Positions 1 through 64,000 of a DNA stretch of 64,000 bases are shown here, piece after piece. Location: contig CP030885.1 in the NCBI GenBank assembly GCA_006969625.1, forward strand, positions 3,917,430 through 3,981,429. Direction: 5' to 3'. Below the pieces are notes generated by a model. The model saw only the letters and a list, made by a program, of their open reading frames with translations. It had not been told where the DNA came from and did not search any database. The position numbers and the translations under genes are program-made. Source of the DNA: Rhodospirillaceae bacterium (GTDB lineage Bacteria > Pseudomonadota > Alphaproteobacteria > Kiloniellales > DSM-21159). How positions within the stretch are numbered: the first letter of the stretch is position 1; every line of letters starts with the position of its first letter.

Positions 1-864
1 TTCGTCGACTGGCTGGCGGTCGAGCGAAACGACGGCCGCGACCTCGACGTCGGCTACTTCCGCCACTGGGTCGACCCGACCGAACCCTTCGCCCAGGCGG
101 TGCTGGCGCAGGCCCAGGGGGCGGTCGTCACCTCCGCTACCCTGACCGACAAGTCGGGCGACCCGGAGCAGGACTGGCTGGCCGCCGCCCAGCGCAGCGG
201 TGCCGTCCACCTGCCGCTGCCGGCGATCCGCGCGCAGGTGCCTTCGCCCTTCGACTATGCGGCGCAGACCCGCATCTTCGTCGTCACCGACGTGCGCAAG
301 GACCACCTCGACCAGGTCGCCGCGGCCGTGCGCGAGCTCTTCCTCGCCGCGCACGGCGGCGCGCTGGGCCTGTTCACCGCGATCAGCCGCCTGAAGGCCG
401 TGCACCGGCGCATCGCCGCACCGCTGGAGGCCGCCGGCCTCGACCTCTTCGCCCAGCACCTGGACGGCCTCGACGTCGCCACCCTGGTGGAGATCTTCCG
501 CGCCGAACCGGACTCCTGCCTGCTGGGTACGGACGCGGTGCGCGACGGCGTCGACGTGCCGGGGCGCGCGCTGCGCCTGATCGTCTTCGACCGGGTGCCC
601 TGGCCGCGGCCGGACCTGCGCCACAAGGCGCGGCGCCTGGCCTTCGGCGGCAAGCGCTACGACGACATGCTGACCCGCCTGAAGCTGCGCCAGGCCTACG
701 GCCGGCTGGTGCGCCGCGCCGACGACCACGGCGTCTTCGTGCTGCTCGACCCGATGGTGCCCTCGCGCTTCGCCAGCGCCTTTCCCGAGGGCGTCGCCTT
801 CCGTCGCGTCGGCCTGGCCGAGGCGGTGGCCGAGACCCGCGCCTTCCTGACGGCGCCTAGCTGA
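1..864 (+). CDS. DinG/XPD-type ATP-dependent DNA helicase, C-terminal part (5' end outside window)
   Basis: Open from the first base in frame 1 with no start in the first 33 codons, so the N-terminus and Walker motifs lie upstream of the window. The visible 287 residues carry the second RecA-like domain of a superfamily 2 helicase: TSATLTD (motif III-like), GTDAVRDGVDVPG (motif V) and QAYGRLVRR (motif VI with the arginine finger). This pattern fits the DinG/YoaA/XPD group that unwinds DNA 5' to 3' in repair. The 3' end overlaps the convergent transporter gene by 8 bp. Family assignment is strong; iron-sulfur cluster cysteines would be in the missing part. Confidence 0.9.
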   Translation, partial: FVDWLAVERNDGRDLDVGYFRHWVDPTEPFAQAVLAQAQGAVVTSATLTDKSGDPEQDWLAAAQRSGAVHLPLPAIRAQVPSPFDYAAQTRIFVVTDVRKDHLDQVAAAVRELFLAAHGGALGLFTAISRLKAVHRRIAAPLEAAGLDLFAQHLDGLDVATLVEIFRAEPDSCLLGTDAVRDGVDVPGRALRLIVFDRVPWPRPDLRHKARRLAFGGKRYDDMLTRLKLRQAYGRLVRRADDHGVFVLLDPMVPSRFASAFPEGVAFRRVGLAEAVAETRAFLTAPS

Positions 865-1795
865 CCCCGAAGTAGAGGAACAGCGCCGAGAGCGTGCCGA
901 CCGACAGCAGCGTCGAGACGACGATCGCCGCGGTGGCGCGCTGGATGTAGAGGCCGTACTGGTTGGCCAGCACGAAGACCAGGGCGCCGGTCGGCAGCGC
1001 CGCCTGGATCACCGCGCCCTGCGCCCAGACCGGCTCCATCTCCATGACGTGGAAGGCCAGCCAGTAGGTGATGCCCGGCATTACCAGCAGCTTCAGGACG
1101 CTCAGCCAGCCGACCTCGCCGAGCCCGGCGGTCAGCGGCTTGCCGACCATGAAGAGCCCCATGGCGAAGAGCGCGCAAGGCCCGGCGGTCGAGCCCATCA
1201 GGTCGCAGAAGCGGGCCAGCGGCGTCGGCACCGGCAGGCCGGCCCAGGACCACAGCAGGCCGGCCACCGCCGAGAGCAGCAGCGGCGAGCGGACGACCCC
1301 GAGCAGCGCGTCGCGCGCGAGCTGGGTGGCCGTCTCGTCGCCCTCGCCGTCCAGCTCGATCAGCACGGTGGTGGCCGCCATCATCACCACGCCGGTGATC
1401 ACCGTGCCGATGATGCCCGGCAGCAGGCCGGCATCGCCGAAGGCGATCAGCAGCAGCGGCACGCCCATGTAGCCGGTGTTGGAGAAGACCGCCGACATGC
1501 CGTGCAGCGCGTGGATCGCCAGGCGGTTGGGGAAGACGAAGACGGCGACCAGCAGGGCCAGCCCGAAGGTGCCGATCAGCCCGCCGCCGAAGGCCGCGAT
1601 GAAGGGCCAGTAGAAGACCTGGGACACCTCGATCTGCGCCATCGAACCGAAGAACAGCGCCGGCAGGGCGACGTAGAAGACGAAGGCGTTGAGCGCGCCC
1701 GAGGCCTGCGCGCCGAGCAGTCCGGCCCGCCCGACGGCATAGCCCGCCCCCATGATGGCGAAGACCGGCAGCACGATGTTGACGATGGCGTCCAT
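857..1795 (-). CDS. AEC-family (auxin efflux carrier-like) membrane transporter
   Basis: About 312 residues with regularly spaced hydrophobic helices and the typical opening MDAIVNIVLPVFAIMGAGY. The central SNTGYMGVPL stretch is the conserved crossover motif of the bile/arsenite/riboflavin (BART) superfamily AEC branch. Members export or import small organic acids or auxin-like compounds; the substrate cannot be read from sequence. I chose the ATG at 1795 because it matches the family start; a GTG at 1807 in the same frame would add four residues. It is convergent with the helicase and appears monocistronic. Confidence 0.9.
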   Translation of the reverse strand: MDAIVNIVLPVFAIMGAGYAVGRAGLLGAQASGALNAFVFYVALPALFFGSMAQIEVSQVFYWPFIAAFGGGLIGTFGLALLVAVFVFPNRLAIHALHGMSAVFSNTGYMGVPLLLIAFGDAGLLPGIIGTVITGVVMMAATTVLIELDGEGDETATQLARDALLGVVRSPLLLSAVAGLLWSWAGLPVPTPLARFCDLMGSTAGPCALFAMGLFMVGKPLTAGLGEVGWLSVLKLLVMPGITYWLAFHVMEMEPVWAQGAVIQAALPTGALVFVLANQYGLYIQRATAAIVVSTLLSVGTLSALFLYFGVS

Positions 1796-1931
1796 GGGAC
1801 GCGCCACCTAGCCGCCCGGCGCCCGCACGTCCAGCGCGCAGGCGACATTGCACCTATTCCGGGCCCCACCTGTTCCCTATGCCGGTTCCCTATGCCGGCG
1901 CGGCGCCCTCGCCCGGCACCGAAGATCCCGC

Positions 1932-1960
1932 TTGAATTTCCTGTTATGTTCTGTTAGAGA
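1932..1960 (+). promoter_or_regulatory. Candidate sigma70-type promoter of the duplicated leader
   Basis: TTGAAT (1932-1937) and TAGAGA (1955-1960) are separated by exactly 17 bp. In the second copy the equivalent is TTGATA (47959-47964), N17, TAGAGA (47982-47987). Preservation of spacing in both copies supports it, but no transcript start can be seen. Confidence 0.4.
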
Positions 1961-2108
1961 GACTCCCGAGCGTGCCACAGGTGCGTCCTGACTCTGGGAT
2001 AGCCTGACGCCAGGGCGGTAGGGCGCCGCGGTAGGGCGCCGCCGGCCAGGTCCGTCGCCCAGATCCCGTCACGCGGCGTCCCAGAGCCCCGCTTTCCCCG
2101 AAGAAGAC

Positions 2109-2130
2109 CCCCGCCGCGGCGGGGTTTTTT
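2109..2130 (+). terminator. Intrinsic terminator or attenuator inside the leader, copy 1
   Basis: A perfect GC-only palindrome of 16 bases (2109-2124) is followed directly by six T. It stands 109 bp before the start codon of the modular gene, so it must either end a short leader RNA of roughly 165 nt or act as an attenuator. The identical structure is kept at 48135-48156. Confidence 0.75.
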
Positions 2131-2239
2131 CGTGCCCGGTCTTTGGCGCGTGGCCCCGCCGGGTGCCCGCTCGCGCGGCCGTCCGGCTGTGCGCGCCCGG
2201 CCCTTTCCCGCTTCGCTTCCGAACAGAAGGAGTTCCGCC

Positions 2240-4378
2240 ATGTCGGCTTACGGTTTCCTGTCCCTGCGCGGCGCCGTCCGCGACGGCCGCCGCAGCGACC
2301 CGCGTGACGTGCGCGACCTCAAGCGCAGCCTCGGCGCCGCCGGCTACTACCGGCCCTTGGCCGGCGTCCCGCTCGACGGCACCATGGACCGGGCCCTCGA
2401 CGAGGGCCTCCGGCGCTTCCAGCAGGACCGCAAGCTGAAGGTCGACGGCCTGGCCACCCCCGGCGGCGAGACCGAGGCCGCCCTCAACGCCAGTCTCTCG
2501 GGGAGTCCGCCCCGCGACCTGCCCAGGGGCGGCCTCTTCACCCACCTTGCGCCCGAAACCGAGCCCCAGACCGAGACCGCACCCGAGACCGCGCGGCCGG
2601 CGCGGGGCCGCGACCTCGCGCGCCGGACCGGCCGCCCGGCGTCCGCGGCCTCCACTGCCGCGGCCTCCACCGCCACACCCGCCGGCGCCACCTCCGCCGC
2701 CGCAAGCGCGTCTGCCGCCACCCCCCAGCCGCCGCGGCCCTCCGACCCCTGGCAGCGGCCCGGCGCGCAGCCGGCGGTCCAGGAAGACCCGCCGCTGCCG
2801 ATCACCCCCGCCCAGCTGCTCAGCGCGCTGGTCACCGGCAAGCTGCCGCCGCTGGCCGCCCGCCCGGCCTTCCCGCCGCAACCCGCCGCGCAGATCCCCG
2901 CACAGATCCCCGCACAGATCCCCGCACCGCAGATCCCCGCCGCGCAGGCCGCCGCGCGCCGCCCGGCCGCCCCGGCGGTCGACCCGGGCGACGCCCAGGC
3001 CGTGCACGCCTATCTCTCCGGCCAGGGCTACCGCTACAAGCCCGATCCCTTCGGCCGTATCGGCTGGGGGGAGTGGCTCGACCCCGAGGGCCGCGCCCTC
3101 GCCCCCGACCAGGTCGAGGCCGCCCTGCGCCCGCTCCCGGCACCGGACGCCGAGCTGGCCCCCCGGCCCGAGGATACGCTCCTCCACCGGGTCGTCTGGC
3201 CGGACAGCCACAAGACCACCCGCGCCTACTTCCGCTGGCGCCTCACCGGAACCGCCGACCCCGCCGAGGCCGAAGCCCGCCTCCAACGCCTCGCCGCCCC
3301 CCGCACCAGCACCAGCACCGGCACCGACACCGGCACCGGCCCAGGCGGCCTCGCCGCCGAAGCCCAGGCCGGCGCCGCGGGCCAGCATGCGGACGCTGGC
3401 GGCGACGACCCCGGCCAGCGGCCGACCCCGATGACAGCGGAGGATGCGCAGGCCGCAGCGCGGGCGGCCGCCGCACCCCCGGCGGGTGCCGGCCGCGACC
3501 CCACCGAGATGGCGCCCCAGGGGGTGCGTCGTGGCGCGCCGGAACCTGACACGCGCCCATCGGGCGCCGGGCGCGACCCCACCGAGATGGCACCGCAGGG
3601 GGGGCGCCGTGGCGCGCCGCGCTCGCCGCACGATACAACCCTGCCGCCCTCGCTCGCCGAGCAGGGGAGCGCCGAGGATGGGAAAAACCCCTTCCAGCGC
3701 AAGGCGGGCGAGAGCGACGCGGCCTGGGCCAAGCGGCTGCTCGAGATGTCCGAGGACGGCCTGAGCAACGACCAGCGTCTGCGGCTGGTGATCACGGCCG
3801 AGGCCTATTTCGGCCATCCGTCCTACGGGCGCTGGACGGACCGGGAGGGCCGCCGGCTGTCGCCGGGCGACCGCGAGGGGCAGGTCTTCCTGCCGACCAC
3901 CGAGGAGGGCTGGGATGCCTTCTATCGGCGCCAGGGAATCCGGCCGGGCGCCGAGCGGCGCGCCGAGCCGGCGGAGCCCAAGGCGCAGGCGACCTTCCAG
4001 GCGCACGGCCTCGACGGTCTGGTCGACGGCGCCTACTTCGTCGGCCGCGACGGCGGGCTCTACCGGCGCGCCCCGGAGTTGCTCGACCGCAGCCCGATGA
4101 CCGGCCCGGCCATCGGCGCCGAGATCGACCGGCACCGCACCTCCCTCGCCCTGCACGGGCTCAGCGAGGCCGAGGCCCAGGCCTTCCAGGAGCATCTGCC
4201 GGAGCGCGAGCGCGCCGAGATCGCGGCCGGCGCCTACCCGCTGCTCGACGCCATCCTCGGCTTGCCCGGCCCCAGCTCGCAGGGCAAGAGCGCCAACCTC
4301 GACGACGAGCGGGGGCCACTTCTGAATCTCAAGCACCAGCCACCGATGCCGCCGATAACGACTCGCGGCCCTAGGTAG
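2240..4378 (+). CDS. Modular polymorphic-toxin-like protein, cassette 1 (intact)
   Basis: 712 residues. The ATG at 2240 follows GAAGGAG at good spacing; this start is also kept in the broken copy at 48265. Residues about 20-84 form a PG_binding_1-like domain (DVRDLKRSLGAAGYY ... LRRFQQDRKLKVDGLA). Then comes a long Pro/Ala-rich linker with AQIP repeats, a conserved block around residues 255-355 (YRYKPDPFGRIG, EWLDPEGRALAPD, VWPDSHKTTR, FRWRLTGTADPAEAEARLQ), a Ser/Thr/Gly linker, an internal duplication of GRDPTEMAPQG, and a C-terminal region from about residue 480 that is not shared with the other cassettes. No catalytic motif was recognised in that end. There is no signal peptide, so export would need another route. 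A secreted SEL1-like gene lies 12 bp away, convergent. The toxin role is inferred from modular layout. Confidence 0.85.
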   Translation: MSAYGFLSLRGAVRDGRRSDPRDVRDLKRSLGAAGYYRPLAGVPLDGTMDRALDEGLRRFQQDRKLKVDGLATPGGETEAALNASLSGSPPRDLPRGGLFTHLAPETEPQTETAPETARPARGRDLARRTGRPASAASTAAASTATPAGATSAAASASAATPQPPRPSDPWQRPGAQPAVQEDPPLPITPAQLLSALVTGKLPPLAARPAFPPQPAAQIPAQIPAQIPAPQIPAAQAAARRPAAPAVDPGDAQAVHAYLSGQGYRYKPDPFGRIGWGEWLDPEGRALAPDQVEAALRPLPAPDAELAPRPEDTLLHRVVWPDSHKTTRAYFRWRLTGTADPAEAEARLQRLAAPRTSTSTGTDTGTGPGGLAAEAQAGAAGQHADAGGDDPGQRPTPMTAEDAQAAARAAAAPPAGAGRDPTEMAPQGVRRGAPEPDTRPSGAGRDPTEMAPQGGRRGAPRSPHDTTLPPSLAEQGSAEDGKNPFQRKAGESDAAWAKRLLEMSEDGLSNDQRLRLVITAEAYFGHPSYGRWTDREGRRLSPGDREGQVFLPTTEEGWDAFYRRQGIRPGAERRAEPAEPKAQATFQAHGLDGLVDGAYFVGRDGGLYRRAPELLDRSPMTGPAIGAEIDRHRTSLALHGLSEAEAQAFQEHLPERERAEIAAGAYPLLDAILGLPGPSSQGKSANLDDERGPLLNLKHQPPMPPITTRGPR

Positions 4379-4389
4379 GATGTTCGCCG

Positions 4390-6009
4390 CTACTGTCCTA
4401 GGCGGGCGCGAAGGCGCCGAACGAGGGGTGCGACATCGTTCGACTGCGCCACCTCTTGCAGGAGGTCGAGGGTCTGCGCGATCAGGTCCGGCCGCTCGAT
4501 CATTGCCGGCGCCTGCCCCTTCCACCACAGCTCGCCGACCGGACCAAGAACCTCGTACCGCATGTACTCGACGAAGCGTTCCGGATTGCGGGCCAGCGCG
4601 TCCGCCTCCGGCGCGAGAATCCAGGCCAAGGCGCCAGGACCGTCTTTGGCAACGAACGTACTCAGGCCAGCGAGGCTATAGCGAACCAGCGGCATACCGA
4701 GCGAGCGATAGGCTCTCAGGGTGTACTCCAGAACTTGTTCGCGTTGCTTGGGATCCAGGCCTAGCCACACGGCCGTCAGGTAGTACACCGCATCGACGAG
4801 AACAGCTTCGAGCCGCGGCTCGAGCCAATCCGGCTCCGCTGCGCGCCGCATCACGAGCGTCTCGAGGTCCGGCATCGCCTGGAGCACCAAGCGGATCGCC
4901 GAATAGTAACGTTCGTCGGTCGTCGGTGGCCTCAGACTGAGCCAGCCGAGATCGAGCACCGCCGTCGGGTTGCCGAGGTCGCGGGCGTGTTGGAAGTGGC
5001 GCCAGGCTTCCTCCAGGTCGTCTCGCAGGCGCTCTGCGTAGGGCGTGTAGCCGCTCAGCGGCCCGCCGCGCAGGCCGCGGCCCTGACGCGCGACAGCGAC
5101 GTAGCCCAGGATCTGCGGCGCCAGCGGATGGCCGGCGGCGGCGGCCCGCTCCAGGTAGGCGAGCGCCCGTTCGCCGCCGGCGTCGAGCCGCGCGACGCTG
5201 TCCGACCAGGTCACGCGCTCCAGCGGGCGCGGCGCCAGCAGGCTCACCGCGGCGTCGACCAGGGCGTCCGGCTCGCCGGCGGCCACCCCCACCGCGGTCG
5301 GCGCGTGGCGCGCCATCGGCGCCGCGCGCAGCCACAGCCGCATGTCCAGGTAGTAGGCCCACAGCTCGGGCCCGCGCACCTGCTCCGGCGTCAGCGCCTC
5401 GAACAGCAGCGGCCACTGGTTGAGCACCGGCTCGTGCGGATGGGTGGTCGCCCGCTCGATCCAGCGCGCCGCCGCGACCAGGTCCTGGTCGACCCCCTCG
5501 CCGCGCACGTAGGACAGCGCCACCTCGAAGGCCGGCCGGCGCGCCACCCGCGCGTCCCAGTCATCCTCGATCTCGCCCGCGGCGATCCTGGCCTCGGCCG
5601 CCGCGGCGGCCGCCTTCCAAGCGCTGACGGCGGCGGCGAAGCGGCCCGCGCGATAGTGCGCCACTCCGATCGGGTAGGCCTTCGCGGCGTCTCCGTGGAA
5701 CGCGTGATGCGGCTCGCGAAGCTCTTCCTGGTCCTCCCAGGGGCGTTCGGCGGGGCGTTCGGCGGGGCGTTCGGCGGGGCGTTCGGCGGGGCGTTCGGCG
5801 CGCGCAGTCGGCGCCGGCGCCGCCCCGGCGGCTGCCCCCGAACCGGCCATCGCGGGCGTGCCGAGAGGCAGAGCGAGGGGCAGAGCGAGGGGCAGAGCAA
5901 CGGGCGGGGCGAGCGAGCCCAGGCCGGCGACCAGGGCCACCGCGACCAGGGCCACCGCGGCGCCGCGTCGACACCAACCCCGCAGTCGAAGACGAGAAAC
6001 CACGCGCAT
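4390..6009 (-). CDS. Secreted SEL1-like repeat protein, candidate partner/immunity of cassette 1
   Basis: 539 residues, starting with an Arg-rich then hydrophobic signal sequence. The N-terminal 90 residues contain two low-complexity expansions: three PLAL units and five PAER units. The rest is helical and SEL1/TPR-like: ALSYVRGEGVDQDLVAAARW, a GGERALAYLERAAAAGHPLA stretch and an AWRHFQHARDLGNPTAV stretch. SEL1 repeats bind partner proteins and are among known immunity-protein folds of polymorphic toxin loci; here the role is inferred from position, end to end with cassette 1. Two further SEL1-like genes occupy the same position behind other cassettes (50453-51097 and 56185-57581). Convergent orientation is unusual for an immunity gene, so a cofactor or export role is possible. 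Confidence 0.8.
   Translation of the reverse strand: MRVVSRLRLRGWCRRGAAVALVAVALVAGLGSLAPPVALPLALPLALPLGTPAMAGSGAAAGAAPAPTARAERPAERPAERPAERPAERPWEDQEELREPHHAFHGDAAKAYPIGVAHYRAGRFAAAVSAWKAAAAAAEARIAAGEIEDDWDARVARRPAFEVALSYVRGEGVDQDLVAAARWIERATTHPHEPVLNQWPLLFEALTPEQVRGPELWAYYLDMRLWLRAAPMARHAPTAVGVAAGEPDALVDAAVSLLAPRPLERVTWSDSVARLDAGGERALAYLERAAAAGHPLAPQILGYVAVARQGRGLRGGPLSGYTPYAERLRDDLEEAWRHFQHARDLGNPTAVLDLGWLSLRPPTTDERYYSAIRLVLQAMPDLETLVMRRAAEPDWLEPRLEAVLVDAVYYLTAVWLGLDPKQREQVLEYTLRAYRSLGMPLVRYSLAGLSTFVAKDGPGALAWILAPEADALARNPERFVEYMRYEVLGPVGELWWKGQAPAMIERPDLIAQTLDLLQEVAQSNDVAPLVRRLRARLGQ
5750..5800 (-). repeat. 12-bp tandem repeat encoding PAER units
   Basis: Four to five copies of a 12-bp unit (GGCGGGGCGTTC read on the plus strand) encode AERP repeats just after the signal region of the SEL1-like protein. 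Whole-codon unit length keeps the frame if copies are gained or lost. A second run at about 5868-5905 encodes PLAL repeats. Confidence 0.85.
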
Positions 6010-6326
6010 GAAGACGACCTACCACAGATGGAGGCTCCGGCGCACCGCTCTCGGCAAGTGCCCCGCGGGGCGCAGCGCAAGGGGCCAGCGCCGCCACCCC
6101 GCACAGGCGGCGCCCCAGCGCGAAAAAGGTCGCGAAAGAGGCCGCGACCGACAGCACGACGGAGGGCGCGACGGAGGGCGAGCGTCGGCATGAGCCTCGT
6201 CTACCAAACCGCGCAACGCCCCGGACCGCCGGCGGCGCCCGTGGCGCCACGCCTCTTGACGGGGGGCAGGGGGGTGGGCATCTCTGCGGCGCCTTGTCCC
6301 TTCCCCATCCGCAAGGAGGCTGCCCG

Positions 6327-6737
6327 GTGGCGACCGTCGATGCTCATGCCGCGCTCATCTACGTCATGGTCCTGGTCTCGGCCGCCGACGAAGACATGAC
6401 CGACTCCGAGCTGGCCACCATGGGCGAGATGGTGCGCTACCTGCCGGCCTTCCGCAGCTTCGACCACAGCCGCCTGGCGCAGGTCGCCGGCGACTGCGCC
6501 GAGCTGCTGGGCGACGAGGACGGCCTGGAGAAGGCGATGGACGGCATCGCGGCGGCACTGCCCGACCGACTGCGCGAGACCGCCTACGCCATCGCCTGCG
6601 ACGTCGCCGCCGCCGACGGCCGGGTGACGCCGGAGGAATCGCGCCTGCTCGAGATGCTGCGCTACCGCCTGAGCGTCGGCCGCCTGCCCGCCGCGGCGAT
6701 CGAGCGCGCCGCACGCGCCCGCCACCAGACGATCTGA
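6327..6737 (+). CDS. TerB-like (tellurite-resistance TerB fold) cytoplasmic protein
   Basis: 136 residues from a GTG that follows AAGGAGG at seven bases; the upstream in-frame ATG has no such site. The protein is all-helical with acidic metal-binding-type motifs typical of TerB domains, SAADEDMTDSEL near residue 20 and AAADGRVTPEE near residue 95. TerB domains bind divalent metal and occur in stress-response and membrane-associated complexes. No Ter operon genes are nearby, so a specific role in tellurite resistance is not supported. A second TerB domain, fused to a J domain, is encoded at 47129-47887. Confidence 0.85.
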   Translation: MATVDAHAALIYVMVLVSAADEDMTDSELATMGEMVRYLPAFRSFDHSRLAQVAGDCAELLGDEDGLEKAMDGIAAALPDRLRETAYAIACDVAAADGRVTPEESRLLEMLRYRLSVGRLPAAAIERAARARHQTI

Positions 6738-6877
6738 GCCGGCGCGCGTCTGGCAGCAGTCTCTCCGACCTGCTGCCAACTTTCTGATTTCATTGCAGTT
6801 TTACGTTGCCTGCGGAGCAGCGGGCGCGGCAGGATTCCGGTTCGGACGAGCAGACACCGGGACAGGGAGTTGCAGCC

Positions 6878-7138
6878 GTGCACCTGCTCAAGCAACTGAA
6901 CGACTTGCGGCTGACCACCGCCGAGATCCTCTACCACATGCCCGACCATCCCGGCCTGCTGCAGACCTTCGTCTGGCAGGACTACGACCGTGCGCCGGAA
7001 TACCCCGAGCTGCGGCGCTTCCTGGACTTCTGGCAGCGCGAACTCGACGGCCCGCTGCATTCCGTCAAGGTCGCCGGCCAGAAGCTGATCGTGCCGGGCG
7101 AAACCCGCTTCGCCGAGGCCTACCTGACCCTGCACTGA
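6878..7138 (+). CDS. usg: Usg family protein
   Basis: 86 residues. The body LRLTTAEILYHMPDHPGLLQ, TFVWQDYDRAPEYPEL, FLDFWQRELDGPLHSVKVA is the alphaproteobacterial Usg family signature over its full length of about 90 residues. I chose the GTG at 6878 because it gives the usual family length; an upstream in-frame start at 6806 would add an unrelated tail. Function is not established; the family is named from its location near tryptophan biosynthesis genes in Caulobacter. Here it stands alone between TerB and a convergent hypothetical gene. Confidence 0.9.
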   Translation: MHLLKQLNDLRLTTAEILYHMPDHPGLLQTFVWQDYDRAPEYPELRRFLDFWQRELDGPLHSVKVAGQKLIVPGETRFAEAYLTLH

Positions 7139-7171
7139 GGCGTCCCGCCCGACCGGCGGGGCGGCGGCAGG

Positions 7172-8137
7172 CTACTTCACCGTCGCGTTCAGGCTGGCCA
7201 GATCGCCGCAGGCGCCGGCCGTGCCGTAGGCGATCAGCCGCTCGACCAGGGTCTTGAGTGCGCCCTCGTGCGCGAAGTCGCCGGGCACGAAGTTGGCGGC
7301 GTCGTAGTAGGCCACGTAGTCGCCGTAGACTTTCAGCAACTCCTCTGCCGCGACCGGCGCGCCGATCAGTTCGCGGTACAGGCGGTGGCTGACCGCCGCG
7401 CTGATCGCGCCGAACTTCGAATAGAGCTGCACCGCCGGGTCGAAGGCCAGGGTCCAGGCGGTCTCGAACAGCTCGTTCTGCAGCACCAGGGCCAGCGCCT
7501 CCTGGCCGGGCGGAAAGTCGTGCAGCACGCCGCGGGTCAGGACGATGACCCCGATCAGCGGCTGCCCCGGCACGGTGTGGGAATAGTAGACCTTGTTGGT
7601 GCCGCCGAGCGCGGTGTCGTCGGATTCCCAGACGAGGACCGGGACGGCGCTGGTCGCGGGATCCTTCGCCAGGGTCGCCTGTACCTCCGCGAGCACCTCG
7701 CGCATGCCTGGGACGGTCGCGAAGTGGCCGGCGATCCGCTGCAGCGCCTGCGCCAGCGCCGTCCGCTCGGCCGGCTCGACCGCCGGGGACAGGTGCAGCG
7801 GGCCGAACCCGCCCGCCGAAAGGGTCGCCAGGGCACCGGCGGCGATGCGCCCGGCGTCCCGCTCCGCTTCGGCCTGGCCATAGTCCGGGTCGGCGTAGGT
7901 CGGGTCGCGGTGCAGCAGCAGGTAGAGCTGCAGGGCATAGGCGACGAGCCGTGGCTGCTCGCGCTGGACCCGCTGGCGCTCGGCCGACGAAAGCCCCTGG
8001 TATACCCCGACGAAATCCCTCAGCCGCGCGCGGCAGGCACGGGTCAGCTCGGCGCTCGGCGCTTCGCCGCGCAGCCGCTTGCCGATCTCCAGCAGAATGC
8101 CGGCCATCTCGCGCAGCCGCCGGTCGTAGTCGCTCAT
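7172..8137 (-). CDS. Hypothetical protein, 321 residues
   Basis: Not recognised. I chose the ATG at 8137 (MSDYDRRLREMAGILLE), since the frame upstream has no protein-like composition. It is soluble-looking, alpha-helical, without signal peptide or membrane spans. A central part, VPVLVWESDDTALGGTNKVY, is followed by short beta-type segments and LVLQNELFETAWTLAFDPAV. No HExxH, Walker or other catalytic motif is visible. It is convergent with usg and divergent from the heme A synthase gene, with 220 bp between starts that must hold both promoters. Confidence 0.7.
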   Translation of the reverse strand: MSDYDRRLREMAGILLEIGKRLRGEAPSAELTRACRARLRDFVGVYQGLSSAERQRVQREQPRLVAYALQLYLLLHRDPTYADPDYGQAEAERDAGRIAAGALATLSAGGFGPLHLSPAVEPAERTALAQALQRIAGHFATVPGMREVLAEVQATLAKDPATSAVPVLVWESDDTALGGTNKVYYSHTVPGQPLIGVIVLTRGVLHDFPPGQEALALVLQNELFETAWTLAFDPAVQLYSKFGAISAAVSHRLYRELIGAPVAAEELLKVYGDYVAYYDAANFVPGDFAHEGALKTLVERLIAYGTAGACGDLASLNATVK

Positions 8138-8357
8138 CGCCCGTGTCTCCCCTACCGCCAAGGGCCGCGCGCCATGACCCGGCCGCAGCGTCTCGTCTTT
8201 CGCACGACGCGCCAGGGCGATGGCGTGTGAGCCACGTCGAGACGGACCAGGCGCCCTGCGGAGCGGCTGGCGAAGAGCGACGCTTCGCCGCTTGGCCCCA
8301 CTCGACCGAGCGACTAGGTTGCGCGGCAGTCGATTCCCACTGCGGTCTTCGCCTCCC

Positions 8358-9446
8358 GTGAGCCTCTCGACCCCTGCCACCACCTCCGAGCGCGCCGCCG
8401 CCGGCCGCAGCGTCGCCGACCCTCAGGTTCAGTCGCGCGCCGTCGCCCTGTGGCTGTTCGGCGTCGCCGCCCTGATCTTCGCGATGGCCGTCATCGGCGC
8501 CATCACGCGGCTGACCGAGTCCGGCCTGTCGATCATGGAGTGGGCGCCGATCTCCGGCGCGCTGCCGCCGCTCGACACGGCCGAGTGGGAGCGTCTGCTG
8601 GCGCTCTACCGCGGCACGGCTGAATACCAGCAGATCAACCGCGGCATGACTCTGGCGGAGTTCCAACAGATCTTCTGGTGGGAGTGGATCCACCGCCAGT
8701 GGGGCCGGCTGATCGGCCTGGCCTTCGCGCTGCCGCTGGCCTGGTTCTGGTGGCGCCGGCGCCTGCCGGCTTGGATCAAGCCCTACCTCCTGGTCGCGCT
8801 CGCGCTCGGCGCCCTGCAGGGCTTCATGGGCTGGGTGATGGTGGCCAGCGGCTTTTTCAGCGAGCGCACCGACGTCAGCCAGTACCGCCTGGTGGCGCAC
8901 CTCTCGCTCGCCGTCCTGATCTATGCCTACCTGATCTGGCTGGGGCTCAGTCTGCTGCGCCCGGCACCGCCGGCCACCGCCAGTCCGCCGCTGCGCGGCT
9001 GGGCGATCGCTTTCTCGCTCCTGCTCGCGCTGACGCTGGTCTCCGGCGGCTTCGTCGCCGGCACCGACGCCGGGCTCACCTACAACACCTTCCCCTTGAT
9101 GGACGGGCGGCTGATCCCGGCCGGCTACGCCCAGCTTCAGCCCTTGTGGCTGAACTGGTTCGAAACCATCGCCGCCGTGCAGTTCAACCACCGTCTGTTG
9201 GCCGTGAGCACGGCCGCGGCGGCGGTGCTGCTGTGGCTAGCGGCGCGGCGCAGCGTGCGGTCGCCGGCGGCGCGCCGGGGCTTCGCGCTGGTCACCGGCG
9301 CCGCCGTGGCGCAGTTCGGGCTGGGTATCGCCGCTTTGTTGTCGGTCGTGCCGATCTGGCTGGGCGCCCTGCATCAGGCCGGCGCCCTGCTGCTGGTCGC
9401 GGCTACGGTCTACCTGCTGCACGGCCTGCGGCGCGGCACCGCCTGA
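8358..9446 (+). CDS. ctaA: Heme A synthase (COX15/CtaA)
   Basis: 362 residues with eight hydrophobic helices, arranged as two similar halves. It converts heme O to heme A for cytochrome c oxidase, in the inner membrane. Family motifs: GAITRLTESGLSIMEWAPI near the start, WEWIHRQWGRLIGLAF with a conserved His, GWVMVASGF, HLSLAV, GGFVAGTDAGLTYNTFP and FNHRLLAV. The GTG at 8358 gives the usual length of the alphaproteobacterial form. It is convergent with an MFS gene 3 bp away. No ctaB or cox genes are nearby. Confidence 0.95.
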   Translation: MSLSTPATTSERAAAGRSVADPQVQSRAVALWLFGVAALIFAMAVIGAITRLTESGLSIMEWAPISGALPPLDTAEWERLLALYRGTAEYQQINRGMTLAEFQQIFWWEWIHRQWGRLIGLAFALPLAWFWWRRRLPAWIKPYLLVALALGALQGFMGWVMVASGFFSERTDVSQYRLVAHLSLAVLIYAYLIWLGLSLLRPAPPATASPPLRGWAIAFSLLLALTLVSGGFVAGTDAGLTYNTFPLMDGRLIPAGYAQLQPLWLNWFETIAAVQFNHRLLAVSTAAAAVLLWLAARRSVRSPAARRGFALVTGAAVAQFGLGIAALLSVVPIWLGALHQAGALLLVAATVYLLHGLRRGTA

Positions 9447-9449
9447 GGC

Positions 9450-10802
9450 TCAGGCTGCCGAACCGCCGATCCCACTGCCCGGCGCCGTCCCCGGTCCGGC
9501 CTGTGCCGCTTCGACCTGGCCGTGCGCTTGAGCCTCGATGTACTCGTCGGCAGCCATCGCGGTGGCGATCGTGGTCGTGCCCTGCGCCAGCGCGACAAAC
9601 TCGCCCTGCTCGTCCAGCGGCACAGCCGCTCTCCTGGTCATGCGGTAGAGCGCGAAAAGACCGATCGCCAGCTGCAGGACGGCGATGACGGCGAAGAAAC
9701 CGCCGGAGCCCAGCGCGCCCATCGCCGCGCCGGCCAAGGGGGGACCCAGGATACCGCCCGCGGAATAGACGAGGTAGAGCGTGGCGGAGGCGGCGACCAT
9801 CTGATCGGGCTGCAGGTGGTCGTTGGCGTGGCTGAGCACCAGGGCATAGAGCGACATACACGTGGCGCCGAACAGTCCGGTAACGGCGAACAGCAGCCAG
9901 CGGTCTTGGGCGCCGAGCCACCAGGCAGCCGCGGCGAAGCCGGCCGCCGCCAGCGTCACCAGCGTGATTACCGTGCGCCGGTCGAAGCGGTCCGACAGGC
10001 GACCGATGGGGAACTGGAGCAGCACCCCGCCGAGAAAGATCACCGAAACGAAGATCGCGATGTCGCCCCCGGTTAGGCCGGCGGCCGTGGCGTAGACCGC
10101 GCTCATGCCGAGCACCGCGCCCTGCGAGACCCCCAGCAGCGCCGATCCGACCACGGCAAGCGGCGAGGAGGTGTAGAGAAAGCCAAGCGAGACGGTTCGC
10201 GGCGCCTCGAAGGTCGGCGCCGGGCTGGCCGACAGCAGCATCGGCACCAGCGAAACCGACAGCAGCACCGAAACCAGGATGAACAGCTCGAAGCCGCCGG
10301 GATCGGACAAGAGCAGCAGGTACTGCCCGGCGGCCATACCGACCATGACGACGATCATGTAGATCGACAGGACCTGGCCGCGAGTTTCGTTGGTCGAGCG
10401 GTCGTTCAGCCAGGACTCGGCCACGATGAACAGCGCCGCCACGCAGAACCCGGTCAGGATGCGGATCGCCGTCCAACTGATCGGCTCGACCAGCAGCGAA
10501 TGCGCCAGGACCGCGACAGAGGCGGCCGAGGCGACGGCCGCGAACACGCGCACGTGGCCGACCCGCTTGACCATCCGCGGCGTCGCCCAGGACCCGGCCA
10601 GGAAGCCGACGTAGTAGCCGGCCATGACGAAGCCGGTGACCGTCTCGTCGAAGCCCTCCAAACCGGCGCGCACGCCGAGCAGCGTCGATTGCAGCCCGTG
10701 GGCGATCATGATCAGAGCGAGGCCGAGGAACAGCGCCCAGGTCGCTCCCAACGCGCCCGCCAGGTAGGAGCGGCCGTGCAACGGCGGGGTGGCAAGCGAC
10801 AT
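9450..10802 (-). CDS. MFS transporter, YcaD-like
   Basis: 450 residues with twelve predicted membrane helices. The N-terminal half has GLQSTLLGVRA, GYYVGFLAGSW, GHVRVFAAVASA and VAESWLNDRSTNETRG, resembling the YcaD branch of the major facilitator superfamily. A loop with GRLSDRFDRRTV is the classic MFS motif A-like loop between helices 8 and 9. The ATG at 10802 is chosen; the in-frame extension upstream is Arg/Pro-rich and unlikely. The substrate is unknown. The hydrophilic C-terminal tail ends in GGSAA. Confidence 0.9.
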   Translation of the reverse strand: MSLATPPLHGRSYLAGALGATWALFLGLALIMIAHGLQSTLLGVRAGLEGFDETVTGFVMAGYYVGFLAGSWATPRMVKRVGHVRVFAAVASAASVAVLAHSLLVEPISWTAIRILTGFCVAALFIVAESWLNDRSTNETRGQVLSIYMIVVMVGMAAGQYLLLLSDPGGFELFILVSVLLSVSLVPMLLSASPAPTFEAPRTVSLGFLYTSSPLAVVGSALLGVSQGAVLGMSAVYATAAGLTGGDIAIFVSVIFLGGVLLQFPIGRLSDRFDRRTVITLVTLAAAGFAAAAWWLGAQDRWLLFAVTGLFGATCMSLYALVLSHANDHLQPDQMVAASATLYLVYSAGGILGPPLAGAAMGALGSGGFFAVIAVLQLAIGLFALYRMTRRAAVPLDEQGEFVALAQGTTTIATAMAADEYIEAQAHGQVEAAQAGPGTAPGSGIGGSAA

Positions 10803-10996
10803 CGGGCCCGGGCTCCCGCAGGGCCGCCCGGGGCCAGCGCAACGGCGGCCGGGTCGGCAGTCTGCCTGATGGCGAAGTCCGCTCGGACGACCGCCGCACC
10901 CGGTGCCCGCAGACGTCCGGGACACTCGCGGCACGGCGCGGCGAATTCAAGCGCATTCTTCATTTTTCATCGTGGAGTGGGTCTTGCCTCCTGCCT

Positions 10997-11100
10997 AAAA
11001 TCGCATTGCGCGTGCGACATTTTTTCAGCCTCATTCCCATAAGGGAGGGTTGCAATCGCCTTTCGATATCCCACATTTTCGCGTACGCAATGCGCATTTT
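10997..11100. repeat. Imperfect 21-22 bp inverted repeat around a lower-GC core
   Basis: AAAATCGCATTGCGCGTGCGA at 10997-11017 pairs with 11079-11100 (the reverse complement begins AAAATGCGCATTGCGTACGC), with a few mismatches and one gap. The 61-bp core contains AAGGGAGGG and short T runs. It could be the stem of an RNA or the ends of a very small decayed element; there is no target duplication I can see. Confidence 0.5.
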
Positions 11101-11298
11101 ATGCTTTGCGGCCGGTTTCGGGCTTCGGCGCCGCTCAGCCGCCGAAAGTCCCCTGCGAGATTGGCCGGGCTCTCCGGGTTCCCCGACCCGCCCGGTCAAT
11201 GCGTCGATCCGTCACTCTGCCGCTGCCCCCCGGCAGTTGCGGAACACCCCGTCCGGCGGATCGGCACCCCTAGCTGAGAGGTTGCTTCGCGGTAACTT

Positions 11299-11330
11299 GA
11301 CGGCGTCGGTCCCCGGCGCCGTCATTTTTC
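11299..11330 (+). terminator. Terminator-like hairpin
   Basis: GACGGCG (11299-11305) and CGCCGTC (11317-11323) form a stem, followed by ATTTTTC. No gene is seen upstream on this strand, so it may end an unannotated small RNA. Confidence 0.4.
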
Positions 11331-11513
11331 TTGTCCGGGGTCGCCTCCGCTCGGATGAGCGAGGCCGTCGGCACGACGGTGCCGCCCATGTTCCGCCGAC
11401 GATCCGTCGGCCCTGTCTGCGGGGCGGACAGTCGCCCACGACGGCGACGGCAAGTCGGGCGCCCCCCCTTGCACCGACGCGCGCTCGACCGGACCCAGCG
11501 GCTTCGTGGCGAT

Positions 11514-12470
11514 CTAGATGTGGAGCCTCAATAGGTTGTTCCTGTCGAAGCCGGGTCGGCTGATTGGCGGTTTGTTCATCAAGCTGGCATGTGGTCGGTG
11601 CCAGTTGTAGGCGTGCGTCCAGGGGCACAGGTCTTGAGCGCGTTGGTCTGATGTTTCGTAGGCTGTGGCATAGGCCCACTCGCGCAGGGCGGTCTGGATG
11701 AAGCGCTCGGCCTTGCCATTGGTTTTGGGTGTGTAGGGTCTTGTGCGGATGTGTTTGAGGCCGAGGCTTCGGCAAGCCTTGGCGAAGGCCTTTGATATGT
11801 AGCAGCTTCCATTGTCGGTCATGACGCGCTCAACGGTGATGCCGAGGCGCCGGTAGTAGCCGACGGCGGCCTTGAGGAAGGCGATGGCGCTCTCCTTTTT
11901 CTCATCGGGCATGGTGTCGGTGAAGGCGATGCGGGAGTGGTCGTCGATGGCGACGTGGACGAACTCCCAGCCGACGCCGCGGCTGTTGGACTGGCCGGTC
12001 CTGTCACCGGTGATGCGGTGTCCGGTGCGCTCGAAGCGTCCGAGCTTCTTGATGTCGAGGTGGATCATCTCGCCGGGTCTTGCACGTTCGTAGCGCCTGG
12101 GCGGTTCGGCCGGCTCCAGGGCCTTGAGCTTGTTGAGGCCACAGCGCTTGAGGACGCGGCTGACCGTGGCCGGCGAGACGCCGAGCTCGGCGGCGATCCG
12201 CCGGCTTGTCCAGCGTTGCCGGCGCAACGCCTCGATGCGGCTGATGGCCTCTTTGGAGGTCGGTTGATTGAGTCGGCGCGGCCTGGAGGGTCTGTCGCGC
12301 AGCCCCGGCTCTTCCTCTGCCTGGAAGCGTCGGACCCATTTGCGAACGGTCTTCGAGGTGACGCCAAAGGCGGCGGCGACATCGCACAAGGGCTGGCGAT
12401 GAACGAGCACGCGGCGGACCAGATCGGCTCGACTGCGTGGCGTCAAACGGGCATTCTCATGGCTGTTCAT
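11514..12470 (-). CDS. IS481-family transposase, copy 1
   Basis: 318 residues. The ATG at 12470 follows GGAAGGAGG at five bases. An N-terminal helix-turn-helix region (DVAAAFGVTSKTVRKWVRRF and a second HTH with AAELGVSPATVSRVLKR) precedes an rve-type DDE catalytic core: D in HLDIKKL, D in VMTDNGS and E in TNGKAERFIQ. The stop codon TAG is supplied by the flanking CTAG of the target, outside the element, so the last residue depends on the neighbouring base (Ile here, Thr in copy 2). It looks intact and active. Confidence 0.95.
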   Translation of the reverse strand: MNSHENARLTPRSRADLVRRVLVHRQPLCDVAAAFGVTSKTVRKWVRRFQAEEEPGLRDRPSRPRRLNQPTSKEAISRIEALRRQRWTSRRIAAELGVSPATVSRVLKRCGLNKLKALEPAEPPRRYERARPGEMIHLDIKKLGRFERTGHRITGDRTGQSNSRGVGWEFVHVAIDDHSRIAFTDTMPDEKKESAIAFLKAAVGYYRRLGITVERVMTDNGSCYISKAFAKACRSLGLKHIRTRPYTPKTNGKAERFIQTALREWAYATAYETSDQRAQDLCPWTHAYNWHRPHASLMNKPPISRPGFDRNNLLRLHI

Positions 12471-12556
12471 CCGGGCCTCCTTCCGGGAGAGTCTGAAATC
12501 TCGCAATTCCAGCTTCCTCGGTTCGGTCCGGATGGACAACCTGCTGAAAGCTCACA
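11519..12556 (-). mobile_element. IS481-family insertion sequence, copy 1
   Basis: About 1038 bp. The left end TGTGGAGCCTCAATAGGTTG and the right end (read inward TGTGAGCTTTCAGCAGGTTG) are imperfect inverted repeats beginning TGTG. Both flanks carry CTAG (TCTAGA left, CCTAGG right), as expected for IS481 relatives that prefer NCTAGN targets. It contains one transposase gene, and the second copy at 57748-58785 is nearly identical and in the same orientation. Its right end is 112 bp before the cca start codon. Confidence 0.9.
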
Positions 12557-12668
12557 CCTAGGTCGCCACCCGAGACCGCCTGAGCCGAGTGCAGCCTGCG
12601 CAACCCACCGAGCCGGCCGCGCAGGACGTTTCCCCGGCGCGGCCGGCTGCACTACCCTCGCGCCTGAA

Positions 12669-13892
12669 ATGGAACGGCCGGCCAGCGAGATCGCACCCCA
12701 GGACTGGATGACCGCGGCGCCGACGCGCGCGGTGCTGGCGGCGCTGGCGGCCGGCGGCGCCGAGGCGCGCTTCGTCGGCGGCTGCGTGCGCGACGCCCTG
12801 CTCGGCCGGCCGGTGCGCGACATCGACATCGCCACGCCGGCCGCGCCCGAACGGGTAATGGCGCTGCTGCGGACCGCCGGGCTGAAGGCGGTGGCGACCG
12901 GCCTGAAGCACGGCACCGTCACCGCCGTGGCGGAGCATCGGCCCTACGAGATCACCACCCTGCGCGAGGACGTCGAGACCTTCGGGCGCCACGCCACGGT
13001 CGCCTTCACCGCCGACTGGCGCGCCGACGCAGCGCGCCGCGACTTCACCATGAACGCGCTGTCCTGCGACGCTGCGGGCGCCGTCTACGACTACTTCGGC
13101 GGCCTGGCCGACCTGCGTGCCGGCCGGGTGCGCTTCGTCGGCGACGCCGCCCGGCGCATCGCCGAGGACTATCTGCGCCTGCTGCGCTTCTTCCGCTTCC
13201 ATGCCCACTACGGCCGCGGCGCGCCGGACCCGGAGGGCCTGCGGGCCGCCGTCGCCGCCGCGCCGCACCTGATCCGGCTGTCGCAGGAACGGGTGCGCGC
13301 CGAGCTGCTGCGCCTGCTGGAGGCGCCCGATCCGGTGCCCACGCTGGACATCATGATCGCGCACCGCATCCTGGAAGAGGAGCTGCCGGAGGAAGGCTCG
13401 ACCGCGCCGCTCGCGCGCCTGCTGCGGCTGGAGCCGGGTCCGCCGGATGCCCTGCTGCGCCTGGCCGCACTGGTGGAGACCGACCGGCGCGGCGCCGACG
13501 CCATCGCCGAGCGCCTGCGCCTGTCGAACGCCGAGCGCGCGCGCCTGGAGCTGCTGACCGACCCGCCGTTGCCGGTTGCCGCCAAGCTGCCGCCGGAGGC
13601 CCTGCGCCGCGCCTGCTACCGGCTCGGCAAGGCCGCGGTCGCCGACCTGCTGCGCCTGAGCGCCGCCCGCCGCGGCGAGTACTCCGGGCTGGACGCGGCC
13701 CTGGCGGTGGTGGCGGCCTGGGACCCGCGGGCCTTCCCGCTGAAGGGGCGCGACCTGCTGGCGCTGGGCGCCGCCAAGGGGCCGGCGTTGGGCGCCCTGC
13801 TGGACGAACTGGAAGACTGGTGGATCGCCCGCGACTTCGCGCCGGACCGCGCGGCCCTGCTGGAGGAGGCGCGGCGCCGGCTGGCCGCCTGA
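12669..13892 (+). CDS. cca: CCA tRNA nucleotidyltransferase
   Basis: 407 residues. It adds or repairs the 3' CCA of tRNAs using CTP and ATP. Class II signature at the start: RFVGGCVRDALLGRPVRDIDIAT contains the G-G-x-V-R-D and D-x-D metal-binding motifs; later RRDFTMNAL and DYLRLLRFFRFHA are the nucleotide-binding and neck motifs. ATG at 12669 precedes MERPASEIAPQDW. The IS481 element ends 112 bp upstream, so the native promoter or an upstream operon partner may have been displaced; expression could now depend on IS sequence. Confidence 0.95.
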   Translation: MERPASEIAPQDWMTAAPTRAVLAALAAGGAEARFVGGCVRDALLGRPVRDIDIATPAAPERVMALLRTAGLKAVATGLKHGTVTAVAEHRPYEITTLREDVETFGRHATVAFTADWRADAARRDFTMNALSCDAAGAVYDYFGGLADLRAGRVRFVGDAARRIAEDYLRLLRFFRFHAHYGRGAPDPEGLRAAVAAAPHLIRLSQERVRAELLRLLEAPDPVPTLDIMIAHRILEEELPEEGSTAPLARLLRLEPGPPDALLRLAALVETDRRGADAIAERLRLSNAERARLELLTDPPLPVAAKLPPEALRRACYRLGKAAVADLLRLSAARRGEYSGLDAALAVVAAWDPRAFPLKGRDLLALGAAKGPALGALLDELEDWWIARDFAPDRAALLEEARRRLAA

Positions 13893-13911
13893 CCGCCTGC
13901 TTGGTCCGGCC

Positions 13912-14337
13912 TTACTGCGGCCAGGCGCAGCCGGCCTGCATCAGGCCGAGGATGGTATGCAGGTTGGCGTCCGCCTGGCGGCCCGCGTCCTTCAGGTAGC
14001 GCGCCTGGGTGCGGTAGGCCTCCGCCTCCAGCAGGCCGAAGCAGCGCACCTCGGCCGGGCGACCGGCGGCGAACTGCAGGGCGTGCACCAGTTCGTGCAC
14101 CAGGTAGCTGCGCCCCAGGGGGCTGCCGAGGTCGAGCGTCTCGTCGATCGAGATGACGTGGCGCGCCGGCTCGTAGAGCGCCGCCACCTGCCGCCCGGCC
14201 GCCGAGGCCCCGCCGGCGGCGAAGACGGCGTTCAAGTCTGCTGCCGAGGCGCGTTCCACCTGCGGCGCCTGCTCCAGGGCCGGGTAGCCGGTCGCCTGGC
14301 CGGCCCAGAGCAGCAGCGCCGCGACGATCTCCTTCAT
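13912..14337 (-). CDS. Small secreted zincin-like metallopeptidase-type protein
   Basis: 141 residues from the ATG at 14337, beginning with a short hydrophobic signal-like segment (MKEIVAALLLWAGQATG). SYLVHELVHALQF contains HExxH, the zinc-binding motif of zincin metallopeptidases; the later EAEAYRTQA supplies a plausible third ligand Glu. Such small proteins are often listed as domains of unknown function. Substrate unknown. It is convergent with cca (20 bp gap). Confidence 0.75.
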   Translation of the reverse strand: MKEIVAALLLWAGQATGYPALEQAPQVERASAADLNAVFAAGGASAAGRQVAALYEPARHVISIDETLDLGSPLGRSYLVHELVHALQFAAGRPAEVRCFGLLEAEAYRTQARYLKDAGRQADANLHTILGLMQAGCAWPQ

Positions 14338-14545
14338 CGCTCCGTCCCTCGCCTTGCCAAGCGGCGAGTGTGACGGATGCGTTACAAGAGGCACAACCGG
14401 TGCGCCCTCGACGGAAACGACTACACCGGGCGGCTGCGCGTTTGTGCCGCAGGCGTGGCCTAGGCTGAATCGACATTCAGGGATTCACGAGGGTGGGCGA
14501 GGTGTGATTCACAGGGCTCCAGATTCGTTTGTCTGGAGCCCTTGG

Positions 14546-14932
14546 ATGTCCCGACCCAAGCGTTACGAGCTGAGCCCTGAACAATGGGAGCGGATCAAGG
14601 ATTTGCTGCCCGGCAAGCCGGGCGATCCGGGGCGGTCGGGCGCGGACAATCTGACCTTTGTGAACGGGGTGCTCTGGGTCTTGCGATCCGGGGCGCACTG
14701 GCATGACCTGCCCGAGCGTTACGGCAAGTGGAAGACGGTGCACAAGCGCTTCACTCGCTGGGCCAGGGCGGGCGTGTGGGAGCGCGTGTTCGCGCATCTG
14801 ATCCGCGATCCGGACAACGCCTATATCAGTCTTGATTCCAGTCTTGTGCGCGCACACCAGCAGGCGGCCACCGGCAAGGGCGGCGGCCAAAAAGGGGGGA
14901 CCAGGCTCTGGGGCGTTCGCGCGGCGGACTGA
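14546..14932 (+). CDS. IS5-family transposase, N-terminal ORF (orfA)
   Basis: 128 residues: MSRPKRYELSPEQWERIKDL, then LRSGAHWHDLPERYGKWKTV, and SLDSSLVRAHQQAA, which carries the first catalytic Asp of the IS5/IS427 DDE transposase. It ends at TGA shortly after an A5/G6 run (near 14889), the kind of slippery place where IS427-type elements make a fused product by frameshifting. Confidence 0.8.
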   Translation: MSRPKRYELSPEQWERIKDLLPGKPGDPGRSGADNLTFVNGVLWVLRSGAHWHDLPERYGKWKTVHKRFTRWARAGVWERVFAHLIRDPDNAYISLDSSLVRAHQQAATGKGGGQKGGTRLWGVRAAD

Positions 14933-15328
14933 CCACCAAGATCCACATGGCCGTCGACGCCCTGGGCCGGCCGCTCAAGCTGATCCTCACCCCCGGCCAG
15001 CGCGGCGACGCGCCGCGTCCTGGCCGACAAGGCCTACGACTCCAACGCCATCAGGGCACTGGTCGCAGAAGGGCACTGGTCGCAGAAGGGCACTGGTCGC
15101 AGAAGGGCACTGGCCGCAGACCTCGGCGCCGAGACGGTGATCCCCTGCAATCCGACCCGAAAGCGGCTCATCGCCTATGACGCAGAAGCCTATAAGATGA
15201 GAAACACGGTCGAGCGACGCTTCAACAAACTCAAGCACTTCCGCCGCATCGCCACGCGCTTCGACCGACGCGCCGTCCACTTTCTCAGCTTCCTGCAGAT
15301 CGCCGCCGCCATGCTCTGGATGCGCTGA
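14933..15328 (+). pseudogene. IS5-family transposase, C-terminal part, frame-broken
   Basis: The continuation TTKIHMAVDALGRPLKLILT is in frame 1 up to about 15005, then the reading moves to frame 2 with VLADKAYDSNAIRAL, ETVIPCNPTRK and NTVERRFNKLKHFR (catalytic Glu region) to the stop at 15326. A piece corresponding to the loop after GQRGDAP seems deleted. A 51-bp in-frame expansion made of 17-bp repeats sits right after AIRALVA, inside the catalytic domain. Confidence 0.8.
15054..15120 (+). repeat. 17-bp tandem repeat, four copies
   Basis: GGGCACTGGTCGCAGAA is repeated at 15054, 15071 and 15088, and once more from 15105 with one change. Three extra copies add 51 bp, that is 17 codons, so the transposase frame continues through it. 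Confidence 0.95.
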
Positions 15329-15341
15329 ATGTCGAGTCAGC

Positions 15342-15743
15342 CTAGCCCGCCAGGGCGGCGCGCCAGGCACAGAGCACGCGGCGCAGCAGCGGCAGATCGA
15401 TCCGGCAGTCCGACGGCCCGCCCTCCGACCGGGCGCGGATCAGGGCGACGGGCCGCATCAGCCGCAGGCTGAAGGCGTTGCCGTCGCGCTGATAGCCGGC
15501 GACGCCGCCGGCCGCCACGCGGTCGAGCTGCGCCAGCACCCGGTCGATCCCGGCGAGACCGCCCTGCAGGTCGCTTTCCAGGAAGCCGGCCAAGGCCTCG
15601 TAGCCCGGCTCGGCCTGCAGCCGCGGCAGGCGTCCGGGCGCCGGCGGCGGCAGGATCCGCAACGGCAGTTCGGGCGGCGGCGACAGCCAGGGCGGCTGCG
15701 TCGCCACCCTCGGATCGCGCCCCGGCGCCCCGCCTTCGCTCAT
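15342..15743 (-). CDS. Small protein overlapping EndoU-like gene, candidate immunity protein
   Basis: 133 residues, no recognised domain, no signal peptide. The ATG at 15743 overlaps the stop of the EndoU-like gene in ATGA, so the two are translationally coupled. It has a Pro-rich N-terminal third (PPWLSPPPELPLRILPPP) and a helical C-terminal half with FLESDLQGGLAGIDRVLAQL. The lack of a signal peptide fits a cytoplasmic role that neutralises the enzyme before export. The IS5-like element is inserted at its stop codon without changing it. Confidence 0.65.
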   Translation of the reverse strand: MSEGGAPGRDPRVATQPPWLSPPPELPLRILPPPAPGRLPRLQAEPGYEALAGFLESDLQGGLAGIDRVLAQLDRVAAGGVAGYQRDGNAFSLRLMRPVALIRARSEGGPSDCRIDLPLLRRVLCAWRAALAG

Positions 15744-16288
15744 TCCCGCGCCCCTTCGACGTAGACCGGCCAAGCAGTGTTGATTCGCCCGGCCTGGGGA
15801 TGCGCGTCGGGTAGCAGCCAGCCCTCGACCTCGAAGCCCCGGCCCGACTCGCCGCGCCACTTGTCGCGCGTGTCCGCGGAGTCGCGATAGGCGGCCAGGA
15901 TGACGGCCAGCACCTCGGCCGGCGTCATCGTATCGGGGAAGAAGCTCGAGAACTTCTCGTCGGCCGCCTGCCAGCCGCTGGCCGGCCGGCGCACCGCGAC
16001 CCGCGCGGTGTAGACGCCGAGCGCATTCGGGCCGTCCTCGATCTCGACGACGCGGGCGTTCGGCGGCTCGCGGCCGCCGGGGCGGGCGTGGAAGCCCGTC
16101 GGCCGCCCGCGGCTGTTGATCTCGCCGCAGAAGATGTGGGTCAGATTGACCGGCGGCCGGGTTGCCGACCACTGGACCTGCGGACGCTCGCAATCGATCT
16201 CCAGCGCCGCGGCCGGCGCCGCCAGCCACAGCAGGAAAAGCAGGCCGCAGAGCGCCGCCGCACCCGCGATGTCCCTCGATCGCCGCAT
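15740..16288 (-). CDS. Secreted EndoU-like ribonuclease domain protein, candidate toxin
   Basis: 182 residues. A clear signal peptide of about 28 residues (ending in APAAA) precedes a bare EndoU-type domain: NLTHIFCGEI has the first His, GRPTGFHARPGG the second His, and NALGVYTARVAV the conserved Tyr-Thr strand; KFSSFFPDTMT follows. Bacterial EndoU domains are metal-independent RNases used as toxins in contact-dependent inhibition and other systems, usually at the end of very large proteins. Here the domain stands alone behind a Sec-type signal. The next gene overlaps it by 4 bp and may be its immunity protein. Confidence 0.75.
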   Translation of the reverse strand: MRRSRDIAGAAALCGLLFLLWLAAPAAALEIDCERPQVQWSATRPPVNLTHIFCGEINSRGRPTGFHARPGGREPPNARVVEIEDGPNALGVYTARVAVRRPASGWQAADEKFSSFFPDTMTPAEVLAVILAAYRDSADTRDKWRGESGRGFEVEGWLLPDAHPQAGRINTAWPVYVEGARE

Positions 16289-16348
16289 CCTCGCCTCGCG
16301 TCCACCCTCACGCGATCGGCAGGATAGCGCGTTCTGCCCAGGCTTGCG

Positions 16349-16462
16349 TCAGGTGACTTGCGGGACGACCGCGCGTCGGCCCTCCTGCTCCGCCTTCCTG
16401 GCTTCGTCCTGGATCGCCCGCAAGAGCGCCAGCAGGACCAGGGTGTTGACCGTGGCGTCCAT
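16349..16462 (-). CDS. Small hypothetical protein, 37 residues
   Basis: The ATG at 16462 follows AAGGAG at eight bases, giving a short helical peptide, MDATVNTLVLLALLRAIQDE followed by a basic/acidic tail. The first half is hydrophobic enough to be a membrane-associated helix. It lies between the EndoU-like gene and the acyl-CoA synthetase, on the opposite strand to the latter. Not recognised. Confidence 0.4.
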   Translation of the reverse strand: MDATVNTLVLLALLRAIQDEARKAEQEGRRAVVPQVT

Positions 16463-16590
16463 CAGCCTTGCTCCTTCCTTCGCCAAGGACGACCCGACAC
16501 GATTCAGACGGCGGGTCGCGCGCGGCGTGACGGAATTGGCGAGAGGCGGCCCGCTGGTGTATGGGAGGGACCGGGCAGGAGGAACGGGAA

Positions 16591-18222
16591 ATGGCCGCAC
16601 ACAACCCCTTCGAGACGGATCTGGACCGCACGCCGGCCAACTACGTGCCGCTGACGCCGCTGAGCTTCCTGGAGCGCGCCGCGGCCGTCTTCCCCGAACG
16701 GCCGGCGGTGGTGCACGGGCAACAGCGCTTCACCTGGCGCGAGGCGGCCGAGCGCTGCCGCCGCCTGGCCTCGGCCCTTGTGGAGCGAGGCGTCGGCCCC
16801 GGCGACACGGTGGCGGTGATGTGCCCCAACACGCCGCCGATGTGGGAGGCGCACCAGGGCGTGCCGATGACCGGCGCCGTGCTGAACGCGCTCAACGTGC
16901 GGCTGGATGCGGAGACCATCGCCTACATCCTGGATCACGGCGAGGCCAAGGTCCTGATCACCGACACCGAGTTCCATGCGGTGATCGACCAGGCGCTGAA
17001 GCGGCTCGGCCGGAAGATCCTGGTGATCGACGTCGACGACCCGCAGGGCCCCGGCGGGACGCGCTTGGGCGCGCTGGAGTACGAGGAGTTCCTGGCCGAG
17101 GGCGCGCCCGACTTCCGCGGCCGGCGGCCGGACGACGAGTGGGAGGCGATCTCGCTCAACTACACCAGCGGCACCACCGGCAATCCCAAGGGCGTCGTCT
17201 ACCATCACCGCGGCGCCTACCTGAACGCCATCGGCAACGTCATGACCTGGGGGATCAAGGGTCACCCGGTCTACCTCTGGACCCTGCCGATGTTCCACTG
17301 CAACGGCTGGTGCTTTCCCTGGACGATCACCGCGCTGGCCGGCACCCACGTCTGCCTGCGCCGGGTCGAGGCGGCGGCGATCTACGAGGCGATCGCGCGC
17401 GAGGGCGTCACCCACCTCTGCGGCGCGCCGATCGTCATGCAGATGATCCTGAACGCCACACCGGAGCAGAAGCGCCCCCTGCCCGGCCCGGTGCAGATGA
17501 TGACCGCCGCAGCCCCGCCGCCGGCCAGCGTGCTGGCGGCCATGCAGCAGGAGGGCTTCGAGGTCACCCACGTCTACGGCCTGACCGAGGTCTACGGCCC
17601 GGCCGTGGTCTGCGCCTGGCACGAGACCTGGAACGACCGGCCGATCGAGGAGCAGGCCGAGCTGAAGTCGCGCCAGGGCGTCGCCTACCCAGTGCTCGAG
17701 GGCCTGATGGTGGCCGACCCGGAGACGATGGAGCCGCTGCCATGGGACGGCGAGAGCCTGGGCGAGGTCTTCATGCGCGGCAACATCGTCATGAAAGGCT
17801 ACCTGAAGAATCCGAGCGCCACCGAACAGGCGCTCGCCGGCGGCTGGTTCCACACCGGCGACCTCGGCGTCACCCACCCCGACGGCTACGTCCAGCTCAA
17901 GGACCGCTCGAAGGACATCATCATCTCCGGCGGCGAGAACATCTCGTCCATCGAGGTCGAGAACGCGCTCTACCGCCACCCGGCGGTCGCCGCCGTGGCC
18001 GTGGTCGCCAAGCCGGACGAGAGGTGGGGCGAGACGCCCTGCGCCTTCGTCGAACTCAAGCCCGACGCAGAGGCCACGGCCGAAGAGTTGATCGCCTTCT
18101 GCCGCGAGAACCTGGCGCACTACAAGTGTCCGCGCCACGTGATGTTCGGAGAGCTGCCGAAGACTTCGACGGGCAAGATTCAGAAGTTCGTGCTGAGGGA
18201 CCAGGCGAAGGCGGCGGAGTGA
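16591..18222 (+). CDS. Acyl-CoA synthetase (AMP-forming), medium-chain fatty-acid/acid ligase type
   Basis: 543 residues. It activates a carboxylic acid to acyl-CoA through an acyl-AMP. Motifs of the adenylate-forming superfamily are all visible: LNYTSGTTGNPKGVVY (P-loop-like), YGLTEVYGP, WFHTGDLG, KDRSKDIIISGGENIS and the C-terminal PKTSTGKIQKF with the catalytic Lys. The ATG at 16591 has GGAGGA upstream; an alternative ATG at 16561 has none. HCNGWCFPW is typical of the AMP-ligase subgroup often annotated as fatty acid CoA ligase. Monocistronic. Confidence 0.95.
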   Translation: MAAHNPFETDLDRTPANYVPLTPLSFLERAAAVFPERPAVVHGQQRFTWREAAERCRRLASALVERGVGPGDTVAVMCPNTPPMWEAHQGVPMTGAVLNALNVRLDAETIAYILDHGEAKVLITDTEFHAVIDQALKRLGRKILVIDVDDPQGPGGTRLGALEYEEFLAEGAPDFRGRRPDDEWEAISLNYTSGTTGNPKGVVYHHRGAYLNAIGNVMTWGIKGHPVYLWTLPMFHCNGWCFPWTITALAGTHVCLRRVEAAAIYEAIAREGVTHLCGAPIVMQMILNATPEQKRPLPGPVQMMTAAAPPPASVLAAMQQEGFEVTHVYGLTEVYGPAVVCAWHETWNDRPIEEQAELKSRQGVAYPVLEGLMVADPETMEPLPWDGESLGEVFMRGNIVMKGYLKNPSATEQALAGGWFHTGDLGVTHPDGYVQLKDRSKDIIISGGENISSIEVENALYRHPAVAAVAVVAKPDERWGETPCAFVELKPDAEATAEELIAFCRENLAHYKCPRHVMFGELPKTSTGKIQKFVLRDQAKAAE

Positions 18223-18612
18223 TCGCGCGACGAATCTGCCGCCGAAACGACGACCGTCCAGGCTCGATTTCGGGAAGGTCTCGGCGCAGCCTCACGGCAT
18301 CGCCGATCCGGCGGTTCAGCCGGTGAAGCCGCCCAGACAAAGGCGCGCATGGTCACGATGCGGAAGCCGGCCCGTAAAGCCGCCCAGCGCACGACCGGTG
18401 AATCCGCCCTTTGCCATCTCGTCCTCCGAGAAACCATGCAGCCGCAGCGTCCGAGCGCCGCGTCGCCCTGCCGGACGATGCCCGGTCAGCGCGACCCAAG
18501 AAGTACGTCCGGGGCGAAGCGGCGTCAAGCGGGAGATGCGGATTTCGCGCCGACGCAGCAAGTCTAGCCGCCCCTTCTCCGACAGTAATGGCCGGAAACG
18601 GTTAAGGGAAGC
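18223..18612. other. Intergenic region, no firm gene
   Basis: About 390 bp between the acyl-CoA synthetase and a convergent membrane protein gene. On the minus strand a short frame from 18416 (GAGGA upstream) would give a 33-residue peptide with GGFTG three times; this is the only protein-like pattern and it is weak. Confidence 0.35.
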
Positions 18613-19713
18613 TTAGGCTCGACCCTGCTCGGGTTGCGGATCGGCTGAAGACGACTCTTTCGGCGGCGTCCAGCAGAACTCGATTCTCTCGGTCGGCCGC
18701 AAGGCCCCGTCGAACAGGGTCTCGCTGGAGCCGCCCCCCTTCCTGCCGTGCGTGTTCGGCGCCAGGCGGACCTCTCCGTGCAAGACCTTGCTGTCCTCTC
18801 GGCCCGGCTGAACCACCTTCTTTTCGACGGCGTACAGCGTGACCTCCCGATTCGTCCTGTTCTCCACCTCCACCGCGCATCTGGTCGCGAAGCGGTTGAG
18901 GTCGACCGCGTAGGGCTCGTCCGCCGCCACGTAGACCCAGTAGCGCACCTCGTAGAAGACGCTGCCTTCCGCCGGCACCTCCAGTTCCATGCCGCGCACG
19001 GTCTTCTCCCCCGCCTGCAGGGGCCCGCAAAGATGGGCTTTGTCGATCGGACGCGAATCGCCGGGTTCGGTGATGCGCACCATCATCACGTCGCCGGCCG
19101 GCAGGCCCGCCGTCAGATCGACCTTGTCGACGACGATCGAGATCGGCACGAAGGCGTCCTTGAAGGGCAAATTGGCGAAGAGGTTCTGCAGGTCGATCTT
19201 GTACCAGATCTCGACCTTCAGAAGCGGCTCCTTCGCGGACTTCGGCTCGTAGGCCTCAAGGATCGCAATGCCGATGTCGGCCCGCTTGATGGTCAGGGCC
19301 AGTTGCTCGATCGACTCCTTGTTGAAGTGGATGGCCTCGTCCGAAGCGCCGGGATTGGCGTAGATGTAGGCGACGCGCTGGGCCAGGACGTCCTGGGCCG
19401 GGTTACGCAGGGTCAACAGGAAGACGACGAAGCCGAGCCCGCCGAAGAAGATCAGGTCCTGCAGCAGGGAGGCGCGGAAGGAGGCGGCGAAATCGCTGGT
19501 GAAGTACTGGGCGAACCAGCCGGTGTCCTGCGGCCAGACCTCTGCCGACGAGACGACGAAGAGCCCGCACATGGCGAAGTAGGCGAAGAAGACCCAGCGG
19601 AACTTCCGCCAGCCGAAGCCGATCCGTCGCAGTAGCGGGCGTCCGCCAGCGACCTCGGACGCCCCTGTGCGACGCACCGGCTGGGCCGCAGGCCGATGCT
19701 GCCCCTGTGACAT
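18613..19713 (-). CDS. Hypothetical membrane protein with two N-terminal spans
   Basis: 366 residues from the ATG at 19713 (a GTG at 19740 is possible). Residues about 40-60 (WVFFAYFAMCGLFVVSSA) and 85-105 (DLIFFGGLGFVVFLLTL) are two membrane segments, followed by a soluble domain of about 250 residues with mixed beta strands, for example EPLLKVEIWYKIDLQNLF, VYVAADEPYAVDLNRF and a charged C-terminal tail. No family recognised. Convergent to nothing close; 134 bp separate its start from the SET-domain gene end. Confidence 0.75.
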   Translation of the reverse strand: MSQGQHRPAAQPVRRTGASEVAGGRPLLRRIGFGWRKFRWVFFAYFAMCGLFVVSSAEVWPQDTGWFAQYFTSDFAASFRASLLQDLIFFGGLGFVVFLLTLRNPAQDVLAQRVAYIYANPGASDEAIHFNKESIEQLALTIKRADIGIAILEAYEPKSAKEPLLKVEIWYKIDLQNLFANLPFKDAFVPISIVVDKVDLTAGLPAGDVMMVRITEPGDSRPIDKAHLCGPLQAGEKTVRGMELEVPAEGSVFYEVRYWVYVAADEPYAVDLNRFATRCAVEVENRTNREVTLYAVEKKVVQPGREDSKVLHGEVRLAPNTHGRKGGGSSETLFDGALRPTERIEFCWTPPKESSSADPQPEQGRA

Positions 19714-19847
19714 CCCTGCCAGCCTTGGACACGTTTCCACTCGCGCCTTGATAGCACAACTGCAGGGAGGAACAAGACGCGCCCGATTTCCCCATCAGGC
19801 AACTGCCGGCACTCGGCTTCGCCCGGTAACGCCGCCGGCAACGGAGT

Positions 19848-20351
19848 TCAGCCGTTCGCTCGAATCCTGCCCCGCAGATACGCCGCGAACCAGCCGGCAT
19901 ACTTCTTCTGGATTTCCGGTTTGCGCCAGTCCCGGCCGGTGACGGTGCCGCGGCAAGCGGCCGTGCCGCAGCGGCAGTCCATCGTCCAATCGTCGTCGTC
20001 GCCGGTGGCATAGTCGAAGGTCAACTCCTCGCCCACCGCGATGGCGCGCATGGCGACGAAGACGATCTGGCCCTGGATGCCGACGTTGGGGTCGCAAGAA
20101 TGGTTGAGGTGGAGCATGCTGGCCTCGCGTTCCTCGGGCGTCAGCGGCCCGATGAAGAGATGCTCGGCGATCTGGATCTCGGCCGGCCCCAGCGTCTCGG
20201 CCACCAAGTCCCGCTCGGCGCGGGTCATAACATGCCCGCCCTTCACCGCCACCGGCTCGAAGGCGGCGATGTCGGCCCGCGCGAAGAGTCCGCGGCCCTC
20301 GATCGCGCTGGCGCGCTTCTCGACCTTCGGCGAGAACCAACACAACGCCAT
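19848..20351 (-). CDS. SET-domain protein
   Basis: 167 residues from the ATG at 20351. SET lysine-methyltransferase fold: EGRGLFARADIAAFEPVAV at the start, the AdoMet-binding MLHLNHSCDPNVGI, and GEELTFDYATGD with the catalytic Tyr; a post-SET zinc motif CRCGTAACRG follows. Bacterial stand-alone SET proteins of this size are common in alphaproteobacteria; substrates are largely unknown. The gene appears monocistronic. Confidence 0.92.
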   Translation of the reverse strand: MALCWFSPKVEKRASAIEGRGLFARADIAAFEPVAVKGGHVMTRAERDLVAETLGPAEIQIAEHLFIGPLTPEEREASMLHLNHSCDPNVGIQGQIVFVAMRAIAVGEELTFDYATGDDDDWTMDCRCGTAACRGTVTGRDWRKPEIQKKYAGWFAAYLRGRIRANG

Positions 20352-20535
20352 TGCTGGAGGCCTAGCGATTCCTCGTGTTCGGACGCGAAGCCGCGCGTAT
20401 GGAGTTTGCGGGCTGCGCGCTGCGGCCCGGGCCGGAAGGGGCTTGAGCCTGGCCCCGGATGTAAACCCGGATGTAAAGGCGTCCCGAGACAAGCGCGGCC
20501 GGCGCGCTGGTCTCAGCGGCCGGCCGTCGGGAGCC

Positions 20536-20733
20536 TCAGGCGCGGAGTTCTTCCGCCGGCTGCGGCACGGTGGCCGTCATGGCGGCGATCTCGTCCTTGA
20601 GCCTGAGCTTTTCGCGCTTGAGTTCGTGAATGCGGAGTTCGTCGGGGTGGGGTCGATGGGTCTCTTCTCGGATGGCCTCGTCGAGCAGTGCGTGCTGCGA
20701 ACGAAGGGACTCGATCCGGTCGAACACCGACAT
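20536..20733 (-). CDS. YdcH/DUF465-like small coiled-coil protein (1)
   Basis: 65 residues from ATG 20733: MSVFDRIESLRSQHALLDEA, then HELKREKLRLKDEIAAM. The pattern of two helices with LKxEKLRLKDEI is the YdcH/DUF465 family. Function unknown. It is divergent from ubiX. A second member of the family is encoded at 23296-23508. Confidence 0.9.
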   Translation of the reverse strand: MSVFDRIESLRSQHALLDEAIREETHRPHPDELRIHELKREKLRLKDEIAAMTATVPQPAEELRA

Positions 20734-20907
20734 GCCTCGTCTCCTATGGATAGTTATGGGAAATATGCTACGCCTCGATTCCGTCGTTGCCAAGGCCGAT
20801 CGGCACCGGCTGCGCGGCCGTGACCTTGGCGATTCTTCGCGCAACCCCATTTCGCAGGGGCTAAGCCGTTTGCCAGCCTTCACTCTACGTTGGGAGCCGA
20901 GCCGCCC

Positions 20908-21561
20908 GTGTCCAGACTGCCCGAGCGACGCAGAAAGACCGCCCCGCGCCTGGTCGTCGGCATCAGCGGCGCCAGCGGCGTGATCTACGGCATCCGTCTG
21001 CTGGAGGCCCTGAAGGCGCTGCCGGTCGAGTCGCACCTGGTGATGAGCAAGTCGGCCGAGATCACCCTGGCCTACGAGACGGACCTGAAGGTGCGCGAGG
21101 TGCAGGATCTGGCCGACGTGGTCTACCGGATCGAGGACATCGGCGCGGCGATCTCCAGCGGCTCGTTCAGGACGCTGGGGATGATCGTCGCGCCCTGCTC
21201 GGTGCGCTCCATGTCGGAGATCGCCTCGGGCGCCACCTCGACCCTGCTGACCCGCGCCGCCGACGTAACCCTCAAGGAGCGCCGGCGTCTGGTGCTGATG
21301 CTGCGCGAGACGCCGCTGCACAGCGGCCACCTGCGCAACGCCTTGGCGCTGTCGGAGATGGGCGCGGTGATCGCCCCGCCGGTGCCGGCCTTCTACGCCA
21401 ACCCGCAGAGCCTCGACGACCTGGTCAACCAATCGGTCGGCCGCGTCCTCGACCTCTTCGATCTGGAAGCGCCGCTGGTCCAGCGCTGGGGCGAAGCGGA
21501 CGACGATGGCAAGGTCGTGCGAGCGACCAAGCGAACGCAGAAACGCCGTCAGAAGGCGTGA
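20908..21561 (+). CDS. ubiX: Flavin prenyltransferase UbiX
   Basis: 217 residues. UbiX joins dimethylallyl phosphate to FMN to make prenylated FMN, the cofactor of UbiD decarboxylase in ubiquinone synthesis. Seen: VGISGASGVIYGIRLLEAL (FMN-binding), VMSKSAEITL, APCSVRSMSEIASG and MLRETPLHSGHLRNAL, all conserved in the family. GTG at 20908 gives the usual length; TTG at 20890 would add six residues. ubiD is not in the window. The 3' end overlaps the convergent TIGR02444 gene by 13 bp. Confidence 0.95.
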   Translation: MSRLPERRRKTAPRLVVGISGASGVIYGIRLLEALKALPVESHLVMSKSAEITLAYETDLKVREVQDLADVVYRIEDIGAAISSGSFRTLGMIVAPCSVRSMSEIASGATSTLLTRAADVTLKERRRLVLMLRETPLHSGHLRNALALSEMGAVIAPPVPAFYANPQSLDDLVNQSVGRVLDLFDLEAPLVQRWGEADDDGKVVRATKRTQKRRQKA

Positions 21562-22052
21562 ACCTCGGCCACGGCCAGGCTCGCCGCGGTCAGAGTCTCC
21601 AACGCCGCGACGTCGGCGCCGCCGGCGAGGTCGGCGCGGTCGAGCACCAGCAAGCTGAGGTTCTGCATCACCGCCGTTCGGTCGGGGCGGCCCTCCGTCA
21701 GCGGCAGGGCGGCCCAGAGCTTTTCCTGTTCGATCCGCTCCGCCTCCAGTTCCAGCGCCTTGATCGTCTCGCGCAAAGATCCTTCCGCCTCGCTCATCGA
21801 CTGGGCCTTCATCCAGGTTCGCGCACCGCGCAGGGGACGCACCACCTGCGCATGCCAGGGCGCAGCGGCAGCCTCCAGGATCTCGAGGTCCTGGCCGGTC
21901 AAGACCCGACCGCAAGTCCCGGAAAAACAGGCGAAGAGCAGCAGGTTGACGTCCAGCCCGTGCATGTCTTGCAAGGTCAGGCAGGCGGGCGGCACCTCCG
22001 GCCGGGAATAGACCGCCAGGGAGAAGCGCCAGAAGGGCGAAGCCTCGGACAT
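21549..22052 (-). CDS. TIGR02444 family protein
   Basis: 167 residues. The start (FWRFSLAVYSRPEVPPACLT) and LQDMHGLDVNLLLFACF are the hallmark of this uncharacterised proteobacterial family, with a helical remainder. No signal peptide or catalytic motif. It begins 7 bp downstream of the phosphofructokinase stop on the same strand, so the two are probably co-transcribed. Confidence 0.88.
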   Translation of the reverse strand: MSEASPFWRFSLAVYSRPEVPPACLTLQDMHGLDVNLLLFACFSGTCGRVLTGQDLEILEAAAAPWHAQVVRPLRGARTWMKAQSMSEAEGSLRETIKALELEAERIEQEKLWAALPLTEGRPDRTAVMQNLSLLVLDRADLAGGADVAALETLTAASLAVAEVHAF

Positions 22053-22059
22053 GGGATGC

Positions 22060-23148
22060 TCACGCGTCGCCGAAGGAGATGCCGAGCCCGCGGGCGGTGC
22101 GCACCAGGGCGCCGTCCACCTCCACCGCGTGGTAGGCGCGGATGGCGTCGGCGATCGGCACGTCGATGACGCGGCGTCCCGACCAGGCGACCATGCGGTC
22201 GTAGCGGCCCTCGGCGATCAGGTCGACGGCGTGCACCCCGAAGCTGCAGGCCATCAGGCGGTCGCGCGGCGTCGGCGTGCCGCCGCGCTGGATGTGGCCG
22301 AGCACGGTCACCCGCGTCTCGGCGCCCGTCGCCTCGGCGATGCGCCGGCCGATGTAGTGGCCGATGCCGCCGTAGTTTACGCCGCCGCTGGCCTTGACCT
22401 CGCCGACCGGCTCGCCGTCCTCGGTCTGCACCGCCTCGGCGACGATCACCAGGGCGAAGTTGCGGCCCTGCCGGCGCAGTGCGTCGATCTTCCGGGCGAT
22501 CGCCTCGACGTCGTAGGCGATCTCGGGGATCAGGATGACGTCGGCGCCGCCGGCGATGCCGGCGGACAGCGCGATGTGGCCGGCGTCGCGGCCCATCACC
22601 TCCAACACCATCACCCGGTCGTGGCTGGCCGCCGTCGGCTGCAGGTGGTCCAGCGCCTCGGTGGCGACCTCGACCGCAGTGTCGTGGCCGATGGCGACCT
22701 CGGTGTCGCCCAGGTCGTTGTCGATGGTCTTGGGAATCCCGACCAGCGGAATGTTCCCCTGCTGCGCCAGGCGGCGCAGGATGGCGAGCGAGCCGTCGCC
22801 GCCGATGCCGATCACCGCGTCCAGCTCCAGCTCGCGGAAGCCCTCGATGATCTCCTGCGAGCGGTCGAGCCTGCTGCCGTCGGGCATCGGATAGGCGAAA
22901 GGATCGCCCTTGTTGGTGGTGCCCAGCACCGTGCCGGCCATGCGCAGCAGGCCGCCGGTGAACTGCCCGAGGTCGAGCACCTGGGCCTCCAACGGCCGGG
23001 TCAACAGTCCGGCCGTGCCCTTGTGGATGCCGACCACCTGCCAGCCGTAGCCGTAGGTGGCGCGCTGAACGACCGCGCGGATCACGGCGTTCAGTCCGGC
23101 GCAATCGCCGCCGCTGGTCAGCAGTCCGATCCGTCGTATCTGGCTCAT
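22060..23148 (-). CDS. pfkA: 6-phosphofructokinase
   Basis: 362 residues. It phosphorylates fructose 6-phosphate in glycolysis. LLTSGGDCAGLNAVIR is the nucleotide-binding start, GIGGDGSL the phosphoryl-donor loop, GIPKTIDNDL the catalytic loop with Asp, and EVMGRDAGHIA the substrate loop. The donor loop has Gly (as in ATP-dependent enzymes) while the catalytic loop has Lys before TIDND (as in pyrophosphate-dependent ones), a mixed pattern seen in the group III PFKs. ATP use is favoured by GGDGS, but the donor should be regarded as undecided. It leads TIGR02444 in a likely two-gene unit. Confidence 0.93.
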   Translation of the reverse strand: MSQIRRIGLLTSGGDCAGLNAVIRAVVQRATYGYGWQVVGIHKGTAGLLTRPLEAQVLDLGQFTGGLLRMAGTVLGTTNKGDPFAYPMPDGSRLDRSQEIIEGFRELELDAVIGIGGDGSLAILRRLAQQGNIPLVGIPKTIDNDLGDTEVAIGHDTAVEVATEALDHLQPTAASHDRVMVLEVMGRDAGHIALSAGIAGGADVILIPEIAYDVEAIARKIDALRRQGRNFALVIVAEAVQTEDGEPVGEVKASGGVNYGGIGHYIGRRIAEATGAETRVTVLGHIQRGGTPTPRDRLMACSFGVHAVDLIAEGRYDRMVAWSGRRVIDVPIADAIRAYHAVEVDGALVRTARGLGISFGDA

Positions 23149-23295
23149 GCCTCGGCTCGCAGCCCCCCTGTTGCGCCGCCTGTTGCGCCGCGGCGACTCT
23201 GGGGGATTTCGGGGCCGCGCGACAAGCCTGTGTCGGCGGACAGGGCATGCTATGGTGGCTGGTCGAAGAATGCTTTAGCGGAACGGAACCCGCCC

Positions 23296-23508
23296 ATGCG
23301 GCTCAGCGAGGCCGAGCGCGAGCGGCTCAAGCAGCAGCTCGAAGACCTGAAGTGCGAGCACCGCGACCTGGACGACGTCATTGCCCGGGTCACCGAGAAC
23401 GCCCCCTTCGATCAGCTCAAGGTGCAGCGCCTGAAAAAGCGCAAGCTGGCACTGAAGGACGAGATCCTGCGGATCGAGGCGCTGCTGCTGCCCGACATCA
23501 TCGCCTGA
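23296..23508 (+). CDS. YdcH/DUF465-like small coiled-coil protein (2)
   Basis: 70 residues from ATG 23296: MRLSEAERERLKQQLEDLKC, then VQRLKKRKLALKDEILRIEA. Same two-helix family as 20536-20733, divergent from pfkA and 27 bp before the convergent diguanylate cyclase stop. Function unknown. Confidence 0.9.
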   Translation: MRLSEAERERLKQQLEDLKCEHRDLDDVIARVTENAPFDQLKVQRLKKRKLALKDEILRIEALLLPDIIA

Positions 23509-23535
23509 GACCGTGGCGCAGGGCGGCGCGGCCGC

Positions 23536-24282
23536 CTACTCGCCGGCGACGGCGGTGCGCCCGCGCTTGTGCTCGTACATCTTGGCGTCGGCCGCCGAGA
23601 GCGCGTCGTCCACTTGTTCCTTGCCGGAGAAGGCGTAGACGCCATAGGAAACGCCGACCTCGAGTTCTTGGCCCTGCCAGTCGCAGGGATCGGCGACGAT
23701 GGCGTCGGCGAGCTGTTGCGCTTTCTCGCCGGCCACGCTTTCCGGGATCTGCGCCAGGATGACGCCGAACTCGTCGCCGCCCAGCCGGCCGACGACGTCG
23801 GAGCTGCGGGTGCTGCGCAACAGCACCTCGGCCACGTGGCGCAGGGCGGCATCGCCGGCGGCATGGCCGAAACGGTCGTTGATCTGCTTCATGCCGTTGA
23901 CGTCGAAGTAGATCACGGCGCCCGGCGCGTCGTAGCGCTCGGCGAAGGCGATCAGTCGGGTCAGCTCGCGCACGAAGGCGCGACGGTTGGCGATCGGCAC
24001 CAGCGCGTCCTGGTCGGCCAGCTCCTCCAGGTGCGTGACGCGGCGCTTGGCGCGGTCCAGCTCCTCGCGCAGGCGCGCCACCTCGCCGATCAACTGGTCG
24101 AGCGCCGCCTTGACCTTCGGCGTCAGCTCGCTCTCAGCCAGACCCAGGATGGAGGCGACGTCGGCAGGTCCGCTCGTACTTCCCGCGGCGCCGGTCGGAC
24201 GTGCCCCCGCCATGCCGGTCACGCCCCCGGAGGCGCCCGTCCTGGCCAGGCCGCGCGGACCCGGGGTGTTGCTGATCTTCAT
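23536..24282 (-). CDS. Diguanylate cyclase (GGDEF domain)
   Basis: 248 residues. The N-terminal 60 residues are low-complexity, followed by a short coiled coil (QLIGEVARLREELDRAKRRV) and a full GGDEF domain: FDVNGMKQINDRFGH, and GRLGGDEFGVIL at the active site, making cyclic di-GMP from two GTP. RSSD sits five residues before GGDEF and forms the product-inhibition I-site. No sensory domain or membrane span is visible, so input likely comes through dimerisation of the coiled coil or a partner. Confidence 0.93.
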   Translation of the reverse strand: MKISNTPGPRGLARTGASGGVTGMAGARPTGAAGSTSGPADVASILGLAESELTPKVKAALDQLIGEVARLREELDRAKRRVTHLEELADQDALVPIANRRAFVRELTRLIAFAERYDAPGAVIYFDVNGMKQINDRFGHAAGDAALRHVAEVLLRSTRSSDVVGRLGGDEFGVILAQIPESVAGEKAQQLADAIVADPCDWQGQELEVGVSYGVYAFSGKEQVDDALSAADAKMYEHKRGRTAVAGE

Positions 24283-24493
24283 ACGACCTGCCGCTCGACT
24301 GTGCCAATCATACGGAACCGGGCCGGCCGACTCGATCCCGAACCACGGCGTAACGTTAGGCCGCGAATGGTAAAGACTTGGTTCAGATCTGGACGGCCGC
24401 GCCTTTCGCTGTCGGGTGACGGCCACTGCGCTTGCCCGCGGCCTGCGGCCTGCGAATAATCGCGGCCTTTCGCGCTGACACGAAGGACTCGGC

Positions 24494-24988
24494 ATGGCGG
24501 AGCGGACCCCGGCGGTCGGGATCATCATGGGCAGCCAGTCGGACTGGCCGACGATGCGACATGCGGCGGAGATGCTGCAGCGGCTCGGCGTGCCGCACGA
24601 GGCGAAGATCGTCTCGGCGCACCGCACGCCCGAGCGGCTGCGCGACTACGCCCAGGCCGCGCGGCCCCGCGGCCTGCAGGTGATCGTCGCCGGTGCCGGG
24701 GGCGCTGCGCACCTGCCCGGCATGGTCGCCGCCAACACCGCGCTGCCGGTATTCGGCGTGCCGATCGAGAGCAAGGCGCTGAAAGGGCTGGATTCCCTGC
24801 TGTCGATCGTGCAGATGCCCGGCGGCATCCCGGTCGGTACGCTGGCCATCGGCACCTCGGGCGCCAAGAACGCGGCGCTGCTCGCCGCCGCGGTGGTGGC
24901 GCTGGGCGACCCGGAAGTGGCCGCCGCCCTCGATGCCTTCCGCGCCGAGCAGACGGCCGGCGTCGCCGAGGAGCCGAGCGATGGCTGA
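24494..24988 (+). CDS. purE: N5-carboxyaminoimidazole ribonucleotide mutase
   Basis: 164 residues. Class I PurE moves the carboxylate of N5-CAIR to C4 in purine synthesis. Seen: [25 protein letters not shown] with the catalytic His, and [12 protein letters not shown]. The stop overlaps the start of purK (ATGGCTGA), so the two subunits of the bacterial pathway are translationally coupled. Confidence 0.96.
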
Positions 24989-26087
24989 GGCACCGCTGCC
25001 GCCGGGCTCGGTGGTCGGCATGCTGGGCGACGGCCAGCTCGGCCGCATGGCGGCGCTGGCCGCGGCGCGCCTGGGCTACCGCGTGCACGTCTTCGGGCCG
25101 ACGCCGGACGGGCCGGCGCACCAGGTCACCAACCTGTCGACCGTCGCTGCCTACGACGACGCGGCCGCGCTGGAGGCCTTCGCTGCGGCCGTCGACACCG
25201 TGACGCTGGAGTTCGAGAACGTGCCGGCGGCCACCGCCGCCTTCTTGGCCGAGCGGCGGCCGGTGCGGCCGGGACCAGAGGTGCTACACCTCTGCCAGAA
25301 CCGGCTGCGCGAGAAGGATTTCGTGACCGCAGCGGGCATCCCGACGACACGCTATGCCGAGGTGGCCGGTCCCGATGCCGTGCGCCGGGCGCTGCGAGAC
25401 CTGGGCGCGCCGGCGGTGCTGAAGACCACGGAGTTCGGCTATGACGGCAAGGGGCAGACCGTCGTGCGCAGCGAGACCGAGGCGGAGCGGGCCTGGGCGA
25501 CCATCGCCGCGCACGCCCCCGATCCGGTCGGCATCCTGGAGGCCTTCGTCGACTTCCGTATGGAGGTGTCGGTCGTCGTCGCCCGCGGCCTGGACGGCCA
25601 GCTCGCCAGCTACGTACCGGTGGAAAACCAGCACCGCGCCGGCATCTTGGACCAGACCATCGCGCCGGCGCGCATCCCACAGGACACCGCGGACCGCGCC
25701 GAGGGCTACGCCCGCCGCCTGGCCGAGGCGCTGGAGTTGGTCGGGGTGATCGCGGTGGAAATGTTCCTCGACCACGAGGGCCGCATCCTGGTCAACGAGC
25801 TGGCGCCACGTCCGCACAACTCCGGCCACTGGACCATCGACGCCTGCGCCGCCAGCCAGTTCGAGCAGCAGATTCGCGCCGCCTGCGGCCTGCCGCTCGG
25901 CTCGACCGAGCGCCACTCCGACGCCGTGATGAAGAACCTGCTGGGCGAGGAGGCCCAACGCTGGGAGGAGATCCTGGCCGAGCCGGGCGCCCGCCTGCAC
26001 CTCTACGGCAAGGCCGAGGTCAAGCCCGGCCGCAAGATGGGCCACATCACCAAGCTGGCGCCCAAGCGGACGGGCGAACGCGGCTGA
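24981..26087 (+). CDS. purK: N5-carboxyaminoimidazole ribonucleotide synthase
   Basis: 368 residues. ATP-grasp enzyme that makes N5-CAIR from AIR, bicarbonate and ATP, feeding Pur[21 protein letters not shown] is the start of the family; [12 protein letters not shown] and [20 protein letters not shown] carry the ATP-grasp lysine and metal-binding residues. ATG at 24981 lies inside the end of purE. Complete and normal length. Confidence 0.96.
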
Positions 26088-26099
26088 GCAAGTCGCCGT

Positions 26100-26195
26100 T
26101 GGCTCGGCGATGGGCGATCGGACGCCGCCGGCCTCGTCACCGGCGCCGAGCTGGTGCTCGACGGCGGCATGACCCGCAAGATGCTCTACGTCTAA
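26100..26195 (+). pseudogene. Remnant of a short-chain dehydrogenase C-terminus
   Basis: In frame with a TAA at 26193 the strand reads AAGLVTGAELVLDGGMTRKM then LYV, which is the typical last 25 residues of SDR-family oxidoreductases. Nothing of the Rossmann fold is left upstream, where purK ends at 26087. It marks a deletion that joined purK to the enolase-superfamily gene. Confidence 0.65.
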
Positions 26196-27286
26196 ACGTC
26201 TGCAGCGTAGCGGGCGACGGCCGCCTCGTCCCAGGCGATGCCGGCGCCCGGCGCTTCGCTCGGCCGCGCCCGCCCGTCGCGCACCGCGAAGGGTTCGGCG
26301 AGGATCGGGGCGGCCCAGTCGACGTACTCCAGCCAGTGCGCCGTCGGCGTCGCGCAGAGCAGGTGGCTGGAGACCTCGGGAAACAGGTGGCTGGAGAGCT
26401 GCACGCCGTGCGCCGCCGCCAGGCCGGCGCTCTGCAGCCAGCCGGTGACGCCGCCGATCTTCACTGCGTCGGGCATGAAGACCGCGTCCAGCCCGGCCTC
26501 CAGCGCCTTGGCCATGTCGGCCGCGCCCCAGCAGTTCTCGCCGAGCTGGATCGGCACGCTGGTCTCGGCCGCGACGGCGGCATGCCCGGCATAGTCGTCC
26601 CAGGGCAGCGGTTCCTCGACCCATTCCAGGTCGAAGTCCTGCAGATACGGCACGCGCCGCTTGGCCTCGGCCAGGGTCAGGGTCTGGTTGTAGTCGACGA
26701 AGAGGCGCGGTTCGGCGCCGATCTCGCTGCGCACCGCGTCGATCACCCCCAGGTCTTCGGCGGCCGACGGGTAGCCGAGGCGCAGCTTGACCGCCGCGAA
26801 GCCCTCGGCCAGCAGGGCCGCCGCCTCGGGGCCGGCCTTGGCGGCGCCGATCATGCCCAGGCCCTTGCTGTTGTAGGCCGGCAGGTCGCGGGCCTGCGCC
26901 CCCAGCAGGCGGTAGAGCGGCAGCCCTTGCGCCTTGGCCAGCGCGTCCCAGGCGGCGATGTCGAGGCCGGCCAGCGCCAGGCCGACCAGGCCCGGCCGGC
27001 CGAGCAGGCGGAAGGCGGCCGACATCTTGCGCGCGAGCGCCAGAGGCGCCACCGCCTCACCCGCCACCAGCGGCGTGAGATCCTCGACCTGGCGGGCCGT
27101 CGCCGCCAGCGCGGCCGGTGTGTAGGTGAAGACGTAGGCCTGGCCGGTGACGCCAGCGTCCGTCTCCAGGTCGATCAGCACCAGCGGCGCCCGCTCGACC
27201 GCGCCGCCGGCCGTGACCAGGGGCATCGCCATCGGCACCAGCGCCGGGCGGGCGCGCAGGCGGCGGATCGTCGGATTATCGGTCAT
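26192..27286 (-). CDS. Mandelate racemase/muconate lactonizing enzyme-type enolase superfamily protein
   Basis: 364 residues from ATG 27286. N-terminal capping domain (PMAMPLVTAGGAVERAPLVL) and a TIM-barrel with metal ligands Asp in LFVDYNQTL, Glu in LEWVEEPLPWD and Glu in IQLGENCWG, plus an Asp in MPDAVKIGG and His in SSHLFPEVSSH for the acid/base pair. The second-strand motif is K-L-R rather than the K-x-K of mandelate racemase. Substrate unknown, probably a sugar acid or other hydroxy acid. Its stop codon overlaps the end of the dehydrogenase remnant. Confidence 0.9.
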   Translation of the reverse strand: MTDNPTIRRLRARPALVPMAMPLVTAGGAVERAPLVLIDLETDAGVTGQAYVFTYTPAALAATARQVEDLTPLVAGEAVAPLALARKMSAAFRLLGRPGLVGLALAGLDIAAWDALAKAQGLPLYRLLGAQARDLPAYNSKGLGMIGAAKAGPEAAALLAEGFAAVKLRLGYPSAAEDLGVIDAVRSEIGAEPRLFVDYNQTLTLAEAKRRVPYLQDFDLEWVEEPLPWDDYAGHAAVAAETSVPIQLGENCWGAADMAKALEAGLDAVFMPDAVKIGGVTGWLQSAGLAAAHGVQLSSHLFPEVSSHLLCATPTAHWLEYVDWAAPILAEPFAVRDGRARPSEAPGAGIAWDEAAVARYAADV

Positions 27287-27389
27287 GCGCGCACTCCTGG
27301 ACCACCGGTTACGCGGCCTGGGCCGCGGCCCCATATTGCGGTAGCGTGACCCGGAACCATAAGCGGACCACAGGCAAAAGACCCGTGCC

Positions 27390-28796
27390 ATGAGCGTCGC
27401 CGAAAGCCACTTCGACCAGCCGCGCGTCGATCCCGCGCCGGCCATCGCCGAGCTCGAAGCCCTGCTGGGCGAGCGCCTCTCCACCGCCGCGGCCGTGCGC
27501 GAGCAGCACGGCAAGGACGTCAGCTATCACGAGGGCATGCCGCCGGACGCGGTCGCCTTCGCCGAGACGACCGACGAGGTGGCGGAAATCGTGCGCATCT
27601 GCGCCCGCCACAAGACGCCCGTCGTCCCCTTCGGCACCGGCACCTCGCTGGAGGGCCACATCGCGGCGCTGCGGGGCGGCATCTGCATCGACGTCTCCCG
27701 CATGACCGCGATCCTGGAGGTCAACCAGGAGGACCTGGACTGCCGCGTGCAGGCCGGCGTCACCCGCAAGACCCTGAACGAGTACCTGCGCGACACCGGC
27801 CTGTTCTTCCCGATCGACCCGGGCGCCGACGCCTCGCTGGGCGGCATGGCGGCGACGCGGGCGAGCGGCACCAACGCCGTGCGCTACGGCACCATGCGCG
27901 AGAACGTGCTGGGGCTGACGGTGGTCACCGCCGACGGGCGGATCGTCAGGACCGGCGGGCGGGCGCGCAAGTCCTCGGCCGGCTACGACCTGACGCGCCT
28001 GTTCGTCGGCTCGGAGGGTACGCTGGGCGTCATCACAGAGGTGCAGCTTCGCCTCTACGGCGTGCCCGAGGCGACCTCGGCGGCGATCTGCCACTTCGCC
28101 GACCTGGAGGGGGCGGTCAACACGGCGATCGCCACCATCCAGACCGGCGTGCCGGTGGCGCGCATCGAGCTGCTGGACGAGGTGCAGGTGAAGGCCTGCA
28201 ACGCCTACTCGAAGCTGAGCTACCCGGAAAAGCCGACCCTGTTCTTCGAGTTCCACGGCACCAAGGCCGGCGTCGCCGAGCAGGCCGAGACGGTCGGTGC
28301 GCTGGCCGAGGAGTTCGGCGGCTCCGGCTTCCAGTGGGCGACCCGGCAGGAGGAGCGCACCGCCCTCTGGCAGGCGCGCCACGACGCCTATTGGGCGGCC
28401 AAGGCGCTGAAACCCGGCTCGGAGGGCTGGGCGACCGACGTCTGCGTGCCGATCAGCCGCCTGGCCGAGTGCATCCTGGAGACCAAGCGCGACATCCAGG
28501 AGAGCGGCATCCTGGCCCCCATCGTCGGCCACGTCGGCGACGGCAACTTCCACCTGGTCTACCTGCTCGACCCCGGCGACGCCGCCCAGCACAAGGCGGC
28601 GGAGGAGGTCAACGACCGGATGATCGCCCGCGCCCTGAAGATGGGCGGCACCTGCACCGGCGAGCACGGCATCGGCTACGGCAAGATGCACTTTCTGCAG
28701 GCCGAGCACGGCGAGGCGGTCGCCCTCATGCGCCAGGTCAAGCTGGCGCTCGACCCCGACAACATCATGAATCCCGGAAAGGTGGTGCGAGTGTAG
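27390..28796 (+). CDS. FAD-linked D-2-hydroxyacid (D-lactate) dehydrogenase
   Basis: 468 residues. FAD-binding PCMH domain: TPVVPFGTGTSLEGHIAALR, GADASLGGMAATRASGTNAV and LFVGSEGTLGVITE; C-terminal FAD-oxidase domain with GHVGDGNFHLVY, CTGEHGIGYGK and PDNIMNPGKV. This is the GlcD/LDHD group that oxidises D-lactate or related 2-hydroxyacids, passing electrons to a cytochrome or quinone. No glcE/glcF partners follow, so it belongs to the single-subunit branch. Its 3' end overlaps the convergent frameshifted transporter. Confidence 0.94.
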   Translation: MSVAESHFDQPRVDPAPAIAELEALLGERLSTAAAVREQHGKDVSYHEGMPPDAVAFAETTDEVAEIVRICARHKTPVVPFGTGTSLEGHIAALRGGICIDVSRMTAILEVNQEDLDCRVQAGVTRKTLNEYLRDTGLFFPIDPGADASLGGMAATRASGTNAVRYGTMRENVLGLTVVTADGRIVRTGGRARKSSAGYDLTRLFVGSEGTLGVITEVQLRLYGVPEATSAAICHFADLEGAVNTAIATIQTGVPVARIELLDEVQVKACNAYSKLSYPEKPTLFFEFHGTKAGVAEQAETVGALAEEFGGSGFQWATRQEERTALWQARHDAYWAAKALKPGSEGWATDVCVPISRLAECILETKRDIQESGILAPIVGHVGDGNFHLVYLLDPGDAAQHKAAEEVNDRMIARALKMGGTCTGEHGIGYGKMHFLQAEHGEAVALMRQVKLALDPDNIMNPGKVVRV

Positions 28797-29695
28797 GCCG
28801 CTCCCGCGCGAAGGCGCGCATGAGCCGTCCGTCGATCGCCAGCAGGCCGAGACCGATCAGCGCCAGGCCGGCGACGTGGTGCGGCGCCAGCCGCTCGCCC
28901 AAAAAGGGCCCAGCCGAGCAGGATGGCGCTCGGCGGGATCAGCAGGGTGACCAGCGTGGCGTTGACGGCCCCTGAGGTGGCGATCAGCCGAAAGTACATG
29001 ATGTAGGCCAACGCCGTGGAGGCGGTGGCCAGCAGGACCAGGGCGCCCAGCGTCTCGGCCCCCGGCGTCGCCAGCGTCCAGGGCCGCTCGAGCGCCAGGG
29101 CGAGCGGCAGCATCAGCGTCGAGGAGGCCAGCAATTGGCCGCAGGCGACGGTCGTGCTGTCGATGCCCATGCGCGCGAAGCGCCGGCCGTAGCTGCCGGC
29201 CACGCCATAGGACAGCGCGGCGGCCAAGCAGGCCAGGATGCCCAGCGTGCCGAGGTCGGCGCCCTGCGTCACGTCACGGCCGAGCAGAATCGCGACCCCG
29301 GCCAGACCGCAGATCACGCCGGCCAGCTTGTGCCGGGCCATGCGCTCGTCCGCCAAGGCCAGGTGCGCCACCAAGATGGCGAAGATCGGCGTGGTGGCGT
29401 TGAGGATCGCCGCCAGGCCGCTGGGGATCGAGGTCTGCGCCCAGACCAGCAGGCTGAAGGGCACGGCGTTGTTGATCAGCCCCATGGTCAGGAAGGCCCG
29501 CACCGCCGCCGCGTCGGTCGGCAGCCGGCGCCCCGTGAGCCATAGAACCGGCAGCAGGCAGAGCGCGGCCAGCAGCACCCGGCAGACCACCACGGTCAGC
29601 GGCGGCACGTCGCGCACCGCCACGCCGACGAAGAAGAAGCCAGCGCCCCACAGGAGCGACAGGCCGATCAGCAGGCCCCAAGCCATAGACGTCAT
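28765..29695 (-). pseudogene. DMT/EamA-family transporter with a frameshift near the C-terminus
   Basis: MTSMAWGLLIGLSLLWGAGF opens a ten-helix EamA transporter. Up to LLGWALF (about 28910) the frame is good; then it continues as an Arg-rich shadow into the neighbouring gene. Dropping one base in the A5 run at 28901-28905 (T5 on this strand) restores GERLAPHHVAGLALIGLGLL and a stop at 28765, the normal EamA ending. Either a real frameshift in the last helix or a homopolymer sequencing error. The substrate is unknown. Confidence 0.8.
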
Positions 29696-29834
29696 GGCGA
29701 CTCCGAACTCTGCGCGCGTCCTGACGACGCGCCAGGACGGTAGTGCCGCCGGCTCGGTATCCGCTCGCCGGAAACGGACTCCATCATCGCCGGACCCCTC
29801 CCGCGGCCCGGCGGCAGGTGGTATCCCTTCCGGC

Positions 29835-30545
29835 ATGCTGGACTTCCAGACCTGCGATGCGGCGCGGTTGCGGCGCGACCCGGCCTACGACGGACTGTTC
29901 TTCACCGGCGTGCGCACCACCGGCATCTACTGCCGCCCGGTCTGTCCGGTGAAGCAGCCGTTCAGCCGCAACGTCGCCTACTACCCCAGCGCGGCGGCGG
30001 CCGAGCGCGCCGGCTTCCGTCCTTGCCTGCGTTGTCGGCCGGAGACGGCGCCCTTCAGCCCGGCCTGGAACGGCACGCGCAGCACCATCGAGCGGGCGCT
30101 GCGGCTGATCGAGGAGGGCGCGCTCGACCAGGACGGCGTCGAAACGCTGGCCGCGCGTCTGGGCATCGGCGGCCGGCATCTGGCCCGCCTCTTCGCCCGC
30201 CACATCGGCGCCTCGCCCCTGCAGACGGCACAGACCGTGCGCATCCAGCGCGCCAAGCGCTTGCTGAACGACGGCGACCTGCCGATCACCGAGATCGCCT
30301 TCCGCGCCGGCTTCCGCAGCGTGCGGCGCTTCAATGCGGTGTTTCAGGCGCTCTACGGCCGGCCGCCCTCGACCTTGCGCGCGAGTTCGGTGCATCATCG
30401 AGCGGCACGAGGCCCGGCGCATCGTGCGGGCGCGAACGGCGACGGGCCGGCCGCAGGCGGCGAGGCGGGAGGACCGATGCCGCAGATGGGGCTGGCGCTC
30501 GATCCCGAAGAGGCGGTGAGCCCCAGCCAGGTCGTGCGGGCCTAG
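29835..30545 (+). CDS. Ada-type methylphosphotriester-DNA sensor with AraC HTH
   Basis: 236 residues. N-terminal zinc domain with the four Cys of Ada: GIYCRPVCPVK and RPCLRCRPE; the first Cys accepts methyl from DNA phosphotriesters. Then an AraC-type double helix-turn-helix (LAARLGIGGRHLARLFARHI, ITEIAFRAGFRSVRRFN). After PPSTLR the sequence becomes low-complexity and ends about 45 residues later; the AlkA glycosylase half that often follows this arrangement is absent. Divergent from the DMT gene. The tail may be read-through of a lost domain. Confidence 0.88.
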   Translation: MLDFQTCDAARLRRDPAYDGLFFTGVRTTGIYCRPVCPVKQPFSRNVAYYPSAAAAERAGFRPCLRCRPETAPFSPAWNGTRSTIERALRLIEEGALDQDGVETLAARLGIGGRHLARLFARHIGASPLQTAQTVRIQRAKRLLNDGDLPITEIAFRAGFRSVRRFNAVFQALYGRPPSTLRASSVHHRAARGPAHRAGANGDGPAAGGEAGGPMPQMGLALDPEEAVSPSQVVRA

Positions 30546-30583
30546 AGCCACGGGCACCGGGAAGATCGTCACGGAGTGCAGAG

Positions 30584-30826
30584 GTGCTGGAACTGAGACC
30601 CAACTGCGAGTGCTGCGACAAGGATCTGCCGCCTGAGAGTCCCGACGCCAGGATCTGCACCTTCGAGTGCACCTTCTGCGTCGACTGTGCGACCGGCGTG
30701 CTCGGCGGCATCTGCCCCAATTGCGGCGGCAATCTCGTGACGCGTCCGATCCGGCCGGCACAGGCGCTGCAGAGGTTTCCCGCCGCCACCGACCGGGTCC
30801 TGAAGCCGGAGGGATGCCGGCGCTGA
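30584..30826 (+). CDS. DUF1272 zinc-ribbon protein
   Basis: 80 residues from GTG 30584. LELRPNCECCDKDLPPES, ICTFECTFCVDCA and GICPNCGGNL give the eight-Cys pattern of the DUF1272 family, a small zinc-binding protein of unknown role. It lies 38 bp after the Ada-like gene on the same strand and could be co-transcribed. Confidence 0.92.
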   Translation: MLELRPNCECCDKDLPPESPDARICTFECTFCVDCATGVLGGICPNCGGNLVTRPIRPAQALQRFPAATDRVLKPEGCRR

Positions 30827-30936
30827 TTCTTCGTCACGGCGGATGTACCGACAGGGCGGCAGCAATGGATCGTCGATCGCCCCGCCTCCCGCGATCGGCC
30901 TCCGTCCGAGGGCCGCACGGTCAGACGCTTGGGCGG

Positions 30937-31119
30937 CTAGTCGGTGTCATCGCGCTTGTGCGCCTCCAGCCGCTGGCGCGCAGCCTCCTGTTCCGCCTTG
31001 TGCAGCATGTATTCGGCCTTGGTCCGGGCATGCTTGATGCGGTTTTCGGCGGCCTGAGTCTGCTTGGCCGCCCGCTCGCGCCGCTTGCGGACCTGCCGCA
31101 GGTTTACCACTTCGCCCAT
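30937..31119 (-). CDS. DUF4169 small charged helical protein
   Basis: 60 residues: MGEVVNLRQVRKRRERAAKQ, then a continuous charged helix ending HKRDDTD. This matches the DUF4169 family common in alphaproteobacteria. Function unknown. Divergent from the AsmA gene. Confidence 0.85.
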   Translation of the reverse strand: MGEVVNLRQVRKRRERAAKQTQAAENRIKHARTKAEYMLHKAEQEAARQRLEAHKRDDTD

Positions 31120-31182
31120 CGGCCCAGCCTCCGCTGCCGACCGGCAACGCGTGTGACGGGTGTCACGTTGGCGCTGCCGACG

Positions 31183-31196
31183 CTAGTCTAGACTAG
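31183..31196. promoter_or_regulatory. Perfect 14-bp palindrome upstream of asmA-like gene
   Basis: CTAGTCTAGACTAG ends 10 bp before the start of the AsmA-family gene. CTAG is normally rare, so three overlapping CTAG/TCTAGA sites are notable; it may be an operator. A further GTGAC-N4-GTCAC dyad lies at about 31153-31166. Confidence 0.35.
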
Positions 31197-31206
31197 TGCA
31201 GCCAGG

Positions 31207-34200
31207 ATGTCAGTCGGAAGGGAACCGTCGCGCGTGCTGAAGAAGATCCTAGTCGGCCTTGCCGTCGTCCTCGTGCTGCTCGTCGGCGCGGTCCTGTTGC
31301 TGCCCTCCCTGGTCGACTGGAACGCCTACAAGGACCAGATCGCTCAGCAGGTCGAGCGCGCCACCGGCCGCGAGCTGACCATCGCCGGCGACATGAGCTT
31401 GGCCGTGGTGCCGACCCCGCGCCTGACGGCCGAGGGCGTCACGCTGGCCAATCTGTCCGACGGCCAGGCCGAGCACATGGTCACCCTCGACGCGCTCGAG
31501 GTCACCGTGGCGCTGGCCCCGCTGCTATCCGGTCAGATCCAGGTGCAGTCGGTCGTCCTGGTCGCGCCGACCGTGGTGCTGGAACGCCTGCCCGACGGAC
31601 GGGGGAACTGGCAGTTGGGCCCACCGGCGGCCGGCCCGGCGTCCACCGAGGGGCAGGCGGATAGCGAAGGGCAGGCGGACAGCGGGCAGCCGCAGGCCCC
31701 GGCCGAGGGTGCAGAGCCGGGTCAGACGGCGCCCGCTCAGCCCGATGCGACCCCGAGCGACGGCGGCCTGGCGGTCAGCCTGGACTCGCTGATCGTCGAG
31801 GACGGCACCATCGTCTATCGCGACCTGGCCAGCGGCGTGGAACACCAGGTGCAGCAGGTCGGCGCGGAGATCGCCGCCGACAGCCTGCAGGGACCGTTCC
31901 AGGCCGAGGGCGAAGCGGTCTACCAGGGTACCCGCGCGACCTTCGAGGCGCGCAGTGGACGGCTCGACGGCGGCGCCACGCCCATCGGCCTAGAGCTGCG
32001 GCTGCCCGAGGTCGCGGACTCCACTGCGACCTTCAGCGGCTCGTTCGATGCCGCCACCACGGCCCTGGAGGGCGAGCTGCAAGGCGGCGGCGCCGACCTG
32101 GCGACCCTGATCGCCGGCTTGCAGCCGCAAGCCGCCGACCTGCCGGCGCCGCTGGCCGCGCCCTTCTCCCTCGACACGCGCGTCGCCTTCGGCGGCGAGC
32201 GGCTGGATTTGGCGGACCTGCAGCTCAGCCTCGGCGATGTCGAGGCCAGCGGCGACGTCTCTTTGGGGTTGGCGCCGCAGATCGAGGGACAGGTGGCCCT
32301 CAACGTCTCCCGTTTGGACGTGGACGCCCTGCTGAGGGCCACCGCCTCGGGCGGCGGCGGGCAGTCGAGCGCGTCGTCGAGCGCAGCGGCCGGCTTCAGC
32401 CTACCGGACACCGTCTCGCTCGGCTTCGAACTGGTGGTCGACGCCCTGGTCTACAACGGCGAGGTTGTCCGCCAGGTTCTCGCCGGCGGTCGGCTTGCCG
32501 CGGGCCAGGTGCGCCTGGACCAGGCCATCGCCCTGCTGCCCGGCGGCGGCGACGTCTCGCTCCGCGGCACGCTCAGCGCCGTCGAGGGCGCTCCCAACTT
32601 CGACGGCCAAGTGGAGGCCGCCAGCGACAACCTGCGCGGTCTGGCCCAGTGGCTGGAGATCGCGGTACCAGAGGGCATTCCCGCCGATCGCCTGCGCAGC
32701 GCCAGTTATGCCAGCGCCGTCGCCTACACCCCGAAGCAGCTCCAGCTTAGCGGCATCGTGCTGCAGGTGGATTCCACCACGGCCCAGGGCGGCGTGACCC
32801 TGGCCTTGGGCCGGGCCAAGCCGGCGTTCGGCGCGGGCCTGACCCTCGACCGCCTGAACCTCGACGCCTACCTGCCCGGCTCCGGCGGCGGCGGCAGCTC
32901 GACTCCGGTCCAGCTCGCCCAGGCAGAGCAGGCAGCCGAAGGCGGCCCGGAGGCGGCGAGCGGCGCAGGCAATCCCCTGGAGGCCTTCGACGCCAACCTC
33001 GATCTGCGGCTCGGCACGCTGACCTACCGAGGCCAGCAGGCTAACCAGATCTCCGCGCAGGGCCGCGTGCAGGACGGCGTGCTGACGGTGCAGAGCCTGG
33101 AGGTCGGGGATCTGGTCGGCGGGTCGGCACGGCTTTCCGGCGTGGTCTCCGGCTTGCCCGATGCGGTCCAGGTGGCCGACGGTCGCTACGCCTTCGAGGT
33201 GCCGGACAGCGCGCGCCTGGCGCGCCTGCTCGGCCAGCCGGCGGACGGTGCCTTGGCGCAGCTCGGCAGCGTGTCGGCCAGCGGCTCGGCGAGCGGCAAC
33301 CTGGATGCGCTGACCACCGACAGCAGCGCGCGGATTCCCGAGGGCACGCTGGCCTTCGCCGGCGAGGTCCGCAACGCCGCCTCGGCACCGATCGTCCGCA
33401 ACGGCCGCGTCGCCGCCGAGCTGTCCGACACCCGGCGGCTCGCCGGCATCGCCGGGCTCGCCGACTCGCCGCTCGCCCGGCTGGGCGCGGTCAGCCTGAA
33501 CGGCGACCTGTCCGGCAGCGCCGAGGACCTCAGCCTCGACCTCGACGGGCGGATGCTCGGCGGCACGCTCGGCACCACGGGGCGCATCATCCAGCGCGAC
33601 GATGGCTTGCATCTGGACACCTTGCGGCTGACGGCCGAGGGGGTCGAGGGGGCACGCATCGCCCAGGTCGTCGGTCCGCAGGCAGAGGCGCTGGCCGGCC
33701 TCGGCCCGCTCGGGCTGGACACCACCATGAACGGCAGCCTCGCCGGCGAGCTGCGCTACGAGACGCTGCTGCGCCTGCTCGACGGGCGCATCCGCGGGCA
33801 GGGCACGGCCAACGGCCTGACAAGCGAGCAGATGTCCTTCGCCTTCGACAGCGAGGTCGAGCTACCAGAGCTGCGCCGTCTGCTCAGCGCGCTCGGCGGC
33901 GCCCCCACGGTTCGACCCGGCATCGGCCTGCAGAGCCGTGCGCGCATCAGCGGCACGCCGCTGAACGTCGCGATCGAGAACCTGGAAGGCACGCTCGGCC
34001 CGACGGCGGTCGCCGGCACGACACGGCTCGACCTGACCGGCGCGCGCCCCTCGGTCCAGGCGAACCTGCAGCTCGGCGAGGTGCCGCTGGACCGTATCCT
34101 CGACGACAGCCTGGGCGGCGGCGGCGGCCAGTCGAGCGGGCGTTGGTCGCGCGAGCCGCTGGGCATGGCGGCACTGAACGACGTCAACGCGACGCTCGAC

Positions 34201-35067
34201 CTGACGGCGCGCTCGCTCAGCCGCGGGGACTTGGCGATCGCTGACCTCAGCCTGCCGCTGCGGCTGGACAACGGCGTGCTGCAGATCGACCCCCTGACCG
34301 GCCAGACGCTGGGCGGCGACATCCGGCTGCGCCTGAGCGTGGACGCGCGCGACCCCGACGCGGCAGCGGTCGCCTTCGACCTCACCGGCAACCAAATCCA
34401 GACACAAGGTCTGATCCCGACCGACTCGGCGGCGGCCGGGCGGGTCAGCGGGCCGCTCAGCCTGCAGGTCGCCGGCAACAGCCGGGGCCAGAGCGAGGCG
34501 GCGCTGGTCGAGAACCTCGACGGCCAGGGCAGCGTGCAGGGAGAGCTGACCGTCCAGGCCCGCACCGAGGAGGCGGTCGGCAACGTCCTGCTCGGCATCC
34601 TCGGCGACCAGATCAGCGAACTGCGCGGCGTCAGCGAGACCGTCAACACGGTCTTCAACGCCTTCGCCGGCGCGCCCTCGCGCCTGGACGGTCGCTTCGA
34701 CATCCAGCAGGGCGTGGTGCGCACCGGCGACATGAGCTTGACCGGTCGCAACGCGGTCGCCCGCGCCGAAGGCGTGCTGGCCCACCTGCCCGCCTGGGCC
34801 ACCGAGCTGGAGGTCGACCTTTTCCGCGGCGAGGAGCAGCAGCCCTACCTGACGGTCAATCTGACCGGCAGCCTGGACGAGCCCAACGTGCGCGTCTCCG
34901 GCCAGCCGTTCCAGCGCCGCCAGGACCAGCAGCCGGCGCCGAGCGACGGCCAGGCGCCGCCGGAGCAGCAGGAACAGGCCGAGCCGGAACAGCCGCGCAC
35001 GCCGGAAGAACAGCTTCGCGAGGAAGGTGAGAAACTTCTGCGCGGCCTGTTCGAGCGGCTGCAATAG
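31207..35067 (+). CDS. AsmA family protein (large, periplasmic, membrane-anchored)
   Basis: 1286 residues. An N-terminal signal anchor (ILVGLAVVLVLLVGAVLLLP) is followed directly by SLVDWNAYKDQIAQQVERAT and GDMSLAVVPTPRLTAEGVTL, the AsmA signature. The remainder is made of repeating beta strands with Gly/Ser/Gln-rich turns, and the AsmA_2-like C-terminal domain (LVENLDGQGSVQGELTVQA, RLDGRFDIQQGVVRTGDMSL). It ends in a Gln/Glu/Pro-rich tail. AsmA-like proteins form bridge-like lipid-transfer grooves between inner and outer membrane. A GTG at 31234 is an alternative start. Confidence 0.93.
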   Translation: MSVGREPSRVLKKILVGLAVVLVLLVGAVLLLPSLVDWNAYKDQIAQQVERATGRELTIAGDMSLAVVPTPRLTAEGVTLANLSDGQAEHMVTLDALEVTVALAPLLSGQIQVQSVVLVAPTVVLERLPDGRGNWQLGPPAAGPASTEGQADSEGQADSGQPQAPAEGAEPGQTAPAQPDATPSDGGLAVSLDSLIVEDGTIVYRDLASGVEHQVQQVGAEIAADSLQGPFQAEGEAVYQGTRATFEARSGRLDGGATPIGLELRLPEVADSTATFSGSFDAATTALEGELQGGGADLATLIAGLQPQAADLPAPLAAPFSLDTRVAFGGERLDLADLQLSLGDVEASGDVSLGLAPQIEGQVALNVSRLDVDALLRATASGGGGQSSASSSAAAGFSLPDTVSLGFELVVDALVYNGEVVRQVLAGGRLAAGQVRLDQAIALLPGGGDVSLRGTLSAVEGAPNFDGQVEAASDNLRGLAQWLEIAVPEGIPADRLRSASYASAVAYTPKQLQLSGIVLQVDSTTAQGGVTLALGRAKPAFGAGLTLDRLNLDAYLPGSGGGGSSTPVQLAQAEQAAEGGPEAASGAGNPLEAFDANLDLRLGTLTYRGQQANQISAQGRVQDGVLTVQSLEVGDLVGGSARLSGVVSGLPDAVQVADGRYAFEVPDSARLARLLGQPADGALAQLGSVSASGSASGNLDALTTDSSARIPEGTLAFAGEVRNAASAPIVRNGRVAAELSDTRRLAGIAGLADSPLARLGAVSLNGDLSGSAEDLSLDLDGRMLGGTLGTTGRIIQRDDGLHLDTLRLTAEGVEGARIAQVVGPQAEALAGLGPLGLDTTMNGSLAGELRYETLLRLLDGRIRGQGTANGLTSEQMSFAFDSEVELPELRRLLSALGGAPTVRPGIGLQSRARISGTPLNVAIENLEGTLGPTAVAGTTRLDLTGARPSVQANLQLGEVPLDRILDDSLGGGGGQSSGRWSREPLGMAALNDVNATLDLTARSLSRGDLAIADLSLPLRLDNGVLQIDPLTGQTLGGDIRLRLSVDARDPDAAAVAFDLTGNQIQTQGLIPTDSAAAGRVSGPLSLQVAGNSRGQSEAALVENLDGQGSVQGELTVQARTEEAVGNVLLGILGDQISELRGVSETVNTVFNAFAGAPSRLDGRFDIQQGVVRTGDMSLTGRNAVARAEGVLAHLPAWATELEVDLFRGEEQQPYLTVNLTGSLDEPNVRVSGQPFQRRQDQQPAPSDGQAPPEQQEQAEPEQPRTPEEQLREEGEKLLRGLFERLQ

Positions 35068-35077
35068 GCCGGCCGGC

Positions 35078-35953
35078 GTGCCGGACCTGCTCAACATCTC
35101 GCCGCCGCTCGACGACGCCGCACGCGGGCCGCGCCTGTTCGCCGGCGAGGTCCTGCTGTTCCGCCAGGTACCGGAGGCGCAGGCGCTGGCGGCGCTGGCA
35201 GACCGGCGACTGCGGGCCGCCTTTCCCGAAGCGGACCACCCGGCCGAGGCGCAGCACGCCCTGCCCGAGGGCGAGTTCCTGCACCGCCTCACCGCCTGCC
35301 TCGCCGCCTGGCGCAAGGATACGGAGGTGGCGGCCGGTTACCGGCGCCTGCTGGCCGCGCTGGGCTGCGACCCGGCGGCCACCTACGTCGACGACTTCGC
35401 CCTGCGCCTGCAGCCCTCGCACATCGGGCGCGACCACCGCCGGGCCAAGCCGCTGCACGCGCACCGCGATAGCTGGGGCTCCAATCTGATGGCGCAGGTC
35501 AACTGGTGGCTGCCGGTCTATCCCCTGGCGCCGGGTCGTGGCCTCGCGGTCTTTCCGCGCTACTGGGACGAGTCGATCGCCAACGACAGCGCCGCCTGGG
35601 ACTGGGAGGCCTACAAGGCGGCCCGCGGGCAGGCTAGGTCGGAAGGCCGAGACCCCGATGCCGCCTATCCGACGCTGCCCAAGCCGCTGGTGGCGCCGGC
35701 AGCGGAGGAGGCGGTCGAGCTGCTGCCGGAGGTCGGCGACGTGCTGGTCTTCTCGGCCGCCCATCTCCACGCCAGCGTGCCGAACGAGACCGGGGTCACC
35801 CGCGTGTCCCTGGAGACGCGTACAATCTGGCAAGCGGACCTTGCCGCCGGCCGCGGCGCGCCGAACCTGGACGGACGCGCGCCGCGGGTGCCCTACGAAT
35901 GGTTCCGGCGCCTCGACGACGGGGCGAGCCTGACAGCGCCGCAACCGGCATAG
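35078..35953 (+). CDS. 2-oxoglutarate/Fe(II) dioxygenase-like (phytanoyl-CoA hydroxylase-like) protein
   Basis: 291 residues from GTG 35078, 10 bp after the AsmA stop. A double-stranded beta-helix fold is suggested by HAHRDSWGSNLMAQVNWW (HxD metal motif), APGRGLAVFPRYWDESI and the distal SAAHLHASVPNETGVTR (second His and 2-oxoglutarate-binding Arg). Substrate unknown. Co-transcription with AsmA is likely from the short spacing. Confidence 0.75.
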   Translation: MPDLLNISPPLDDAARGPRLFAGEVLLFRQVPEAQALAALADRRLRAAFPEADHPAEAQHALPEGEFLHRLTACLAAWRKDTEVAAGYRRLLAALGCDPAATYVDDFALRLQPSHIGRDHRRAKPLHAHRDSWGSNLMAQVNWWLPVYPLAPGRGLAVFPRYWDESIANDSAAWDWEAYKAARGQARSEGRDPDAAYPTLPKPLVAPAAEEAVELLPEVGDVLVFSAAHLHASVPNETGVTRVSLETRTIWQADLAAGRGAPNLDGRAPRVPYEWFRRLDDGASLTAPQPA

Positions 35954-36000
35954 GAGAACGGGCGGCCGCCGCAGCGCCGCCCGCTCCCCGTCACGGGCCC

Positions 36001-36978
<978 letters not shown>

Positions 36979-37008
36979 GGGGCTCACTCCTTGTTGGACA
37001 TTCGGTGG

Positions 37009-37677
37009 TCAGGTTTCGCTCGAGGCCGTCTCGGCCGAGGCCACGCGGGCGCGCACCCGGGCCAGTTCGTGGCGCATTCGCCGGTTCTCGGCGGCGAGCG
37101 CGGCAAGCTCCGCACGCATCTGCGCCAGCGCGGGCTCGAGCTCGGCGAGGGTGAAGCGCTCGGGGATGTGGGCGGGGCAGTTCCAGTCGAAGCCGACGAG
37201 CGATACGACCACTGCGCGTTCCGCATGGCCGCGGTAGCCCGGCACCTGGAGTGCGGCCACCAGCTTCGGGTCGTCGGCCGCGTCGACGGTCCTCGCCCGA
37301 CCGAGGATCTTCAGGCGGCGGCGGTTCGGATAGTCCATCAGGATCATCGCGACCCGCCCGTCTCCGCGCAGGTTTCCGAGGCTGACGTACTGTCGATTGC
37401 CGCGGAAGTCGGCGTAGGCCAGCGTCTTGGGGTCCAGCACCTTCAGAAAACCCGGCGGGCCGCCGCGAAACTGAACGTAGGGCCAGCCGGTTTGCGAGAC
37501 GGTGGCCTGGTAGAAGCCGTCACGGGCAGCGACGAAGGCGGCCTCGACCTCGGTCAGGCTGTCCGAAGGCTCGGTCTCCTCGGCCAGGAACCGGGTATGG
37601 ACCTTCGTGGCGCCGTGCCGGTCCTGCTCCTCGCGGACGGCCGGCGTGAAGGCGATCTCTGCAAATGCGCGGGCCAT
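37009..37677 (-). CDS. Pyridoxamine 5'-phosphate oxidase-family (FMN-binding split barrel) protein
   Basis: 222 residues. FYQATVSQTGWPYVQFRGGP, DFRGNRQYVSLGNL and RVAMILMDYPNRRRLKI are the split-barrel FMN/F420-binding core; the C-terminal 50 residues form a charged coiled coil (AQMRAELAALAAENRRMRHE). Members are flavin-dependent reductases or oxidases of varied substrate; no match to PdxH itself. First gene of a likely two-gene unit with the hydrolase, divergent from the LysR gene. Confidence 0.87.
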   Translation of the reverse strand: MARAFAEIAFTPAVREEQDRHGATKVHTRFLAEETEPSDSLTEVEAAFVAARDGFYQATVSQTGWPYVQFRGGPPGFLKVLDPKTLAYADFRGNRQYVSLGNLRGDGRVAMILMDYPNRRRLKILGRARTVDAADDPKLVAALQVPGYRGHAERAVVVSLVGFDWNCPAHIPERFTLAELEPALAQMRAELAALAAENRRMRHELARVRARVASAETASSET

Positions 37678-37734
37678 GGGATCCTCCGTCGTCTGGCGCG
37701 TCGTGCGTTACGCGACGAAAGATCGGGGCTTACG

Positions 37735-37785
37735 TTCCGCAATTTAATCCGCGTATACTGACATTGATTGTTTCATATTGCGGAA
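37735..37785. promoter_or_regulatory. Inverted repeat in the divergent LysR promoter region
   Basis: TTCCGCAAT (37735-37743) and ATTGCGGAA (37777-37785) are perfect inverted arms 33 bp apart, in a lower-GC stretch between the two divergent starts. The right arm ends five bases before the LysR start codon. Likely a regulator binding region. Confidence 0.5.
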
Positions 37786-37789
37786 TGAT

Positions 37790-38695
37790 ATGGATCGCTT
37801 CAGCGAGCTGGAGGCCTTCGTCGCCGTCGCCGAAGACGGTGGCTTCAACGCGGCTGCGCGCAGGCTCAACCGCTCGCCGCCCAGCGTGACGCGCCTGGTC
37901 GCCGGTCTGGAGACCCGCCTTCGCACGCGCCTGCTGACCCGCACCACCCGGCAAGTGGCCTTGACCGAAGCCGGCGCGCGGCTGCTCAGCGACGCCCGAC
38001 GCCTGCTGGAGGCGTTGGCCCTCGCCGAAGCCGCGGCGACGGGCGCGCATGAGGTCCCGCAGGGCGGGCTCTCGGTGACCGCACCGGTGATCTTCGGACG
38101 CCGCTACGTCGCGCCGCTGGTGCGCAGCTTCCTGGACGCTCACCCCCAGGTCACCGCTCGCACCCTCTACGTCGACCGCATCGTCGACCTGATCGAGGAG
38201 GGTCTGGACGTTGCCGTGCGCCTGGGCGAGCTACCCGATTCGAGCCTGACGGCCGTGCGGGTCGGCGCCGTGCGCCGGGTCGTCGTGGCCGCCCCCGGCT
38301 ATCTCGCGACGCACGGCCGTCCCGACTCCCTGGAAGACCTCGCGCGGCGTCGGCTGGCGGCACCGAGTCTGTCGGCGCGGGCCGAGAGCTGGGACTTCGT
38401 CGCCGGCGGTCGGAAGCGCAGCATACGGATCGCGCCTGCGCTGACCGGCAATACGATCGACGTCTCGATCGACGCCGCCCTCGCCGGGTGGGGGATCACC
38501 CGCGTGCTCTCCTATCAGGTGGCGGACGCGCTCGCGACTGGCCGGCTGGTGGAGATCCTCGCGGAATTCGAGGACCGCGAGATGCCGATCCACCTGGTCC
38601 ATGCGGAAGGGCCGCTGCGCGCGGCCAAGATCCGCGCCTTTGTCGACCATGCCGCCCGCGAGCTCCGCCGCGAGGCGCCTAGCTGGTCGAGCTAG
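37790..38695 (+). CDS. LysR-family transcriptional regulator
   Basis: 301 residues. N-terminal winged helix: DRFSELEAFVAVAEDGGFNA, SPPSVTRLVAGLETRLRTRL, LTRTTRQVALTEAG; then a periplasmic-binding-protein-like effector domain (GGLSVTAPVIFGRRYVAPLV). I chose ATG 37790 over the upstream TTG. It most likely controls the divergent PNPOx-hydrolase pair through the inverted repeat between them; the effector is unknown. Confidence 0.92.
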   Translation: MDRFSELEAFVAVAEDGGFNAAARRLNRSPPSVTRLVAGLETRLRTRLLTRTTRQVALTEAGARLLSDARRLLEALALAEAAATGAHEVPQGGLSVTAPVIFGRRYVAPLVRSFLDAHPQVTARTLYVDRIVDLIEEGLDVAVRLGELPDSSLTAVRVGAVRRVVVAAPGYLATHGRPDSLEDLARRRLAAPSLSARAESWDFVAGGRKRSIRIAPALTGNTIDVSIDAALAGWGITRVLSYQVADALATGRLVEILAEFEDREMPIHLVHAEGPLRAAKIRAFVDHAARELRREAPSWSS

Positions 38696-38725
38696 GCCGC
38701 CGCACCAAGGCCGCGACGTGCCATT

Positions 38726-39742
38726 CTAGCTGGCGCGCGCCAGGAGGGCGGCCGGGGCCTTGGTGGCGGCGCAGACCACCACGGTCAGGGGGTCGGCGGG
38801 CAGGTGCTCGCTGGCCGTCTCGCCCAGCCCGGCGGCCGCCAGCCACTCGGCGATCTCCGGCTCGGCGAAGCCCAGCCAGCGGTGTGCGTGCTCGGCGCGC
38901 AGACGCTCTTCCTTGTGCGGCGCGAAGTCGACGATCAGCAGCCGGCCGCCGGGGCGTAGCACCCGGGCCGCCTCGGCGACCGTGCGGGCGGGGTCGGCCG
39001 CATAGTGCAGCGCCATGTGCATGACGGCGAGGTCGAAGCTCTCGCTGGGCAGCGGCAGTTGGCCCATGTCGCCGTGCCGCACCTCCGCGTTGCGCAGCCC
39101 CTGGCGTTCCAGGTTGGCGCGCGCGACCGCCAGCATCTCTCGGCTGGTATCGACGCCCACCCCGCGTTCGGCGCGGCTCGCCAGCAGGCCGAGGATGCGC
39201 CCGGTGCCGGTGCCGATGTCGAGCACCTCGCCGAGCCGGCCGCTGGGCAACTGGCGCTGCAGCGCCGCCTCGACCTTGGCCTCGTCGATGTAGAGCTTGC
39301 GCACGCTGTCCCACTCGCCGGCGGTGCGCCGGAAGTAGGCCTGCGCCTGGGCGGCGCGCTGGCCCTGCACCTCGGCCAGGCGAGCGAGGTCGAGGGCGAT
39401 CTGCGTGTCCTCGGCGTCCAGCCGCGCGATCAGGTCGCCGGCCAGGGTGCGCCGGAGCTGCTGCGGCGGCAGGTGGTAGAGCGCCCAGTTGCCCTCGCGC
39501 TGGCGGCTGACCAGTCCGGCGTCGACCAGGATCTTCAGGTGGCGCGAGACGCCCGGCTGCGATTGCCCGACGATGGAGCAGAGCTCGGTGACGTTGAGCT
39601 GGGCGCGCGCCAGCAGGTTGGCGATGCGCAGGCGGGTGGGGTCCGCCAGCGCCCGCGCCTCGCGCATCATCCGCTCCAGGTCCAGCCGTTCGGCCACGCC
39701 GAAGGTCTCCGCTCGGTCGTATCCGGGCGCACCATACGTCAT
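38726..39742 (-). CDS. ArsR-type HTH fused to SAM-dependent methyltransferase
   Basis: 338 residues. Residues about 20-100 are an ArsR winged helix (ALADPTRLRIANLLARAQLN, SQPGVSRHLKILVDAGLVSR) without the metal-binding Cys pair; residues about 150-320 are a class I methyltransferase (EVLDIGTGTGRILGLLA with the AdoMet loop, HGDMGQLPLPSESFDLAVMH). In alphaproteobacteria this fusion is often next to metF and linked to methionine metabolism; here homocysteine methyltransferases are 5 kb away. It probably senses or uses AdoMet/SAH. Confidence 0.9.
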   Translation of the reverse strand: MTYGAPGYDRAETFGVAERLDLERMMREARALADPTRLRIANLLARAQLNVTELCSIVGQSQPGVSRHLKILVDAGLVSRQREGNWALYHLPPQQLRRTLAGDLIARLDAEDTQIALDLARLAEVQGQRAAQAQAYFRRTAGEWDSVRKLYIDEAKVEAALQRQLPSGRLGEVLDIGTGTGRILGLLASRAERGVGVDTSREMLAVARANLERQGLRNAEVRHGDMGQLPLPSESFDLAVMHMALHYAADPARTVAEAARVLRPGGRLLIVDFAPHKEERLRAEHAHRWLGFAEPEIAEWLAAAGLGETASEHLPADPLTVVVCAATKAPAALLARAS

Positions 39743-39792
39743 CGGCGACGCCAAATCAGCATATAAGCATGTTGCGATGCAGGGTGGGCGAG

Positions 39793-40488
39793 TCAGACGC
39801 TCGCCAGCGCCGCCAGCAACCCCGCCGTCTCGGCGTCCAGGTCGCCGGTGACCGCCGCCGGACGGAAGCGGCGCTGGACCGCGCGCAGCACGGCGGGCAG
39901 GTCGTCGTCGGCGAAGCCGTAGCCGAGGGCGGCGAGGTCTCGGCGGGCGGCGGCCTCGTCCGGCGCGACCGCCAGCGGCGCGGGGGTGGCCAGCGCCAGC
40001 CCCTCGGCGGCGAGGCGCGGCCAGTCGAAGAGCTCGCCCGGATCCTCCTTGCGCAGCGGCGCCACGTCGGAGTGCCCGACGACGCGGGCACGCGGCACCG
40101 GATAGCGGGCCTTGAGCACGTGCAGCAGCTCCAGGAGCGCCGCCATCTGCGGTTCCGGAAAGGAGCGGTAGCCGAACTCGTGGCCCGGATTGACCAGCTC
40201 GATGCCGAGGGACAGGCCGTTGACGTCGCTTTCGCCGGCCCAACAGGCGACCCCGGCGTGCCAGGCGCGGCGATGCGCCGGCACCAGGCGGAAGCAGGTG
40301 CCGTCCTCCTCGATCAGGAAGTGCGCGGAGACCCTGGCCGCCGGGTCGCACAGCCGCTCCAGCGCCTCGGCGCCGCTGCGCATGCCGGTGTAGTGCAGCA
40401 CGATCATGTCGGGCGAACGCGGCTCCCCGTCCGGCCCGGCCGGCCGCGCGTCGTGGTTCGGCGAGGGGCGCTCCAGGATCGCCACCAT
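39793..40488 (-). CDS. N-acetylmuramoyl-L-alanine amidase with peptidoglycan-binding domain
   Basis: 231 residues, ATG 40488 overlapping the stop of the upstream transporter (ATGA). Amidase_2 domain with zinc ligands: DMIVLHYTGM (His), RRAWHAGVACWAG, GIELVNPGHEFGY and RVVGHSDVAPLRKEDPGELF (His and Asp). The last 65 residues are a PG_binding_1 domain (ARRDLAALGYGF ... FRPAAVTGDLDAETAGLL). No signal peptide, as in cytoplasmic AmpD, which cleaves anhydro-muropeptides during cell-wall recycling. Confidence 0.92.
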   Translation of the reverse strand: MVAILERPSPNHDARPAGPDGEPRSPDMIVLHYTGMRSGAEALERLCDPAARVSAHFLIEEDGTCFRLVPAHRRAWHAGVACWAGESDVNGLSLGIELVNPGHEFGYRSFPEPQMAALLELLHVLKARYPVPRARVVGHSDVAPLRKEDPGELFDWPRLAAEGLALATPAPLAVAPDEAAARRDLAALGYGFADDDLPAVLRAVQRRFRPAAVTGDLDAETAGLLAALASV

Positions 40489-41378
40489 CAGACCCGCTCC
40501 GCCTCGGGCGCCACCAGCTTGGGGCGGCGCAGGATGATGATGCCGACGCCGACGACGGTCAGCAGACCGCCGATCGCCAGACCGACGCTCAGCGACTCGC
40601 CGAGCACCACCACGCCGGTCAGCACGCCGAACAGCGGCACCAGAAGCGTGAAGGGCATGGCGGTGTTCATCTCGTAGCGGCGCAGCAGGCGGTACCAGAT
40701 GCCGTAGCCGACGACCATGACGACGATGGCGTTGTAGACGACGCAGGCCCATGCCAGCCAGTCCGCCTGCCGCAAGGCCGTGGCCTGGCCCTCCTCCAGC
40801 ACGAAGGAGGCGACCAGAAGCTGCGGCACGGCGAAGAGGCTCATCCAGCCGGCGATCGTCCAGCCGTCCAGCATGTCCAGCTTCTTCACCACGACGTTGG
40901 AGACGGCGAAGATCATGGCCGCGCTGACCACCAGCGCCAGCGAGACGTAGTTGCTGGCCATGCGCGGCTCGCCGGCGATCACCGCGACGCCGGCGAAGGC
41001 GATCGCCATGCCGAGCGCCCGGCGCCAGCCCAGCCGGTCCTTGAAGACGAAGGCGGCCAGGAGCGCGGCGAAGGGCACCTGTAGCTGGATGGCGATGGCG
41101 GCGGTGGCGGCGTCGATGCCGGACAGGCCGGTGAACATCAGCGCGAAGTGCAGGAAGCCGAGGGTGACGGCGACCAGCAGCACGCCGCCGAAATGGCCGC
41201 GCGGCACCTTGACGAAGGGGACCAGCACCAGGGCGACCAGGGCGAAGCGCAGCGCGGTCATGAAGATCGGCGGGAAGGTCAGCAGGCCGGTCTTCACCAC
41301 GGCGAAGTTGAAGCCCCAGATCATCATGACAAGGACGAAGGCGGCGACGTCCCTCGGCTCGATAGCGAAGCGGATCAC
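40488..41378 (-). CDS. DMT/EamA-family transporter
   Basis: 296 residues, ten membrane helices in two EamA repeats: MIWGFNFAVVKTGLLTFPPI in the first, VVKKLDMLDGWTIAGWMSLF in the second, LVPLFGVLTGVVVLGESL near the end. Likely exporter of amino acids or metabolites. Coupled by a 4-bp overlap to the downstream amidase. Only 27 bp separate it from the end of the uup gene, but the genes read in the same direction. Confidence 0.92.
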   Translation of the reverse strand: MIRFAIEPRDVAAFVLVMMIWGFNFAVVKTGLLTFPPIFMTALRFALVALVLVPFVKVPRGHFGGVLLVAVTLGFLHFALMFTGLSGIDAATAAIAIQLQVPFAALLAAFVFKDRLGWRRALGMAIAFAGVAVIAGEPRMASNYVSLALVVSAAMIFAVSNVVVKKLDMLDGWTIAGWMSLFAVPQLLVASFVLEEGQATALRQADWLAWACVVYNAIVVMVVGYGIWYRLLRRYEMNTAMPFTLLVPLFGVLTGVVVLGESLSVGLAIGGLLTVVGVGIIILRRPKLVAPEAERV

Positions 41379-41405
41379 GGCGGTCCTGACCTCACGCCTG
41401 CACCC

Positions 41406-43241
41406 TCACGACTGCGCCGCCAGGGTTTCGCGCTTGTCCTCCAGTTCCAGCCAGCGCTCCTCCGCCTCGCTCAGGCTCCGGCTAGCCGCCGTCAAGGCGT
41501 CCGTCGCCTGCTGGAAGCGCGCGGGGTCGCGGGCGTAGAGCTCGGGGTCCGCCAGCGTCTTCTCCAGCCGCCCGATCTCCACCTCCAGTTCGGCGATCCG
41601 GCCGGGCAGCAGGTCGAGCTCGCGCTGCTCCCTATAGCCGAGCTTACCGGGGCCGGCGCCACGCGGCTTGGCGGCCGGCGCCTTGGCCGAAGCCGCCGTC
41701 GCCAGGCGACCGTCCGGCAGGCCGCCTGCCTGGCGCACCGCGTCGCTGTAGCCGCCCGGATACTCCCGCGCGCCGCCGGCCCCGTCCATCAGGATGACCG
41801 AGGTGCAGAGGCGGTCGAGAAAGTCGCGGTCGTGGCTGACCAGGATCAGCGTGCCGTCGTAGTCGTCGAGTACCTCCTCCAGCAGGTCGAGGGTGTCCAT
41901 GTCCAGGTCGTTGGTCGGCTCGTCGAGCACCAGCAGGTTGGCGGGCTTGGCGAGAATGCGGGCCAGCAGCAAGCGGTTCGCCTCGCCGCCCGACAGCGCC
42001 TTGACCGGCTGCTTGACCTGCTTCTCGTCGAACAGGAAGTCGCGCAGGTAGGCGACGACGTGGCGCTGACGCCCGCCAACCATCAGGGCATCGCCGCCAC
42101 CCGGGACCAGCGTCTCCCACAGGGTCTTCTCCGGGTCCAGGGCCTCGCGCCGCTGGTCGAAGACGGCGACCTCCAGGTTGGTGCCGTGCCGCAGGCCGCC
42201 GGAGTCCGGCGCCTCGCGGCCGAGCAGCAGCTTGACCAGTGTCGTCTTGCCGGCGCCGTTGCGGCCGACGATGCCGATCCGGTCGCCGCGCAGGATGCGG
42301 GTGGTGAAGCCGGCGACGATCGGCCGCTCGGTGCCGTCCGGCTGCCGATAGGCCTTGGCCAGGCCCTCCGCCTCGATCACCAGCTTGCCGCTGCGCCCGG
42401 CGGCGGCGGCCGCCATCTCCACCTGCCCGGCCTGGTTCTTCAGCATCTCGGCGCGGCTGGCGCGCAGCTCCTTCAGCCGCGCCAGCCGGCCCATGTTGCG
42501 CTTGCGCCGCGCGGTGACGCCGCGCTGCAGCCAGTGCTCCTCCCGCTCGATCGCCTTGCCCAGCCGCTCCAGCGCGCGCGCCTCGGCCGCGCGTAGCTCC
42601 TCTGCCCAGGCGTCGAAGTGGGCGAAGCCGCGCTCCAGCCGATGCGCCCGCCCGCGGTCGAGCCACAGCGTGCGGTTGGAGACCTTCGCAAGGAAGGTAC
42701 GGTCGTGGCTGATCACTAACAGCGCGCCGCGAAAGCGTGCCAGCTCGCCCTCCAGCCACTGGATGGTCGGCAGGTCCAGGTGGTTGGTCGGCTCGTCCAG
42801 CAGCAGCAGGTCCGGCTCCGCCACCAGCGCCCGCGCCAGCGCCGCCCGCCGCCCCTCGCCGCCCGAGAGGGTGCCGAGCGCAGCCGCGCCGGAGAGCTGC
42901 ATGCGGTCGAGCACGGCATCGCACAGCGCCCGGCCGGCCGGATCCTCCGGGTCGATCAGGCCGCCGGCGACGAAGTCGGCGACGCGCTGCGGCGCCGGCA
43001 GCTCGGGGGCCTGTGGCAGGTAGCCGATGCGGGCACCGGCCTGCAGCGTGCGCTCGCCGCGGTCCAGCTCGACCAGCCCGGCCAGCACCTTCAGCAGCGT
43101 CGACTTGCCCGAGCCGTTGCGCCCGACGAGAGCGGCCCGCTCGCCCGCGGCCAGCGTCAGATCGAGGCCGTCGAACAGGGGGCGCCCGCCGAATCCCAGC
43201 GCGGCGTCCTTCAGCGCGATCAGAGGAGGTTGGCTCGTCAT
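41406..43241 (-). CDS. uup: ABC-F ATPase, Uup type
   Basis: 611 residues with two ABC domains in one chain and no membrane part. First: ALVGRNGSGKSTLLKVLAGL, TLSGGEGRRAALARAL, LLLDEPTNHLDL; second: GIVGRNGAGKTTLVKLLLGR, ALSGGEANRLLLARIL, VLDEPTNDLDM. A basic linker with RKRNMGRLARLKELR lies between them, and a C-terminal coiled coil (YREQRELDLLPGRIAELEVE) is the DNA/RNA-binding tail of Uup. The family acts on ribosomes or branched DNA and affects transposon excision. ATG 43241. Confidence 0.95.
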   Translation of the reverse strand: MTSQPPLIALKDAALGFGGRPLFDGLDLTLAAGERAALVGRNGSGKSTLLKVLAGLVELDRGERTLQAGARIGYLPQAPELPAPQRVADFVAGGLIDPEDPAGRALCDAVLDRMQLSGAAALGTLSGGEGRRAALARALVAEPDLLLLDEPTNHLDLPTIQWLEGELARFRGALLVISHDRTFLAKVSNRTLWLDRGRAHRLERGFAHFDAWAEELRAAEARALERLGKAIEREEHWLQRGVTARRKRNMGRLARLKELRASRAEMLKNQAGQVEMAAAAAGRSGKLVIEAEGLAKAYRQPDGTERPIVAGFTTRILRGDRIGIVGRNGAGKTTLVKLLLGREAPDSGGLRHGTNLEVAVFDQRREALDPEKTLWETLVPGGGDALMVGGRQRHVVAYLRDFLFDEKQVKQPVKALSGGEANRLLLARILAKPANLLVLDEPTNDLDMDTLDLLEEVLDDYDGTLILVSHDRDFLDRLCTSVILMDGAGGAREYPGGYSDAVRQAGGLPDGRLATAASAKAPAAKPRGAGPGKLGYREQRELDLLPGRIAELEVEIGRLEKTLADPELYARDPARFQQATDALTAASRSLSEAEERWLELEDKRETLAAQS

Positions 43242-43356
43242 CGGAAGATACAGATAGCAACGCCGCGCCCGGTCAGGCCAGCGCCGGCGCGCGCATAGCG
43301 CGGATGCACACAAGCCCTTTCGCCGCGATACGCTTCGGCCGTAAGCCTAAGGCACG

Positions 43357-44244
43357 ATGGTCCGACCCCCGTCCTCCCGCACCGCCATGCCGCCGATCTT
43401 TCGCGCCGCTCTGTGGATGTTGGGCGCACTCGCCTCCTTCTCCATCATGGCGGTGTCGATCCGCGAGCTGTCTGGCGAGATGGGCCTGTTCCAGATCCTG
43501 TTCTGGCGCTCGCTGGTCGGGCTCGGAGCGGTCGCGGCGGTCGCCTGGGGCTTCGGGCGCGGCTGGGCCTCGGTGCGCAGCGGGCAGCCGAAGGTGCAGG
43601 TCGCCCGCAACCTCGTGCACTTCGGCGGCCAGTGGTCCTGGGCGGCGGGCATCGCCCTGCTGCCCTTCGCCGTCGTCTTCGCGCTGGAGTTCATGACGCC
43701 GATCTTCGCGGCGATCCTGGCCGTCGCCTTCCTCGGCGAGCGGCTGAACCGCGGCAGGGTGGCGATGATCGGGCTTGGCTTCGCGGGAACGCTGGTGGTG
43801 CTGCGCCCGGGCGCCGAGGTCTTCACCCTGGCGGCGCTGTTCCCGCTGGCCGCCGCGGTCTGCTACGCCGCCACCCACACCCTGACCAAGCGGCTGACGC
43901 TGACCGACGGCCCGCTGGTCGTGTTGTTCTGGATGTCTCTGGTCCAGCTCCCCCTGGGACTGCTGCCGGCGCTGCTCGACTGGGTGCCGCTAGCCTGGGC
44001 GGAGGTGCCGGCGATCCTCGCCCTCGGTCTGTCCGGACTCGGCGCCCATTACTGCCTGACCAGCGCGCTGCGCCTGGCCGACGCGACCGTGGTCGTGCCC
44101 CTGGACTTTCTGCGCCTGCCGTTGATCGCCGTGGTCGGCCTGCTGCTCTACGGCGAGCCGCTCGACCCGTTCGTGCTGCTGGGTGGTGGACTGGTCGCCG
44201 TCGGAATCTGGCTCGGACTGGCGTCCGAGCGCCGGCGCCGTTGA
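43357..44244 (+). CDS. DMT/EamA-family transporter
   Basis: 295 residues, ten helices: LWMLGALASFSIMAVSIREL at the start, FALEFMTPIFAAILAVAFLG before the first signature and LDFLRLPLIAVVGLLLYGEP near the end. Similar to RhaT/EamA drug and metabolite exporters. Divergent from uup, convergent with the next small gene (7 bp gap). Substrate unknown. Confidence 0.92.
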   Translation: MVRPPSSRTAMPPIFRAALWMLGALASFSIMAVSIRELSGEMGLFQILFWRSLVGLGAVAAVAWGFGRGWASVRSGQPKVQVARNLVHFGGQWSWAAGIALLPFAVVFALEFMTPIFAAILAVAFLGERLNRGRVAMIGLGFAGTLVVLRPGAEVFTLAALFPLAAAVCYAATHTLTKRLTLTDGPLVVLFWMSLVQLPLGLLPALLDWVPLAWAEVPAILALGLSGLGAHYCLTSALRLADATVVVPLDFLRLPLIAVVGLLLYGEPLDPFVLLGGGLVAVGIWLGLASERRRR

Positions 44245-44251
44245 CGGCGTG

Positions 44252-44563
44252 TCAGCGGCCGGCGACGCGCCTCAGTACCTCGCCCAGGTCCTTCCCGCCG
44301 GCCAGAAAGCCGCCCTCGGTGTCGAGGGCGTGCGCCACGCCGTTTTCGCGCACATGGGCGGTGAAGCCGCCGGCCCGGGTACGGTCGGCGAACAGCAGGG
44401 TCGTCAGCCCCGGCGCCCGATCGACGCCGGCATAGGCAAAACGCGGGTTGCAGGCGGCGAAGCGATAGGCCTCGGCCAGCAGGCGTTGGTCGCGCGCCCT
44501 GCCGGTCCGGCGCCGTTCGGAGGACGTCCGGGGTCCGGGAAAACGGATCACCTCGGCGCTCAT
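44252..44563 (-). CDS. Hypothetical small cytoplasmic protein
   Basis: 103 residues from ATG 44563, with GGAG nine bases upstream; ATGs at 44572 and 44578 are possible. MSAEVIRFPGPRTSSERRRT, then ARDQRLLAEAYRFAACN and FTAHVRENGVAHALDTEGGF. No recognised family; composition is normal for the genome. Confidence 0.6.
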   Translation of the reverse strand: MSAEVIRFPGPRTSSERRRTGRARDQRLLAEAYRFAACNPRFAYAGVDRAPGLTTLLFADRTRAGGFTAHVRENGVAHALDTEGGFLAGGKDLGEVLRRVAGR

Positions 44564-44837
44564 AAGCGACATCTCCATGTCGTGATCTGGCAATCAACAT
44601 ATAGCCTCTCGCCGCAAATGGTCAATTCGCGGCAGATCTGACCCAACAGCGACATTTCCGCCAGAGCGCAGTGCCGGCGATGGCCTCTCGTCCCGTACTG
44701 CCGACGCGCCGTTTCGCGCAGAAACCCGTCGATTTCAGGCCATCGCGACCCGACCGTTTCGCGCTTCACTGCGGGCTTCGGACGGCCGCTTGGGCCGGCC
44801 CAAGACATGCGCAGACGGTAACGAAGGGGGCGACCCG

Positions 44838-45929
44838 ATGAGCGGCGAGAAGAGCGCGGACTTCCTGCAGCGACTGGACAGCGACGAACCGGTGCTGCAC
44901 GCCGGCGGCTACCTGTTCGAGATGGAGCGGCGCGGCTACCTGCAGGCTGGCGCCTACGTGCCCGAGGTGGTGCTGGAGTTCCCCCAGGCGCTGGAGGAGC
45001 TGCACGCCGAGTTCGCGCGCTGCGGCAGCGACGTGATGCTGGCCTTCACCTACTACGGCCACCGCGAGAAGCTGCGGCTGATTGGCAAGGAGGACCTGCT
45101 GGAGCCGCTCAACCGCGAGGCGGTGCGAATCGCCCGCAAGGTCGCCGCCGACTTCCCGCACACCTTCGTCGCCGGCAACATCTGCAACACCAACGTCTAC
45201 GAGCCGGGCAGCGCCGAAGCGGAGAAGGAGGTGCGCGGCATCTTCACCGAGCAACTCGCCTGGGCGGCCGAGGAAGGCATCGACATCATCGTCTGCGAGA
45301 CCGTCGCTTATCTGGGCGAGGCGAAGATCGCCGTCGAGGTGGCGCGCGACTTCGGCCTGCCGATCGTGCTCGGCTTCGCGATCCACAAGCCGGGCAAGCT
45401 GCGCGACTTCGACGGCAGCGTCGGCGAGGCCTGCAAGATCGTCCGCGACCACGGCGCCGACGTGGTCGGCGTCAACTGCCACCGCGGCCCGGCCACCATG
45501 CTGCCGCTGCTCGACGAGATCGTCGAGCACGTCGAGGCCAATCACGCCTGCGGCTTTCCGGTGGCCTACCGGACGACGCCGGACGAGCCGACCTTCGGCG
45601 CGCTGCGCGACCCGAACCAGCCCTATCCAGAGCAGGTGCCGGGCGGCCTGCCCTTCCCCGTCGCACTCGACCCCTTCGTGTGTACGCGCTACGAGATGGG
45701 CGAGTTCGCGCGGCGCGCCAAGGCGCTCGGGGTGCGCTACATGGGCGGCTGCTGCGGCACCGGGCCGCACCACATCCGCGCCATGGCCGAGGCCCTGGGG
45801 CGCGCGACGCCGGCCAGCCGCTACAGCCCCGACATGAGCAAGCACTACGCCCTTGGCGACAACCCGCAACTCAAGCAACATAACCGCGACTACGCCACCG
45901 GCCTGACCGCCGCCGGCAGCCAACTCTGA
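44838..45929 (+). CDS. Homocysteine S-methyltransferase family protein (1)
   Basis: 363 residues, ATG 44838 with AAGGGGG upstream. TIM-barrel methyltransferase of the betaine-homocysteine/MetH N-domain group: VMLAFTYYGHREKLRLIGKE, the zinc Cys in VVGVNCHRGPATM and the Cys pair in YMGGCCGTGPHHIRAMAE. It transfers methyl from a donor such as betaine or a methylated sulfonium/amine to a thiol. A paralogue follows after 16 bp, so the two form one transcription unit. Confidence 0.92.
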   Translation: MSGEKSADFLQRLDSDEPVLHAGGYLFEMERRGYLQAGAYVPEVVLEFPQALEELHAEFARCGSDVMLAFTYYGHREKLRLIGKEDLLEPLNREAVRIARKVAADFPHTFVAGNICNTNVYEPGSAEAEKEVRGIFTEQLAWAAEEGIDIIVCETVAYLGEAKIAVEVARDFGLPIVLGFAIHKPGKLRDFDGSVGEACKIVRDHGADVVGVNCHRGPATMLPLLDEIVEHVEANHACGFPVAYRTTPDEPTFGALRDPNQPYPEQVPGGLPFPVALDPFVCTRYEMGEFARRAKALGVRYMGGCCGTGPHHIRAMAEALGRATPASRYSPDMSKHYALGDNPQLKQHNRDYATGLTAAGSQL

Positions 45930-45945
45930 TCCGACAGGAGGTGCG

Positions 45946-46998
45946 ATGACGACCCGCGGACTGACCGAGCGGCTCGACGCCGAAGGCGTCATCTGCGCCG
46001 AAGGCTATCTGTTCGAGCTGGAGCGCCGCGGCTACGTGCAGGCCGGGCCCTTCGTCCCCGAGGTCGTCCTGGAGCATCCCGAGGCGGTCGGGGGCCTGCA
46101 CCGCGAGTTCGCGCACGCCGGCTCCGACGTCGTGCTCGCCTTCACCTACTACGGCCACCGCGAGAAGATGCGGCTGGTCGGCAAGGAGCATCTGCTCGAG
46201 CCGCTCAACCGGGAGGCACTGAAGCTGGCCCGCGAGGTGGCCGACGACTACGGCTGCCTGGTCGCCGGTAACGTCTGCAACACCAACCACTGGGGGCCGG
46301 ACGACGCCGAGACCCAGCGCGAGGTGCGGCAGATGTACGAGGAGCAGATCGGCTGGGCCGCCGACGCCGGCGTCGACTACGTGGTCAGCGAGACCAACGA
46401 CTACTACGGCGAGGCGGCGACGGCGCTGGAGGTCGTCAAGGCGCACGGCCTGCCCGCCGTCGTCACCCTTTCGGCCCACCGCGACCCGACCCTGTGGGAC
46501 GGCGTGCCGGTGATCGAGGCGGCGCAGCGCCTGGAGCAGGCCGGCGCCGAGGTGGTCGGGCTCAACTGCATGCGCGGGCCGGCGACCCTGTTCGGCTTGC
46601 TGGGCGAGCTGCGCCAGGCGGTCTCCTGCCACGTCGCCGCCCTGCCGGTGCCGTACCGTACGGACGAGGCGCACCCGACCTTCCAGTCGCTGCACGACGC
46701 GGCCTGCGACTGCATTCCCGGCGCGCGGCCCTTTCCCACCGCGCTCGACCCCTTCACCTGCAACCGCTACGAGATGGGCGCCTTCGCCAGGGCCGCCTGG
46801 GACCTGGGCGTACGCTACCTGGGCGTCTGCTGCGGCGGTGCGCCGCACCACGTGCGTGCCATGGCCGAGGCCTGGGGCCGCCGTCCGCAGGCCAGCCGCT
46901 ATTCCCCCGACATGGCGCGCCACGCCTTCTTCGGCACCTCCGGCAGCAGTTCGGCCGAGGTCGCCGCGCGCAACCGCACTCGCGCCGGCGAGCTCTAG
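45946..46998 (+). CDS. Homocysteine S-methyltransferase family protein (2)
   Basis: 350 residues, ATG 45946 after AGGAGG. A close paralogue of the preceding protein: EGYLFELERRGYVQAGPFVP, LAFTYYGHREKMRLVGKEHL, VVGLNCMRGPATL (zinc Cys) and LGVCCGGAPHHVRAMAEAWG (Cys pair). All three thiolate ligands are kept, so both copies should bind zinc. The pair reads as a tandem duplication that diverged, perhaps for different methyl donors or as a heteromeric enzyme. Confidence 0.92.
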   Translation: MTTRGLTERLDAEGVICAEGYLFELERRGYVQAGPFVPEVVLEHPEAVGGLHREFAHAGSDVVLAFTYYGHREKMRLVGKEHLLEPLNREALKLAREVADDYGCLVAGNVCNTNHWGPDDAETQREVRQMYEEQIGWAADAGVDYVVSETNDYYGEAATALEVVKAHGLPAVVTLSAHRDPTLWDGVPVIEAAQRLEQAGAEVVGLNCMRGPATLFGLLGELRQAVSCHVAALPVPYRTDEAHPTFQSLHDAACDCIPGARPFPTALDPFTCNRYEMGAFARAAWDLGVRYLGVCCGGAPHHVRAMAEAWGRRPQASRYSPDMARHAFFGTSGSSSAEVAARNRTRAGEL

Positions 46999-47128
46999 GC
47001 GCCCGATTTCGCCGCCACGCTCGGAAGCTTCCGGCTGCGGGACGGGTTGCCCCGAACGGTCCGGCTGGGGATGATGCCGGCGAATCGGACGTTGGCATCA
47101 CCGGGGGCGCGAAGCGGCGGCAGGCGGC

Positions 47129-47887
47129 ATGTCGGTTTGGGGCAAGATCATCGGAGCGGGCGCCGGCTTCGCGGTCGGCGGGCCTTTGGGGGCGCTGATC
47201 GGCGGCCTGGCCGGCCATGCCGTCGACGTAATGCGCGGCCAGACGGCCGAGCAGATGGCCGGCCCGGCGGGCGAGCTGCCGCCCGAGCGCGAGGGCACCA
47301 AGACCATCGCCTTCACCATCGGCGTCATCGTGCTGGGCGCCAAGATGGCCAAGGCCGACGGCCGGGTGACGCCCGACGAGGTCGCCGCCTTCAAGGAGGT
47401 CTTCCGGGTGCCGCCCGAGGAGATGAAGAATGTCGGCCGCCTGTTCAATCAGGCGCGCAAGGACGCCCGCGGCTTCGAGGCCTACGCCCGCCAACTCGGC
47501 GGCATGTTCCGCGACAACCCGGCGGTACTGGAGGAACTGCTCGACGGCCTGTTCCACATCGCCCGCGCCGACGGCCGGGTCAGCCCGGAGGAGGTCGCCT
47601 TTCTCGAGCAGGTTGCCTTCGAGTTCGGCTTTTCCGCCACCGACTGGCAGCGCATCCGCGCCGCCAACCTGGGTCCGGACGAGGGCGACCCCTACACCAT
47701 CCTGGGCGTGGCGCACGACGCCGACGAGACGACGATCAAGCGCGCGTATCGCGATCTTGTCCGGGAGAACCATCCCGACCGCCTGGTCTCCCAGGGCCTG
47801 CCCCAGGAGTTCGTCGACCTCGCCAACGAGAAGCTGGCCACCATCAACCAGGCCTACGCCAAGATCCGCAAGGCCCGCGGCTTCTAG
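47129..47887 (+). CDS. DjlA-like protein: glycine-zipper, TerB domain, J domain
   Basis: 252 residues. An N-terminal glycine-zipper membrane segment (GAGAGFAVGGPLGALIGGLA), a TerB domain (KMAKADGRVTPDEVAAFKEV and IARADGRVSPEEVAFLEQVA, two acidic motifs) and a C-terminal J domain (DPYTILGVAHDADETTIKRA, HPD in RENHPDRLVSQG). This is the DjlA order; it would recruit DnaK at the inner membrane. Its stop is 70 bp before the second leader module. Confidence 0.93.
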   Translation: MSVWGKIIGAGAGFAVGGPLGALIGGLAGHAVDVMRGQTAEQMAGPAGELPPEREGTKTIAFTIGVIVLGAKMAKADGRVTPDEVAAFKEVFRVPPEEMKNVGRLFNQARKDARGFEAYARQLGGMFRDNPAVLEELLDGLFHIARADGRVSPEEVAFLEQVAFEFGFSATDWQRIRAANLGPDEGDPYTILGVAHDADETTIKRAYRDLVRENHPDRLVSQGLPQEFVDLANEKLATINQAYAKIRKARGF

Positions 47888-47958
47888 ATCCTATGTCCCG
47901 CGGGGGTCCCGCACCGCAGTCGGTGACCTCCGGCCCCGCCCGGCACTGAAGAGTCCGC

Positions 47959-47987
47959 TTGATATTCCTGTTATGTTCTGTTAGAGA
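47959..47987 (+). promoter_or_regulatory. Candidate promoter of leader copy 2
   Basis: TTGATA, 17 bp, TAGAGA. The -35 box is closer to consensus than in copy 1. Confidence 0.4.
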
Positions 47988-48134
47988 GACTCCCGAGCGT
48001 GCCACAGGTGCGTCCTGACGCTGGGATAGCCGGACGCCAGGGCGGCAGGGGCCGCCGGGCCGGCCCGCCGGCCAGGTCCGTCGCCCAGATCCCGTCACGC
48101 GGCGTCCCAGAGCCCCGCTTTCCCCGAAGAAGAC

Positions 48135-48156
48135 CCCCGCCGCGGCGGGGTTTTTT
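48135..48156 (+). terminator. Intrinsic terminator or attenuator inside the leader, copy 2
   Basis: Same 16-base GC palindrome followed by six T as at 2109-2130, 109 bp before the start codon at 48265. Confidence 0.75.
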
Positions 48157-48304
48157 CGTGCCCGGTCTTTGGCATGCGGCCCCGCCGGTGCCCGCTCGCG
48201 CGGCAGCCCGGCTGTGCGCGCCCGGCCCTTTCCCGCTTCGCTTCCGAACAGAAGGAGTTCCGCCATGTCGGCTTACGGTTTCCTGTCCCTGCGCGGCGCC
48301 GTCC

Positions 48305-48406
48305 CGAGTGGATTGTCGCAGACAATCCACTCTTCCTTTCGCGGGCGGAGCGGATTCACGTAAGCGCCGGAATCGCCGAGCGGTTCCGGCGCTTACGATC
48401 CGGTCC
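48305..48406. repeat. Palindromic repeat insertion 1 in cassette 2 N-terminus
   Basis: About 102 bp absent from the equivalent place in cassette 1 (after 2279). GTCC is present on both sides (48301-48304, 48403-48406), a possible 4-bp duplication. It holds two hairpins: 48306-48332 with 12-bp perfect arms, and 48360-48396 with 13-bp arms GTAAGCGCCGGAA, the latter framed by GATTCAC and GATCC. Confidence 0.85.
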
Positions 48407-48497
48407 GCGACGGCCGCCGCAGCGACCCGCGCGACGTGCGCGCCCTCAAACGCAGCCTCGGCGCCGCCGGCTACTACCGGCCGCTCGCCGGCGTCCC

Positions 48498-48625
48498 GCG
48501 AGCAGGATAGCCTTGCCTCGGATCGCTGCGCGATCCGGCCAAGGCGTGAATCCTGCTCGCAACAGGTGAGGCGCGAGCGATTCACGCCGGGAGGACCGAA
48601 ACGGTCCTCCCGGCGATCGCACGCG
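48498..48625. repeat. Palindromic repeat insertion 2 in cassette 2 N-terminus
   Basis: About 126 bp absent from cassette 1. The first unit has outer arms GCGAGCAGGAT (48498-48508) and ATCCTGCTCGC (48550-48560) around an imperfect inner stem; the second has GATTCAC, a perfect 13-bp stem (48586-48598 with 48602-48614) and GATC. Same constant arms as the units beside IS481 copy 2. Confidence 0.85.
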
Positions 48626-49241
48626 GCGACGGCACCATGGACCGGGCCCTCGACGAGGGCCTGCGGCGCTTCCAGCAGGACCGCAAGCTGAAGGTCGACG
48701 GCCTGGCCACCCCCGGCGGCGAGACCGAGGCCGCCCTCAACGCCAGTCTTTCCGGGAGTCTGCCCGCAGACCTGCCCGCAGACCTGCCCAGGGGCGGCCT
48801 CTTCACCCACCTTGCGCCCGAGACCGAGCCCGCGCCCGAGACCGCACCCGAGACCGCGCGGCCGGCGCGGGATCGCGACCCTGCGCACCGGACCGGCCGC
48901 CCCGCGTCCGCCGCCGCCACCCCCCAGCCGCCGCGGGCGCCGCGGCCCGGCGCGCAGCCGGCGACCCAGGAAGACCCGCCGCTGCCGATCACCCCCGCCC
49001 AGCTGCTCGGCGCGCTGGTCACCGGCAAGCTGCCGCCGCTGCCCGCCCGGCCGGCCTTCCCGCCGCAGATCCCCGCACCGCAGATCCCCGCACAGCAGCC
49101 CGCCGCGCAGGCCGCCGCGCGCCGCCCGGCCACCCCGGCGCCCGCCCCGGCGGTCGACCCGGGCGACGCCCAGGCCGTGCACGAGGTCCTCACCCGCCAG
49201 GGCTACCGCTACAAGCCCGACCCCTTCGGCCGTATCGGCCC

Positions 49242-50408
49242 CTGAACGGCGAAAAGGGGGGCGAGTGGCTCGACCCCGAGGGCCGCGCCCTCGCCCCCGA
49301 CCGGGTCGAGGCCGCCCTGCGCCCGCTGCCGGCGCCGGACGCCGAGCGGGCGCCCCAGGCCCCCCAGCCCCCCCGGCCCGAGGATACGCCCGGCGAGGCG
49401 GGCCTCCGCCGGATCGTCTGGCCCGACAGCCATAAGACCACCCGCGCCTACTTCCGCTGGCGCCTGACCGGAACCGCCGACCCCGCCAAGGCCGAAGCCC
49501 GCCTCCAACGTCTCGCCGCCCCCCGCACCGGCACAGGCACAGGCACAGGCGGCCTCGCCGCCGAAGCCCAGGCCAACGCCGCCGCGGCAGACGCGGCAGG
49601 CGCCGAAGCGGGCCAACGCTCGGACGCACGTGGCGCCGACGACCGCCTGCACCCGGCTGCAGGCCGCGACGGCCACCCCGGCGTCGGCCCGGATCCCTTC
49701 GCCGCACCGGCCGCTGAGGTGCCGAACGAGAACGGCAGGTCCTCGTCGGCCGCGGGCAATCGTCCGCACGCCAAGCCGCGCATGGCGCCGGACGGGCATC
49801 CCGGCGTCGGCGGGCGCTACGACGAGCCGGACGGCCACCCGGCCAGCGGGCCGGCTCACTCCAGCGCCGAGGACAACATGGCCGCGGACAACATGCAGGT
49901 GCCCGACGAGACCGAGGCCTGGCTGCGCCGCCACCTGGGCGACGAGATCTACGACCAGATCCTGCACGACGACATCCCCGGCATGGCCGAGCTGATGGGT
50001 CTCGATCCAGACTTGGTTGCAGCGGCCGGACCGCAGGCGTCAGCGGCCATTGCCGGGGCGGCCGCTTACCGAAACCTCCCCCGCCATCAGCGAGACCGTG
50101 TCAACCCGGAGATCGTCCAGCTTGCCGAGGCCGGGCACGTCGAGCTCGCCAACGACCTGCTGTTTCGCCTGGCCAGCCAGAACTCGCTCGGCCCGGACCA
50201 CAATCGCTATGCTATGACGAACGACGACCTTCGCGAGGCGAACGCGTGGGATCGCTCAAAGCGCGACGCCTTGAAAGTCGTCGCAGACCTGCCGGGCGTG
50301 CCAGCCCGGGTCAAGGCAGCGGCCAGCATCCTGGCGCATGCCTTCCAGGGCAACATCGACGCGCGGAATAGCCTGATCGAACGCAGGGGCAACAGTCGCC
50401 AGAAGTAG
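49242..50408 (+). CDS. Cassette 2 orphan C-terminal module
   Basis: Open without a stop from before 49242 to 50408, but with no conventional start before GTG 49719, so it is an orphan end. It begins with the shared block GEWLDPEGRALAPD, VWPDSHKTTR, FRWRLTGTADPAKAEARLQR, then the Gly-Thr linker, a DGHPGVG-rich stretch, and a unique helical C-terminus from about 49890: ETEAWLRRHLGDEIYDQILH, LFRLASQNSLGPDHN, RGNSRQK. The conserved block is in a different frame from YRYKPDPFGRIGP just upstream, because of a TGAACGGCGAAAA plus G6 stretch instead of cassette 1's TGGGGGG. A convergent SEL1-like gene follows after 45 bp. Activity of the end is unknown. Confidence 0.65.
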   Translation: MNGEKGGEWLDPEGRALAPDRVEAALRPLPAPDAERAPQAPQPPRPEDTPGEAGLRRIVWPDSHKTTRAYFRWRLTGTADPAKAEARLQRLAAPRTGTGTGTGGLAAEAQANAAAADAAGAEAGQRSDARGADDRLHPAAGRDGHPGVGPDPFAAPAAEVPNENGRSSSAAGNRPHAKPRMAPDGHPGVGGRYDEPDGHPASGPAHSSAEDNMAADNMQVPDETEAWLRRHLGDEIYDQILHDDIPGMAELMGLDPDLVAAAGPQASAAIAGAAAYRNLPRHQRDRVNPEIVQLAEAGHVELANDLLFRLASQNSLGPDHNRYAMTNDDLREANAWDRSKRDALKVVADLPGVPARVKAAASILAHAFQGNIDARNSLIERRGNSRQK

Positions 50409-50452
50409 TCTTCGGCGATGCCGCCCAAACGACGGGGCTTTCGCCCCCCTAG

Positions 50453-51097
50453 CTATTCCCGGAGCAGAAATTTCGGAAGGTGGCACGGCGCAAGTCCCAA
50501 GTCCGCCAACCAGGCATCGTCGAAGCCCCACTGCGGCGGCACAGGGAACAAGTCGATCGGCGGTTGCTCCTCGGGCCGGAACGACACCGCAAGCCGCTGG
50601 GCTTTGGCGAACTCGCCATCGGACATCACCAGACTCGTCGCCATGACCACGGCGGTTGCGTTGGTTTCGCCGCGGCGCACGGCGGAATGCGCCCAGAGGT
50701 AGGACTTGATGAGATCTCGTCGAATACCTCCGCCCGTCATGTATGAACTTGCCAAGTAGCTCATCGCCTTGGCACTTCCTGCCCGTGCCGCCTTGTCGTA
50801 GAAAAGGATGGCGGCGCATACGCTGTGCGGGAAGAATTCACCGTTCTCGTGCATGATGCCGATCCGCATCTGGGCCTCGACGTTGCCGGCGACGGCGAGC
50901 GGGTGGAGCAGGCGGGCGGCGGCCTCGAAGTCGCCGGCGGCGTGCGCGGCCAGGCCGAGGGCGAGCGCTTCGGCCTCCGAGATCTCGGCGGCGGGCGACG
51001 CGGCGAGGCTACCGGCCTCGTCGGCCGTGCCCGCGCCGAGCGCAGCCGCCGAAACCAGCCAGAGCCCCAAGACCAACGCCAAGATCGAGACCCGCAC
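50453..51097 (-). CDS. Secreted SEL1-repeat protein, candidate partner/immunity of cassette 2
   Basis: 214 residues. Signal peptide MRVSILALVLGLWLVSAAAL. SEL1 repeats: LHPLAVAGNVEAQMRIGIMH, ILFYDKAARAGSAKAMSYLA, and a SSYMTGGGIRRDLIKSYLW segment. The C-terminal third is Pro-rich and ends CHLPKFLLRE. Like the gene at 4390-6009 it is convergent with the cassette end, so each would be periplasmic. Base composition of the first 300 bases at the 3' side is lower in GC than the neighbours, suggesting transfer. Confidence 0.8.
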   Translation of the reverse strand: MRVSILALVLGLWLVSAAALGAGTADEAGSLAASPAAEISEAEALALGLAAHAAGDFEAAARLLHPLAVAGNVEAQMRIGIMHENGEFFPHSVCAAILFYDKAARAGSAKAMSYLASSYMTGGGIRRDLIKSYLWAHSAVRRGETNATAVVMATSLVMSDGEFAKAQRLAVSFRPEEQPPIDLFPVPPQWGFDDAWLADLGLAPCHLPKFLLRE

Positions 51098-51209
51098 CCG
51101 CGCTCACCCCCGGTTGAACCGCCGTGGGAGTTTAGGAGAGCCGCGGCGTCCGGGCAACGAGGCGCGCCGAAGCCGGCGGAAAGCGCGATGACCGGTTGCG
51201 CCTGCCTGC

Positions 51210-51443
51210 GTGAGACCGGCCGCCCAGCTGCTCGGCGCGCTGGTCACCGGCAAGCTGCCGCCGCTGGCCGCCCGCCCGGCCTTCCCGCCGCAACCTGCCG
51301 CGCAGATCCCCGCCGCGCAGATCCCCGCGCGCCGCCCGGCCACCCCGGCGGTCGACCCGGGCGACGCCCAGGCCGTGCACGACGCCCTCGTCGGCCAGGG
51401 CTACCGCTACAAGCCCGACCCCTTCGGCCGTATCGGCCCCTGA
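51210..51443 (+). pseudogene. Cassette 3 linker remnant (modular protein middle part)
   Basis: From about 51220 the sequence re-enters the family at AQLLGALVTGKLPPLAARPA and runs through AQIPAAQIPA and YRYKPDPFGRIGP to a TGA at 51441. The peptidoglycan-binding N-terminus is missing altogether, so the cassette was copied or recombined into this place from inside the linker. Confidence 0.85.
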
Positions 51444-51444
51444 A

Positions 51445-52863
51445 CGGCGAAAAGGGGGGGAGTGGCTCGACCCCGAGGGCCGCGCCCTCGCCCCCGACCG
51501 GGTCGAGGCCGCCCTGCGCCCGCTGCCGGCACCGGACGCCGAGCGGGCGCCCCAGGCCCCCCAGCCCCCCCGGCCCGAGGATACGCCCGGCGAGGCGGGC
51601 CTCCGCCGGATCGTCTGGCCGGACAGCCACAAGACCACCCGCGCCTACTTCCGTTGGCGCCTGACCGGAACCGCCGACCCCGCCGAGGCCGAAGCCCGCC
51701 TCCAACGCCTCGCCGCCCCCCGCACCGGCATCGGCACCGGCACCGGCACCGGCACAGGCACCAGCCCAGGCGGCCTCGCCGCCGAAGCCCAGGCCAACGC
51801 CGCCGGCCAGCACGCGGACGCTGGCGGCGCCTACACCCTCGCCGCCGGCGGCGGCGACGACCGGCTGGCCGCGCAAGACCCGGCGGCACCGCCGGATCGC
51901 GACGCAGCCGGGGGCGGCGGCGCCGACCCGCGCGACACGCAGGTGGCGATCGGCCTCGACGACGACGAGACTCCCTTCGGCCTCGGCGACGACTACGGCG
52001 CCGACATTTCCGAGGCGGAGGCCGACGCCCTCGAGGAGCTGATCGCGCGCGGCGCCGAGCTGAGCGGCCTGAGCGAAGACGAGCTGACGCGCGAGCTGGA
52101 GAAGCTGGTCCCGGTGCACGGCGCGCCGCTGCTCCTCGAGGACGGGCTGGAGGCGCTGGGCCAGGCCTGGAAGGCCCTGGAGGACAGGGACTACCTCGAC
52201 GCGCTCGCCGCCGCCGCCGACGGGGCGATCGAGCTGAGCGGTCTGGCGTTCGGCGCCGGCACCCTGGTCAAGGGCGCCAGGCTGGTCGGCAAGATCGGCG
52301 CCCGCCGGGCCCTCGATATCCTCGCCAGCCTGGCCAGGCACGGCCGCGGGCCGGGCCGGGACGGCCGCCTGCCGCCCGCCAACCCCGCCGCCCGCCTGCC
52401 CGAGGGCAGCGTCGCGCCCCTGCGCACCACCTCCGGCGCCCAGGCCCGCGTCGCCGTCGCCGGCCAGCGCCGCGCCGACGTCGAGCGCCTCGACACCGCC
52501 ATCGGCCACGTCACCGCGGCCGACGCCAGGTCAGTCACCGGCCTGATCGACGGCGGGCGCTTGGACATCGCCACAGATGCCGGCGAGAACGTCGTCAACA
52601 TCCAGAAGTCCGGCGGCGCCGCGGCGGCCGATGCGGCCTTCGAGCGGATCGTCAAGGAGCACGGCGGCTCGCTGGACGACGTGGTGCCGAACCCACGCGG
52701 GGTGCGCACGTTTACGACGAAGGACGGCACGACCTATTCGCGGTACGAAAGCTCTGGCGACAATGGTCAGACCGTATCCGTGATCATCGTTGCGCCTGGC
52801 GCGAACAGGAACAACCGCTTCGATCTCAAGGTTCGGTTCGATAACGCGGAGGTTTCGCGATGA
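51445..52863 (+). CDS. Cassette 3 orphan C-terminal module, candidate toxin
   Basis: Open from the poly-G tract (A4G7 near 51450-51460) to the TGA at 52861; first conventional start is GTG 51943. Shared block EWLDPEGRALAPD to LTGTADPAEAEARLQRLA, a long GTGTGTGT linker, then a unique region: IGLDDDETPFGLGDDYGADI, ELEKLVPVHGAPLLLEDGLE, a hydrophobic Gly/Ala stretch near 52230-52280 (SGLAFGAGTLVKGARLVGKI), and a compact end of about 100 residues (DIATDAGENVVNIQKSGG, TKDGTTYSRYESSG, NRFDLKVRFDNAEVSR). The last 130 bases are clearly lower in GC. The following gene overlaps by 4 bp. No known toxin family recognised. Confidence 0.7.
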   Translation, partial: RRKGGEWLDPEGRALAPDRVEAALRPLPAPDAERAPQAPQPPRPEDTPGEAGLRRIVWPDSHKTTRAYFRWRLTGTADPAEAEARLQRLAAPRTGIGTGTGTGTGTSPGGLAAEAQANAAGQHADAGGAYTLAAGGGDDRLAAQDPAAPPDRDAAGGGGADPRDTQVAIGLDDDETPFGLGDDYGADISEAEADALEELIARGAELSGLSEDELTRELEKLVPVHGAPLLLEDGLEALGQAWKALEDRDYLDALAAAADGAIELSGLAFGAGTLVKGARLVGKIGARRALDILASLARHGRGPGRDGRLPPANPAARLPEGSVAPLRTTSGAQARVAVAGQRRADVERLDTAIGHVTAADARSVTGLIDGGRLDIATDAGENVVNIQKSGGAAAADAAFERIVKEHGGSLDDVVPNPRGVRTFTTKDGTTYSRYESSGDNGQTVSVIIVAPGANRNNRFDLKVRFDNAEVSR

Positions 52864-53567
52864 AGACAAGGACTTTCGAGGGCTTCACCTTCCAAGTGCT
52901 GGAGCCGGCGGAAAGCTACGCACGAGCGATACCACTTTTCGGGCGCGTGTTCGTGCTTGCCGAGGACGGCGGTCTCGACAACTTCGCTATCTTCCCGAGG
53001 GGGAAGCCGCCGCGGATTTTCCGCAACGCCGACTGGCAAGTCGTCGCCCTCGTCGGCACGCCATTCTTCGCAGAGGACGAGGACTCGCTGCGGGGTAAAC
53101 CCCAGTGGTACCGCGAGCTGCACGGTCGCGACCATCTGGCGCCGCTGCTGCGGATACTGCAGGACCGCGGCACGCCGCATGTCTATCTGGCGCATATCGA
53201 TGAGCCGGCCCAGCAGGAAACCCTGCTGGCGCCGCCGCGGCGACCGGAGCTGAACGCGGCCTGGTATTCCGACGATCTGCTCGCGACGCTCTGCAGCTTC
53301 GCCGTGGACGATCACGCCGACTGGGGCTTGGTCGCTGACGAATACTGCATGTACCTCGGCGGCGAACCGGCGCTGATGCAGCGTTTCATCGCCGAGTCCG
53401 GCGGGCTGGACGAGCTGATCCGGCTGTTTTCGATGTACATCGAGGGGCCGGTGACGCCCGGCGAGCCCGGCTACACGGCCGGCGGAGCCCGTTTCCACCG
53501 CCGCCTCTACGACTACCTCGGCTGGCCCTGGCCCTTCGCCGAGCCACCGCCGTCGGCCTCGGCCTAG
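52860..53567 (+). CDS. Candidate immunity protein of cassette 3
   Basis: 235 residues, ATG 52860 overlapping the cassette 3 stop (ATGA), the classical toxin-immunity layout. No signal peptide or membrane span. FEGFTFQVLEPAESYARAIP, then DNFAIFPRGKPPRIFRNADW and VADEYCMYLGGEPALMQRF. No family recognised. The first third is lower in GC than the neighbourhood, as is the end of cassette 3, so the pair likely moved together. Confidence 0.7.
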   Translation: MKTRTFEGFTFQVLEPAESYARAIPLFGRVFVLAEDGGLDNFAIFPRGKPPRIFRNADWQVVALVGTPFFAEDEDSLRGKPQWYRELHGRDHLAPLLRILQDRGTPHVYLAHIDEPAQQETLLAPPRRPELNAAWYSDDLLATLCSFAVDDHADWGLVADEYCMYLGGEPALMQRFIAESGGLDELIRLFSMYIEGPVTPGEPGYTAGGARFHRRLYDYLGWPWPFAEPPPSASA

Positions 53568-53674
53568 GCCGGCGCACGCTTCGGCGCGGTAGGGGGCGCC
53601 TGCTGGCCTGCGGCGCTCCAGACGCCTGCCGCGCCGAAGCGCGGCGGCATCAGCCCCGGAACGGCAAGAGGGGG

Positions 53675-54649
53675 GAGTGGCTCGACCCCGAGGGCCGCGC
53701 TCTCGCCCCCGACCAGGTCGAGGCCGCCCTGCGCCCGCTCCCGGCACCGGACGCCGACCTGGCGCCTCAGCCTGAAGATACGCTCCTCCACCGGATCGTC
53801 TGGCCGGACAGCCACAAGACCACCCGCGCCGACTTCCGTTGGCGCCTGACCGGAACCGCCGACCCCGCCGAGGCCGAAGCCCGCCTCCAACGCCTCGCCG
53901 CCCCCCGCACCGGCACCGGCACCGGCACCGGCACCGGCCCAGGCACAGGCACAGGCCCAGGCGGCCTCGCCGCCGAAGCCCAGGCCAACGCCGCCGCGGC
54001 AGACGCCGCCGACGCCGAAGCGGGCCAACGCTCGGACGCTGGCGGCGCCGACGACCGCCTGCACCCGGCTGCAGGCCGCGACGGCCACCCCGGCGTCGGC
54101 GAGCGCTATGGCAAGCCGGACGGTCATCCCGGCGTCGGGCCGGGTGCCCCTCGGCAAGCGCCTCGTGCGAGCTCGGCCGCACCGCCGCCGGACGCCTCGG
54201 GCGAGAGTTGGACGCCGTCGAGCGCGCCAGAACCGGCGGCGACGCGCCAGCCCGCAGAGCCGCCGGTGAACCCCGACGACTACGATTGGGACCCGGCCCA
54301 GACGATAGACGTTGGTGAAGACATCCTGCTGGACGTGGACGGACCGATCCGCGTGGATCTGCGCACCTCGGCCTTCGGCGCGGACAGTCGCCACTACCGG
54401 GTGCAGTGGTACCCCCGGAACGCGGACGGCTCGACCGGGACGATCGTCACCACACCCGACGGCGCGGGCGGCACCCATCACGGCGGTCACGTCACGCTGC
54501 TCGGTCCGGCAACGGAGTACATTGCGCCGCCTTTCCAAAGCCAGCACGGCTACCGCGTGCGGATCGCGGTGCCGCCCGACGGCGGCAAGTCGCATGGCGC
54601 GGCAGCGAGCTATCTGCATATCTACCGTGGACAGCGCCGCGAGAAGTAA
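53675..54649 (+). CDS. Cassette 4 orphan C-terminal module
   Basis: Family homology starts abruptly at GGGGGGAGTGG (about 53669), that is, at the conserved EWLDPEGRALAPDQ block, with no upstream linker at all. The frame is open to the TAA at 54647 with the first conventional start at GTG 54266. The shared block is followed by a GTGTGTGP linker, DGHPGVGERYGKPDGHPGVG, and a unique beta-rich end: TIDVGEDILLDVDGPIRVDL, HYRVQWYPRNADGSTG, GYRVRIAVPPDGGKSHGA. No catalytic motif recognised. It is followed by the small membrane-anchored gene that the 809-bp element splits. Confidence 0.65.
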   Translation, partial: EWLDPEGRALAPDQVEAALRPLPAPDADLAPQPEDTLLHRIVWPDSHKTTRADFRWRLTGTADPAEAEARLQRLAAPRTGTGTGTGTGPGTGTGPGGLAAEAQANAAAADAADAEAGQRSDAGGADDRLHPAAGRDGHPGVGERYGKPDGHPGVGPGAPRQAPRASSAAPPPDASGESWTPSSAPEPAATRQPAEPPVNPDDYDWDPAQTIDVGEDILLDVDGPIRVDLRTSAFGADSRHYRVQWYPRNADGSTGTIVTTPDGAGGTHHGGHVTLLGPATEYIAPPFQSQHGYRVRIAVPPDGGKSHGAAASYLHIYRGQRREK

Positions 54650-55048
54650 GCGGCCTTTCGCTGGGTGCGTGAAGCCACGCGTGTCTCGTGCGAGACTACC
54701 GAGCCCCGGCGGGCGGCGGCATTGCAATGGCGCCGTCGGCCCGTGACCGAGGTTCGAAACCCGCGCATGTAATGATCGGAGGCGAGCCCTTGATGAGGCG
54801 ACCGAAGCTTCTCGCCCGCGTTGTCGCCGCGGTCGGCATCGCGGCGGCCACGGGACTGGCGGCGCTGATGCTCTGGCCGCCCGGCGAGGAGCTGCCCAGT
54901 CGGGCCGACTGCCTTCAGAGGATAGATATCCAGGACATCGACCCGGCCCACGCCGACGACTACGACGACCTGGTGTTTCGGTTCCTGAGCGGAGAGCGGC
55001 TGAAGATCAGGGACTTTGCGCCCGGCGCCGGCTTCGGGCAAGACCGGA

Positions 55049-55076
55049 CGAAGTTCGGTAGTGTCTCAGTTTGAAA
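55049..55076 (+). repeat. Left target duplication and terminal inverted repeat of the 809-bp element
   Basis: CGAAGTTC followed by GGTAGTGTCTCAGTTTGAAA. Confidence 0.95.
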
Positions 55077-55166
55077 CCCGCAGACTTTGACCGTGCCCTG
55101 GTGCGACCCCGACAAAAAGCGGCTCTGATGCGCCAATCTGCTTCGGTATTGTCCACTGAGAACAAG

Positions 55167-55727
55167 TCACGCTGAGATTAACCGGCCGACTTCGCCAAGA
55201 GTTGCGTGAATGTGTTCGCGGCACCTTTGCCGATTGTAAGACATGGCCCCTGGATGGAAGGTCTCAAAAACCTGGCACGGGATTTTCAGGCGCGGCCTCG
55301 CGATCTGCGCTTTCCGGCCACAAAGGACGATAGCCTTGAGGTTGGGCAATAGATCAATGAGCTGTTGCGTGTATGGAACAGCCAGCCGGATTTGAGCAGC
55401 CGAGGCATTCTTGTTGCGCTCGATGCTGGACACGCAATAAGGCACGACATTCCACAGGATGGTATCGGATCGAGCGATACCAGATGTGGCGAGTGCCGCG
55501 CCGATATTCCTTGCAGACGGGTCCGGGTTGTCTCGCGAGATGAAGCCGGTGCCTACGGCTCTTGGACCGGGCGATTCGAGTAGAACCAGTATCGTGGCGT
55601 TAACACCGCCGTCATTCGGATCGAGGTTCGGAACATCGAGCCCTCTCGAACGCCAGCTTTCTACTAGGCGCATAAGAGGCCGCATGTGCGGCTCCTCTAG
55701 GCGTTTTCGTCGTTGATCAAGGTTCAT
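55167..55727 (-). CDS. Uracil-DNA glycosylase superfamily protein, element cargo
   Basis: 186 residues. A UDG-fold core: ATILVLLESPGPRAVGTGF takes the place of the water-activating motif, LWNVVPYC is the strand before the base pocket, AIVLCGRKAQ the central strand, and ETFHPGAMSYNR the HPS/HPG-type DNA-intercalation motif with its His. The Asp usually seen in the first motif of family 1-4 enzymes is replaced by Glu/Ser, so catalysis on uracil is not certain. The coding GC content is much lower than the genome, marking foreign origin. A palindrome 35 bp upstream may regulate it. Confidence 0.75.
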   Translation of the reverse strand: MNLDQRRKRLEEPHMRPLMRLVESWRSRGLDVPNLDPNDGGVNATILVLLESPGPRAVGTGFISRDNPDPSARNIGAALATSGIARSDTILWNVVPYCVSSIERNKNASAAQIRLAVPYTQQLIDLLPNLKAIVLCGRKAQIARPRLKIPCQVFETFHPGAMSYNRQRCREHIHATLGEVGRLISA

Positions 55728-55761
55728 CCGGCTTTCTCAAAGACGCAAGCCCGACGCGACG

Positions 55762-55779
55762 TGCTATCACGTGATAGCA
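55762..55779. promoter_or_regulatory. Perfect 18-bp palindrome upstream of the UDG-like gene
   Basis: TGCTATCACGTGATAGCA, 35 bp upstream of the cargo gene start codon and inside the element. It looks like an operator for a dimeric repressor; no repressor gene is carried. Confidence 0.5.
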
Positions 55780-55845
55780 GGCTCGAGGACATACCTGCAC
55801 GATGGGCGAGTATGGCCCAAGGTCAGGGCGGTCAAGGGCGCCGAA

Positions 55846-55873
55846 TTTCAAACTGAGACACTACCCGAAGTTC
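55846..55873 (-). repeat. Right terminal inverted repeat and target duplication of the 809-bp element
   Basis: TTTCAAACTGAGACACTACC followed by CGAAGTTC; all 20 positions pair with the left end. Confidence 0.95.
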
Positions 55874-56184
55874 TATGTCTGGTTCTCGCAGCAGTGCGAC
55901 CGGAAGATGGCGCTGCTGCAGCCGGCGGTCGACGCCTTCAACGCCCGTCATGGCGAGGTCGCGACGCTTTCGCTCCACCCGGGCCGCGTCGAACCTGGGC
56001 CGGACACCGTCATGTTCGGCGGACCGCACTGGAAGCCCGAGTGAGGCCGACGCGCCTCGGGCCGGTCCGCCCGAAACCGCCGCGCCGCTGAGGCGGCTGC
56101 CCGGCGTCGCCCCCGAGGGCTCGGCGCACTTCCGCTTCTCGCCTGGTCGCTGAGACGGAGGCGAAGGTCCGGGCGCCGGGCCGA

Positions 56185-57581
56185 TCACTCCTCCGCCCAG
56201 GGCGGCGGCGGCAGAAACGGCTCGGCGCGTTCGAACAGCGGGCGGTGGTCGCCGGCGTTTGCCGCGCGCAGCACGTCAAGCGTCTCGGTCAGGATACGCT
56301 CCGCATCGATCGTATGCGCCAGGTAGCCCTCGCCCCACCACTCCTTTGCCCAATAGCCGAGCGTCTCCGGTGTGAGCAACCTCTCCGGGTCGCCCGAGAT
56401 CTCACCCGTACGGCTGCGCAGCGGCAGCAGGGCCCAGGCCAAGGCGCCGACAGCATCGCGCTCGTAGCGGGTGTACCATTCCGCCAAATACCACCGGAAT
56501 GGTGACATCTCCTCGCGCAGGGCATCGTGCTGGGCCGGGACCAGGACGGCGCGGCGCTGCGCCTCGGGGACCTGGTCCCAGGCCGACAGCAGGCAGCCGA
56601 GCGTAGCGCCGTAGAGCAGGCGGCCCTCGCGCGCGCTGTCCGGATCGGCCGAGCGGGCCAGCCGGCGGGCCAGCGGCAGGCGCTTCAGGCACAGCGCCAC
56701 CGCCGCCTCCCGGTCGTAGACGGCGCTTTGCCGCCAGACGCGGTGCGACACCTCGCGGTCGAGCGCCCAGACGTCGCCGAGATCGAAGGCCAGGCGGTAC
56801 CAGGCGAAGGCCCGCGTCAAGGAGGGGATGGCGCCCATGCCGCGCTCGGCCAGCACGCCGCGGATGCGCGCGGCCAGGGCGTTGCCGGCGTCGGCGGCGC
56901 GCGCGAAATACGCCAGCGCCAGGAAGAGATCCTCCTCCAGCAGCCAGGCCGGCACCGCAGGCGGCGGCACGGGCTCGCCCGCCAGCTCCTCCAGGATGTC
57001 CTCGCTGGCCAGGCGTCGCGGCGCATAGTGCAGCATGGCCATGTCGGCCAGCGCGTAGCGGTCGCCCGCCGCCGCCGCCGCGCGGCGCTCGTCCAGCGGC
57101 AGCGGCGGCGGATGGCCCCGCTTCAGCCGCTCGCTCAGGTAGTAGTCGAGCAGCGCGAAGGAAAAGCGGTAGCCGGCCGGGTCGAACAGCCCCGCCCAGG
57201 CGTCGCTCTCGCCGTCGCCGGAGCGCGGGCCGGCCCAGCGCGCCCAGGCCGCTGCAGGTCGAGCGGCACGCCGTCGCCCAGGAAGTAGGACAGCGCCAGC
57301 TCGCGCCCGGCCTGGCGGTCGCCGGCCCGCTCCGCCGCCGCGTGCCAGCGCGTCGCCGCGTCCGCCGGCCGGCCCAGCCGGTAGACCGCCGAGCCGCGCA
57401 CGAAGTCCCGGCCGGGATCGCGCCGCATCAGCTGGCGCTCGAAGCCCTCGTTGGTCCGCGGATCCGCGAACAGCGGCGGCGACCAGTCCTGCGCCGGCGC
57501 CTCGCCGGCAAAGGGAACCACGGCGAAAAGCACGGCGAAAAGCGCCGCGGCGAAGATCGACCACACACGGAAGGCGCGCAT
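56185..57581 (-). pseudogene. Secreted SEL1-like protein with a frameshift
   Basis: The start at 57581 gives a signal peptide (FAAALFAVLFAVVPFAGEAP) and RELALSYFLGDGVPLDLQ; at about 57250 the protein-like frame moves by one, and AWARWAGPRSGDGESDAWAG to AEPFLPPPPWAEE runs to 56185. Adding one G after the Gln-Arg codons at about 57249 would give a single 465-residue protein. SEL1-like segments include LALAYFARAADAGNALAARI and FAWYRLAFDLGDVWALDREV. It resembles the protein of 4390-6009 in size and layout (shared DAVGALAWALLP/DGPGALAWILAP-like and YWAKEWWGEGYL/GELWWKG-like places). A real lesion or a sequencing error. Confidence 0.8.
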
Positions 57582-57606
57582 GCCGCAAGGCTAGCACGCG
57601 CCGCCC

Positions 57607-57746
57607 CTAGAGCGCGATCGTCACTGGTGGAAGCGGATCGGCTTCCACCAGTGACGTGAATCGCTCTCTAACTCCATGAATAGAGCAGGATTCACGTCTT
57701 GGATGGGATCGCCAAAGCGATTCCATCCAAGACGATCCTGCTCTAG
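57607..57746. repeat. Paired palindromic repeat units left of IS481 copy 2
   Basis: Begins and ends with CTAG. Unit one: AGAGCGCGATC, a perfect 15-bp stem (57620-57634 with 57641-57655), GTGAATCGCTCT. Unit two: TAGAGCAGGATTCAC, a 17-bp stem with one mismatch (57696-57712 with 57717-57733), GATCCTGCTCTAG. Arms are constant while the stems are unrelated to each other. Confidence 0.9.
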
Positions 57747-58699
57747 GTGTGGAGCCTCAATAGGTTGTTCCTGTCGAAGCCGGGTCGGCTGATTGGCGGT
57801 TTGTTCATCAAGCTGGCATGTGGTCGGTGCCAGTTGTAGGCGTGCGTCCAGGGGCACAGGTCTTGAGCGCGTTGGTCTGATGTTTCGTAGGCTGTGGCAT
57901 AGGCCCACTCGCGCAGGGCGGTCTGGATGAAGCGCTCGGCCTTGCCATTGGTTTTGGGTGTGTAGGGTCTTGTGCGGATGTGTTTGAGGCCGAGGCTTCG
58001 GCAAGCCTTGGCGAAGGCCTTTGATATGTAGCAGCTTCCATTGTCGGTCATGACGCGCTCAACGGTGATGCCGAGGCGCCGGTAGTAGCCGACGGCGGCC
58101 TTGAGGAAGGCGATGGCGCTCTCCTTTTTCTCATCGGGCATGGTGTCGGTGAAGGCGATGCGGGAGTGGTCGTCGATGGCGACGTGGACGAACTCCCAGC
58201 CGACGCCGCGGCTGTTGGACTGGCCGGTCCTGTCACCGGTGATGCGGTGTCCGGTGCGCTCGAAGCGTCCGAGCTTCTTGATGTCGAGGTGGATCATCTC
58301 GCCGGGTCTTGCACGTTCGTAGCGCCTGGGCGGTTCGGCCGGCTCCAGGGCCTTGAGCTTGTTGAGGCCACAGCGCTTGAGGACGCGGCTGACCGTGGCC
58401 GGCGAGACGCCGAGCTCGGCGGCGATCCGCCGGCTTGTCCAGCGTTGCCGGCGCAACGCCTCGATGCGGCTGATGGCCTCTTTGGAGGTCGGTTGATTGA
58501 GTCGGCGCGGCCTGGAGGATCTGTCGCGCAGCCCCGGCTCTCCCTCTGCCTGGAAGCGTCGGACCCATTTGCGAACGGTCTTCGAGGTGACGCCAAAGGC
58601 GGCGGCGACATCGCACAAGGGCTGGCGATGAACGAGCACGCGGCGGACCAGATCGGCTCGACTGCGTGGCGTCAAACGGGCATTCTCATGGCTGTTCAT
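57743..58699 (-). CDS. IS481-family transposase, copy 2
   Basis: 318 residues, differing from copy 1 by Glu to Gly and Pro to Ser in the linker after the first HTH and by the last residue (Thr), which comes from the target-derived base next to the TAG stop. All catalytic residues are kept. Confidence 0.95.
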   Translation of the reverse strand: MNSHENARLTPRSRADLVRRVLVHRQPLCDVAAAFGVTSKTVRKWVRRFQAEGEPGLRDRSSRPRRLNQPTSKEAISRIEALRRQRWTSRRIAAELGVSPATVSRVLKRCGLNKLKALEPAEPPRRYERARPGEMIHLDIKKLGRFERTGHRITGDRTGQSNSRGVGWEFVHVAIDDHSRIAFTDTMPDEKKESAIAFLKAAVGYYRRLGITVERVMTDNGSCYISKAFAKACRSLGLKHIRTRPYTPKTNGKAERFIQTALREWAYATAYETSDQRAQDLCPWTHAYNWHRPHASLMNKPPISRPGFDRNNLLRLHT

Positions 58700-58785
58700 C
58701 CGGGCCTCCTTCCGGGAGAGTCTGAAATCTCGCAATTCCAGCTTCCTCGGTTCGGTCCGGATGGACAACCTGCTGAAAGCTCACA
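57748..58785 (-). mobile_element. IS481-family insertion sequence, copy 2
   Basis: Nearly identical to 11519-12556 and in the same orientation. Flanks: TCTAGG left, TCTAGA right. It sits at the shared CTAG between two palindromic repeat units, so the target was a repeat boundary. Confidence 0.92.
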
Positions 58786-58853
58786 TCTAGAGCGCGATTC
58801 ACGTCTTGGATGGGATCGCCAAAGCGATTCCAACCAAGACGATCCTGCTCTAG
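58786..58853. repeat. Palindromic repeat unit right of IS481 copy 2
   Basis: TCTAGAGCGCGATTCAC, a 17-bp stem with two mismatches (58803-58819 with 58824-58840), GATCCTGCTCTAG. The stem is the same as unit two on the left side but with one base changed. Confidence 0.9.
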
Positions 58854-59006
58854 GGCACCGTGGCGCGCTTCGATGCAGCCGACGCCGCGGCCTTGCGGAC
58901 GTGCGGCCTGCAGGGGCCGGGACGTGCTGCCGGCCTGCACTCGGCAGGGGCGGTCGACCTGAGCAAGACGGAAGGGATCGCCCAAGCCGTCAAAGCACTG
59001 ATCTGA
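58853..59006 (+). pseudogene. C-terminal remnant of an unidentified protein
   Basis: In frame with a TGA at 59004 the strand reads GTVARFDAADAAALRTCGLQ and, further on, VDLSKTEGIAQAVKALI, which looks like a genuine protein end. The frame is cut at its 5' side by the palindromic repeat and IS481. Its end overlaps the convergent kinase gene by 17 bp. No family recognised. Confidence 0.45.
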
Positions 59007-61257
59007 ACTGTCGCCTGCCTCGTCCTCCGCGATACGCCTCGACGGCCCGGCAGGCGGCGTCGACCTCGAGCCTCAGGCGCGGAAGCAGGGCCTGCACGTC
59101 GCCGCGCTGCCTTGCGAGCTGCACCTGCTCAACCGTGGTGTGCAGCCTGTGGAATCCGAAGTTGGCTGCGGCGCCCTTGAGCGCGTGCGCGACGGCCTGG
59201 ACGTGCTTCAGATCTCCCGTGGGTCCGTCCTGCGCCTTGGCCTCCAGTTCCGCCAGGCTGTTGCGCGCCGTATCGGGGAAGAGCAGCAGCAGGTCGACGA
59301 CGGCATCGGTGCCAAGCGCTCTTTCCAAGTCGGCGAGCATTGCAGAATCGAGCACCTCGTGCGGCTCAGGAGTGTCAGGAACCTCGCCGTGCCAGGCCAT
59401 CGGCCCTGCCTCGGCGGCCTTTGCCGACGGCAGAGCGGCCGCCCCGTCCGCATCGGGCGGCACTTCGCCGCGCGCGCCCTCGGCTTCGGTCGCAGCGTCC
59501 CCCATCCTCGCCTCGCGCATCAGTGCGGTCACCACCGCGACCAGGTCCGACCAGTCGACCGGCTTGGTCAGGAAGGCGTCGAGGCCCGCCGAATGGTAGC
59601 TGCGTTTTCGGTCCGGCGTGATGTCCGCCGTCAGGGCGATGATCGGCGTATCCTTGGCGGGGTCGTCCAGCCGGCGGATCTGGCGCGTCGCATCGGACCC
59701 GTCCATGACCGGCATGTGCATGTCCATCAGAATCGCATCGTAGCCCGCGGTCGCACGCTCGACCGCCTCCTGGCCGTTGGCAGCGGTATCGACCTCTGCG
59801 CCAAGGGCCGTAAGCATGCGCGAAATGATCGCCCGATTGGCTTCGACGTCTTCGGCGAGCAGAATCCGCCTGCCGGCCAAGGGCGTGGCGCTCAAGACGT
59901 CGTCGGTCCTCGCGCGGTCAGGCAGCGTGGTCCGAACGTCCACGGCACGCAAAGGAAGCTCCAGCGTGAAGCACGAGCCGAGACCTCGCTGGCTGTCCAC
60001 CTGGATATCGCCGCCCATCATGCGGGCCAGATTGCGGCTGATCGTCAGACCGAGCCCGCTGCCGCCGTAGGTCCGGGCCGTTCTCGCGTCGGCCTGCTCG
60101 AAGCCCCCGAAGATCGCGTCGTGTCGGTGCTCCGGAATGCCGATGCCGGTGTCACGCACCGTGATGCGCAACCTGCGGCTCCCCTCCTGACTGCTGGCGG
60201 GGGCGGCGGCGACCTGGACGAAGCCGACTTGGGTGAACTTGAGCGCATTGCCGATCAGGTTGATCAGGATCTGGCGCAGGCGCACACCGTCGAGCAGCAC
60301 CCGATCCGGCAAATCCGCGGCCGCGTCGATTCGAAGGTCGAGCCCTTTGGACTCCGCCTGTCCCTTGTAGAGCGACTCCAGGTCCCCCAGCAGGGCCCGA
60401 AGGCTGATCGGCTGTGCGTCCAGCGTCAAACGATCCGCTTCGATCTTCGCCAGATCGAGAAGATCGTTAAGGAGCTGCAGCATGTGATGCGCCGATCGGC
60501 GGGTCGAATCCAGAAGCTGTTTCTGGTCGCTGGAAAGGCGATCAAGCGCGAGCAGATCGAGCGACCCCATGATCGCTGTCATGGGCGTTCGCAGTTCGTG
60601 ACTCATCTGCGACAGGAACTCCGACTTGGCCCGGTTCGCACGCTCGGCGTCTCGCCGCGCGGCCTCGAGACCGATCTCCGTCTGGCGACGGACGTCCTCG
60701 TTCCACAGCATCATGCCGACCGCGTAGCAGCCGACGATCGTGGTCAGCGACCAGGGCAAGGCGATCTTGGCCAGGATCGCCGTCGCCGTTTCGACGCCGA
60801 GAACCAGAAGGGCAAGGACCAACGGCACGATCCCGAGGGCTCCGGCGAGCGCGAAGTAGCGCGGGCCGAAGTCGGGTCGGCGCCGGCGTGCGGCCTCCAG
60901 GGCCAGCGACAGCAGCACCAAACCGATCAGGCTTACGAAGGCGGGCGCGACCCCGGCTCCGCCGATCCACATGCGCGTCGCAAGCACCGAGACGGCCGCC
61001 ACAACCGCCGCCCAGGGGCCACCGAAGGCAGCGACCAGAATGAGCGGCACCGAGCGAACGTCGAAAATCACGCCCGGCTGCAGTTCGACCGGCAGCAGCA
61101 TGGCAACGCTGCCGGCCGCCCCGAACAGCAGGCCCATGGCCAGACCCCGCTGTAACCGCGGCCTATCCTCCAGTCGACGGTCGAGGATCCCATAGAGCAG
61201 GACGAGCCCCGCCATCAGCCCAAGGCTTTCCGCCAAGGGAAGCAACCGATCCAACAT
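58990..61257 (-). CDS. Hybrid sensor histidine kinase (5TM sensor, HisKA, HATPase, receiver, HPt)
   Basis: 755 residues. Residues about 1-190: membrane sensor like 5TMR-LYT (MLLPVELQPGVIFDVRSVPL and FGGPWAAVVAAVSVLATRMW). Kinase: FLSQMSHELRTPMTAIMGSL with phospho-His; LINLIGNALKFTQVGFV (N box), DTGIGIPEH (G1) and GGSGLGLTISRNLARMMGG (G2). Receiver: ILLAEDVEANRAIISRML with acidic pair and ILMDMHMPVMDGSDATRQIR with phospho-Asp, KP in LTKPVDW. HPt: VAHALKGAAANFGFHRLH. All elements of a phosphorelay are in one chain; the output protein is elsewhere, perhaps the divergent receiver gene. Confidence 0.95.
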   Translation of the reverse strand: MLDRLLPLAESLGLMAGLVLLYGILDRRLEDRPRLQRGLAMGLLFGAAGSVAMLLPVELQPGVIFDVRSVPLILVAAFGGPWAAVVAAVSVLATRMWIGGAGVAPAFVSLIGLVLLSLALEAARRRRPDFGPRYFALAGALGIVPLVLALLVLGVETATAILAKIALPWSLTTIVGCYAVGMMLWNEDVRRQTEIGLEAARRDAERANRAKSEFLSQMSHELRTPMTAIMGSLDLLALDRLSSDQKQLLDSTRRSAHHMLQLLNDLLDLAKIEADRLTLDAQPISLRALLGDLESLYKGQAESKGLDLRIDAAADLPDRVLLDGVRLRQILINLIGNALKFTQVGFVQVAAAPASSQEGSRRLRITVRDTGIGIPEHRHDAIFGGFEQADARTARTYGGSGLGLTISRNLARMMGGDIQVDSQRGLGSCFTLELPLRAVDVRTTLPDRARTDDVLSATPLAGRRILLAEDVEANRAIISRMLTALGAEVDTAANGQEAVERATAGYDAILMDMHMPVMDGSDATRQIRRLDDPAKDTPIIALTADITPDRKRSYHSAGLDAFLTKPVDWSDLVAVVTALMREARMGDAATEAEGARGEVPPDADGAAALPSAKAAEAGPMAWHGEVPDTPEPHEVLDSAMLADLERALGTDAVVDLLLLFPDTARNSLAELEAKAQDGPTGDLKHVQAVAHALKGAAANFGFHRLHTTVEQVQLARQRGDVQALLPRLRLEVDAACRAVEAYRGGRGRRQFRSVL

Positions 61258-61315
61258 TGCCCGCGCTGGCCTCTGATCGACCTCGGAAAGTCAGGCCGAC
61301 GCTGAGCTTTATCGG

Positions 61316-61330
61316 TTAAGAATTAGCTAA
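61316..61330 (+). promoter_or_regulatory. CtrA-like site in the divergent kinase/receiver promoter region
   Basis: TTAA-N7-CTAA (61316-61330) is one base off the CtrA consensus TTAA-N7-TTAA. TAGCTAA occurs twice (61324-61330 and 61343-61349), 12 bp apart, in an AT-rich stretch between the two starts. Confidence 0.35.
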
Positions 61331-61401
61331 GAATTGCAACTCTAGCTAAAAGGTGCGTGTATGGTTGGACGTCAATGTTCAAATCGAGCCAAAGGGGCGT
61401 C

Positions 61402-61806
61402 ATGGCGCCTTGTGTGTATGTCATCGACGACAGCGCGCTCGACCGGCAGTTTCTGTCCAGAGCGTTGACGGAGCTACCGATCGACATCCGTCTCTTCGAT
61501 TCGGCGGAGCGCGCTCTTGCCCTGTCCGCCGACGAGCGCCCGATCGCTGTGATCGTCGACGTCTTCATGCCGCGGATGGACGGACTCGAGACCATCCGCG
61601 CCTTCAGGCGAAAAGGTTTCGACCGGCTCATCGTCGCAATCAGCAACGGCGGCCAACTCGGCGACCTCGACGCCTTGCGCTACGCACGCGCGTTCGGTGC
61701 CGATCATGTCGAACCCAAACCGGTGGACGCAGATCGTTTGGCGACACTGATTCGGACGGAGTTGAGTCGAAAGGACCCGCCTACGGCGGGGAGGCCGCCG
61801 ACATGA
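61402..61806 (+). CDS. Single-domain response regulator receiver protein
   Basis: 134 residues from ATG 61402 with AAAGGGG upstream. VYVIDDSALDRQFLSRAL (acidic pair), VIVDVFMPRMDGLETIRAF (phospho-Asp), VAISNGG (Ser in place of the usual Thr) and VEPKPVDADRLATLI (Lys). No output domain. Divergent from the hybrid kinase with 144 bp between starts; the natural guess is that the two work in one phosphorelay. Confidence 0.92.
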   Translation: MAPCVYVIDDSALDRQFLSRALTELPIDIRLFDSAERALALSADERPIAVIVDVFMPRMDGLETIRAFRRKGFDRLIVAISNGGQLGDLDALRYARAFGADHVEPKPVDADRLATLIRTELSRKDPPTAGRPPT

Positions 61807-61853
61807 TATCTGGCCGCATCGACTGAGCGACGAAGCGGCGAAAGCGAAGGTGC

Positions 61854-62516
61854 CTAAAGCAGGCCCTGCGGCGTCGGATTGCCGACCAGGGAGAGGAACT
61901 CGCGGCGCGTCGCGGCGTCGTCGCGGAAACAGCCGAGCATGCGGCTGGTCACCATCGTCGTGCCCGGCTTGTGGACGCCGCGCGTGGTCATGCAATGGTG
62001 CGTCGCCTCGATCACCACGGCGACGCCCGCCGGCTTCAGCACGCCTGCCACCGTATTGGCGATCTGGGCCGTCATCTTCTCCTGGATCTGCAGGCGGCGG
62101 GCATAGGCCTCTACCACCCGCGCCAGCTTGGAGATGCCGACCACCCGCTTGGTCGGCATGTAGGCGACGTGCGCCTTGCCGATGATGGGCGCCAGGTGGT
62201 GCTCGCAATGGGACTCGAAGCGGATGTCGCGCAGCAGCACCATCTCGTCGTAGCCCTCGACCTCGCTGAAGGTGCGTTGCAGCAGGTCCACCGGGTCGAT
62301 GTCATAGCCGCCGAAGAACTCCTCGAAGGCGCAAGCGACGCGCGCTGGCGTGTCCAGGAGGCCCTCGCGTGCCGGGTCGTCGCCGGCCCAGGCCAGCAGC
62401 GTGCGCACCGCCGCCTCGGCCTCCGCGCGGCTCGGGCGCGCCGCTGGCGCTTCGGACGCTCCGGTCTCGGAGCGCTCGGCGATGTCCGTCGTCTCAGGCA
62501 AGGGGCGTAGGGTCAT
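61854..62516 (-). CDS. folE: GTP cyclohydrolase I
   Basis: 220 residues. It makes 7,8-dihydroneopterin triphosphate from GTP, the first step of folate (and queuosine precursor) synthesis. [20 protein letters not shown] has the zinc Cys and His; [20 protein letters not shown] and [20 protein letters not shown] the second Cys and substrate loop. ATG 62516 chosen; N-terminal 50 residues are Ala/Glu-rich and poorly conserved. Convergent to the receiver gene. Confidence 0.96.
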
Positions 62517-62619
62517 GGCTCTTGTCGGTGCGGTGGACGAATGGCGGTTGGACGCGCCGGGCAGGGAAGTGGCGCGGCCGGCCGCGAAGTCAAGCCGCGC
62601 GCCGGCGCCCACTTCCGGC

Positions 62620-63039
62620 TCAGTTTGGACGGACCGCCTCGTGCGGCGAATCCAGGGAGAAGGCGGGAATGTCGATCTCGAAGGATTCGCCGGAGCGCGG
62701 CCCGTCGCGGCACACCATCTGGTAGCGGCCGACCATCATGCCGGAGGGGGTCGGCAACGGGCAGCCGCTGGTGTACTCGAAGCGCTCTCCCGGTCCCAGG
62801 GTCGGCTGCTCGCCGACCACGCCGGCACCGCGGACCTCCTGGATGTGGCCGCGCGCGTCCGTGATGTGCCAGTAGCGGCTGAGCAGTTGCACGGTCTCGG
62901 CGCCGTGGTTCTCGATGTTGACCTGGTAGGCCCAGACATAGCGGTCGTCCGTCGGCGAGGACTGGTCCTCCAGGTAGATCGGCCGCACCGTGACGCGGAT
63001 GCCGCCGGTGGTCTTCTCGTAGATGCCGCCCTCGTGCAT
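62620..63039 (-). CDS. apaG: ApaG protein
   Basis: 139 residues from ATG 63039. Fibronectin type III-like beta sandwich: [59 protein letters not shown] and [20 protein letters not shown] are the family signature. ApaG is linked to Co2+ resistance and Mg2+ efflux in enterobacteria; its alphaproteobacterial role is unclear. It lies 103 bp upstream of folE on the same strand. Confidence 0.95.
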
Positions 63040-63256
63040 GGCGTACCGAACCTTCGCTTGCCGTCTGCGCTTCGCCCTGTCGGCTGGAGGTTCGGCGCCC
63101 GGGACCGGCCGGGGCCGACAGCACGACGCGTCCTCTCTCTTGCCGACTCCTAGACTGGCACGCCCGGCGCGGCGACCCAAGCCCCGGCTGCGCAGGTCCG
63201 CTCGGCGCGGTGGGACCGCCGACGACTCCCTGAGACGGCGCGCTCCAAACGGCGAA

Positions 63257-63282
63257 GGGCGCCGCGGTTGCCCGCGGCGCCC
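63257..63282 (-). terminator. Strong GC hairpin between apaG and the OmpA-family gene
   Basis: A perfect 11-bp stem (63257-63267 with 63272-63282) with a four-base loop, just after the OmpA-family stop when read on the minus strand. The following sequence is only weakly T-rich on either strand, so termination is likely but not certain. Confidence 0.6.
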
Positions 63283-63312
63283 TCCTTTGACCGTCTCGCT
63301 GGATCGCGGTCC

Positions 63313-64000
63313 TTACTGGATCACGATCTCGACGCGGCGGTTGGCAGGCTCGCGCACGCCGTCCGGGGTCGGCACGGCGGGCTCGGCCTCGCCGCGACCG
63401 GCGACCGAGATGTTCTGGCTCAGGATGCCCTTCGCCACCAGGGCGTCACGCACCGCGTTGGCGCGGCGCAGCGAAAGCGCGAGGTTGTAGGCCTCCGGGC
63501 CGGCACGGTCAGCGTGACCGGTGACCGAGAAGTCGATGATGCCCATGCGCTGCGCGGCGGAGACAGCCGCGTCGATCTGGGTCATGCCCTCGGCGTCGAT
63601 CTCCGAGCTGTCGAAGGCGAAGTAGACGATGTAGGGCTCGGGCGCGGCCATCGGCGCCGGCTCCGGCTGCATCGCCGCCTCGAGCGCCTCGAGCGCCGCG
63701 TAGAACTCGTCGCGGCAGGCCGCGATGTGATCGGGCTGGTGGTTCTCTTCCTGCTGCTCGACCCAGCAGTCGAAACGGCCCTGGGCGTGCGACGCCTCGG
63801 TCGGTGCCTTGGCGCGGGCGGTCGCCTCGAGGGCGGCCATCAGGCGCGCGCGGGCGTCGGTCAACTCACCGACCTTGTCCTCCGGCAGGTGCCAGTCGGC
63901 GAGTTCCTCCGGCAGCACGACGTCGTTGTTCGCTGCGGCGAGCGCCTTACGCGCGAACAGGCCGGCGTCGGGCCAGTCGCCCATCTGATCGGCTTCGAAG
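63313..64000 (-). CDS. OmpA-family (Pal-like) envelope protein, 5' end outside window
   Basis: At least 229 residues; the frame stays open to the right edge, so the start and signal sequence are not seen. An N-terminal helical region of about 120 residues (DCWVEQQEENHQPDHIAACR) precedes an OmpA peptidoglycan-binding domain: YIVYFAFDSSEIDAEGMTQI, SVTGHADRAGPEAYNLALSL, RRANAVRDALVAKGI, ending EPANRRVEIVIQ. The HADRAG and NRRVEI motifs bind diaminopimelate in the cell wall. Confidence 0.9.
   Translation of the reverse strand, partial: FEADQMGDWPDAGLFARKALAAANNDVVLPEELADWHLPEDKVGELTDARARLMAALEATARAKAPTEASHAQGRFDCWVEQQEENHQPDHIAACRDEFYAALEALEAAMQPEPAPMAAPEPYIVYFAFDSSEIDAEGMTQIDAAVSAAQRMGIIDFSVTGHADRAGPEAYNLALSLRRANAVRDALVAKGILSQNISVAGRGEAEPAVPTPDGVREPANRRVEIVIQ

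Follow-up and report, generated by a model that had tools for sequence, protein, structure and literature searches.

A DNA glycosylase is an odd gene to travel alone. In a Rhodospirillaceae chromosome, within the 64,000-nucleotide stretch that we analysed (the window), a uracil-DNA-glycosylase (UDG) superfamily gene lies between short inverted repeats in the middle of an interrupted gene. The locus raises three questions: whether this is a genuine mobile element, what could have moved it, and whether the glycosylase serves the element or the cell. Our preferred answer, to which we give a probability of about 85%, is that it is a passenger-only member of an IS1-related transposon family and that its UDG passenger was selected for a cellular role and not for transposition.

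A mini-element inserted in a small host gene

The element occupies 55057-55865 (809 bp) and is bounded by identical 20-bp inverted ends, GGTAGTGTCTCAGTTTGAAA, with the 8-bp sequence CGAAGTTC repeated directly outside them, exactly as the initial annotation had described (Table 1). Beyond 20 bp the arms continue to pair, with 84% complementarity over 37 nt. Chance can be ruled out as the source of the ends, since nowhere else in the window do two perfect 20-bp inverted repeats lie within 5 kb of each other.

Table 1. Coordinates of the element, its insertion site and its candidate regulatory sequences.
Feature	Position	Strand	Evidence or remark
Interrupted gene, 5' part, 88 codons	54793..55056	+	Codon-position G+C same as 3' part
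Target-site duplication, 8 bp, left copy CGAAGTTC	55049..55056		Directly outside the left end; of the first 43 elements sharing the ends, 40 have a perfect 8-bp duplication
Left terminal inverted repeat GGTAGTGTCTCAGTTTGAAA	55057..55076	+	Imperfect pairing extends to 55093
UDG-superfamily gene, 186 residues, the element's only gene	55167..55727	-	Pfam PF03167; 72% identity to L007 UDG; E51/N93 retained
Perfect 18-bp palindrome TGCTATCACGTGATAGCA, upstream of UDG gene	55762..55779		Unique in genome within 3 mismatches
TTGACC, candidate -35 element reading into cargo	55830..55835	-	Just inside UDG-side end
Right terminal inverted repeat	55846..55865	-	Identical to left; imperfect pairing extends to 55829
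Target-site duplication, 8 bp, right copy CGAAGTTC	55866..55873		Same 8 bp as the left copy
Interrupted gene, 3' part, 56 codons and stop	55874..56044	+	Codon-position G+C same as 5' part

The insertion can also be read from the gene that it disrupts. As had been noticed from the sequence at the outset, removing 817 bp joins two open frames, and the 88 and 56 codons on either side fuse into a single frame of 144 residues. G+C content at the three codon positions is alike in the two halves (0.72/0.47/0.86 versus 0.70/0.47/0.86), and they are therefore parts of one real gene split by the element. The foreign, low-G+C composition ascribed to the insert is equally evident, at 56.6% against 70.8% for the window. 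An empty site could not be demonstrated in relatives, the same genus included, because neither the split gene nor its neighbour has a convincing relative in the genomes that we tested, again including the same genus.

Within the 809 bp we detected neither a transposase nor the remnant of one. The element is therefore a derivative of an insertion sequence (IS) and not an IS itself. An Rfam search gave no match. Apart from its own two ends, the 4.62-Mb genome contains no further copy of the 20-bp sequence with up to three mismatches.

Two other features of the neighbourhood deserve mention. An IS481-type transposase gene lies about 3 kb away (57743-58768, minus strand), accompanied by a related fragment (58686-58985, minus strand) that partially repeats its end region. 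On the other side, two similar G+C-rich, low-complexity stretches with HRHRHRH-type frames adjoin small paralogous genes at 51462-54318, where a gene cluster has apparently been duplicated.

A family of IS1-related transposons with the same ends

With up to two mismatches allowed, the 20-bp end matched in 13 of the 61 genomes searched from the window's order; with at most one, it matched in 17 of the 398 from the phylum, and 16 of these 17 belong to the window's own class. Viral contigs contributed 93 stretches with the exact end. When the ends were paired and their flanks tested, 43 distinct elements (396-4616 bp) emerged, and 40 of them had a perfect 8-bp duplication; with plasmid records and further genomes, the set grew to about 50 distinct elements of 308-4616 bp. 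The insertion reading would have been in difficulty had the ends been found around no other DNA, and they clearly surround many other genes.

A full IS1-like DDE transposase of approximately 295 residues is present in 18 of the first 43 elements. It matches Pfam DDE_Tnp_IS1 (PF03400) above the cut-off (1.1e-7) and reaches 78 bits against NCBIfam transpos_IS1, for which the cut-off is 100. In plasmid records of Hoeflea, Acidiphilium and Mesorhizobium the same transposase is annotated as 'IS1 family transposase', and the plasmid copies L166, L167 and L169 have ends and a duplication like those of the 809-bp element. The ends begin with GGT and the target duplication is 8 bp, in agreement with the GGT and 8-9 bp expected of the IS1 family. 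The original description of the 809 bp as a non-autonomous mobile element is supported.

The expectation that the end would be found next to a transposase was borne out in relatives, including an autonomous 3431-bp copy with an exact end in a genome of the same genus (locus L129 in genome G004), but not in the window's own genome, where we found no family transposase. Present there as a single copy and with no detectable family transposase to serve it, the element is therefore probably unable to move at present without help. The relatives suggest how it could have arrived. The transposase of an autonomous relative, acting in trans, would recognise the 20-bp ends, cut or copy the 809 bp between them and insert it into the small host gene, producing the 8-bp duplication. 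The UDG gene would then occupy the place where other family members hold other cargo.

We also considered whether the ends derive from IS1595. The genome contains four IS1595 transposase matches (G000:C1:1518769, 2227859, 4273367-4274634), one with an internal stop and one seemingly split; their loci lack these ends, and we rejected this origin.

Cargo varies widely across the family. Autonomous copies often contain toxin-antitoxin or defence-like genes, among them RmrA-like and PD-Lambda-2-like HTH/IrrE proteins, HEC-04, HEC-09/NYN, PD-T4-5, P63C and a RES-Xre pair. PADLOC matched about 10 of 50 cargo proteins compared with up to 4 of 50 flanking proteins used as a control, a defence excess that is suggestive but not significant with 50 proteins in each set. 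Elements lacking a transposase contain a sulfotransferase with a GYD protein (L179), a DUF4440/SnoaL protein (L184), a methyltransferase (L030), an EamA transporter (L137), a DNA methyltransferase (L096) or a Panacea protein (L070). In L180 (279-825), a GNAT acetyltransferase is the only gene and its frame runs nearly from end to end of the 547-bp element. The initial annotation had called a repair enzyme as sole passenger unusual. This is true of the enzyme, as UDG was seen as cargo in just two elements, but not of the arrangement, since single-gene, passenger-only elements are common (GNAT, sulfotransferase, DUF4440/SnoaL and methyltransferase among them).

This survey bears directly on the suggestion that the glycosylase benefits the element that carries it, for instance by guarding transposition intermediates that are single-stranded or deaminated. 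The UDG gene is indeed the only gene of the element, and the combination occurs twice. Nevertheless, over 40 elements that share these ends are or were mobile without a UDG gene, and the transposase alone suffices for the autonomous copies. The UDG is therefore a passenger and not a transposition factor, and we regard a role in transposition as the least credible of the explanations weighed here.

Most autonomous elements also encode a small basic protein of about 75-90 aa (L084:3544-3807, L099, L129 and many others) with the pattern KGPxGxKRPADxxxxA...GGxARAxxLSPERRxEIAKKAAxARW, annotated as 'histone H1' or hypothetical. No Pfam family matches it; an accessory or regulatory role is possible.

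The ends themselves may contribute to cargo expression. TTGAC lies directly inside 22 of 86 ends of elements with the same ends, compared with a background of 2.4%, and in autonomous elements it is found at 10 of 18 cargo-side ends versus 1 of 18 opposite (transposase-side) ends. Together with its presence at the UDG-side end, this bias suggests that part of the cargo's promoter may come from the ends; we found no full sigma-70 promoter match. Upstream of the UDG gene, the perfect palindrome TGCTATCACGTGATAGCA, which none of the other loci contains, is a possible operator.

The glycosylase passenger and its counterpart in Acidobacteria

The assignment of the cargo to the UDG superfamily was upheld by Pfam (UDG, PF03167; E = 2.6e-7), with 31.2 bits against a curated cut-off of 24.3. 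E51 and N93 are invariant in an alignment of 12 relatives. Although a single-sequence phmmer search of the PDB returned nothing, the profile of the 12-sequence alignment matched TM0511 (PDB 1vk2) best among solved structures, weakly (E = 0.001), and in this comparison E51 and N93 align with the motif glutamate and asparagine of family-4 UDGs. As judged from these alignments, the catalytic and base-binding residues of the superfamily are kept in the cargo protein. Structure prediction from two sequences gave no usable model (pLDDT 36). We infer that the protein is a DNA glycosylase acting on uracil or a related DNA base; on the plain reading, its role would be base-excision repair of uracil.

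A scan of genome contigs identified the closest relative of the cargo UDG, 72% identical, in an acidobacterial metagenome-assembled genome, and so provided the other copy with the same cargo that had been looked for. This gene, too, lies in an element (L007), 663 bp long, with the same ends apart from one and two mismatches. The stop codon of its UDG falls inside the right end, and its target duplication has decayed, with 3 of 8 positions mismatched. The same genome encodes a 59%-identical transposase adjoining a recognisable end. All remaining relatives of the cargo UDG are 34-46% identical and have ordinary locations on chromosomes and plasmids. We found no further UDG cassettes in viral contigs, and none besides the two known in 349 genomes of the window's phylum and 396 of the acidobacterial phylum.

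Comparison of the two UDGs gave a pN of 0.19 and a pS of 0.79, at which silent sites are saturated. The association of UDG and cassette is therefore old, and the protein has been kept under purifying selection between the two copies. Because the same ends surround other cargo and IS1-like transposases, and because the UDG cassette recurs in a second phylum, we conclude that the 809-bp element is a genuine one-gene cassette, both old and transferable.

These comparisons leave little room for the idea that two ends happened to enclose the UDG gene, which would then be a neutral hitchhiker in the course of decay. The cassette is a single copy and immobile in the window's genome, as such an accident would be. 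However, purifying selection between the two copies is strong, the catalytic positions are retained in both UDGs, and the frame is intact with a G+C content below that of the host; we consider neutral carriage very improbable, if marginally less so than a role in transposition.

How often the gene was captured is a separate matter. The ends upstream of the UDG gene agree between the window and L007 at 26 of 28 bases, slightly past the 20-bp end, and a similar match past the end is also seen in some elements without UDG. On the simplest reading, the gene was captured once and has since persisted for a long time as a mobile cassette, but two separate captures of close UDG relatives may also have occurred.

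Uracil repair, phage defence and known systems

If the passenger serves the cell, it need not do so by ordinary repair. The cassette might be a mobile anti-phage defence gene whose glycosylase excises modified phage bases in the manner of Brig1 and Brig3, and there is precedent, as enzymes of the UDG superfamily have been proven to act in defence (PMC11078745, PMC13160076). The setting is also suggestive: defence and toxin-antitoxin-like genes are frequent in related autonomous elements, including DNA methyltransferases and Panacea, and the host genome has three more UDG-superfamily genes, so that a fourth for plain uracil seems redundant. Against this, the passenger-only relatives hold ordinary enzymes, the distant UDG relatives sit in ordinary neighbourhoods, and the PADLOC excess of cargo over flanking genes is unclear. 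The cargo UDG itself matches no PADLOC family, in a copy of PADLOC that has no Brig model. By alignment, moreover, the position of Glu147 in Brig1 would correspond to Asn93 here, as in uracil-specific enzymes. On balance we find phage-base excision less likely than ordinary uracil repair, and would call it an unlikely alternative. Somewhat more doubtful still is the fuller proposal that the IS1-related family is a general one-gene shuttle and that this cassette would be a transposable, Brig-like defence gene attacking phage bases in two phyla.

The comparison with Brig1 and Brig3 thus rests on a UDG-superfamily protein in a mobile or defence setting. The cargo protein has no detected sequence link to the Brig proteins and has asparagine, not glutamate, at the base-recognition position, and the 809-bp element has no adjacent defence genes in the window. 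The family-4 UDGs, represented by Thermotoga TM0511, provide the best match of the profile to a solved structure. The cargo protein retains their motif glutamate and asparagine as well as His-Pro, the last as His158-Pro159 in both element-borne UDGs. Family-4 enzymes, however, hold a 4Fe-4S cluster with four cysteines, whereas the 12 relatives share no invariant cysteine column, and the cargo protein scores 21.3 bits against the NCBIfam family-4 model (TIGR00758), far under its cut-off of 125.3.

The mini-element, at first sight isolated, is thus linked to a large group of IS1-related transposons that has been little described; one-gene copies with only a passenger occur there beside autonomous copies that often hold toxin-antitoxin or defence-like genes. 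Such genes can be searched for directly by the simple 20-bp ends, and a glycosylase kept by selection as a passenger in two phyla makes a definite candidate repair or anti-phage enzyme. Classical IS1, by comparison, is small, has two frames and holds no cargo. The present family resembles it in a partner transposase of the PF03400 DDE type, ends beginning with GGT and a short target duplication, but differs in a transposase that falls under the NCBIfam IS1 cut-off and in elements of 0.3-4.6 kb with varied cargo. Among the papers that we searched, none described IS1-type elements or cassettes with cargo.

The closest parallel is in overall design. Read from its sequence, the anatomy of the 809-bp element is that of a mobile insertion cassette: IS ends and a target duplication surround a passenger, there is no transposase, and 18 autonomous elements with the same ends exist, among them L129 in the same genus. 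The term was coined for MIC231 of Bacillus cereus and has also been applied to the qnrS2 cassette of Aeromonas pAC3 (PMC5444012). Unlike those cassettes, the present one is IS1-related and not of the IS231/IS4 type, and has a DNA glycosylase as its passenger. Like them, it combines IS-type ends and direct repeats with a passenger in the transposase's place, and is presumably moved in trans.
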